In this document: piece after piece, positions 1 through 34,097 of the stretch | Layout: each line of letters starts with the position of its first letter | How positions within the stretch are numbered: position 1 is the stretch's first letter | Source: an uncultured Bacilli bacterium | GTDB taxonomy: Bacteria > Bacillota_I > Bacilli_A > RF39 > UBA660 | Assembly: GCA_947623995.1 (NCBI GenBank) | Contig: CANQIN010000007.1 | Coordinates: forward strand, 1-34,097 | Direction of reading: 5' to 3' | Length of the DNA: 34,097 bases | Notes under the pieces: model-generated | Seen by the model: the letters and a program-made list of their open reading frames with translations, nothing else | Told to the model about the DNA's origin: nothing | The model's database searches: none | Position numbers and translations under genes: made by a program

Positions 1-308
1 TCTTAGATAAACTTTTATAATCACTATAATTTATTTCTAATGAAATATAAATTTTATCATTTTCAAAAACTAAATCAACTTCAGAATTAATATTTTTATT
101 ATTTAAAGCTATTTGGGGATGCATTATTTTAAAATCTCTTTTAAGGTCTTCTTTGGGTACTTTTATTGCTTTACTAATTATTAGATATAAAAAATCTTCA
201 CTTGCTTTAGAACCATTAGTAAATAACTTTTTAACAATTCGATCATTTAACATATAAAATTTTTCCTTTTTATTCTCTTTTTTTTTCATCAATAACTTCG
301 TTTTTCAT
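1..308 (-). CDS. Rpn/PD-(D/E)XK nuclease-family protein, 5' part (runs off the window)
   Basis: Too short for an automatic call but clearly coding. The frame read from ATG at 253 gives a protein starting MLNDRIVKKLF and containing EVDLVF...ISLEIN. This fits the D-x(n)-E-x-(Q/N/K) core of the PDDEXK_2/Rpn family, whose members typically open with a short 'D..FKKLF' segment. The C-terminal part lies beyond position 1. The start is unclear: ATG at 289 and ATG at 253 are in frame but have weak ribosome sites. The best Shine-Dalgarno (AAAGGAGG, 318-325, 9-nt spacing) serves ATG at 308, which is one base out of frame across a run of nine A (278-286) and meets a stop 13 codons on. The start could therefore depend on slippage at A9, or initiation may really be at 289 or 253. 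The family assignment is moderately sure; function (recombination, defence or toxin) is not visible here. Confidence 0.6.
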
Positions 309-351
309 CAAATTAATCCTCCTTTCAGTTGCTTTGAAAAACGATTAAAAT

Positions 352-366
352 TTAAGAACTGTTCAT
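352..366 (-). other. Four-codon mini-ORF with strong Shine-Dalgarno
   Basis: ATG AAC AGT TCT TAA, preceded at 6-nt spacing by AAAGGAGG (373-380). It lies in the leader of the nuclease-family gene at the left edge. It may be a leader peptide or the debris of a decayed gene start. The rest of 309-497 holds the sigma-factor terminator and otherwise nothing I can name. Confidence 0.3.
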
Positions 367-469
367 AGAGTTCCTCCTTTCTATTGAAAAGTAAATCTAA
401 TTTACTCTTCTACCCATATATTACCTATAGAGGTATCAATTTCCTTTTTTTTCACTTAAAATAAAACAC

Positions 470-495
470 AAAAAAAGAAAGAAAAGCTCTTCCTT
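470..495 (-). terminator. Intrinsic terminator after the sigma-factor gene
   Basis: On the minus strand an 8-bp stem (AAGGAAGA / TCTTTCTT, one G-U pair) with a 5-nt loop is followed by a T-run. It begins immediately after the sigma-factor stop codon and ends the STAS-sigma transcription unit. Confidence 0.65.
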
Positions 496-497
496 TG

Positions 498-1148
498 TTA
501 TGCAACTTCATAAAATTGTCTTAATTTTTCAAGGCTTTTCTTTTCATATCTAGAAACCATTACTTGAGTCATCTTTAATTTTCTCGCTATTTCTTGTTGA
601 GTCATGTCCTTAAAATAACGATAGTTAATAATTTTTTGTTCATCTGGATTTAGAGTTGTAATACTATCTTTTAATGTTAGTTTTTCATCTAAAGATAAAT
701 CTTCTTTTAAAGGAATTGTTTCATAGTAGTCTTTTTCATCTTTAGAAGCTCCATCTAAACTAATTGGTTCATAAATAGAATTAACTGCTTCATAAACAAT
801 TTTTAAATCCAAGCCTAGAAATTTGGCAATTTCTTCATAAGTGGCTAGGCGGTTTAATTTTTGACTTAAAACATTTTTAGCAATTTCAATTTTTCTTACT
901 AAACGAATAATATCTTTACTAACTTTTAATTTTTGATTTTTATAAACACATTCATACATTTCACCAAAAATATAATCATAAGCATAACTAGAAAATTTAG
1001 TCGTGCCATTCTTTTGATAATTTTTATAAGCTTTTATAACACCCATACAACCAGCTTGAAATAAATCTTCAAAAGGGACATTATAAAATTTAGTTGCAAT
1101 TTTCTTAATTAAGGGAATATTAGCTTTAATAATTTGCTCTGTATTCAT
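498..1148 (-). CDS. SigF/SigG/SigB-type RNA polymerase sigma factor
   Basis: 216-aa sigma-70 family protein, presumably directing RNA polymerase to a sporulation or stress regulon. Region 2 is seen at about residues 25-70 (DLFQAGCMGVIKAYKNY, then FSSYAYDYIFGEM). Region 3 follows at about 78-135 and starts with the LKVSKDIIRLVRK block, which matches the IKVSRSLKEL block of SigF/SigG. Region 4 at about 160-214 has a helix-turn-helix (MTQQEIARKLKMTQVMVSRY). There is no ECF-like shortening, and the length is slightly under the usual 240-260 aa. The ATG has an AGGAGG site. It lies 9 bp after the STAS gene, as sigF follows spoIIAA/spoIIAB in Bacillus, but no anti-sigma kinase gene sits between them. 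SigF, SigG and SigB cannot be distinguished from sequence alone. Confidence 0.8.
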   Translation of the reverse strand: MNTEQIIKANIPLIKKIATKFYNVPFEDLFQAGCMGVIKAYKNYQKNGTTKFSSYAYDYIFGEMYECVYKNQKLKVSKDIIRLVRKIEIAKNVLSQKLNRLATYEEIAKFLGLDLKIVYEAVNSIYEPISLDGASKDEKDYYETIPLKEDLSLDEKLTLKDSITTLNPDEQKIINYRYFKDMTQQEIARKLKMTQVMVSRYEKKSLEKLRQFYEVA

Positions 1149-1157
1149 TTATTCCTC

Positions 1158-1457
1158 CTAATTCATAATTTTAAAATGAAAACCTATTAAACCCTCCTTT
1201 AAAGTTTTTTTCATGTTGCATAACAGAAAATTACCCCCATTTTTTTTCATTTCGATTTTAGCACTTAATAAGGCATATTTTCCGTCTAAATCTATTTTCC
1301 TTAATTTAGTACAATCACAACATAAACTTTTAATATTATTTTTCTCTAAATACGGTATTAAATAATATTCAATGTGATGAACACTTCTTTTACATAAATT
1401 TCCTTCTAAATGTGCATATAAAACATCTCCTTGTCGTTTTAAGTTTAAATAAAACAT
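1158..1457 (-). CDS. STAS-domain anti-sigma factor antagonist-like protein (SpoIIAA/RsbV type)
   Basis: 99-aa protein covering one STAS domain. It has an N-terminal beta strand and LEGNL turn, a central strand ending SLCCDCTKL, the phosphorylation loop, and a helix plus strand (KIEMKKNGGNFLLCN). Family members release sigma factors by binding a cognate anti-sigma kinase, which switches them off by phosphorylating the second Ser of a D-S-S-G loop. Here the loop reads RKIDLDGKY: the phospho-acceptor position is Asp and no Ser or Thr is present. It is probably co-transcribed with the sigma factor 9 bp downstream. The family assignment rests on fold pattern and context, and the sequence is divergent. 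GTAGGGTG before the ATG supports the start. Confidence 0.65.
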   Translation of the reverse strand: MFYLNLKRQGDVLYAHLEGNLCKRSVHHIEYYLIPYLEKNNIKSLCCDCTKLRKIDLDGKYALLSAKIEMKKNGGNFLLCNMKKTLKEGLIGFHFKIMN

Positions 1458-1477
1458 ATAATCACCCTACCTAGTTT

Positions 1478-1506
1478 AATATAGAATGTTTTAATTAAAC
1501 TTTAAA
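1478..1506 (-). promoter_or_regulatory. Possible sigma-A-like promoter of the STAS-sigma operon
   Basis: -35 TTTAAA (1501-1506), 17-nt spacer, -10 TATATT (1478-1483), about 20 nt before the STAS start codon. The match is imperfect in an AT-rich region, so this is tentative. I did not see a SigF/SigG-type consensus. Confidence 0.35.
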
Positions 1507-1530
1507 CACTTTCGACAAAGATAGATAAAA

Positions 1531-2970
1531 TTAGTAATTATTAGTTATTTCATTAATTTTATTTTTAGCACTTTCGATACTTTCTTCATCAGGAATCATA
1601 ACATAACCATAACATTCAGGAAACGTATAAGTAAGTTCTGAAGAATCACTTCCGGTTAAAACTTGCTTTTCGATTGTCCAATTAGGCATTTCTTTAATTT
1701 GTTTTTTAACTAATGAAGTTATTTCATTCATAGATATATTGGTAGAAAAATTACCTTCAATAGAACCCAATAAAGACGCATAATTAGTTAAAAATTTAGT
1801 AGATGTTAATTTATTTACCATCGCTTCAATTACTTGTTGTTGATGTCTAGCTCTTCCAATATCCCCTTCTCTTAAATTATAACGTTCTCTAGAATAGGCT
1901 AAAGATTGTTTACCATCTAAATGCATTAATCCTTTAGTAAATTCATAATAAATAAACTCGCCATCTTCTTCTTGATAATCCGCACTAAAAGAAAAAGGAA
2001 CATCAATATCTATACCATCAATAGCATCAATAATTTTAACTAAAGATGTAAAATTAATTTTAAGATAATAATTTATTTCTTCATCTAATAAATCTTCAAT
2101 AGTTTTAATACTCATATCAATTCCTTTTAAACCAGCATGCGTTAATTTATCTTTCAAACCAGTTGTATTATGTAACTTTACATAATAATCTCTAGGAATT
2201 GATGTAAGTAAAATTTGATTAGTTTTCGGATTAACAGTAGCCACAATATTAACATCACTTCTTGATACTTTATTAATACTACCATAAGTATCAATTCCCG
2301 TAATATAAATATTAAATGGTTCTTCCGTTACTTTAACTTTTTTATTTTCTCTTATAATATCTACTTGATAAGTTTTTAAAACTTTAGTATCTTCTTTAAA
2401 TTCTTTTTGCATTTCTTGATATAATTTAGATTCTTCATCAGAAATCATAATAGCATCTACTTCATTATCTAATAAAGCAGTAATTAAAGAAGAAGTATCT
2501 TCTAATTCTTTCTTAGAATACTTTATTTCTTTATTTAAAAGATTTTCTACTTTATTAGTTGATTCATCACTTACTAAAGCAAAACTTTTATTACTTAAAT
2601 CTTTAATATCATTATAATTACTATTATTTAAAGTTATAATATTAATACTTTTAGTTTCAATATTTAAAAAACTTAAATTATGTAAAAAATTTAAAGTAAG
2701 AGATTGATAACTTAAACCAATACCAAATAATAAAACCAAAACAAAACTAACAAATACTCCTACTTTTCTAATTTTTTTATGTCCTAAACAATAGTAGATA
2801 CCTAAATTTAAAATAACTAAAATAATAAACATTAACATTAAATAAATAAACGGCAATATATTTAATCTAATAAACATTATATAAAAACTAACAGTTAAAA
2901 TTAAAACAACTAAAAACAAACTTTTATAAATAACATTTTTCTTAAGTCTTAATCTTTTTTTAGTTTTCAT
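1531..2970 (-). CDS. LytR-CpsA-Psr (LCP) family cell-wall polymer ligase with extracytoplasmic insert
   Basis: 479-aa membrane protein. LCP enzymes transfer undecaprenyl-linked polymers (teichoic acid, capsule) onto peptidoglycan outside the membrane. Three hydrophobic segments occupy about residues 13-90. A soluble segment at about 105-205 looks like a fragment of a substrate-binding-protein fold (DIKDLSNKSFALVSDEST, then SLITALLDNEVDAIMIS). The LCP domain covers about 212-390, with the signatures YITGIDTYG, SRSDVNIVATVNPKT, LLTSIPRDYYV, KLTHAG, the Arg-rich AYSRERYN and IGRARHQQQVIEAM. It has the same architecture as the LCP protein at 32485-33945, so the two are paralogues. It lies outside the polysaccharide operon behind the Rpn cluster, so it may serve a different polymer. 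GGTGAG precedes the ATG. Confidence 0.9.
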   Translation of the reverse strand: MKTKKRLRLKKNVIYKSLFLVVLILTVSFYIMFIRLNILPFIYLMLMFIILVILNLGIYYCLGHKKIRKVGVFVSFVLVLLFGIGLSYQSLTLNFLHNLSFLNIETKSINIITLNNSNYNDIKDLSNKSFALVSDESTNKVENLLNKEIKYSKKELEDTSSLITALLDNEVDAIMISDEESKLYQEMQKEFKEDTKVLKTYQVDIIRENKKVKVTEEPFNIYITGIDTYGSINKVSRSDVNIVATVNPKTNQILLTSIPRDYYVKLHNTTGLKDKLTHAGLKGIDMSIKTIEDLLDEEINYYLKINFTSLVKIIDAIDGIDIDVPFSFSADYQEEDGEFIYYEFTKGLMHLDGKQSLAYSRERYNLREGDIGRARHQQQVIEAMVNKLTSTKFLTNYASLLGSIEGNFSTNISMNEITSLVKKQIKEMPNWTIEKQVLTGSDSSELTYTFPECYGYVMIPDEESIESAKNKINEITNNY

Positions 2971-2996
2971 CTTCTCACCTATTTTTAATTATAAAG

Positions 2997-3026
2997 AAAA
3001 AATAAGAAAATATCATCTTATTTTTT
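2997..3026 (-). terminator. Terminator between the Rpn-tail cluster and the LCP gene
   Basis: A perfect 11-bp stem (AAAAAATAAGA / TCTTATTTTTT) with an 8-nt loop. It is symmetrical, so it could work in both directions. It closes the unit of three short Rpn C-terminal-domain genes transcribed from the right. Confidence 0.65.
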
Positions 3027-3047
3027 AAATTATATGTAAAGTAAAAT

Positions 3048-3401
3048 TTACTTTATAGCTTTTTTTAATTTAAGTACATCTTCTTTAGTAAGACCGGTTA
3101 CTCTACTAATAAGATTTATATCTTCTTTCATTTTTAACAGATTTATGGCAATATTTTTTATAGCTTTTTCTCTACCGCGTTCCATATCAATTTCTATTGC
3201 AAGCTTCTTTACTATTCTTTTTGGTAAACCGGTAACAGCCGAAATATATCTAGGACCATATTCTTCTTCATTTATCATTTCAGTAGCAATTTTTCTTTTA
3301 ACTAATTTGATATCAACTTCTCGATTATTTTTATTTTTCCATATTTTTTCATTAAACTCTTTTCTTGTTAGCCAAAGAGATGCATAAAATTTTAAATTCA
3401 T
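3048..3401 (-). CDS. Stand-alone Rpn C-terminal-domain protein with two tail repeats
   Basis: 117-aa protein without any nuclease motif. Residues 85-117 (AINLLKMKEDINLISRVTGL...) match the C-terminal 33 residues of the Rpn protein at 4070-4954 (AVNMLQANKPIDEITAFTGL...). A second, more diverged copy lies before it at about 38-72 (IATEMINEEEYGPRYISAVTGLPKRIV). The N-terminal 25 residues resemble the part of Rpn just after its internal start. ATG at 3401 is preceded by AAGGGAG and overlaps the upstream stop codon by one base (TAATG), implying translational coupling. In characterised Rpn loci the C-terminal domain is made separately as RpnS and neutralises the nuclease. An antitoxin-like role is therefore inferred here; gene debris is the alternative. 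Confidence 0.6.
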   Translation of the reverse strand: MNLKFYASLWLTRKEFNEKIWKNKNNREVDIKLVKRKIATEMINEEEYGPRYISAVTGLPKRIVKKLAIEIDMERGREKAIKNIAINLLKMKEDINLISRVTGLTKEDVLKLKKAIK

Positions 3402-3640
3402 TAATCTTCCAACTCCCTTAATTTTTTAACCTTTATGATTGTTTTTTCATTAAGTCCTGTAAAAGCTGTTATTCGTTCAATTGATTCATTAGCATTTAAC
3501 ATATTTAAAGCAACAATATTTTTAGCTTTTTCTTCACCAATTACTTGATTTGCCTTATCTTTCCATGTATCCCAGTCAAAAATCAAATGTATATTATTAT
3601 GATAAAAATAAACGTATAATTTTCTTCTTATTTTACCCAT
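3401..3640 (-). CDS. Stand-alone Rpn C-terminal-domain protein
   Basis: 79-aa protein. Residues about 22-75 (WDTWKDKANQVIGEEKAKN, then ALNMLNANESIERITAFTGLN) align with the tail of the full-length Rpn protein (WEARKNQAIGEER..., AVNMLQANKPIDEITAFTGLN). There is no PD-(D/E)XK core. The start codon has AAAGGAG at 10-nt spacing, overlapping the end of the preceding gene (5 bp gap), and the stop overlaps the start of the next gene. It is the middle member of three short paralogues in one operon. Intact frames and good ribosome sites in all three argue against simple decay. The RpnS-like antitoxin role is inference from the family. Confidence 0.6.
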   Translation of the reverse strand: MGKIRRKLYVYFYHNNIHLIFDWDTWKDKANQVIGEEKAKNIVALNMLNANESIERITAFTGLNEKTIIKVKKLRELED

Positions 3641-3645
3641 ATTAT

Positions 3646-3891
3646 TTAAACTCCTTTATTTGAAATTGATTTTTCTAATTCTTTTATATCATTTTCCATA
3701 AGCCCTGTAAAAGTTTTTATATTTTCTATTGGTTCATTAGCTTTTAGCATGTTAATAGCAAGATTCTTTAAACCACATTCTTTTCCAATATCTTGATTAG
3801 ATCTAGCATTCCATAAGTCTCTATCAAACAACCTTCTAGTCTGTCTATCAACAAAATAGTTTTCTAATTTTTCCATTATACTCATCAACAT
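3646..3891 (-). CDS. Stand-alone Rpn C-terminal-domain protein (closest copy of the internal RpnS reading frame)
   Basis: About 79-81 aa, depending on whether ATG at 3891 or 3885 is used. AGGAG at 3896-3900 gives 4- or 10-nt spacing; the second choice exactly matches the internal start of the full-length gene. MSIMEKLENYF...TRRLFDRDLWNARSNQDIG aligns without a break to MSITECLKEFL...TRKDFAREEWEARKNQAIG from residue 195 of the Rpn protein, and both end in the NML.AN.PI..I..FTGL tail. A longer TTG-initiated frame to 3912 is possible but would start inside the ribosome site. It has its own perfect promoter just upstream. It is probably an RpnS-type inhibitor paralogue. Confidence 0.65.
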   Translation of the reverse strand: MLMSIMEKLENYFVDRQTRRLFDRDLWNARSNQDIGKECGLKNLAINMLKANEPIENIKTFTGLMENDIKELEKSISNKGV

Positions 3892-3931
3892 ATCACTCCT
3901 CGTATTCAGCAAAAATATTATTTATGCCCAC

Positions 3932-3960
3932 ATTATATCTTTAATATTATATTTTGTCAA
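3932..3960 (-). promoter_or_regulatory. Perfect consensus sigma-A promoter for the three Rpn-tail genes
   Basis: -35 TTGACA (3955-3960), 17-nt spacer, -10 TATAAT (3932-3937). Predicted start near 3925, giving a leader of about 35-40 nt. It corresponds base for base in both hexamers and in spacing to a promoter inside the full-length rpn coding sequence (4469-4497), although the surrounding duplicate frame now contains stop codons. Confidence 0.75.
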
Positions 3961-3966
3961 GATTAT

Positions 3967-3997
3967 AAAAAAAACTTGGAGATAAAGTTTTCCAAGT
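3967..3997 (-). terminator. Intrinsic terminator after the full-length Rpn gene
   Basis: Minus-strand stem ACTTGGA / TCCAAGT (7 bp) with a 10-nt loop, followed by T8. It separates the Rpn nuclease unit from the promoter of the three stand-alone tail genes. Confidence 0.75.
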
Positions 3998-4069
3998 GCT
4001 ACCATCACCATTTATTCGTTCCGCCTACATATTTACCCAAATTTAATAATTTCATTTTTCATATCTAAT

Positions 4070-4372
4070 TTATTTTTTTATAGTTTTTTTTAATTCAAGT
4101 ACAGCTTCTTCATTAAGGCCAGTAAAAGCTGTTATTTCGTCAATTGGTTTATTAGCTTGTAGCATATTTACAGCAACAGTATTTAAACTTCGTTCTTCTC
4201 CACGTTCTTCGCCAATTTTTATGCCACGTTCTTCTCCACGTTCTTCGCCAATTTTTATGCCACGCTCTTCACCAATAGCCTGATTCTTTCTAGCTTCCCA
4301 TTCTTCTCTTGCAAAATCTTTTCTAGTTTCTTCATTATTTAAAAATTCCTTTAGACATTCAGTTATGCTCAT
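4070..4372 (-). CDS. Internal in-frame gene for the Rpn C-terminal domain (RpnS-like, 100 aa)
   Basis: Gene-within-gene prediction. Met195 of the full-length protein is preceded by AAAGGAG (4384-4390, 11-nt spacing). About 100 bp upstream, inside the coding sequence, lies a perfect TTGACA-N17-TATAAT promoter. The 100-aa product would contain the variable repeat and the helical tail but no nuclease residues. The adjacent stand-alone gene 3646-3891 begins at the homologous Met with the same kind of ribosome site, which supports the start. In the Rpn family such products (RpnS) bind and block the full-length toxin. I infer the same here; expression is not shown by sequence alone. Confidence 0.55.
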   Translation of the reverse strand: MSITECLKEFLNNEETRKDFAREEWEARKNQAIGEERGIKIGEERGEERGIKIGEERGEERSLNTVAVNMLQANKPIDEITAFTGLNEEAVLELKKTIKK

Positions 4373-4954
4373 TAAGACATCATCTCCTTTACTTATTTTT
4401 TTCATTTCTTTTATACTTTTGGCATTAAATAGTCTAAAATATTTATTTAATTTATCATTTACACCTACATTATAATCTTCTTCTTTTATTTTGTCAAGAT
4501 TTATAAAATAGATAATAAAATCATCATCTAATATACCAAATATTTTTCTATCAATATCTAATAGTCCATATTTACTAAATCCTATATTACCAGCCATTTT
4601 TCCACAAATATTAACTTGAATGACTCTTTTGGGAAGATATTCGCTACCCCTTTTAATCTGGGTTCCATATATTCTAAAAGCATAGCTTTTACTTTTATTA
4701 GCTTCTCGTTTTCCAAAAACTGAATAAGCTTCTAGATTAAGTATAACATCATTAAATTCAGCAACAATGTCACATCTTAACTTTTTATCGTTATATTCAG
4801 TTTCAGGTAAAACATCTTCACTTTTAAGTAGGATATCTTCATGTTTGTATTTAGTATTAAAAAAAGCATTAATAAAATCAAGAGCATATTCTTCTTTACT
4901 AAAAACATGATTAAAACATTTATCTTTAAATAATGGGTAAAATTTTCTAGACAT
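4070..4954 (-). CDS. Rpn family recombination-promoting nuclease / putative toxin (PD-(D/E)XK)
   Basis: 294-aa PDDEXK_2/Rpn protein. The N-terminal nuclease domain spans about residues 1-190. It opens with YPLFKDKCFNHVFSKEEYAL, has the first acidic position at Asp62 (LRCDIVAEF) and the second at Glu75 (ILNLEAYSVFGK), followed by YAFRIYGTQIKRG, typical of the family. The residue that is usually Gln or Lys after the Glu (E-x-Q/K) is Tyr77, so activity may be altered. The variable C-terminal part (195-294) contains a 12-residue repeat (GIKIGEERGEER) and a helical tail. Known Rpn proteins are DNases toxic to the host and active against phage, held in check by a separately made C-terminal fragment. 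ATG has AAGGAGA nearby, and the three genes downstream repeat its tail. Confidence 0.85.
   Translation of the reverse strand: MSRKFYPLFKDKCFNHVFSKEEYALDFINAFFNTKYKHEDILLKSEDVLPETEYNDKKLRCDIVAEFNDVILNLEAYSVFGKREANKSKSYAFRIYGTQIKRGSEYLPKRVIQVNICGKMAGNIGFSKYGLLDIDRKIFGILDDDFIIYFINLDKIKEEDYNVGVNDKLNKYFRLFNAKSIKEMKKISKGDDVLMSITECLKEFLNNEETRKDFAREEWEARKNQAIGEERGIKIGEERGEERGIKIGEERGEERSLNTVAVNMLQANKPIDEITAFTGLNEEAVLELKKTIKK
4191..4262 (-). repeat. Two perfect tandem 36-bp repeats in the Rpn variable region
   Basis: Unit 1 is 4191-4226 and unit 2 is 4227-4262, identical, followed by a partial diverged unit. Each encodes 12 residues (GIKIGEERGEER). Copy-number change keeps the frame and would lengthen or shorten the charged helix of both the full-length and the internal product. 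Confidence 0.85.
4469..4497 (-). promoter_or_regulatory. Perfect consensus promoter inside the Rpn coding sequence
   Basis: -35 TTGACA (4492-4497), 17-nt spacer, -10 TATAAT (4469-4474), overlapping the codons for LDKIKEEDYNV. It would start a transcript near 4462 that carries only the C-terminal reading frame from 4372. The same element is conserved upstream of the duplicated tail genes (3932-3960). Confidence 0.65.
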
Positions 4955-5013
4955 TTAAACAAATCTCCTTTCTGAAATCCATTAAATCAAAGAAAAAAAT
5001 AAATAGCAAAATA

Positions 5014-5118
5014 CCAATTTTGTAATTTAGATTAAAATTGGCTAACAAATTTTCAAAATTGGTCTAGCGAATTTTCAAAATTTGCAAAAAAAATAATACC
5101 AATTTTCAATTTTGGTAT
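5014..5118. repeat. Cluster of AT-rich palindromes upstream of the Rpn gene
   Basis: Four related inverted repeats built on CCAATTTT or CAAATTTT halves: CCAATTTT...AAAATTGG (5014-5041), CAAATTTTCAAAATTGG (5046-5062), GCGAATTTTCAAAATTTGC (5067-5085) and ATACCAA-N9-TTGGTAT (5096-5118). The two central ones start 21 bp apart, about two helical turns. They could be operators for an autoregulated Rpn unit or overlapping RNA hairpins. No clear rpn promoter is visible, so their role is undecided. Confidence 0.5.
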
Positions 5119-5200
5119 ATTTTTTGAATTTACGTAAATTTACACTATTTTACGCAAATATTTTACTATATATAATTTTAATAATATTAATTAACAAAAT

Positions 5201-5223
5201 AAAAAAGCGTTATAAATTAACAC
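5201..5223 (-). terminator. Intrinsic terminator after the 29-aa peptide gene
   Basis: Minus-strand stem GTGTTA / TAACGC (one G-U pair), 5-nt loop, then T6. It directly abuts the stop codon of the small membrane peptide gene and may also stop readthrough from the polysaccharide operon. Confidence 0.6.
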
Positions 5224-5313
5224 TTAATTAATATCTGTTCTTTTAGCTACAATTAATGAGCCAATAAAGAATAAACTAAACATTATTATAATTAAAATTA
5301 AAATCCACTGCAT
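5224..5313 (-). CDS. 29-aa single-span membrane peptide, unknown function
   Basis: A short frame starting MQWILILIIIMFSLFF and ending in the hydrophilic VAKRTDIN. One hydrophobic helix covers about residues 3-24, with positive charges after it. It has every part of a small gene: a promoter-like element (5335-5364), a Shine-Dalgarno (AGGTGGGG, 5-nt spacing), ATG, TAA and an immediate terminator (5201-5223). This arrangement and composition resemble small membrane toxins of type I toxin-antitoxin systems and small membrane regulatory proteins. No antisense RNA promoter is obvious on the plus strand. It lies between the end of the polysaccharide operon and the Rpn locus. Family unknown. Confidence 0.6.
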   Translation of the reverse strand: MQWILILIIIMFSLFFIGSLIVAKRTDIN

Positions 5314-5334
5314 AATATCCCCACCTGTTATGAT

Positions 5335-5364
5335 ATTATATCCAGATTTAATTTTTTTATACAA
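5335..5364 (-). promoter_or_regulatory. Promoter of the 29-aa peptide gene
   Basis: -35 TTGTAT (5359-5364), 18-nt spacer, perfect -10 TATAAT (5335-5340), about 20 nt before the ATG at 5313. Confidence 0.55.
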
Positions 5365-5388
5365 GATTTTCGACTAAATATGACAAAA

Positions 5389-6558
5389 TTAGTCACGATT
5401 ATATATATCTCTAGTATATACTTTATCTTTAACTTCATCTAATATTTTTTCTTGTCTATTTGCTAAGATTACATCAGATATTTTTTTAAATTCATTAAAG
5501 TCTTTAACAACTTCACAATCAGCAAATACTTCACTATTTAAAGTTGGTTCATAGATTACTACTTTAACATTATTCTCTTTCAAATATAAAATAATATCTT
5601 GAATAGCGCTCGCTCTAAAATTATCAGAATTAGTTTTCATTGTTAAACGATATACTCCAACAGTTTTAGGTTTCTTATTCATTATCATATTAACAATATG
5701 TTCTTTTCTAGTTTGATTTGATTTAATTATTGCTTCAATTAAATTTTCAGGTACATCTTTATAATTAGCAAGTAATTGTTTAGTATCTTTTGGTAAACAA
5801 TAACCACCATAACCAAAACTTGGATTATTATAATGATTACCTATTCTAGGATCTAAGCAAACACCATCAATAATAGATTTAGTATCTAAACCTTTAATCT
5901 CGGCATACGTATCTAATTCATTAAAATATGCTACTCTAAGAGCTAAATAAGTATTAGCAAATAATTTAACTGCTTCAGCTTCAGTACTATTCATAAATAA
6001 TATTGGCACTTCTTCTTTCAAAGATGAATGAACTAATAAATCTGCAAAAGTTTTAGCTTCTTCATTTTTACCACCAACAATTATTCTTGATGGATATAAA
6101 TTATCATATAAAGCTTTACCCTCTCTTAAAAATTCTGGAGAAAACATTAAATTATCAATATGATATTTCTTTTTCATGCTTTCTACAAAACCAACGGGAA
6201 TAGTTGATTTAATAACCATAGTACAATGTTTTAATCCCATACTAAGTACTTTTTCAATAACATCTTCAACAGATGAAGTATCAAAATAATTTAATTCTTC
6301 ATCATAATTAGTTGGTGTAGAAATAATAACATACTTAGCATCAGAAAAAGCTTCACGATAATCTAGAGTTGCTCTTAAATTTAAATCTTTTTCTTTAAAA
6401 AACTTTTCAATATATTCATCTTTAATTGGTGATATCCGATTATTAATCATATCAACCTTTTCTTCAATAACATCTAAAGCAACTACTTCATTTTTTACAC
6501 TTAAAAGAGTTGCTAAAGACAATCCTACATAACCTGTTCCTGCTACTGCAATTTTCAT
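5389..6558 (-). CDS. ugd: UDP-glucose 6-dehydrogenase family protein
   Basis: 389-aa cytoplasmic UDP-glucose/GDP-mannose dehydrogenase family enzyme, most likely oxidising UDP-glucose to UDP-glucuronate with two NAD+. The N-terminal Rossmann motif is [16 protein letters not shown] at 4-19. The central domain has STPTNYD near residue 80, KSTIPVGF near 117 and [12 protein letters not shown] near 140. The catalytic Cys254 lies in [11 protein letters not shown]. The C-terminal UDP-binding domain is present, and the length is typical for the short bacterial form. It is the last gene of the polysaccharide operon, 15 bp after the acetyltransferase gene. Together with the epimerase at 14036-15007 it would supply glucuronic and galacturonic acid. 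A GDP-mannose or UDP-HexNAc substrate is less likely but not excluded. Confidence 0.88.
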
Positions 6559-6573
6559 TTTACATAAACTCCT

Positions 6574-7116
6574 TTATTTATCATTTTTAAGATTATCTAT
6601 AGATTTAAAAGTATTATCTCTTTTATTATGGTGAGCAATAATTCTGTTAGGTGATACAACAACAGTTGAATTACTTGGAATGTCATTTACAATTACAGCG
6701 TTTGCCCCAATACGTACATCATCGCCAATATTTACATTTCCTATTATTTTAGCACCTGCACCAATATACACATTATTTCCTATTGTAGGTGCACCATAAT
6801 GTTTAGAATCAGTCAAAGTATTACTTCCTATTGTGACTTGATGAAAAATAGTACAATTATTACCTATTTTAGCTTTTCCAGAAATATAAATACCACTTAT
6901 TCCATGAGGAAAAGTAATTAAATTAAAATCAGTAGGAATATCAGAGCTAATTCCAATAAACGAATTATTTCGGTAACATAATTTTTGATATTTTCTTATT
7001 CTTAATAATTTAATTGCTTTGACTAAATACCCCCCCCCCACTGGGATTTGGGTTATTTTTCTTTTCAATTTTAGTATTTTTTTGGTATCAATTTTATCAA
7101 AGTCACTACATTTCAT
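6574..7116 (-). CDS. Phase-variable hexapeptide-repeat O-acetyltransferase (CysE/serine acetyltransferase-like), ON here
   Basis: 180-aa left-handed beta-helix acyltransferase, expected to move acetyl from acetyl-CoA to a sugar hydroxyl in the cytoplasm. An N-terminal segment of about 65 residues is followed by hexapeptide coils at about 75-155 (ISGKAKIGNN, TIGNNVYIGAGAKIIGNV, IGDDVRIGANAVIVND). A catalytic-type His lies in CTIFHQVTIG. It resembles the serine-acetyltransferase-like enzymes of capsule loci. Codons 26-29 (Val-Gly-Gly-Gly) are written by a G10 run (7030-7039). With 9 or 11 G the frame stops within about ten codons of the tract, so the gene is ON at 10. It is preceded by GAGGAG and sits between the MBOAT gene and ugd. 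Confidence 0.85.
   Translation of the reverse strand: MKCSDFDKIDTKKILKLKRKITQIPVGGGYLVKAIKLLRIRKYQKLCYRNNSFIGISSDIPTDFNLITFPHGISGIYISGKAKIGNNCTIFHQVTIGSNTLTDSKHYGAPTIGNNVYIGAGAKIIGNVNIGDDVRIGANAVIVNDIPSNSTVVVSPNRIIAHHNKRDNTFKSIDNLKNDK
7030..7039 (-). repeat. G10 homopolymer (phase-variation tract) in the acetyltransferase gene
   Basis: Ten C on the plus strand, G10 on the coding strand, followed by TA as in the other two tracts. In frame at this length; loss or gain of one G brings an early stop. Confidence 0.85.
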
Positions 7117-7140
7117 TGCATATCACTCCTCAATATTTTT

Positions 7141-7156
7141 TTGACAATTTAGTCAA
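7141..7156. promoter_or_regulatory. Small inverted repeat before the acetyltransferase gene
   Basis: TTGAC-N6-GTCAA, about 25-40 nt upstream of the start codon. It could be an operator or just an RNA hairpin. A similar TGTCAA/TTGACA pair overlaps the promoter at 27521-27549. Confidence 0.25.
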
Positions 7157-7190
7157 TGGATATAATTATTTAAACTATTAAATATTTATT

Positions 7191-7216
7191 TTTTAACAAA
7201 TATATTTTTGTTAAAA
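7191..7216. other. Perfect 10-bp hairpin overlapping the MBOAT stop codon
   Basis: TTTTAACAAA-N6-TTTGTTAAAA. On the transcribed strand it is followed by A-rich rather than T-rich sequence, so it is not a canonical terminator. It may act as an RNA-stabilising or attenuating structure. Confidence 0.35.
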
Positions 7217-8602
7217 TTGAAAATAAACAAATGGAGATTCACCAGTAAATGCTAGTATTAATAGTAATCCACACATTACCAAAAATATTGTTAAACCTAA
7301 AATATTATTTAAATTTACAACTGGATAATAACCATTAATTGAATCATTTTTAAGTTTTCTAGATTTTATTATAGCACATACAGTGGCAATTATCATTACT
7401 AATAATGAAAGATATGACCAAAAGAAATTATGAATTATACCATTTTGCAATGTGAATATTCCTTTTATTACTTTCCATGCTATCATAAAATTTTCAGCTC
7501 TAAAAAATATCCAAGTAAATGTTATAAAACAATATGTTATAAAAATATTAAAACATATTTTTATAATATTTTTTGATTTCTTATGCTTTAACATTTTATC
7601 AAAACATAATGCTAGACCATTTAAACCTCCCCAAAAAACAAAAGTCCAATTAGCTCCATGCCATAGGCCACCTAATAACATTGTTATAAATAAATTTATA
7701 TATTGTCTAATTTTGCCTTTTCTATTACCCCCTAAAGGTATATACAAATATTCTTTTAACCAAGTAGATAAGCTTATATGCCATCTACGCCAAAATTCAG
7801 TTACATTTTGAGATAAATAAGGTAAATTAAAATTACAATTAAAATCATAACCTAAACATTTTGCACACCCTATTGCTATATCAGAATATCCAGAAAAGTC
7901 AAAATAAATTTGAAAAGAATATGATACTATACATAATAACAACGTTGTCCAATGAAATGCACTTGGAGCAAAAAATACTTCATCTATAAATACAGACATA
8001 TGATCTGCTAAAACAATTTTTTTAAACAATCCAAAAATTATTAATTGAATACCATATTTAAAATTATCAGCAGTTATTTTGCGTTCTTCTTTTAATTGAG
8101 GTAAGAAATCTTTTGCTTTTACAATTGGACCAGCAACAAGTTGTGGAAAAAAGCTTAAATATAATGCTAATCTAATAAAATCATTTTCTACGGGAATTTT
8201 ATTTCTTTTAACATCGATAACATAACTTAATGCTTGAAAAGTATAAAAAGAAATTCCTACAGGGAGAATAATATTCAAAACTCCTAAATTATGTCCAACA
8301 ATATTAGAAAATGAAGTTAAAAAGAAATTAAAATATTTAAAGAAACCAAGTACTACTAAAGGAATTACTATTCCAAGTACATATATTCCTTTTTTATCTT
8401 TATATTTTGCCGTAAAATAAGAACTTATAGTTACAAACATTAATAGAAAACAAAAACGCCAATCCCAATATCCATAAAAGAAATAACTAGCAATTAATAA
8501 AAATACTTCTTTTACTCTTTTAGAAAAAAATTTTTGAATTATAAGCGTTCCTACTATTACTACTATAAAAAATATTATAAAATCTATTGACGCAAATGAC
8601 AT
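7211..8602 (-). CDS. MBOAT family membrane-bound O-acyltransferase (AlgI/DltB-like)
   Basis: 463-aa polytopic membrane protein of the AlgI/DltB group, which passes acyl groups across the membrane for O-acylation of exported polysaccharides. Visible hallmarks are ASYFFYGYWDWRF near residue 40, ILPVGISFYTFQALSYVIDV near 112, FFPQLVAGPIVKAKDF near 150, FDFSGYSDIAIG near 235, FWRRWHISLSTWLKEYLYI near 270 and GGLWHGANWTFVFWG near 313 with the catalytic-type His. The length is typical. It overlaps the operon tightly: the SGNH gene ends 1 bp before it and contributes the AAGGGGG ribosome site. The partner SGNH gene carries a phase-variable tract, so acylation can probably be switched without touching this gene. 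Acetyl donor is likely but unproven. Confidence 0.92.
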   Translation of the reverse strand: MSFASIDFIIFFIVVIVGTLIIQKFFSKRVKEVFLLIASYFFYGYWDWRFCFLLMFVTISSYFTAKYKDKKGIYVLGIVIPLVVLGFFKYFNFFLTSFSNIVGHNLGVLNIILPVGISFYTFQALSYVIDVKRNKIPVENDFIRLALYLSFFPQLVAGPIVKAKDFLPQLKEERKITADNFKYGIQLIIFGLFKKIVLADHMSVFIDEVFFAPSAFHWTTLLLCIVSYSFQIYFDFSGYSDIAIGCAKCLGYDFNCNFNLPYLSQNVTEFWRRWHISLSTWLKEYLYIPLGGNRKGKIRQYINLFITMLLGGLWHGANWTFVFWGGLNGLALCFDKMLKHKKSKNIIKICFNIFITYCFITFTWIFFRAENFMIAWKVIKGIFTLQNGIIHNFFWSYLSLLVMIIATVCAIIKSRKLKNDSINGYYPVVNLNNILGLTIFLVMCGLLLILAFTGESPFVYFQF

Positions 8603-8603
8603 A

Positions 8604-9671
8604 TTATTCTGCCCCCTTAATTATTTTATATAGTTCTTCAGCAATCATATTATGACCATATTTATTTAAATGACCTTTTCCAATTGTAGTATTATTAAAA
8701 CCATATGGTAAAATATAATTTTTTTCATATTCTTCTCTAAATCTATTACTCATATCAAGAAAATAAATTTCATTTTCTTGACATAATTTAGAAAATCTTT
8801 CTACATCTTCTTTTTCACTGTTTAAAAATTGCAAATTTCCACTAGAATCTAAAGATAAATTAGGATGGTAAACGATTATTACTTTAACTTTATTTTCAAC
8901 TGTATTCTTTATTTTATTTAGAATTTCCCAAGTAAGTTGTTCATTAAATCTTATTTCTTCATCTTTTGAAGAAGTAGTTTTTTTAGATGTTAGTTCATCT
9001 AATTGCCTTCTTACTAATCTTAAAAATAAACTTTGTTTATAAAAATATTTAATGATTTTTTTTACTGAATTTAAAAGTCCAGAATTTTCTGAAGAAATTT
9101 TATCATTGCTTTCTTTTTCCAAAATATCGATTAGCTCTTTATCAGAGTATTTAACATCTGCCATTTCTAAAATTATATAATCAGTAGGATTATATTTACT
9201 AATTGCTGGAGATATATTACTTATACTTTTTGGAAATAAATTACTTGAAATTCCAATGTTATAAACAAATTTATTTTCTAACATTTCATTTAATTTAGCA
9301 GTAACTGAATCTTTAATATCAACTTGAAAAGCTTCAAATTGTGATGAACCTACCATTAATATATTGACTTCCTTATTAGAATCATAATCTTCTATATTTA
9401 CATATCCATCGTTATTAATTCTACCATGACCATATCCTTCAAGAGCATATGTATAATTTTCCATAGGTTCATATTTATAATCTGTTACTTTAAAAGAAGA
9501 ACTTTCATCCTTATCAGAATATGGCATATTAGAATAAAAACGACTAATAAATTCTAATATCAAAAATGCAAGCATACAAGATACTAGAATTTTAAAACAG
9601 TAATTTATTTTTGGCTTATATGAATTATTTCGATAGGTACCCCCCCCCCTAAAATTGCTATTTTTATGCAT
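8604..9671 (-). CDS. Phase-variable membrane-anchored SGNH/GDSL-like protein (MBOAT partner), ON here
   Basis: 355-aa protein with one membrane segment at about residues 26-44 and an extracytoplasmic SGNH-type domain. Block I is LMVGSSQFEAFQV near residue 105 with the nucleophile Ser, a later NIGISSNLF corresponds to block II/III, and GKGHLNKYGHNMIAEEL near 335 supplies the C-terminal His. Such AlgX/AlgJ/PatB/DltD-like proteins complete O-acyl transfer with an MBOAT protein, encoded here 1 bp downstream. Codons 8-11 (Arg-Gly-Gly-Gly) contain a G10 run (9640-9649). One G more or less leads to a stop within about 20 codons, so it is a switch placed before the membrane anchor. The next in-frame ATG (Met34) lies inside the membrane segment and would give a crippled anchor. 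Confidence 0.8.
   Translation of the reverse strand: MHKNSNFRGGGTYRNNSYKPKINYCFKILVSCMLAFLILEFISRFYSNMPYSDKDESSSFKVTDYKYEPMENYTYALEGYGHGRINNDGYVNIEDYDSNKEVNILMVGSSQFEAFQVDIKDSVTAKLNEMLENKFVYNIGISSNLFPKSISNISPAISKYNPTDYIILEMADVKYSDKELIDILEKESNDKISSENSGLLNSVKKIIKYFYKQSLFLRLVRRQLDELTSKKTTSSKDEEIRFNEQLTWEILNKIKNTVENKVKVIIVYHPNLSLDSSGNLQFLNSEKEDVERFSKLCQENEIYFLDMSNRFREEYEKNYILPYGFNNTTIGKGHLNKYGHNMIAEELYKIIKGAE
9640..9649 (-). repeat. G10 homopolymer (phase-variation tract) at the start of the SGNH gene
   Basis: Ten C on the plus strand, G10 followed by TA on the coding strand. In frame at length 10; at 9 or 11 the frame closes within about 20 codons. Confidence 0.85.
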
Positions 9672-9719
9672 AACTATAAACTCCTTCCTACTGATATTTA
9701 CTAATCTAATTTAATTTAA

Positions 9720-10721
9720 TTATTTTTCAAAGTAAATATCATTTATATTTTTTCTTATACTATAGGTTACTTTAACTTCTTCATCGTAATAACCAGCTCC
9801 AATTACTATAGCTATACGTTCATTGTTTGGAATTCCAATTACTTTTTTTAATTCTACCTCATCATCTAAGTAATTTCCAAACTGTAATAAACATGATCCT
9901 ATTCCAAGTGAATGTAAGCCATTTACAAAATTCATTGCTATCAAGCCAGCATTAAATCTTCCATCATGCCTATCACTTGTAAACAAACAATTATTCATAT
10001 CAAAGGTAATAACAAAAAAATCTATATTATTATCTAAATTAAAATTTCCTAATCCTGATAAGCTTTTCTTTAATATTTCTACTTTATCCTTACTAAGGAT
10101 ATGCCAAATTTTACACATCTGTCTATTACAAGCTGATGGTGACATAATAGCCATTTTTATAGCTTTTTCAATATCTTCCTTTTTTAAAGGTATATCCTTA
10201 AAACTTCTTACAGAATGCCTACTTGATAAAAATGATAAATAATCGATTTCAGAATTCTTTAATATTTCTTTTTTATTTAAAACATAAGTACCAGCATTTT
10301 TGGATTCTTTATCTAAATAATTGTTAATAAAATTTTTTGCTTTTATATATTCATCTTTTGAAGTCCAACCATTTTTTTCATAGACATCAACATAGGCTTT
10401 TAATAAGCCAATTGTTAAAGAACAAGCAAAAGAATCATTATTAACTTCTTTATAAAGTTTGATTAATTCATTAACTTTTTCTACCCCAAAAGGTCTCATA
10501 TTTTTATTTAGCATTCCTTTTTCTAAAGCATGAATATTAAGTAACATTTTATATTCTTTTTTTTGAATAGTAAGTTTTGGCATATCATAATATTCATAAA
10601 AATATTTGTATTCTTTTAAAAATTCTTTTCGTGTATGTCTTTTTTCTCTATATTTTACTATTTTTTTAAATATTTTATATTTTCTTAATTTTTTCTTTAA
10701 TTTAGTTATCAATTTAATCAT
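9720..10721 (-). CDS. Nitroreductase family protein with N-terminal extension
   Basis: 333-aa protein. The C-terminal half (about residues 150-330) is an FMN-binding nitroreductase fold: SSRHSVRSFKDIPLKKEDIE at its start, MSPSACNRQMCKIWH for the flavin site, GLIAMNFVNGLHSLGIGSCLL in the helix bundle and PNNERIAIVIGAGY near the end. The N-terminal 140 residues are a charged, family-specific extension seen in nitroreductases of polysaccharide loci. The true start is probably ATG at 10721 with AAGGA. An upstream TTG at 10748 extends the frame but lacks a ribosome site. The substrate is unknown. Its place next to the Fe-S F420-dehydrogenase-beta-like gene suggests a redox step on a sugar or lipid precursor. 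Confidence 0.8.
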   Translation of the reverse strand: MIKLITKLKKKLRKYKIFKKIVKYREKRHTRKEFLKEYKYFYEYYDMPKLTIQKKEYKMLLNIHALEKGMLNKNMRPFGVEKVNELIKLYKEVNNDSFACSLTIGLLKAYVDVYEKNGWTSKDEYIKAKNFINNYLDKESKNAGTYVLNKKEILKNSEIDYLSFLSSRHSVRSFKDIPLKKEDIEKAIKMAIMSPSACNRQMCKIWHILSKDKVEILKKSLSGLGNFNLDNNIDFFVITFDMNNCLFTSDRHDGRFNAGLIAMNFVNGLHSLGIGSCLLQFGNYLDDEVELKKVIGIPNNERIAIVIGAGYYDEEVKVTYSIRKNINDIYFEK

Positions 10722-10814
10722 CCTTTCCTTATTTAACTTATAAACCAAATTTTTTATTAAATAAGTAAATATTCTATATATTTGTACGTGATGATTAAAT
10801 CTTATAACTTATTA

Positions 10815-11684
10815 TTAATTTAAAAATTTCTTGATTTTTTCCTTAATACTTTTTGGAAGTAATCTTAAAATTTTTCTTGGCAAAAATAAAATTTTATACT
10901 TTATTAATTCATCCTTTAAAGCTTTTGTAGCAGATATTTTAAAATTATTTGTTAAAACATATTCTTCTTCAAAAAGTTTTCTATTCTTATGCTTGATAGT
11001 TGGTGAATTTAAAGCTTTATTATATTTTATTGCCTCAATAGCATTATTTTGTTTAAAAACTACTATTTTTTTATCAGTAATTAAATTATTGATTAAATTT
11101 TTACCTTTTTGAGTATTTTCTAATATCACAGACACTTGTGTACGATCATTTTCACTAATTCTTAAATCTTTTGAGCCATCAACATCACCAAGTGTAATAT
11201 CCGATATTCTTTCATTTCTAGCATAATGACAATGATAACAATTTTCTCTTAAAATTAAATTATTTATAAAACCTCGATAATAAACATCATCTTGATAAGG
11301 TGTCTTTGAATAAAATTTTTCAAGATTGTCATCATATAAAGATAAATAATAACTAGAATTTTTATTTCTAAAAGTAATATTTGATACCTCTTTATTATAT
11401 TTCTTAGAAATACTAGAAATATGTTGTTTTAAATACTCAGAAGGTACAACTCCATGACAAGCAAGATCGACTAAAATTAAGTTATCTATCTTTTTAGCTT
11501 TCATAAACATACTTTTTACTGCTGCAGCTTGACATGGCAAACCAACAAATAAAACCCTTTTATCATTTAAAATATCATTTTCTAAACTTTTAAAAATGTT
11601 AGATAAATCAGCATGACAATATTTAGAACCAATTACTTTTTTAATATCTTTTATGTTGTCAATTTTTACATAGTTGTAAACGTA
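10815..11684 (-). CDS. F420-dehydrogenase beta-like protein, C-terminal part (out of frame with its start in this sequence)
   Basis: Continuation of the gene starting at 12024, in a frame shifted by one at the G10 tract. From the tract it reads YVYNYVKIDNIKDIKKVIGS, then SKYCHADLSNIF, LFVGLPCQAAAVKSMF and VDLACHGVVPSEYL. These are the conserved blocks of the FrhB/FdhB-type C-terminal domain. Further Cys residues (ENCYHCHYARNERISDITLGD) are typical of the capsule-locus subfamily. The frame is open for about 290 codons with no other damage, so the only obstacle is tract length. With 9 or 12 G the full protein would be about 402 or 403 residues, the normal family size. Expression in the present state would need an internal start such as TTG at 11540. 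Confidence 0.8.
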   Translation of the reverse strand, partial: YVYNYVKIDNIKDIKKVIGSKYCHADLSNIFKSLENDILNDKRVLFVGLPCQAAAVKSMFMKAKKIDNLILVDLACHGVVPSEYLKQHISSISKKYNKEVSNITFRNKNSSYYLSLYDDNLEKFYSKTPYQDDVYYRGFINNLILRENCYHCHYARNERISDITLGDVDGSKDLRISENDRTQVSVILENTQKGKNLINNLITDKKIVVFKQNNAIEAIKYNKALNSPTIKHKNRKLFEEEYVLTNNFKISATKALKDELIKYKILFLPRKILRLLPKSIKEKIKKFLN

Positions 11685-12024
11685 CCCCCCCCCCTATTGC
11701 ATTACAAGCTACACCATAAGTTGAATATTTTTTTTCTAAAGCATACTTATATAATTCTTGAGCAATACCTCCACTGGTACTACTATTTCTTATATCTATG
11801 TCACTACTCCATCCAAAATAAACATTTTGGGGTAATTTATATTCTAATTTCTGCTTAGCTGGACAATTTTTTTTGCAAAGATGACAAGATATACATTTAT
11901 CTTTATCAATAACTGGATATTGAACTCCTAATTCATCCTTTTTAAAAGATATACACTTTTTAGGACATACATTACTACATAACTTACAACCAGTACAATC
12001 ATTTTTACTACATATATCTGACAT
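11659..12024 (-). CDS. F420-dehydrogenase beta-like Fe-S protein, N-terminal fragment (phase-variable gene, OFF here)
   Basis: The 121-aa product as encoded. It carries two ferredoxin-type [4Fe-4S] motifs, CTGCKLCSNVCPKKC near residue 10 and CISCHLCKKNCPAK near 43. SSTSGGIAQELYKYALEKKY near 80 and YGVACNAI are the usual beginning of the F420H2-dehydrogenase beta-subunit domain. After the G10 run (11685-11694) the frame reads nine foreign residues and stops, while the missing 290 residues continue in the next frame. ATG at 12024 has AAGGGAGG. Capsule-locus members often sit with pyruvyl transferase-family genes, as here. The reaction is unknown; electron transfer to a biosynthetic enzyme is likely. 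Confidence 0.85.
   Translation of the reverse strand: MSDICSKNDCTGCKLCSNVCPKKCISFKKDELGVQYPVIDKDKCISCHLCKKNCPAKQKLEYKLPQNVYFGWSSDIDIRNSSTSGGIAQELYKYALEKKYSTYGVACNAIGGGVRLQLCKN
11685..11694 (-). repeat. G10 homopolymer (phase-variation tract) in the Fe-S protein gene
   Basis: Ten C on the plus strand, G10 followed by TA on the coding strand. Frame 0 needs 9 or 12 G; at 10 the reading frame is broken. Confidence 0.85.
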
Positions 12025-12047
12025 AATATTTAACCTCCCTTATATTA

Positions 12048-13061
12048 TCAAATGTTTTTTAATTCTGGATTTTTATTTAAATATATTTGAGTTATTACTA
12101 AAGATGGAATATATAATAAAAATATATAAAATTTAATATTTTTATCTTTAATTTTATAATCAAAATATATTTTTGTATTAGAACTTTTTACAACACTTTT
12201 AGCTATTTGAAATCTTAAAATTGTCCTAATTTTTTCTTTAAAAGAATAAAAATAAGTTTTTCTGTCATTTAAATAAGTTTGAGTAGCATATAAACTATTA
12301 ATCATCATTTGAATACTCTTTTTACTTCTACTCATATGATCATTACCACATTGATAATTAATTCCTAAAGGTTTGTTAATATAGTATGCTTTATATTTTT
12401 TATCTAATTTTCTCCATATAATATTTTCTGCAACATATTTTACGCCTTTAGGTTCTGGAAATAAATTATCTTTTAATATTTTGGTAATATTTAAACTACA
12501 GTGATCTCCTTTTATCGAAGCACATATTTGTTTGGCACTTTTATTATCCATATTATTAATGCCATCAGGAAAATATTCTCCCACAATTTCATGATTTTCA
12601 TTTTCAAATAATCCAATAATTTCCCGATATTCATTTACTTTATCTTTTGGGATACTTTCCCAAGCTTCAATAAAAGTTGACATTGCATTTGGCAAAAAAG
12701 CGTCGTCACTGTCTATATTTGCAAAAAATTGGCCTTTAGCAATTCTAATAGCAACATTTCTTGCTGTGTGAACACCACCATTAACTTTTCTAATAAATAT
12801 TACTGGAAAATCAACTTCATCCATATATTCATTTACTATTTTTTCAACACCATCAGTCGAACCATCATCGACAATTATAAATTCAAAATTTTTATAATCT
12901 TGATTTTTAATTGAATTTAATGGTCTTTCTATAGTATTGATTCTATTATAAATTGTTGTACATATGGAAATTTGTGGCTTTATTTTATCATAATATTTAT
13001 TTTTTCTAATACTTATTATTTCTCCATTTGGACACAATTCCTTGTTTAATTTACTATTCAT
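12048..13061 (-). CDS. GT2 family glycosyltransferase
   Basis: 337-aa cytoplasmic GT-A glycosyltransferase. The N-terminal nucleotide-sugar fold shows ISICTTIYNRINTIERPLNS, then FEFIIVDDGSTDGVEKIVNEY, GGVHTARNVAIRIAKGQF and the metal-binding NIDSDDAFLPNAM. A catalytic-type acidic residue lies in VAENIIWRKLDKK. The C-terminal 80 residues are basic and hydrophobic and may touch the membrane. The start was set at ATG 13061 (AGAGAAG, 8-nt spacing); the GTG at 13070 would overlap the ribosome site. It follows the TupA-like gene with a short gap. Donor and acceptor cannot be read from sequence. Confidence 0.85.
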   Translation of the reverse strand: MNSKLNKELCPNGEIISIRKNKYYDKIKPQISICTTIYNRINTIERPLNSIKNQDYKNFEFIIVDDGSTDGVEKIVNEYMDEVDFPVIFIRKVNGGVHTARNVAIRIAKGQFFANIDSDDAFLPNAMSTFIEAWESIPKDKVNEYREIIGLFENENHEIVGEYFPDGINNMDNKSAKQICASIKGDHCSLNITKILKDNLFPEPKGVKYVAENIIWRKLDKKYKAYYINKPLGINYQCGNDHMSRSKKSIQMMINSLYATQTYLNDRKTYFYSFKEKIRTILRFQIAKSVVKSSNTKIYFDYKIKDKNIKFYIFLLYIPSLVITQIYLNKNPELKNI

Positions 13062-13091
13062 TTTTTTCACTTCTCTTTCATAATTATATTT

Positions 13092-14039
13092 TTACTTTTG
13101 GCTTATTTTCAAATTATCAAGCTTTATCAAATTTCCCCATTTTAAATCATCACTACTAGGTGTAAAGTGTTCATATCCTCCACCATGGTAAAATGTTATT
13201 TCTCCAAAATATATTTGATTATTAACAAAATATAAATCAATTCTAACATATGGGATATTCTTTGATAATTTTTTGGCAATATCAAGCATTTCTTCTAATT
13301 TTTTCGGCTTTTCTATAATCTTTTCTTTATTAGTTGGATATTTTATTTCTAAATCAACATAATTCCAATTTGAATCATAAATATTTCTATGATGATCGGT
13401 AAACCTATCAAAATCAACTTGAATATACTTTGGAATTCCATTAAAACATTGAATTTTATAATCTTTTAAATCTTCACCTTTTTTATCATAAAGATATTCT
13501 TCTATAATTATTTTAGGTTTAATATTTTTATAAGGCCATTCTCTACAATTATAATAATAATTTTTATGAAGAGAATCATTAATAATTTTTTTAGTTTTTA
13601 TTAAATCAAGATTTTTTTTATCCTTACATATAACAATTCCACCAGAATCATTATTACTTTTAATAACAAATTGATTAGGCAATTTTGAAAAATCTATATC
13701 ATCAAATTCATCATAAACTCCTAAAGTAGGAATAATATATTTATTTCCTATAATATTTGTTACATAATCTTTTACTAGATATTTATCAACCATCGTTGTA
13801 TAAATATTTTTTCTATCATATAATTTTAGCCATTGTATTTTTTCATTAAATGTTTTAGGATTATTTAAATCTAATTTTTTACCCATTTCCAATTTATATA
13901 ATAACTTAATATAAGTTTTATCATTTAAAAACCAAAAAAATTTTTTTTTCATTAAATATATTATTAATTTTGAAGGCTTTCTTATGCAGCTCATTAATTT
14001 AGATAATTTTGAATTTTTCTTTTTATTTTCATTTTTCAT
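13092..14039 (-). CDS. TupA-like ATP-grasp protein
   Basis: 315-aa member of the ATP-grasp group related to TupA of teichuronopeptide synthesis. Signatures are DLNNPKTFNEKIQWLKLYDR near residue 57, MVDKYLVKDYV near 80, PNQFVIKSNNDSGGIVICKD near 132, IIEEYLYDKKGEDLKDYKI near 185 and YVRIDLYFVNNQIYFGEITF near 265. Members are thought to form amide bonds, and TupA links amino acids to uronic acid polymers. With UDP-glucose dehydrogenase and the epimerase in the same operon, amidation of a uronic acid with an amino acid is a reasonable inference. It overlaps the epimerase gene by 4 bp (ATGA), indicating coupling. Runs of A7 and T9 near 13930-13948 occur in the N-terminal part. Confidence 0.82.
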   Translation of the reverse strand: MKNENKKKNSKLSKLMSCIRKPSKLIIYLMKKKFFWFLNDKTYIKLLYKLEMGKKLDLNNPKTFNEKIQWLKLYDRKNIYTTMVDKYLVKDYVTNIIGNKYIIPTLGVYDEFDDIDFSKLPNQFVIKSNNDSGGIVICKDKKNLDLIKTKKIINDSLHKNYYYNCREWPYKNIKPKIIIEEYLYDKKGEDLKDYKIQCFNGIPKYIQVDFDRFTDHHRNIYDSNWNYVDLEIKYPTNKEKIIEKPKKLEEMLDIAKKLSKNIPYVRIDLYFVNNQIYFGEITFYHGGGYEHFTPSSDDLKWGNLIKLDNLKISQK

Positions 14040-15007
14040 ATGCTATGCCTCTTTTCTTTATACCATTCTATAAATTTTTTTATTCCTTCTTCAAAAGATA
14101 TAGAAGGATTATATCCTAATAATTCTTTTGCTTTATTAATATCAGCAAATGTTCTATCAACATCTCCAGGCTGCATATTCATTTGTTTAATTTTTGGTTC
14201 TATTCCTAGCGTTTTACCAATTACCTCAATCATTTGTTTTAAACTAATTGGATTATTACTTCCTAAATTGATTATTTCATAAACATTATCATTATTCATA
14301 ACATAATCACAAGATTTACAAATACCATCTACTATATCATCAACATAAGTATAATCTCTTGAAGTTGTACCATCTCCAAACATTGGAATTTCTTCATCAT
14401 TTAACATTAATCTTGTAAATTTATTAATTGCTAAATCTGGTCTTTGTTTAGGTCCATATACAGTAAAGAAACGTAACATAATAATATTCATATTATTTAA
14501 TTTATGATAAACATGAGCCATAACTTCATTAGCTTTTTTAGTTGCGGCATAAGGACTAATTGCAAAATCTACTACCATGTCTTCTCTAAAAGGAACTTCT
14601 TTACAATTACCATATACACTACTAGAAGATGCCATTACTAAATTTTTAACATTATGAAGTTTAGCTTCCTCTAATAAATTTTGTGTCCCTAATCCATTTA
14701 CATTTTGATATAAAATAGGATCTTCAATAGATGGTCTAACACCTGCCATAGCTGCTAAATGCATAACTACATCAATTTCATTTTCATCAAATACTTTCTT
14801 AATATCTATTCTGTTTCTTATATCACCACGATATAATTTATAATTAGGATTATTTAAAAATAATTTAATATTATCCTCTTTTATTTTTTGGTCATAAAAA
14901 TCACAAAAATTGTCTAATGTAATTATTTTATTACCTTCATTTAATAATCTTTCTGTTAATGTTGAACCAATAAAACCAGCTCCACCAGTTATAAAATATG
15001 TTTTCAT
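14036..15007 (-). CDS. NAD-dependent nucleotide-sugar epimerase (UDP-glucuronate 4-epimerase-like)
   Basis: 323-aa extended short-chain dehydrogenase/reductase. The NAD site is GGAGFIGS at 8-15. MHLAAMAGVRPSIEDP lies near residue 85, SSSSVYGNCKEVPF near 127 and the catalytic YAATK near 153. The phrase AAMAGVRPS and a substrate region with RFFTVYGPKQRPDLAINKF are typical of UDP-glucuronate 4-epimerases, which make UDP-galacturonate. This agrees with the UDP-glucose dehydrogenase at the end of the operon. UDP-glucose or UDP-GlcNAc 4-epimerase activity is the alternative. The start follows GTAGG; the stop overlaps the TupA-like start. Confidence 0.85.
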   Translation of the reverse strand: MKTYFITGGAGFIGSTLTERLLNEGNKIITLDNFCDFYDQKIKEDNIKLFLNNPNYKLYRGDIRNRIDIKKVFDENEIDVVMHLAAMAGVRPSIEDPILYQNVNGLGTQNLLEEAKLHNVKNLVMASSSSVYGNCKEVPFREDMVVDFAISPYAATKKANEVMAHVYHKLNNMNIIMLRFFTVYGPKQRPDLAINKFTRLMLNDEEIPMFGDGTTSRDYTYVDDIVDGICKSCDYVMNNDNVYEIINLGSNNPISLKQMIEVIGKTLGIEPKIKQMNMQPGDVDRTFADINKAKELLGYNPSISFEEGIKKFIEWYKEKRHSI

Positions 15008-15014
15008 TTTCTAC

Positions 15015-16133
15015 CTACTTTCCTACGTGCTTTATAAAAAGGATTAATTTCCACTTTTTATGAAATATATTTTTTCTATTATAAGCTAATTTAACTATAG
15101 TATAAGGAACATATAAATAAAGTTTATTATTAATATGTAGAAAACTAGATTTATATAAATGTTGATTTTTATACAAATATTCTTTAGGTGCATAATAAAG
15201 TTTTATATTTTTAGTATCTTTAAAATTTTTACCATCTTTAGAAAAAGCAAAATATAAATTATAATTTCTATCCATAAATAATAACTCAAAATTATTTTCA
15301 ACTAATCTTACTTCACCATGCCAAAATTGTCCATCAAAATCATTTACATTTATTTTTATTTCTTTTCCCCAATTAATTAAATCTTTACTACTTCTCATAT
15401 GTAAACAATAGTCAATATCAAAATAATACATATAATATTGATTATCTTTTTTTACTATACTTAAACTCATATAATAAGAATTATTATCATCAATTATAAG
15501 TTCTGGTTCTGACCACTTTATTCCATCTTTAGAACAAATCCTATATATATAATTTTTAAACTCTTTATCTTCAATTGTATAACGATACCATAATTCTAAT
15601 CTATCAGTATAAATTAAAAATGGATCATTATAATATCTAAGAGGTTCTTGTTTTTCTATAATTTTTAATAAAGGATTTTTAATTTTTGTAGGTACTTCCC
15701 AACTAATTCCATCATTAGAAACTGCTATACATGGATTTTCTAAATCGACACGGTCATTATCATAAGGAGTAAAAGCCATCCAAAATTTATAACCATTAAA
15801 ACCAGTTTCAAAATATAATACAGAAGGATGAGTTAAAGAACCTGTTCCATCAAAAGTTTTGATATCTAATTCTTTAGAATAAATCTCATTATCTAAAAGT
15901 TTTCTTCTTTTTTCATTTATTATTTTTTTATTATGAATTTTTTGATAATTAATTATTGGTAATTTAAGTATAAATGTTAAAAAAATTATTAGTAATATTA
16001 TATGAATAGTTATTAACATTAAAATATTTAATACAAAATTAGGGCCAAAACAACACACTAATAAAATTATAATTAAATCAAATAAAATAACTAAACCATC
16101 AACAATTTTATTTTTTAATATCTTTTTTATCAT
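15015..16133 (-). CDS. Membrane-anchored five-bladed beta-propeller protein (GH43/GH32-like fold)
   Basis: 372 aa. Two hydrophobic segments at about residues 12-60 are followed by a soluble domain with repeated propeller blades: KFWMAFTPYDN, CIAVSNDGISWEVP, ELWYRYTIEDKEF, YRICSKDGIKWSEP, YYMYYFDIDYCLHMRSSKDL and YFAFSKDGKNF. The 'S.DG..W' phrases are the classic blade motif of glycoside hydrolase families 43, 32 and 130. Acidic residues in ENPCIAV and WHGEVRL could serve a sugar site, but a complete catalytic triad cannot be assigned. Position between the epimerase and a glycosyltransferase suggests modification, trimming or binding of the polymer. Topology (propeller inside or outside) is uncertain. 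Confidence 0.6.
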   Translation of the reverse strand: MIKKILKNKIVDGLVILFDLIIILLVCCFGPNFVLNILMLITIHIILLIIFLTFILKLPIINYQKIHNKKIINEKRRKLLDNEIYSKELDIKTFDGTGSLTHPSVLYFETGFNGYKFWMAFTPYDNDRVDLENPCIAVSNDGISWEVPTKIKNPLLKIIEKQEPLRYYNDPFLIYTDRLELWYRYTIEDKEFKNYIYRICSKDGIKWSEPELIIDDNNSYYMSLSIVKKDNQYYMYYFDIDYCLHMRSSKDLINWGKEIKINVNDFDGQFWHGEVRLVENNFELLFMDRNYNLYFAFSKDGKNFKDTKNIKLYYAPKEYLYKNQHLYKSSFLHINNKLYLYVPYTIVKLAYNRKNIFHKKWKLILFIKHVGK

Positions 16134-16154
16134 GATTAAAACTCCTTACATAAT

Positions 16155-17321
16155 TTATAATATTTTTTGCCAACTTTTAACAATTTTTTCTATAGAATAA
16201 TTATCAGCATTTATAATAGCCTTTTTTGATAAATTATGTAAAAGTTCTTTATCATTAACTAAATCCAACATTGCTTTAGCATATCCAACAATATCATTAT
16301 TTTTAACTAACACTGAACACGTTTTAAATTGTTCTACTGTGCTTGGTAAATCATAAGAAATAATTGGAACTCCACATTCACAAGCTTCTACTAACACTAT
16401 TCCTAAGCCTTCAATATAAGATGAAAGAAGATAAATTGATGATTGTAGATAAAATTTTTGAATTTCATTAGTTCGTGGTAACAATTTTATTCTGTCTTCT
16501 AAACCAAACCTTTTTATTTCATTTTCTAGTTGTTCTTTTAAACTTCCTTCGCCAATTATCATTAGATTCCAATCTTTATTATTTTTGCTAAAGATATTAA
16601 AAGCCTCAATTAATCTATCAAAACCTTTTTCTTGTGAAAATCTTCCAACAGCAATAAAATTTTTAGACTTTAAATCTGATTTTTCTTCAGAAATAAAGCT
16701 TTTAGGATTATATATACAAGTTGCATTATAGTTAAATTTTTGTTTTATCCATCTAGCATCATAATCTGTAAGGACTACATAATTAGATAATAAATCAAGT
16801 TTTTCTTTAAATAAGTATTTTAAATATACATTGTTTAAACTTAATTCAAAGTAAGATTCACAAGTACTATGCTGCCATCCAATTAACTTTTTTACAGAAA
16901 GTTTATTTTTAAATACACATAAAAACATTGTGTAAAAAGAAGCAACACCAACAACATCATCTATTTTATTTTCATTAATATAATTTATAATTTCTCTATT
17001 TTGAAAAATTTTAACTTTAAAAAAACATAAAGAAATTAATTTGGTTTTTTTATATAAATTTTCATTTTTTATAATTATTTTTTTTAAAATAAAAGCCCAA
17101 AAAAACAAAATTTTTTCAAGTATGTTTTGAGATACAAATTTTACTTTTATGTTTTCATTTAAACCATAAAGATCGTTATCTCGTTTATTGTCATTAGTAA
17201 CACAAATAATATGAACATCATATCCTTCATGGTATAAAGCATTTGAAACTACTGTTACTGCTCTTTGAACTCCACCTAATGTAAATATTGATCCAGTTAA
17301 AAAACATATCTTTTTTTTCAT
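16155..17321 (-). CDS. GT4 family glycosyltransferase
   Basis: 388-aa GT-B glycosyltransferase. The acceptor-side N-terminus is GSIFTLGGVQRAVTVVSNAL near residue 10. HSTCESYFELS lies near 150. The donor-binding half begins FIAVGRFSQEKGFDRLIEAF near 224, continues with NLMIIGEGSLKEQLE and ends with YLLSSYIEGLGIVLVEACECG, the E-x7-E motif of retaining GT4 enzymes. Nearly full family length. The start codon follows GGTGGTG. A decayed gene precedes it (17419-17830), so it may have replaced or outlived a related enzyme. Sugar specificity unknown. Confidence 0.88.
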   Translation of the reverse strand: MKKKICFLTGSIFTLGGVQRAVTVVSNALYHEGYDVHIICVTNDNKRDNDLYGLNENIKVKFVSQNILEKILFFWAFILKKIIIKNENLYKKTKLISLCFFKVKIFQNREIINYINENKIDDVVGVASFYTMFLCVFKNKLSVKKLIGWQHSTCESYFELSLNNVYLKYLFKEKLDLLSNYVVLTDYDARWIKQKFNYNATCIYNPKSFISEEKSDLKSKNFIAVGRFSQEKGFDRLIEAFNIFSKNNKDWNLMIIGEGSLKEQLENEIKRFGLEDRIKLLPRTNEIQKFYLQSSIYLLSSYIEGLGIVLVEACECGVPIISYDLPSTVEQFKTCSVLVKNNDIVGYAKAMLDLVNDKELLHNLSKKAIINADNYSIEKIVKSWQKIL

Positions 17322-17418
17322 TAATACACCACCAATTAAGCAGCATTATTATATCATGGTTAACAATATAAAACAACAAAAGAAAAGTACAGAAATTTTG
17401 GGAATTTTATGAACTTTT

Positions 17419-17830
17419 TTATATTTTATCAATTTTTAACTTTTTCATTAAGTTCTCTATATTTTTTTGAGGATTAATATTATTCTTTAGATATTGTTGA
17501 CATTCATTGGCTATTTGTTCATATTGTTTTTTTGAACTTGTATATAATTTCATAATTTTTTCTTTTAAATCATCTTTGTCTTTTAAAGTATATAATAATT
17601 ATTGTTGCATTTTATTAAAGCAATATGTTTTTATAATATTAAAATTTTAACTATTATTACTAAATTTTAATTTAGGAAACATTCTTGATATTCTAAAATA
17701 AGTTTTAGAAACTCCTGACTAATTAATTTAACATTTCCATATTTTTTTTAATTCTTCATACAACCATAATTTATTTATCACATATTTTTAAAGAGCAATC
17801 ATATAATAAAACAAAATTATTCATAACTAA
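17419..17830 (-). pseudogene. Decayed glycosyltransferase-like gene
   Basis: The 538-bp gap between two operon genes is not empty. One minus-strand frame reads as protein-like sequence interrupted by four stop codons (TAA, TAG, TAA, TAA). Segments are LWLYEELKKIW, SGVSKTYFRISRMFPKLKFS, and an intact C-terminal stretch of about 60 codons (LLYTLKDKDDLKEKIMKLYT ... NPQKNIENLMKKLKID) ending at 17419. The last part resembles the C-terminal helix of GT4 glycosyltransferases. Multiple stops in one frame indicate old decay rather than sequencing error. What sugar it added is unknowable. Confidence 0.55.
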
Positions 17831-17859
17831 ACATCACCACTTTCTATTTAAAAAAATTG

Positions 17860-19404
17860 TTATGATTCTATTTTTCTTTTATTAAAAATCTTATTTTTAA
17901 ATAATGTTATAAAATAATTCATATCTTCTGTTTTACCAAAAAAGATTATAAATATAATTAAGTATACAATTGAAATTATTAATATTTTTATAATAAAGCC
18001 TACTAAATTACCCATAAATATTCTTTGAATTATTAAATTTGATATAATATAACAAATGGAGAAAAAGCAAAACCATTTAAATAGTAATTTATAATAATTT
18101 AAAGGATTTTTTTTAAAGCCAAATTTATAAACTGAATAAATATCAACCATATATGTTATTCCACGACATATAATAGTAGCAAATAAAAGTCCCGCAATAC
18201 CAAATGGTTTAACTAAGACGAAATCTAAAATTATATTTAAAATAGCTGCAATTAAAAAGAATATCTTATATTGCGAAAATAAACCTAAAGCTGTTCTTGT
18301 TGTATATAAAGGATAATGTATTGATCTTAAATATAATTCAATTATTAGTATAATAATTATTGAATTACTTAAAAAAAACTCGTTATTAAGCCAAATGTTA
18401 GTTACAAATTCTTGCAATAAAATTATCATACCTACACATATATAAGTATATATAGCTGCATTTAAAAAAAACATCTTAAACAAAACATTTTCAGTTTTAG
18501 TTTCACTATCTTTAGATACACCAAGATTTCCAATTGAGGCCGTTATTGAATAAAAAATTTTATTCATCATTGTGTTTATCATTGAAATTATTAAGGAATA
18601 GTTTGAAAGTATTCCAACATATTTTATTCCTATAAAAGATGATATAAAAATATTATCAGTTCCTCCAAACGCAACACTTGCAACTTTTGTCATTACTAAT
18701 CCTTTAGTATCTCTTTTTAAATTTTGAACTTCTTGTTTACTAAGTTTTCCTTTGACTTTATTATTTAAAAATTTATATTTTTTTGAAACATACATAGAAC
18801 ACAAAACATTATTTAATATTCCAAAAATTATTGATAATAAAAAATAAAATACAAAATTTTCAAAAACAATTAAAACTATACATTGAAAGATATTCATAAC
18901 TAAATTAGTAATTTCTGTAAATAAACTTACAATATAATCTTTTTGATCTGCAGTTAATAATGTTTTTTTATAAACAAATAAATATGATGTTAATGTTTGA
19001 ATTAAATAAAGTACATATAATAATATTAAACTTTCTTTAACGTTAGGAGCTTCCACTAAATATTTTAAAAAAGGTATTACTCCTATTCCTAATACTAATA
19101 TAATTAACATTATAGCACTATATATTTTTTTATATAACCTTACATATAAATTTACTTTATTATAATCCTCATCAGCAAGAGGTTTATATAAATGATAAAC
19201 TAAACTACTACCAAGCCCTAATTCAGCAAAAGATAATATAGTTAATATATTAGAGAATAATCCCCCTATTCCCAAATATTCAGCACCTAATTTTTGAGTA
19301 AAAATTGTTCTACACACAAAAGAGACTATTAAATACATAATATAACAAATCATTGTTATAGTTGTATTTTTTATTGCATTATTAGTTCTAGATTCTTTCT
19401 TCAT
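17860..19404 (-). CDS. wzx: Wzx-type oligosaccharide flippase (MOP superfamily)
   Basis: 514-aa polytopic protein with about 14 predicted hydrophobic spans. It starts with a short basic stretch and ITMICYIMYLIVSFVCRTIF. The conserved LGAEYLGIGGLFSNILTILSFAELGLGS block near residue 38 is typical of capsule flippases of Firmicutes. Its role would be to turn lipid-linked repeat units from the inner to the outer leaflet before polymerisation by the EpsG/Wzy protein at 28447-29508. AAAGGAAAG precedes the ATG, and 100 bp separate it from the upstream gene. It is followed by the decayed glycosyltransferase. Confidence 0.9.
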   Translation of the reverse strand: MKKESRTNNAIKNTTITMICYIMYLIVSFVCRTIFTQKLGAEYLGIGGLFSNILTILSFAELGLGSSLVYHLYKPLADEDYNKVNLYVRLYKKIYSAIMLIILVLGIGVIPFLKYLVEAPNVKESLILLYVLYLIQTLTSYLFVYKKTLLTADQKDYIVSLFTEITNLVMNIFQCIVLIVFENFVFYFLLSIIFGILNNVLCSMYVSKKYKFLNNKVKGKLSKQEVQNLKRDTKGLVMTKVASVAFGGTDNIFISSFIGIKYVGILSNYSLIISMINTMMNKIFYSITASIGNLGVSKDSETKTENVLFKMFFLNAAIYTYICVGMIILLQEFVTNIWLNNEFFLSNSIIIILIIELYLRSIHYPLYTTRTALGLFSQYKIFFLIAAILNIILDFVLVKPFGIAGLLFATIICRGITYMVDIYSVYKFGFKKNPLNYYKLLFKWFCFFSICYIISNLIIQRIFMGNLVGFIIKILIISIVYLIIFIIFFGKTEDMNYFITLFKNKIFNKRKIES

Positions 19405-19504
19405 ACTAATTCTTTCCTTTCAAAAGTAATCAAGAATACAGTTATACTTTATATCAGCTTGATAAAAATTACAATAATAAATAACTTTTTTAGAAATAAA
19501 ATCA

Positions 19505-20590
19505 TTAATTATTTTCCTCTAATATTTTTTTTAAATTATTAATTGATTTACAACGTAAATCAGATATTTTTTTATTAATATTTTTAAAATCACATTCAAT
19601 TTCTGGTATATAATCTCTAGTTAATCTTCTACTTTCTATACCAACAATTTTAGCTATACTTTCCATTCTAGGCGAATTTGATTTGCAATAATACATAAAG
19701 TTAGTATTATAATTTATAGAAAATAGTATCCCATGATATGACGCAGTAACAACTAATTCAGCATGGTGAATGTAATATAAAAATTCGCCAATAGTTGCAT
19801 TAGGTACACAAGTAAAATTCTCTATATCTTTCTTCAAGTGTCCTAAAAATATAACGTGATAATTATTTTCTTTAGCAATTTTTTTTGTTGCTTCTAACTC
19901 AATACCATCAGCATCAATAAAATATAATACAATATATTTTTTATTAGGAATTATTAATGGTTTTTCTTCATAATTTTGCCAAAAAGTTTTATCATGTAAT
20001 AAAGTGGGATCAATATCAAAATGAACATCATTTTTCAAAATAGTATTAAAATATTCTTTTGTTTGTAATTCTCTAACAGATAAATATCTAAATCTATCTA
20101 AATTTTTTTTACATACCTCTAAATATTTATCTTCAATTTTATCAACGCCTAAACTTGCAGCATAAGAATACTTTTTATTATCATTAGCAAAGTCCAAATA
20201 ATATGCTGTATCTCCTTTTGAAATATTTAAATTAAATACCATATCACTTCCAACTATAATTTTATCATATTCATTGTTAGCTAAATTTATATTTTCTTTA
20301 TTATAATCCTTTTTTGATAAAATAATATTTTGTCTTATAAATTCTTCTATTGTTTTTCGCTTCTTTCTAGAAAGTAAATAACCTCTAATGTCTTTAATAT
20401 AATTAATAAACGATTTATTATTACATTTTGGAAACCTAATATATTCTTTATATTCTAGATAACTATGATAATTTATTATTTCACAATTATATCCTAATTC
20501 AATTATTTTTTTTTCTAAGGCAAAAGACTGTAAAACAGCACCATAATTTGTAGTTGTATGAAAAGTTAATATTCCAATCTTCTTAGTCAT
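19505..20590 (-). CDS. Polysaccharide pyruvyl transferase family protein (first of two)
   Basis: 361 aa with the family's N-terminus GILTFHTTTNYGAVLQSFAL at 6-25. DKIIVGSDMVFN lies near residue 108 and YAASLG near 143. A later VTASYHGILFSINYNTNFM near 282 is the S-x-H-G/A-x-x-F-S motif of the donor site. Family enzymes move pyruvate from phosphoenolpyruvate to a sugar, giving a ketal; some members have other roles. It shares domain layout with the protein at 26374-27489 but is well diverged. AGGAGG lies before the ATG. Such genes commonly travel with F420-dehydrogenase-beta-like genes, as in this operon. Confidence 0.85.
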   Translation of the reverse strand: MTKKIGILTFHTTTNYGAVLQSFALEKKIIELGYNCEIINYHSYLEYKEYIRFPKCNNKSFINYIKDIRGYLLSRKKRKTIEEFIRQNIILSKKDYNKENINLANNEYDKIIVGSDMVFNLNISKGDTAYYLDFANDNKKYSYAASLGVDKIEDKYLEVCKKNLDRFRYLSVRELQTKEYFNTILKNDVHFDIDPTLLHDKTFWQNYEEKPLIIPNKKYIVLYFIDADGIELEATKKIAKENNYHVIFLGHLKKDIENFTCVPNATIGEFLYYIHHAELVVTASYHGILFSINYNTNFMYYCKSNSPRMESIAKIVGIESRRLTRDYIPEIECDFKNINKKISDLRCKSINNLKKILEENN

Positions 20591-20629
20591 TATATTTTTT
20601 TCCTCCTATTATTTTTTTATAAATGTCAA

Positions 20630-21730
20630 TCACTTTATTTTTTTATTTTTAATGATTTGATCTATATAATTTTCCCATTTATTGTATATAACATTATAAG
20701 ATAAATTTTCTCTTATTTTTTTGGCATTCTTGCCAATTAAATTAGCAAAATTATTATCATTAACTATTTTTTCTAATCCTTTTACTAATGATTCAACATC
20801 ATTTTTTGAAATTAATATTCCATTTTCATTATTTATAATTAACTCTTTTGCTCCTCCACCATAAAAATCAGTTGTTATACATGGTATTCCCATGCACATT
20901 GCTTCTATTAAAGAATTGGGCATTCCTTCATAATCTGATGTCATTACAAAAGCTTTAGCATTAGAAATTTTACTATCAATATTTTTAACATATCCCATAA
21001 AAAAAACTTTATCATTTAAATTATATTTATTTACAATTTCTTTAAGCATTTCTTCTTGTGGACCTTTTCCATATATTTCTAGTTTATAATTAGGATATTT
21101 TAAAGAAAATTTATAAAAAGCATCTAGTAACATTTTATAATTTTTTTGTTTATCTAATCTTCCAACTGCTACAATCTTATCTTCTATTAACTTTTCATTT
21201 CTTAAAGAAAATGTAATATCTTTATTAATTGCATTAGGTATAACAATTTGATTTTTATTAGGATACCATTTACCTATTTCTTTGGTTTGAACTACTAAAC
21301 CATCACATCTTTTAGAAGCATATTTCATAATTAATTTTTCATAAAGTTTATAAGTAGAAGGATTATTTCTTTCAGAAATAATTACTTTTCCATGAATATA
21401 TTTTTTTAAACTAATAAGTAAAAAAATAGTTATTGGAAGCATTACAATATAACAATCAATATCATTATTATTTAAAATATATTTTTTTAAATTTTTATAT
21501 CTTAATATAGTATCATGTATTTTATTTTTTCTTTCTTTTTTATTAATCAAATAAATTCTATTAATATTTTTATTTAATTCATAATTATCTTTAACATCAG
21601 ACATTGTTATAAGATTAACAATATAGTCTTTTTGATATAAATAATTTGCTAAATTACAGGTAACTCTTTCTGCTCCACCGCCAGTTAAACTTCCTATAAA
21701 AAGAGTAATTTTTTTTCTTTCATGCTCCAT
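20630..21730 (-). CDS. GT4 family glycosyltransferase
   Basis: 366-aa GT-B enzyme. N-terminal ITLFIGSLTGGGAERVTCNL, middle GKVIISERNNPSTYKLYEKL, donor half KIVAVGRLDKQKNYKMLLDAF, then KLEIYGKGPQEEMLKEIV and AFVMTSDYEGMPNSLIEAMC with the E-x7-E pair. The SERN.P motif near residue 125 is common in N-acetylhexosamine and galactose transferases of capsule clusters, but specificity stays open. The start was moved to ATG 21730 (AAAGGTG, 7-nt spacing); the longer frame to 21763 adds 11 residues without a ribosome site. Confidence 0.88.
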   Translation of the reverse strand: MEHERKKITLFIGSLTGGGAERVTCNLANYLYQKDYIVNLITMSDVKDNYELNKNINRIYLINKKERKNKIHDTILRYKNLKKYILNNNDIDCYIVMLPITIFLLISLKKYIHGKVIISERNNPSTYKLYEKLIMKYASKRCDGLVVQTKEIGKWYPNKNQIVIPNAINKDITFSLRNEKLIEDKIVAVGRLDKQKNYKMLLDAFYKFSLKYPNYKLEIYGKGPQEEMLKEIVNKYNLNDKVFFMGYVKNIDSKISNAKAFVMTSDYEGMPNSLIEAMCMGIPCITTDFYGGGAKELIINNENGILISKNDVESLVKGLEKIVNDNNFANLIGKNAKKIRENLSYNVIYNKWENYIDQIIKNKKIK

Positions 21731-21784
21731 ATTTAACACCTTTCTGCAACAAAAGTATAGCATATTAATATTTAAAAAACAAAT

Positions 21785-22606
21785 TTAGTCTGTATGCTTT
21801 CTTAAGAAAGTATTATAAAAAAAACTTCTTAAATCACTAGGGAAAATAGCAATTAATGTTCTTTCAATTACATTAATAATAAACTCAAAATAATTAATTG
21901 TCCCTAACTTTAAAATTTTCTTTTCAAAAAAAATTATATTTTTAACATAATTAAATCCCCCTCTTCTTTTAAACATACTTTTTCCTGCCCTAACATCAAC
22001 TAAACATTCTTGAATATTATATCCTTTATACTTTTTTAAAACTTTACACCATAAATAATAATCTTCAAAATATCTAACATCTTCATAACTTCCTACTTCT
22101 AAAATAATTGATTTTCTATAAGCAACACTCATATGATTAAAAGGATTCCGTTTTTTTACATATTTTGAAATCTCTAAAGAAGTTTCTGGAACAGATTTAA
22201 TACTTAAAGAGTTTTCCATATTTTCATCAAATTCTTCTATATTTGTTCCAACAATTGCAATATCTTTATCTTTAAAAACTTTTATTTGTTTTTCAAAACG
22301 ATTATTCTTAGAAATATCATCTGTATCCATTCTAAAAACAATATCATATTTACAAGCTTTTAAACCATCATTTAAAGCTAAACCAAGTCCTCGATTTTCT
22401 GAAAAAGCTAATATATTTAGAATATTTGGATATTCTTTTTTTACTTTATTAATAACTTCTTCAAGTTCTTTATTTAACTTACCGTCTTTTACCAACAATA
22501 CTTCATTAGGCATTAAAGTTTGATTTAAAACGCTATATAATGCTTGTTCTAAATATTGTGGCTTTTCTTTATCATATACAGACATTAATACAGAAAACTT
22601 TTCCAT
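21785..22606 (-). CDS. GT2 family glycosyltransferase (EpsE/AmsE-like)
   Basis: 273-aa GT-A enzyme. It starts FSVLMSVYDKEKPQYLEQAL, then VLNQTLMPNEVLLVKDG, ENRGLGLALNDGLKACKYDI and the metal-binding RMDTDDISKNNRF. An acidic catalytic region lies at YEDVRYFEDYYLWCKVL, matching the F.ED..LW motif. The AmsE/EpsE subgroup often adds galactose or N-acetylgalactosamine. ATG 22606 is favoured, with GAGTGAGG upstream. GTG at 22621 overlaps the stop of the preceding gene and would only add five residues. Confidence 0.88.
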   Translation of the reverse strand: MEKFSVLMSVYDKEKPQYLEQALYSVLNQTLMPNEVLLVKDGKLNKELEEVINKVKKEYPNILNILAFSENRGLGLALNDGLKACKYDIVFRMDTDDISKNNRFEKQIKVFKDKDIAIVGTNIEEFDENMENSLSIKSVPETSLEISKYVKKRNPFNHMSVAYRKSIILEVGSYEDVRYFEDYYLWCKVLKKYKGYNIQECLVDVRAGKSMFKRRGGFNYVKNIIFFEKKILKLGTINYFEFIINVIERTLIAIFPSDLRSFFYNTFLRKHTD

Positions 22607-22617
22607 AAACAAAAACC

Positions 22618-23718
22618 TCACTCTTTATTTTGTTCTAATAATTTAAGATATTTATCTTGTAAAATTTTAGTTGCATTTTGAATTTCAAATTGATTATTTG
22701 TAACAACATTATCATTTCGATTATATTTTGCTTTTTCATTTATTTTTTTGGCCCATTCTTTAGCTGAAAGATTTAAAGATAAAAAGTAACAATTATTTGA
22801 TATTTTTACTTCTTCCGTAATACTATCAGAGAAAAAGCATTCTAACTTAGCATATTGAGCTTCAACTCCTGTCAAAGGTAAGCCTTCAAAAAAAGATGGT
22901 AAAAGAAATATATCCATAGCTTGATATATATTATAAACATCTTTTCTAACACCTAAAAATATGACATTTTTACAGAACGCTTTTTCTTTTACCATATTTT
23001 TTATTTCTTGTTCAAGTTTACCTTTACCAACTAAAATTAATTTATAATTATGATTAATATTATATAGTTCTTCAAATATTTCAATAATAAATTTATGATT
23101 TTTTTGTTGTTCAAATCTTCCAACATTTCCAATAACAATATCATTGTTATTTAATTTTAATTCTTTTCTAATTTCTTTTCTTTTTTTCTCGTTATATTGA
23201 AATTTTTCTGTTTCTATTCCATTAGGTATAAATTCAAAATTACTATTTTTTCCAAATAAATATTCTCCTGCTAATTTTGAACAGGCATAATAATAATTAG
23301 CTGGATATTTGTTAAGTTTAAATCCAAAACCTTTTATATATCCTTTTATATTATTTTCATGATTAGTACCATGAGCATGAGTTATTCTAACAGGAACACC
23401 ATATTTTTTAGCTACACCCAAATATAAAAAACCAACGCTGGTTAGATGACCATGAATAATTTTATATTCTTTATGTTCTTTAAAAAAATTATTTAAGTCT
23501 TTTATATATTTAAATATATTTTTATCATCTAAGAAAGAAAAACGGTATATCTTACCACCCATTTTTTCTATTTCATCATCAAAATCAGATTTTTCCATAT
23601 GATGGGTTATAAAATCAAATTGAATTTTATTTCTATCTATATTTCTATAAATATTCATTATTAAGTTTTCTAAACCGCCCTGATGCATAGCAGAAACAAC
23701 TTGTAATATTCTAATCAT
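22618..23718 (-). CDS. GT4 family glycosyltransferase (EpsF-like)
   Basis: 366-aa GT-B enzyme. RILQVVSAMHQGGLENLIMN begins the protein (the EpsF/CapM hallmark GG.EN...N). HGHLTSVGFLYLGVAKKYG lies near 92, THAHGTNHEN near 118 and FIPNGIETEKF near 168. IGNVGRFEQQKNHKFIIEIF opens the donor domain, followed by LVGKGKLEQEIK and FLLPSFFEGLPLTGVEAQ. ATG at 23718 (5 nt after AGGAGG) is preferred over the adjacent upstream ATG. It lies between the MenD-like gene and the GT2 gene with minimal gaps. Confidence 0.88.
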   Translation of the reverse strand: MIRILQVVSAMHQGGLENLIMNIYRNIDRNKIQFDFITHHMEKSDFDDEIEKMGGKIYRFSFLDDKNIFKYIKDLNNFFKEHKEYKIIHGHLTSVGFLYLGVAKKYGVPVRITHAHGTNHENNIKGYIKGFGFKLNKYPANYYYACSKLAGEYLFGKNSNFEFIPNGIETEKFQYNEKKRKEIRKELKLNNNDIVIGNVGRFEQQKNHKFIIEIFEELYNINHNYKLILVGKGKLEQEIKNMVKEKAFCKNVIFLGVRKDVYNIYQAMDIFLLPSFFEGLPLTGVEAQYAKLECFFSDSITEEVKISNNCYFLSLNLSAKEWAKKINEKAKYNRNDNVVTNNQFEIQNATKILQDKYLKLLEQNKE

Positions 23719-23731
23719 CATTACCTCCTAA

Positions 23732-25492
23732 TTATTTTTTTATAGCATCAATAATTTTTTTAGCTCTTTCTTGACCAAAACTTTTTTTTACTATTTCTTT
23801 TGCACTTCTCATTACTTCTGATTTTAAGCTTTTTGGTCGATTATATTTTAAAATATCATGAATAGTATCAGCATCAGTTTTCATTTCGGTAAACACTTCA
23901 AATAATATTGGTTCTTCACTATTAATAAAAGTATCTAAATTTTTATCAAAACTTTCTTTATCATTAGCAGTAATATATTTAATTGAATTTGATTTAACCC
24001 AACCTTCTGCTGTTACATTATGCCTAGCTGATGTGTGTAAATCACTATATTTATCTTGCCATATGTGATTATAATAAAATTCAGAACCACCATGATTATT
24101 TATTAAAAGAATATGTACTTTTTTAGGAATAGAATTTATTCTTAATGCATTCATATCATAAAAGAATGCTAAATCACCTATTATTAAGAAGGCATCTTTA
24201 GAAGGTGATGCTACAGCTTGTCCTAAAAAAGATGATAAACATCCATCAATTCCATGTGTTCCAATATTTGCATATGTATTAATTTTTTCATTAATTTTAA
24301 AGAAATTAGTAATTCTAATACTATCATTAATACTTAAATGCAAAATACTATTGCTCTTTATTTTTTCTACAACATTTTTAATTGCATAAACATGTGAATA
24401 TGGTATTTCTGGAAATACTACTTTATCAGAATTTTCTTTAAATATATTATAGTAATTCATATTATTTTTAGAAAGATTATTTTGATTAAATTTTTCAAAA
24501 AATAATTCAGGCTTACATTCAAATACATTAGTTATACTTTTAAATGGATCAATTATTTCTCCACTTTCGTTTATAAGCCAGTGTTCAAATTTACCACAAT
24601 TATTTTTTAATTCGGCTTTTATTGATGAAAAAATTTGCCCACCATATGAAATAACAATATCAGGAAGAACTTTATTCGTAATATCTGAATTAATAAAATT
24701 AGTATCCATAAACGCTACACTATTAAAGCTATTTTCAATGTCAACATTTGACATATAATCAACAACTATTATTGAATTATATTTTTTAAAAAAATCTTCT
24801 AATCCTTTTTTTAATTTATCACTGACTTGATTTTTTTGTCCACAAATAACCATTATTCTTTGAGCTTTTTTTAATTTTTCAACCATTTCATTCCAAAGGC
24901 TTACATTATCTATTTCAATTCTATTAATTTTTTTAGCTATTGGAAGATTTGAAACATTAAAAGTCCTATTGTAAGTATCCGTTGGAACATTAATATGTAT
25001 TGGACCAGTCTTACCATTATGATTTAATTCTAACAAAGCCTCATTTAATAATCTTACACAAAATATTTCATCATTTTTGTTATTAACAATTGGTAAATTT
25101 ACTGATTTTTTAACATGTCTATCGTACATTCCAACTTGATCTATCATTTGATCTTCCCATTGTCCAAGCATTCTTGGGTCTCTATCACTTGTTAAGACAA
25201 TTAATGGAACTCCTTGATAATAAGCCTCAGCAACTGCTGGCCAATAATTACATGTAGCAGTTGAAGATGTACATGATATAACAACAGGTTCATTTAATTC
25301 TTGCGCTAAACCTAGTGCAAAATATCCCGCACTTCTTTCATCCACTACTGAGTAGCATTTAAAATAATCATCTTTTTCTACTGAATGGACAAATGGTACA
25401 TTTCTAGAACCAGCAGATAAAACACAATGTTTTACTCCATATTGTTTTAATAATGATATTATAAGTTGATAACTTTTTACTTCTGTATACAT
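23732..25492 (-). CDS. MenD-like thiamine diphosphate-dependent enzyme in a polysaccharide operon
   Basis: 586-aa ThDP enzyme. The N-terminal Pyr domain has VLSAGSRNVPFV near residue 25 (cf. SPGSRS.P in MenD), VDERSAGYFALGLAQEL near 48, TSSTATCNYWPAVAEAYYQG near 70 and LTSDRDPRMLG near 97. The C-terminal PP domain has GTHGIDGCLSSFLGQA and the cofactor motif GDLAFFYDMNALRI near 440, then LLINNHGGSEF. This is the MenD family (2-oxoglutarate decarboxylation and transfer), with changes at several substrate positions. No other menaquinone gene is present, and its neighbours are an SDR and glycosyltransferases, so a role in making an unusual acyl or branched sugar substituent is inferred. Start at ATG 25492 with AAGGAGG; the longer ATG overlaps the SDR stop. 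Confidence 0.85.
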   Translation of the reverse strand: MYTEVKSYQLIISLLKQYGVKHCVLSAGSRNVPFVHSVEKDDYFKCYSVVDERSAGYFALGLAQELNEPVVISCTSSTATCNYWPAVAEAYYQGVPLIVLTSDRDPRMLGQWEDQMIDQVGMYDRHVKKSVNLPIVNNKNDEIFCVRLLNEALLELNHNGKTGPIHINVPTDTYNRTFNVSNLPIAKKINRIEIDNVSLWNEMVEKLKKAQRIMVICGQKNQVSDKLKKGLEDFFKKYNSIIVVDYMSNVDIENSFNSVAFMDTNFINSDITNKVLPDIVISYGGQIFSSIKAELKNNCGKFEHWLINESGEIIDPFKSITNVFECKPELFFEKFNQNNLSKNNMNYYNIFKENSDKVVFPEIPYSHVYAIKNVVEKIKSNSILHLSINDSIRITNFFKINEKINTYANIGTHGIDGCLSSFLGQAVASPSKDAFLIIGDLAFFYDMNALRINSIPKKVHILLINNHGGSEFYYNHIWQDKYSDLHTSARHNVTAEGWVKSNSIKYITANDKESFDKNLDTFINSEEPILFEVFTEMKTDADTIHDILKYNRPKSLKSEVMRSAKEIVKKSFGQERAKKIIDAIKK

Positions 25493-25505
25493 AATTAATT
25501 CCTCC

Positions 25506-26363
25506 TTAATCCCAGTCATCATATGTTAAATTACCACAACCACCAGTTGCTAAAAGCGTATCCCCATCAACCATTCTTGCTAAATCACTTACTAAAATAA
25601 CAGATAAAGATGCTATTTCTTCAGGCGTAGCATATCTACCTATTGGCGAAGATGGTCTATTTATATTATCATCACCATCTAAAATCATGCTAGTTGCTGT
25701 TGGTCCTGGGGCAATACTATTAACAACTATATTTTTAGAACTTAATTCCTTAGCTAAACCTTTAGTAAATGCTCTAATACCCCATTTAGCAAGTTGGTAT
25801 GAAGTTGTAGCTGGCCTTACTGATGATGATGAAGAAACGTTTAATATATTCCCTTTAATTTTATTATCAATCATATATTTTGCAACTACTTTTGTTAAAA
25901 AATAAGTACCTTTTAGATTGGTATTAATAACATTATCAAAATCTTCTTCTGTAGAATTCCAAAAAGATGTCTTATTTATCACTCCGGCATTATTAACTAA
26001 AATATCTATTTTTTTATTATTTATATTGTCTAAAATATTTTTAAATTTTTTATCAATATCTTTTATATTACTATTATCTAAATTAAATCCATATACTTCA
26101 GAATCTAAATTATTTTCTTTCAATTTTTTTACAGCTTCATTAATTTTATTAATATTTCTACCAGTAATAATCACACATGCTCCATTTTTTAAATAGCAGT
26201 TAGCAATTTCATACCCTATTCCACTTGAACCACCGGTTATTAAAGCAACTCTATCCTTTAATAAATCACCATAAAGGGTTGGAATTGTTACATATTTTTT
26301 TATTGGAAAATATCTTAATATTTCTCTAAAACCTTTTCTAATCGTTTTTACAATTTTTCCCAT
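25506..26363 (-). CDS. Short-chain dehydrogenase/reductase (SDR)
   Basis: 285-aa classical SDR with a 35-residue basic N-terminal extension. The NAD(P) site is TGGSSGIG at 43-50. NNAGVINK lies near 125, the catalytic Ser in NVSSSSSVRP near 165, YQLAK (Tyr and Lys) near 181 and NSIAPGPTATSM near 208. The C-terminus is MVDGDTLLATGGCGN. It is directly upstream of the MenD-like gene, whose ribosome site lies in its last codons, so the two probably act in succession, for example reducing a keto product of the ThDP enzyme. The substrate is not deducible. Confidence 0.85.
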   Translation of the reverse strand: MGKIVKTIRKGFREILRYFPIKKYVTIPTLYGDLLKDRVALITGGSSGIGYEIANCYLKNGACVIITGRNINKINEAVKKLKENNLDSEVYGFNLDNSNIKDIDKKFKNILDNINNKKIDILVNNAGVINKTSFWNSTEEDFDNVINTNLKGTYFLTKVVAKYMIDNKIKGNILNVSSSSSVRPATTSYQLAKWGIRAFTKGLAKELSSKNIVVNSIAPGPTATSMILDGDDNINRPSSPIGRYATPEEIASLSVILVSDLARMVDGDTLLATGGCGNLTYDDWD

Positions 26364-26373
26364 ATCTTTCCTC

Positions 26374-27489
26374 CTAATTTTTTAAGGCATTTTCCAGCCA
26401 CTTTAAAGATTTATTTCTTTCTTGTTCTAATAATTTATTACATTCTTTAAAATTAATATTTTTATCAACAATTGATAAATCGTTCTCATCTTTAGCAACT
26501 CTATTTTCAAGATTACATAATTGTAAAATACTTTGTAATCTTGTGCTAAATTTTTCAGGATAAACAATAATAAAATTAATATTAAAATTTAATGAAAATG
26601 CAGTTGCGTGAAAAGAATCAGTTACAACATAACTAGCATTAGCAAACAATGATAAAAAATCTTCAACTTTAGGTGAACAATACATTTTTCCCTTTTTATA
26701 AAAATCATGTAATTGATAAGTTATATATTTAATAGGCAATCCAGTTTTCATAGATAAGTTATACGCATATTTGTCTATTTTCTGGTTTCTATTTAAATTA
26801 TAAACTAAAATGTATTTCTTAGTTTGAAATTTTTTACTTGCTATTTTTAACCAATCATTTTTATCAAATAGTAAAGTTGGGTCTAAAACTTGTGTGCCTT
26901 CTAAACCTATTTCTTCTAAAATTTTTAAGCCACTTTTTTCTCTTAAGGAAATATTAGAATAACGTTTTAAATAAGGTTTTAGCTGCCTAATTTCTTCTTT
27001 ATTTAAATTTGTTCTTCCAAAACTAGCAGAATAAGCAATTTTATTTTTATCATTAGGTGCAAAAGATAGATAAAAAGGACTATCAAATTTTCCATTCCAT
27101 TCAGAGTTCCAAACCTGGTCACTACCTGTACAATAAATGTCATATTTATCTACTAATTTAAAATCATTATCAGTTTTATAAGTTTTAGAACTAGTATATA
27201 AATATCTGCTAACAAATTTTTTAAAAGAAAAATATCGTTTAATATATGATGGAAAAATAATAATTCTTGCCATTGTTCTTAAAAGAAAACTATTTTCAAA
27301 TTTTGGAGATTTATTTTTAATTCCAAGTAACATTTGATAAATAGTTAATCTTTTAGGATAATAATCAATTAATTCCACATTATATCCCATTTTTTTTATT
27401 ACTTCTTGCAAAGCATATGCTTGCAAGACTGAACCATAATTTCTAACTCTATGTAATGTTATAATACCTACTTTTTCCATCAAACTCAT
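26374..27489 (-). CDS. Polysaccharide pyruvyl transferase family protein (second of two)
   Basis: 371 aa. The N-terminus GIITLHRVRNYGSVLQAYAL, DKYDIYCTGSDQVWNSEWNG near 105, IAYSASFGR near 140, TQVLDPTLLFDKNDWLKIA near 205 and YVVTDSFHATAFSLNFNINF near 290 follow the family plan, including the D-S-F-H-A-x-x-F-S motif. Predicted to transfer pyruvate from phosphoenolpyruvate to a sugar, although many GSDQVWN-type members of capsule loci remain uncharacterised. It is the first gene after the strong internal promoter at 27521-27549. ATG at 27489 is taken; ATG nine bases downstream is possible. About 25-nt leader. Confidence 0.85.
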   Translation of the reverse strand: MSLMEKVGIITLHRVRNYGSVLQAYALQEVIKKMGYNVELIDYYPKRLTIYQMLLGIKNKSPKFENSFLLRTMARIIIFPSYIKRYFSFKKFVSRYLYTSSKTYKTDNDFKLVDKYDIYCTGSDQVWNSEWNGKFDSPFYLSFAPNDKNKIAYSASFGRTNLNKEEIRQLKPYLKRYSNISLREKSGLKILEEIGLEGTQVLDPTLLFDKNDWLKIASKKFQTKKYILVYNLNRNQKIDKYAYNLSMKTGLPIKYITYQLHDFYKKGKMYCSPKVEDFLSLFANASYVVTDSFHATAFSLNFNINFIIVYPEKFSTRLQSILQLCNLENRVAKDENDLSIVDKNINFKECNKLLEQERNKSLKWLENALKN

Positions 27490-27520
27490 TTTCCTTTTAC
27501 TTGATTAAATAATCATTGAA

Positions 27521-27549
27521 ATTATAATATATTACTCTATAAATGTCAA
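27521..27549 (-). promoter_or_regulatory. Perfect consensus sigma-A promoter of the downstream polysaccharide genes
   Basis: -35 TTGACA (27544-27549), 17-nt spacer, -10 TATAAT (27521-27526), about 30 nt before the pyruvyl transferase-family gene. The -35 hexamer is half of an inverted repeat TGTCAA-N10-TTGACA (27544-27565), a possible repressor site. Confidence 0.8.
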
Positions 27550-27593
27550 TTGTCATTTATTGACACATATTTAAATAAAATAGATATGAAATT

Positions 27594-27623
27594 AAAAAAA
27601 ATTGATTACTTACTTTAATCAAT
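27594..27623 (-). terminator. Intrinsic terminator in mid-locus
   Basis: Minus-strand stem ATTGATTA / TAATCAAT (8 bp, 7-nt loop) followed by T8. It overlaps the stop codon of the first sugar transferase copy and divides the locus into a regulatory/initiation block and a repeat-unit assembly block. Confidence 0.7.
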
Positions 27624-28235
27624 ATTTATATTTTTTTTCATTTTTAGAATATCTAATTCATCTTTTATTGTTTCTTTACCAGCATTAACTCCATCTTTTA
27701 CAAATATAGCTTTAATAGTTAGAAAAAAAACTTTTAAATCTTGTTTAAATGAAAAATTTCTAACATATTCTAAATCATAATTAATTTTTTCTATTATAGT
27801 TAAATTATTTCTTCCTTTTACTTGAGCAAGACCTGTAATTCCTGGTAAAACATCACATCTATGTCTTTGTTCTTCATTCATATTCTCGTAATATTCAGGT
27901 ATCCATGGTCTCGGTCCAATAAAAGCCATTTCACCTTTTAATATATTAATTATTTGAGGTAATTCATCTAAACTTAACGATCTAATAAACTTTCCAACTT
28001 TAGTATATTTATCTTTTTCTTTAAAATTATGAACATCATTTTCGGCAACCATACTTCTAAACTTATACATTTTAAATATTTTACCATTTTTGCCAGTCCG
28101 ATCCTGTTTAAATATCACTGGTCCTTTACTATCTATTTTTATTGCAATAGCTATTATAATCATTGGTATTAAAAATAATATAAGTATAGATAAAGCCATT
28201 AGAAAATCAGTAATTCTTTTAATAATTCTATACAT
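27615..28235 (-). CDS. Undecaprenyl-phosphate sugar phosphotransferase, copy A
   Basis: 206-aa initiating transferase of the short (PssY/PglC/CpsE C-terminal) type. It moves a sugar phosphate from a UDP-sugar to undecaprenyl phosphate at the inner membrane face. A membrane or re-entrant helix lies at about 8-31, followed by DSKGPVIFKQDRTGKNGKIF, MYKFRSM, SLDELPQIINILKGEMAFIG-PRPW and GITGLAQVKGRN. It is almost identical to copy B at 29559-30170, differing at about eight positions before the C-terminal tail. The two share a 236-bp stretch with no difference (27808-28043 against 29743-29978). It ends in a terminator. Lipid-linked first sugar unknown (galactose, glucose or an amino sugar). Confidence 0.9.
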   Translation of the reverse strand: MYRIIKRITDFLMALSILILFLIPMIIIAIAIKIDSKGPVIFKQDRTGKNGKIFKMYKFRSMVAENDVHNFKEKDKYTKVGKFIRSLSLDELPQIINILKGEMAFIGPRPWIPEYYENMNEEQRHRCDVLPGITGLAQVKGRNNLTIIEKINYDLEYVRNFSFKQDLKVFFLTIKAIFVKDGVNAGKETIKDELDILKMKKNINID

Positions 28236-28246
28236 TTTAAATCCCC

Positions 28247-28346
28247 TATCCTTTATTCAAATGTTAGTATTTTTTTACATCTCATAGTTGCTCGTAATCG
28301 TCGATTATTATATCATTATGAATTATTGATTTCAACATTTTTTACC
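28247..28346 (-). pseudogene. Remnant of a duplicated CpsB/YwqE phosphatase 3' end
   Basis: Upstream of sugar transferase copy A the minus strand reads KMLKSIIHNDIIIDD followed by a stop. This aligns with the C-terminal KKLKSIVHNDIIVDD of the intact phosphatase gene upstream of copy B. The DNA match is continuous for about 45 bases (28299-28343) and then drifts. It shows that the duplication unit included the end of the phosphatase gene. The rest of 28236-28446 holds no gene. Confidence 0.7.
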
Positions 28347-28446
28347 AACTTACTTCACATATTAAAAAAATGAGAACTTTCAATTTTATTTTTAGGTTAT
28401 CATTTTTATTCTTTATTTAAAATAATATTTTTATATATTATATTAT

Positions 28447-29508
28447 TTAAATAAAATATATATTGTTATAAGGGAATATTTCCGTTCGTCCATATATATA
28501 AAATACATATATAAAATATAAAATTAAACAAATATAATAAATTATTTTTATAATTTTCCTTGAATATTTGTCTTTTATTTTATTTAATAATAACGGAAAT
28601 AAAACTATTTGAATAAGTGAAAAATACAAAGCGATTCTAGAAATATCAGATGAAGATAGTAAAAATTCGAAAAGAAACCCAGTAAAAAAGATACTACAAT
28701 AGTTTTTTAATAATGTATTTTCACAAATACTTTTTTTAAACAAAAATAATAACACCAGAAAAGGAAAATAAGCTAATATAAAATTATAATCTATATTACT
28801 AAAAGATATTTTCAAAAAATATCCTTTATAATTATTAAAAATTGACAGTTTACTTAATATTGGAGAACCTAAAAAAAGTATGATTAACGTTGCAAATGTA
28901 ACCAAAATTAATTTTTTTGAAATTTTTTCAGTTTTTTTGGAAAACATTGCAACTAAAAAATACGGAAATAATACTATAGTAGAATTATGGATTAAAAAAG
29001 ATAAAAATAATAGTAGTATTGTTTGTTTTTTTTGATTGTTTTGGAGAAAAGCTAAAGCATATAATGCAAGTGCCATTGATAATCCTTGACGAATAATATT
29101 ATAAGAAAAAGGTAAATAAATAAATAAATATGAAGCAAAAATTAACATTGTTCCATTTTTTTTACCTAATTTTTTAATAGCAAGCATAACAAGCAAATTA
29201 GTTAAAAATGAATATATAAATATTATTGTTTGAGGTTCAGCAGATATCATATTGGCAATTTGAAATAATACACGATCTCCAATTTCTAAAAAACTATAGG
29301 AGTGATAATATTTGATATAGTTTGAATAATCAGTTCCTACATAATATCTAAAACCAGATACAAATGTTAAAACGATAAATACAATTAAAAATATAATATT
29401 ACAAATTTTCTTATGTTTTTTATTATAATTATAATCATATAAACCCATTAATCCTACCAAAGATGTAAATAATATAATATAAAAAAATAAACTTGCTGTA
29501 TTTGACAT
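28447..29508 (-). CDS. wzy: EpsG/Wzy-family polysaccharide polymerase
   Basis: 353-aa polytopic protein with about 10 hydrophobic spans. It carries the EpsG-family phrase SGFRYYVGTDYSNYIKYY near residue 55. Other conserved parts are NIIRQGLSMALALYALAFL near 137 and LIHNSTIVLFPYFL near 172, the RQ and H-x-S motifs of EpsG/Wzy. It would join flipped repeat units outside the membrane, with length set by the Wzz-like protein at 31634. The start was moved to ATG 29508, 7 nt after GTGAGG. The gene is enclosed between the two near-identical sugar transferase genes, so recombination between them could delete it. Confidence 0.85.
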   Translation of the reverse strand: MSNTASLFFYIILFTSLVGLMGLYDYNYNKKHKKICNIIFLIVFIVLTFVSGFRYYVGTDYSNYIKYYHSYSFLEIGDRVLFQIANMISAEPQTIIFIYSFLTNLLVMLAIKKLGKKNGTMLIFASYLFIYLPFSYNIIRQGLSMALALYALAFLQNNQKKQTILLLFLSFLIHNSTIVLFPYFLVAMFSKKTEKISKKLILVTFATLIILFLGSPILSKLSIFNNYKGYFLKISFSNIDYNFILAYFPFLVLLFLFKKSICENTLLKNYCSIFFTGFLFEFLLSSSDISRIALYFSLIQIVLFPLLLNKIKDKYSRKIIKIIYYICLILYFIYVFYIYGRTEIFPYNNIYFI

Positions 29509-29558
29509 AGTCATACCTCACTTTTTAAAATTTTAATTTATGATTAATTATTATTGAT

Positions 29559-30170
29559 TTATATATCATTTTCTGTTTTTAAAATATCTAATTCATCTTT
29601 TATTGTTTCTTTACCAGCATTAACTCCATCTTTTACAAATATAGCTTTAATAGTTAAGAAAAAAACTTTTACATCTTGTTTAAATGAAAAATTTCTAACA
29701 TATTCTAAATCATAATTAATCTTTTCTATTATACTTAAATTGTTTCTTCCTTTTACTTGAGCAAGACCTGTAATTCCTGGTAAAACATCACATCTATGTC
29801 TTTGTTCTTCATTCATATTCTCGTAATATTCAGGTATCCATGGTCTCGGTCCAATAAAAGCCATTTCACCTTTTAATATATTAATTATTTGAGGTAATTC
29901 ATCTAAACTTAACGATCTAATAAACTTTCCAACTTTAGTATATTTATCTTTTTCTTTAAAATTATGAACATCATTTTCAGCAACCATACTTCTAAACTTA
30001 TACATTTTAAATATTTTGCCATTTTTTCCAGTTCTATCTTGTTTAAATATCACTGGCCCTTTACTATCTATTTTAATAGCTACTGCTATTAAAATCATCG
30101 GTATTAAAAATAATATAAGTATAGATAAAGCCATTAGGAAATCAATAATTCTTTTAAGAACTTTATACAT
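29559..30170 (-). CDS. Undecaprenyl-phosphate sugar phosphotransferase, copy B
   Basis: 203-aa near-duplicate of the enzyme at 27615-28235, with the same membrane helix (about 8-31) and the same motifs (DSKGPVIFKQDRTG, MYKFRSM, LDELPQIINILKGEMAFIG, GITGLAQVKGRN). Changes against copy A are conservative (for example Ile to Leu at 27, Ile to Val at 30, Thr to Ser near 147, Leu to Val near 169) apart from the last residues (KTENDI here). This is the copy in ancestral context: directly after the intact CpsB/YwqE phosphatase gene, 11 bp downstream. Both copies look functional. Confidence 0.9.
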   Translation of the reverse strand: MYKVLKRIIDFLMALSILILFLIPMILIAVAIKIDSKGPVIFKQDRTGKNGKIFKMYKFRSMVAENDVHNFKEKDKYTKVGKFIRSLSLDELPQIINILKGEMAFIGPRPWIPEYYENMNEEQRHRCDVLPGITGLAQVKGRNNLSIIEKINYDLEYVRNFSFKQDVKVFFLTIKAIFVKDGVNAGKETIKDELDILKTENDI

Positions 30171-30181
30171 CTTAGACCACT

Positions 30182-30910
30182 TTATCCTTTTATTCCAATA
30201 TCGTAATTGTTTATAACCTTCTCAAAGTTGTTCATAAGTAAATCATCAACTATTATATCATTATGAACTATTGATTTTAACTTTTTTTTCATTTTATTTA
30301 TATCGTAGTTTCCATCATGATGCATATCACTTGCTAAAAAGCTTATCCAATTATTTTTTAAAAAGAATTTTAAAGATTTTTTGGCTTCTTTTCCATAAGC
30401 TCCTAATAGACTCAAATAATTACCTTGAAGTAATACACCCATTCTTAAAAATTCGATGGCATATTCTGGATGCTGTTTAAAAATATGATATCTTTCTGGG
30501 TGCGCTAAAATAGGAATATAATCATTAGTAATTAAATCATAAAGAATATCTTTAGCATTTTTCATAATATATTCTAAAGGAAATTCTACTAAGATATATT
30601 TAGAATTATTAATTGTTTTAATTTTTTTCTTTTTAATTAAATCAATTATTTCTTCATCTAAAAATACTTCATTACCTAAATATAAATTAATATCTATATG
30701 ATTAGTTTTAGCATATAATTTTAATTTTTCAAAAATCTTTTCTTTCTTTTCATTGTCGCAATTATATTTAGTATTTTTAATATAGTGAGGAGTTAAAACA
30801 ATATCTGTTATACCTTCTCTTTGAGCTTTTCTTAAAAGAACAACACTTTCTTTAAAATCTTTTGCTCCATCATCAATTCCTGGCAATAAATGGCAATGCA
30901 TATCCTTCAT
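30182..30910 (-). CDS. cpsB: CpsB/YwqE-type PHP-family protein-tyrosine phosphatase
   Basis: 242-aa manganese-dependent phosphatase of the PHP fold, which dephosphorylates the C-terminal tyrosines of the partner BY-kinase and so tunes polymer assembly. Metal ligands are visible in MHCHLLPGIDDGAKD at 4-18, TPHYIKNTKY near 42, GNEVFLDEEI near 80, LAHPERYHIF near 135 and ASDMHHDGNYD near 193. Full length for the family. It lies 2 bp after the kinase gene and uses a ribosome site within its last codons. A fragment of its 3' end is duplicated upstream of the other sugar transferase copy. Confidence 0.92.
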   Translation of the reverse strand: MKDMHCHLLPGIDDGAKDFKESVVLLRKAQREGITDIVLTPHYIKNTKYNCDNEKKEKIFEKLKLYAKTNHIDINLYLGNEVFLDEEIIDLIKKKKIKTINNSKYILVEFPLEYIMKNAKDILYDLITNDYIPILAHPERYHIFKQHPEYAIEFLRMGVLLQGNYLSLLGAYGKEAKKSLKFFLKNNWISFLASDMHHDGNYDINKMKKKLKSIVHNDIIVDDLLMNNFEKVINNYDIGIKG

Positions 30911-30912
30911 AA

Positions 30913-31614
30913 CTAATTACTCTTTCCATAATAATCATTACAATAATATCCATAGTAACTATTATCTTTTACAGAAGCTCTATTTACAACAACGCCAGTA
31001 ATTGGTGCATTAGCTTGAGCAAAAGCTTTCTTAACTCGATCTAATAATTCAATTTTTGTTTTCTTATTTGATACTACTACAACATTAGCATCACTATACT
31101 GAGTCATAACTAGAGCATCACTAAGTCCTATTGCTGGAGGACAATCAAAAATAATAATGTCATACATTTTCTTTAATTTTTCAATTAATTTTTTATTATG
31201 AATAGAATTTAATAATTCAATTGGATTTGGAGGTGTTGGACCAGTAGTTATTAAATCTACTCTTTTAGTTCCAGTTTCAATTATATATTTATCTAAATTA
31301 ATATCTTCTTTGTAGTTTAATATTAAAGTAGAATATCCTCTACTAACTGAATTAGTTACTTTAAATATTTCATGTTGTCTTCCTTTTCTTAAGTCACAAT
31401 CAATTAATAAAACGCTTTTTCCTTCTTGTGCATATGCAACTGCTAAATTAGCCGTAATAAAACTTTTTCCATCACCACTTTCTGGTGAAGTAAATAAAAT
31501 AGTTTTTAGTTTACCTTTATTCATAACCGAAAAAGCTAAATTAGTTCTAATTGTCTTAATAGATTCACTAAAAACTGATTTTGAATTAGCCGTTATTTTT
31601 AAATCTGATTTCAT
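30913..31614 (-). CDS. cpsD: CpsD/CapB-type bacterial tyrosine kinase
   Basis: 233-aa BY-kinase. Walker A is SPESGDGKS at 43-51, Walker A' is LLIDCDLR at 69-76 and Walker B is IIIFDCPPAIG near 148. The C-terminal tail SYYGYYCNDYYGKSN holds six tyrosines for autophosphorylation. It works with the membrane modulator encoded just upstream (31634-32296) and is reversed by the phosphatase downstream. Together they control chain length and export of the polymer. The start has GGAGG at a normal distance. Confidence 0.93.
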   Translation of the reverse strand: MKSDLKITANSKSVFSESIKTIRTNLAFSVMNKGKLKTILFTSPESGDGKSFITANLAVAYAQEGKSVLLIDCDLRKGRQHEIFKVTNSVSRGYSTLILNYKEDINLDKYIIETGTKRVDLITTGPTPPNPIELLNSIHNKKLIEKLKKMYDIIIFDCPPAIGLSDALVMTQYSDANVVVVSNKKTKIELLDRVKKAFAQANAPITGVVVNRASVKDNSYYGYYCNDYYGKSN

Positions 31615-31633
31615 AACACATTTCCTCCAAACT

Positions 31634-32296
31634 TTAGTCTTCTTTAGGTACGATACCTAAAACAGTTAATCCTAATTTTGTTTCAACAACTTCATCTGAT
31701 TTAATTGTTGTATCAAAATAAAACATTATAAATACCACACTCAAAGATAATACTAAACCAACAACTAAGTACATCATATTATCTTTCATAAAATTAACAT
31801 TGTATGGAGTATTATTAGGAATAGCTTCATCAACTATTGAAACATTTTCTAAATTATAAATTGTTTTTACTTCTTCACTAAATGCTTTAGCTGTTTCATT
31901 AGCGATTTTTGCAGCTGTATCAGCATTACGGTCTGAAACATTTATCTTAATAATTTCAGTATTAGTTACAGATGAAACTGAAATTTGACTAGACAAAGCT
32001 TCAACACTTGTATTTAAATTTAAAACGCTAATAACAGTATTTAAAACTTTTCTACTTTTAATAATTTCACTATATGTGCTAACTAAGTTTTTATTTAATT
32101 GAACATCATTAGAACTATAATTACCATTATTTTTTTCATTAACTAAAATAATAGTTGTGTTGCTTTTATAAAGCGGCTTACGAATAATTATAGAATAATA
32201 ATTACCTACTATTAAAACTACAAAAACCGCAATAATAATTCTAATAATATTTGATTTAAAGTATTCAAATACTTCTTTTAAATTAATTTCTTCCAT
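31634..32296 (-). CDS. cpsC: CpsC/Wzz-type chain-length modulator and kinase activator
   Basis: 220-aa protein with two membrane spans, at about residues 16-36 and 177-197, enclosing an extracytoplasmic domain, as in CapA/CpsC/YveK. The first span is followed by IRKPLYKSNTTIILVNEKN and the second is preceded by the Pro-containing AIPNNTPYNVNFM. The short cytoplasmic tail (SDEVVETKLGLTVLGIVPKED) matches the region that activates the tyrosine kinase. GGGAG before the ATG. Starts the operon under the promoter at 32331-32360. Confidence 0.92.
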   Translation of the reverse strand: MEEINLKEVFEYFKSNIIRIIIAVFVVLIVGNYYSIIIRKPLYKSNTTIILVNEKNNGNYSSNDVQLNKNLVSTYSEIIKSRKVLNTVISVLNLNTSVEALSSQISVSSVTNTEIIKINVSDRNADTAAKIANETAKAFSEEVKTIYNLENVSIVDEAIPNNTPYNVNFMKDNMMYLVVGLVLSLSVVFIMFYFDTTIKSDEVVETKLGLTVLGIVPKED

Positions 32297-32330
32297 ATAA
32301 ATTCATTTCTCCCTTTATTTATCCCATAAC

Positions 32331-32360
32331 ACTATATCAAATTTAAAATGTTTAAGTCAA
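32331..32360 (-). promoter_or_regulatory. Promoter of the CpsC-CpsD-CpsB unit
   Basis: -35 TTGACT (32355-32360), 18-nt spacer, -10 TATAGT (32331-32336), about 35 nt before the CpsC start codon. Confidence 0.6.
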
Positions 32361-32382
32361 TTAATTTTAAATTAAAAGATCA

Positions 32383-32400
32383 CAATAATTTTAATTATTG
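32383..32400. promoter_or_regulatory. Perfect palindrome upstream of the CpsC promoter
   Basis: CAATAATT-TT-AATTATTG, 23 bp upstream of the -35 hexamer. It could bind a dimeric regulator or be chance in AT-rich DNA. No T-run follows, so it is not a terminator. Confidence 0.3.
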
Positions 32401-32484
32401 ATATTAATATTGAACTTAAAATCAAATGTAATTTCAATATAAATATTTCATAAATTAACATGGTCTTTTTTTAAATTAATTCAA

Positions 32485-33945
32485 TTAATTTTCTTCTAAA
32501 ACTTCGTTTAACTTATTAATTGCTAAATTAATTGATTGCTCATCAACATTCATAACATATAAATCTCTTCCTGGATAACAATATGTAGGCATCATTGCAC
32601 CTGTTCCTGTAATATTAGATTTTTCTATTTTCCATGTAGCCATGTCATCTATTTGCATTTTTATTAAATTAGTTATATCTGTTTCATTAATGTTTGTTTC
32701 AAATGTTCCTTCTAATGAACTTAAGATATTTGAATAGTTATTTAAAATAGTACTTGATTTAGAAACTTTTTCAATTATTTTTTCAATTACTTGCTCTTGA
32801 TTTTCGCCACGATGGCGATCACCAGATTCATAAGCTTTTCTTTCTCTTGCAAATCCTAATGCACATCTTCCATCTACTTCATTTAATCCTGGATTTATTA
32901 TACAGCCATTAGCATTACACATAAATTGATAGTCAACATCTGAATTAATTGTAATACCCCCTATAGCATCTACTAATCTTGTTACTGAATTAAAGTTAAC
33001 TCTGACATAATAAGGAATTTTAATTTGTAATAAATCTTCTATTGTAGATTTTGACAATTCAATCCCACCAACTGTTCCTGAATGAGTTAATTTATCTTTT
33101 AAAGTTGTATCTATTCCATGTAAGTAGACATATGAATCTCTTGGAATATGAATCATTAATAATCTTTTAGTTTTAGGATTAACCGCTAAAATAATATTTA
33201 CATCACTTAGGCTTCTACTAGGCATATAATTACTTCTTGTATCAATCCCACTTATATATATTACAAAAGGATCTTTTCCAGTATTAATATTTACAGCTTC
33301 CATATCTACTTCTGTTGTAATATCGATTGAAGCAATAATCTTAACTTTATTTTCATAATCTTCATCTATTCCAGTTATTGCATCATAATTACCTGAATTA
33401 ACAATAATAATATAACTTAAATCATTAACAACATTATCAAATAACTCAGCAACATTAGTATGATAATTAATAGTTCCCTGTAATTTTTCTTTAATCTTTG
33501 CTTCTACTTTACTCATATCATCTAAATCTTTAAAAACATTTAATTCTTGATATTTAATATCTTCAATAGTTTCATAAGTAGAATTTTTATTAGCCAAAAT
33601 ATAATATGTATCAGTATTGTATCTTATACTGATATTTTTTAAGAAATTCATTGTATTATTAATAATACCAGTAACTATTATTAATATAGTAATAATTATA
33701 ATATTAACTATAATTGAACTTATATATGCAACGTTTTTCCTTTCTTTTTTTAAAATAATGAAGCCACTAATACCTATAATTATCAAAAAAACTATTATAC
33801 TAGCAATAAAATATTTGCTAGGTAAAATATTACTAGTAAATAAAGTGACTTCAAATATAATGCTCATAATTAAAAAAATAATTCCAACTACGATACTAGC
33901 TATTTGTACTCCATTCTTTTCACTATTAACTTTTTTGCGTTTCAT
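32485..33945 (-). CDS. LytR-CpsA-Psr (LCP) family cell-wall polymer ligase (polysaccharide locus copy)
   Basis: 486-aa membrane protein built like the one at 1531-2970. It has three hydrophobic spans at about 14-100, an extracytoplasmic insert at about 105-205 (NSTYETIEDIKYQELNVF, later NDLSYIIIVNSGNYDAI) and an LCP domain at about 225-400. Signatures are YISGIDTRSNY, SRSLSDVNIILAVNPKT, LMIHIPRDSYVYL, KLTHSG, the Arg-containing GFARERKAYESGDRHRGENQ and a PGRDLYVM tail. It is the first gene of the locus and probably attaches the finished polysaccharide to peptidoglycan. AGGAGTG precedes the ATG. It has its own promoter. Confidence 0.92.
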   Translation of the reverse strand: MKRKKVNSEKNGVQIASIVVGIIFLIMSIIFEVTLFTSNILPSKYFIASIIVFLIIIGISGFIILKKERKNVAYISSIIVNIIIITILIIVTGIINNTMNFLKNISIRYNTDTYYILANKNSTYETIEDIKYQELNVFKDLDDMSKVEAKIKEKLQGTINYHTNVAELFDNVVNDLSYIIIVNSGNYDAITGIDEDYENKVKIIASIDITTEVDMEAVNINTGKDPFVIYISGIDTRSNYMPSRSLSDVNIILAVNPKTKRLLMIHIPRDSYVYLHGIDTTLKDKLTHSGTVGGIELSKSTIEDLLQIKIPYYVRVNFNSVTRLVDAIGGITINSDVDYQFMCNANGCIINPGLNEVDGRCALGFARERKAYESGDRHRGENQEQVIEKIIEKVSKSSTILNNYSNILSSLEGTFETNINETDITNLIKMQIDDMATWKIEKSNITGTGAMMPTYCYPGRDLYVMNVDEQSINLAINKLNEVLEEN

Positions 33946-33970
33946 ATTTATTCACTCCTACCTGAATTTA

Positions 33971-33999
33971 AGTATACAAGATTTTAATGGATAAAACAA
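33971..33999 (-). promoter_or_regulatory. Promoter of the first LCP gene of the locus
   Basis: -35 TTGTTT (33994-33999), 17-nt spacer, -10 TATACT (33971-33976), about 25 nt before the start codon at 33945. Nothing else is recognised between here and the window end. Confidence 0.5.
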
Positions 34000-34097
34000 G
34001 ATTATAATTTTTTAATATGTAAATAAACTTATAAAAATATTAATAAAAATTAATACTATTATTCTTTATTCGACAAAGTTCTTACATTCCTTAAGTT

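Follow-up and report, generated by a model that had tools for sequence, protein, structure and literature searches.

Organization of the rpn locus

The window, i.e. the whole 34,097-nucleotide stretch analysed here (contig CANQIN010000007.1, from an uncultured Bacilli bacterium), contains a full-length rpn gene followed by three short RpnS-like ORFs. All genes under discussion are on the minus strand (Table 1).

Table 1 Features of the rpn gene and of the RpnS-like operon downstream of it.
Feature	Position	Strand	Remarks
Full-length rpn gene (RpnL-like, 294 aa)	4070–4954	-	N-terminal PD-(D/E)XK nuclease-like region and C-terminal helical RpnS region
-35 box TTGACA	4492–4497	-	Codons L153 CTT, D154 GAC, K155 (cTT GAC Aaa)
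-10 box TATAAT	4469–4474	-	Codons Y161 TAT, N162 AAT
Predicted RpnS mRNA transcription start	4462	-	Inferred, approximate; 7 nt past the -10 box
Shine-Dalgarno AAGGAG, inside AAAGGAGATGAT	4384–4389	-	For internal start Met195
RpnS-like internal frame from Met195 (100 aa)	4070–4372	-	Start ATG at 4370–4372
Variable four-residue repeats (GEERGIKIGEERGEERG...) in the long helix	4190–4288	-	Repeat count varies among homologues
Probable intrinsic terminator ACTTGGA-N10-TCCAAGT-TTTTTTTT (eight T)	3966–3997	-	Separates rpn from the stand-alone RpnS operon
-35 box, stand-alone rpnS promoter	3955–3960	-	Pattern search, comparison
-10 box, stand-alone rpnS promoter	3932–3937	-	Pattern search, comparison
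Stand-alone RpnS-like ORF 1 (81 aa)	3646–3891	-	ATG 3889–3891 most likely start; Shine-Dalgarno AGGAGTGAT
RpnS-like ORF 2 (79 aa)	3401–3640	-	5 nt past ORF 1; without a promoter of its own
RpnS-like ORF 3 (117 aa)	3048–3401	-	C-terminal motif present twice; overlap with the ORF 2 stop

The window Rpn matches TIGR01784 over residues 11–287 with a score of 24.9 bits, below the curated cut-off of 52.1, and has no significant match in Pfam. Its membership therefore rests on its homologues. Thirteen of the 14 members of the homologue alignment (A1) match TIGR01784 (best E value, 5.5e-21) and ten match PF12784 (best, 1.3e-16); residues D11, D62, E75, and K87 are invariant. The protein is filed as a divergent relative of the TIGR01784/PF12784 family, not as a profile-defined member.

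The C-terminal profile matches the solved RpnA C-terminal domain (PDB 7th0) at residues 253–288 with an E value of 1.8e-4, a match that covers just part of the RpnS region, indicating that the C-terminal part is probably related to the solved RpnAS. In the structure model of the window Rpn (pLDDT 77.5), a long helix is predicted at residues 208–266. The first RpnS helix carries variable four-residue repeats, the number of which differs within the alignment.

Candidate promoter and internal start within rpn

The window contains three exact copies of TTGACA-N17-TATAAT, at 4469–4497, 3932–3960, and 27521–27549, each on the minus strand. The first site lies within the rpn ORF (4070–4954), as claimed in the first-pass annotation, and the second lies upstream of the RpnS-like ORF at 3646–3912. 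The third is intergenic, upstream of the ORF at 26374–27489, and serves as a comparison case of an ordinary promoter. Shuffled windows average 0.24 exact sites, and in 100 shuffles the count never reached three, indicating that the sites are real and unusual. In an AT-rich genome, an exact promoter match is by itself no proof of function.

The geometry of the predicted start matches that of the mapped internal start of E. coli rpnB. The Shine-Dalgarno sequence that had been proposed for Met195 is present as AAGGAG, and in this stretch residues 187, 188, 190, and 191 all rank in the top ten columns of the gene for synonymous constraint. In most homologues of the genus, the -10 box is 96 nt from the start codon, and an ATG, or a GTG, TTG, or ATG at or beside the Met195 position, is kept. 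The C-terminal region thus appears to have an internal start codon with its own ribosome-binding site.

Upstream of the full-length genes (24 genes, taking the first Met as the start codon), the best site has 3.46 mismatches, no better than the 3.17 obtained with shuffled sequence, whereas the internal site of the same genes has 0.79 mismatches on average. A near-perfect internal promoter with nothing comparable upstream suggests that RpnS mRNA would be far more abundant than RpnL mRNA. The region upstream of the window rpn gene (4985–5170) contains repeated AAATTTTCAAAATTGG-like units together with TTTACGTAAATTTAC..TTTACGCAAATATTTTAC, which are possible regulator sites for the full-length gene.

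Putative stand-alone rpnS operon downstream of rpn

The three RpnS-like ORFs downstream of rpn are almost contiguous and are therefore read as one operon. A probable intrinsic terminator separates them from rpn. It was not reported by a pattern scan with a loop limit of 8; the loop at 3966–3997 is 10.

The frame through the promoter of the operon translates as NLDKI-stop-Y-stop-RYNVG. The alignment to rpn is codon for codon, two spacer codons have become TAA, and both hexamers and the 17-nt spacing are intact, exactly as first described. The homology of the copy to rpn extends upstream only to about 10 nt before its -35 box, and the distance from the -10 box to the start codon is ~45 nt shorter than in the adjacent rpn gene. 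Over the 47 nt from the -35 box on, the copy differs from the adjacent gene at none of the 12 hexamer positions and at 13 of the 35 other positions (one-sided Fisher test, P = 0.010). The RpnS parts of the two are 46–49% identical, indicating that the copy is not recent and that the promoter has outlived substantial divergence.

The first-pass annotation called this copy a decayed duplicate. The nuclease part is indeed absent, but the ORF is not decayed: it is intact and conserved, and only the short stretch at the promoter is out of frame. A pseudogene of the adjacent rpn gene is ruled out by this ORF and its conservation in relatives. By its sequence, the copy is better read as a putative stand-alone RpnS gene heading a three-ORF operon.

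Conservation of the stand-alone module in relatives

The terminator–promoter–ORF architecture is conserved in relatives. Orthologues of ORF 1 are 95% (G024:C80) and 90% (G033:C63) identical to it, and neither the 32-nt terminator nor the hexamers have changed in either. Compared with G033, the terminator and both hexamers have no changes, the spacer has 2 changes in 17 nt, the preceding 3' UTR 23 in 99, and the ORF 13 in 246. A second copy on G024:C80 has the same terminator directly before an intact promoter, and the same terminator–promoter–RpnS order is found in a genome from another genus of the family (G132). The copy on G025:C11 retains the terminator but has lost the -35 box and has a broken ORF; this natural counter-example fits the model.

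A promoter that survives solely through recent duplication, in the absence of selection, would also account for the intact hexamers of the copy. The hexamers comprise just 12 positions, their difference from the other positions in the comparison with the adjacent gene reaches P = 0.010, and G024 differs little from the window here. However, the level of identity between the RpnS parts and the 37% difference at non-hexamer positions are hard to reconcile with a recent event, and the G033 orthologue has accumulated changes in the 3' UTR and the spacer while its hexamers and terminator remain untouched. We therefore consider an explanation by recent duplication unlikely, and favour selection on the promoter of the stand-alone gene.

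Among stand-alone RpnS genes, a promoter within two mismatches precedes 6 of the 9 behind a terminator and 2 of the 24 others (P 0.002), in a small tally made by hand and defined post hoc. Many of these 24 genes without a terminator overlap or nearly touch the preceding gene, and some of the genes that do follow a terminator have no recognisable promoter. Fragmented assemblies, in which many rpn copies end at contig edges, limit the number of complete stand-alone loci that could be counted. Genome G000 (1.47 Mb) has well over ten rpn genes or fragments, on contigs C7, C45, C22, C118, C30, C108, C93, C84, C31, C32, C46, and C12. Several are at contig ends, and rpn repeats therefore seem to break the assembly.

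The isolate names of the close relatives, which are uncultured Bacilli MAGs, begin with 'Lapin', so the samples are probably from rabbits. A contig labelled Acetatifactor (L176; CANQUQ010000045.1) carries an rpn gene 85% identical to that of the window. It is probably mis-binned or recently transferred, because its sample name (Lapin-032) is shared with Bacilli bins 38 and 41.

Synonymous codon choice at the embedded promoter

For codon-level comparison, rpn loci were gathered from 37 genomes of the genus and 193 genomes of the family, as well as from class-level relatives. In 65 ORFs of the genus, Leu153 is encoded by CTT in 56 of 56 cases, compared with 15% of Leu elsewhere in those genes, and Asp154 by GAC in 60 of 62, compared with about 14% of Asp elsewhere. 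The preference persists among 28 rpn genes of the genus that are <60% identical (CTT, 23 of 23; GAC, 23 of 25) and after clustering at 45% protein identity (CTT, 16 of 16; GAC, 16 of 18). Shared ancestry is an unlikely cause of this preference, because synonymous sites are otherwise free at 45% identity. At the -10 box, Asn162 is AAT in 22 of 22 of the genes <60% identical, compared with 80% elsewhere, and the TAT codon of Y161 is not enriched. Most of the codon evidence comes from the -35 box, because TAT AAT is near the default in such AT-rich genes.

In a scan of synonymous constraint over the 294 columns of the same 28 genes, the highest-ranking column is D154 (z 38.7), followed by L153 (z 22.7). 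Of the top ten columns, nine are at residues 151–191, which correspond to the promoter, the leader, and the Shine-Dalgarno sequence. Synonymous recoding of the 28 genes yields an expected 0.33 exact promoters and 3.8 promoters with at most one mismatch, compared with 11 and 23 observed; the maxima in 2000 recoding trials are 3 and 10. At other sense positions, no promoter with at most one mismatch is present in 25.3 kb of rpn genes of the genus. The first-pass annotation had staked its reading on the hexamers being conserved in related rpn genes, and the codon, column, and recoding tests all find them conserved far beyond codon constraint. Selection that keeps the embedded promoter, as seen in synonymous codon choice, is strongly supported by these comparisons. 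At the level of sequence, there is good support for a functional promoter serving the C-terminal product. Residue G164 of the window Rpn (about 4463–4465), just downstream of the -10 box, is GGT in 16 of 17 Gly cases, possibly reflecting a discriminator or start-site preference.

The constraint might be real and yet serve another DNA or RNA signal, such as a regulator site, a recombination site, or an mRNA element. The extra constraint at G164 is compatible with such a signal. However, the constrained positions are those of a consensus -35/-10 pair with 17-nt spacing, at a near-fixed distance from a constrained Shine-Dalgarno sequence and start codon, and the comparable site of E. coli rpnB matches a mapped start; another signal is thus quite improbable.

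In the predicted model, L153–D154 directly follow the last core strand (residues 146–152) and Y161–N162 are in the next loop, ahead of the helical RpnS part. Structure may therefore account for some of the amino-acid conservation at L-D-K-x5-Y-N, but not for the codon choice. It is scarcely credible that the hexamers are a by-product of this conserved motif in AT-rich codons, devoid of promoter function: although L153, D154, Y161, and N162 are among the most conserved residues and sit where a predicted core strand ends, although TAT and AAT are the default codons, and although class-level relatives lacking the promoter still often show L-D-K there, amino-acid conservation does not account for CTT and GAC in place of the usual TTA and GAT, recoding does not yield the observed number of exact sites, and the hexamers have been retained even where the reading frame has not. 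The codon, column, and recoding tests rule out a protein motif plus AT bias as their sole source.

Occurrence of the promoter outside the genus

Among genes of the family, a promoter with at most one mismatch is present in 10 of 43, compared with 2.5 expected, and the -35 signal is weaker outside the genus. At the homologous position, the promoter is absent from class-level relatives, and it was not found at the site in the plasmid-borne enterobacterial Rpn genes examined. The embedded promoter is therefore no universal feature of Rpn genes. In Enterobacterales, a promoter is seen at this site in chromosomal rpnA, rpnB, and rpnE, and is not seen in rpnC or the plasmid genes compared.

In E. 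coli K-12 rpnA, rpnB, and rpnE, the site is ATGACA-N17-TTTAAT at codon 205. An internal start of rpnB in E. coli O157:H7 EDL933 has been mapped by Cappable-seq 650 bp past the start codon and confirmed by RT-qPCR (PMC10469882). The -10 box of K-12 rpnB ends at nt 642, 8 nt before this published start, which lends independent support to reading such pairs as promoters. Like the window gene, rpnB thus has a -35/-10 pair embedded in the gene. The distance from the end of the -10 box to the internal start codon is about 87 nt in rpnB, compared with 96 nt in the window, and the hexamers are ATGACA and TTTAAT rather than the exact consensus. The sites of the two phyla may be homologous or may have arisen in parallel.

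Relation to known Rpn systems and proposed mechanism

The rpn genes of E. coli encode a toxic RpnL and, from an internal start, an antitoxin RpnS (Zhong et al. 2023, PMC10327210). An internal transcription start is present in every E. coli rpn gene, and separate rpnS genes lie downstream of rpnE and rpnC (PMC10327210). The window system resembles RpnA–E and RpnP2 in its nuclease-like full-length protein, the internal start for the C-terminal part, the four-residue helix repeats, the internal transcription start (here a candidate promoter for a short transcript), and the RpnS copies downstream. It differs in belonging to another phylum and in its weak sequence similarity. In contrast to E. coli, the putative promoter at L-D-K-x5-Y-N is near-perfect consensus in this lineage and is borne out by codon bias across the genus.

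The stand-alone gene resembles rpnES (ypaA) and rpnCS, which likewise are stand-alone RpnS genes downstream of a full-length rpn gene (rpnE and rpnC, respectively; PMC10327210). Unlike them, the window has an operon of three RpnS-like ORFs that is preceded by a probable terminator and still carries the ancestral internal promoter, and its stand-alone RpnS has diverged from the adjacent gene. The gene-within-gene principle, the internal promoter, and separate rpnS genes are already known from E. coli (PMC10327210). To this the present analysis adds the codon-level proof from a distant lineage, the insulated promoter–RpnS module, and the three-ORF antitoxin-like operon.

It is highly probable, on the comparisons above and by analogy with E. 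coli, that 4070–4954 is an Rpn toxin–antitoxin gene-within-gene with a duplicable promoter–RpnS–terminator unit downstream. The full-length product would be a nuclease-like toxin, RpnL. A sigma-A-type promoter in codons 153–162, together with the Shine-Dalgarno sequence and Met195, would give a separate C-terminal RpnS, which is probably much more abundant than the toxin and would pair with it and restrain it. Promoter, leader, RpnS frame, and terminator would form a duplicable unit in these Bacilli. In the downstream unit (3048–3997), the terminator would stop transcription from rpn and the retained promoter would drive the operon of three RpnS-like ORFs. Transcription from the sites, the excess of RpnS, and the antitoxin function are inferred by analogy with E. 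coli Rpn.

More tentatively, the module may repeatedly copy itself out of rpn genes, and insulated multi-antitoxin operons may neutralise several toxins of one genome. In this speculative extension, the embedded promoter would constrain the toxin sequence and keep the ratio of antitoxin to toxin high, because no strong promoter serves the full-length gene itself.

It is still debated whether transcription starts inside genes have a function or are noise. Here, synonymous codon choice alone identifies the nucleotides of an embedded promoter as those under the strongest constraint in a gene, in a lineage far from E. coli, and the codon test is a general, data-only route to hidden antitoxin promoters. 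If the proposed mechanism is true, synonymous changes at two codons would remove the antitoxin transcript and leave the toxin protein unaltered.

Elsewhere in the window, two near-identical sugar-transferase-like ORFs of about 200 aa (27615–28235 and 29559–30170, minus strand) lie on either side of a polymerase-like membrane ORF. They appear to belong to a capsule or exopolysaccharide cluster and are probably the product of a recent duplication.
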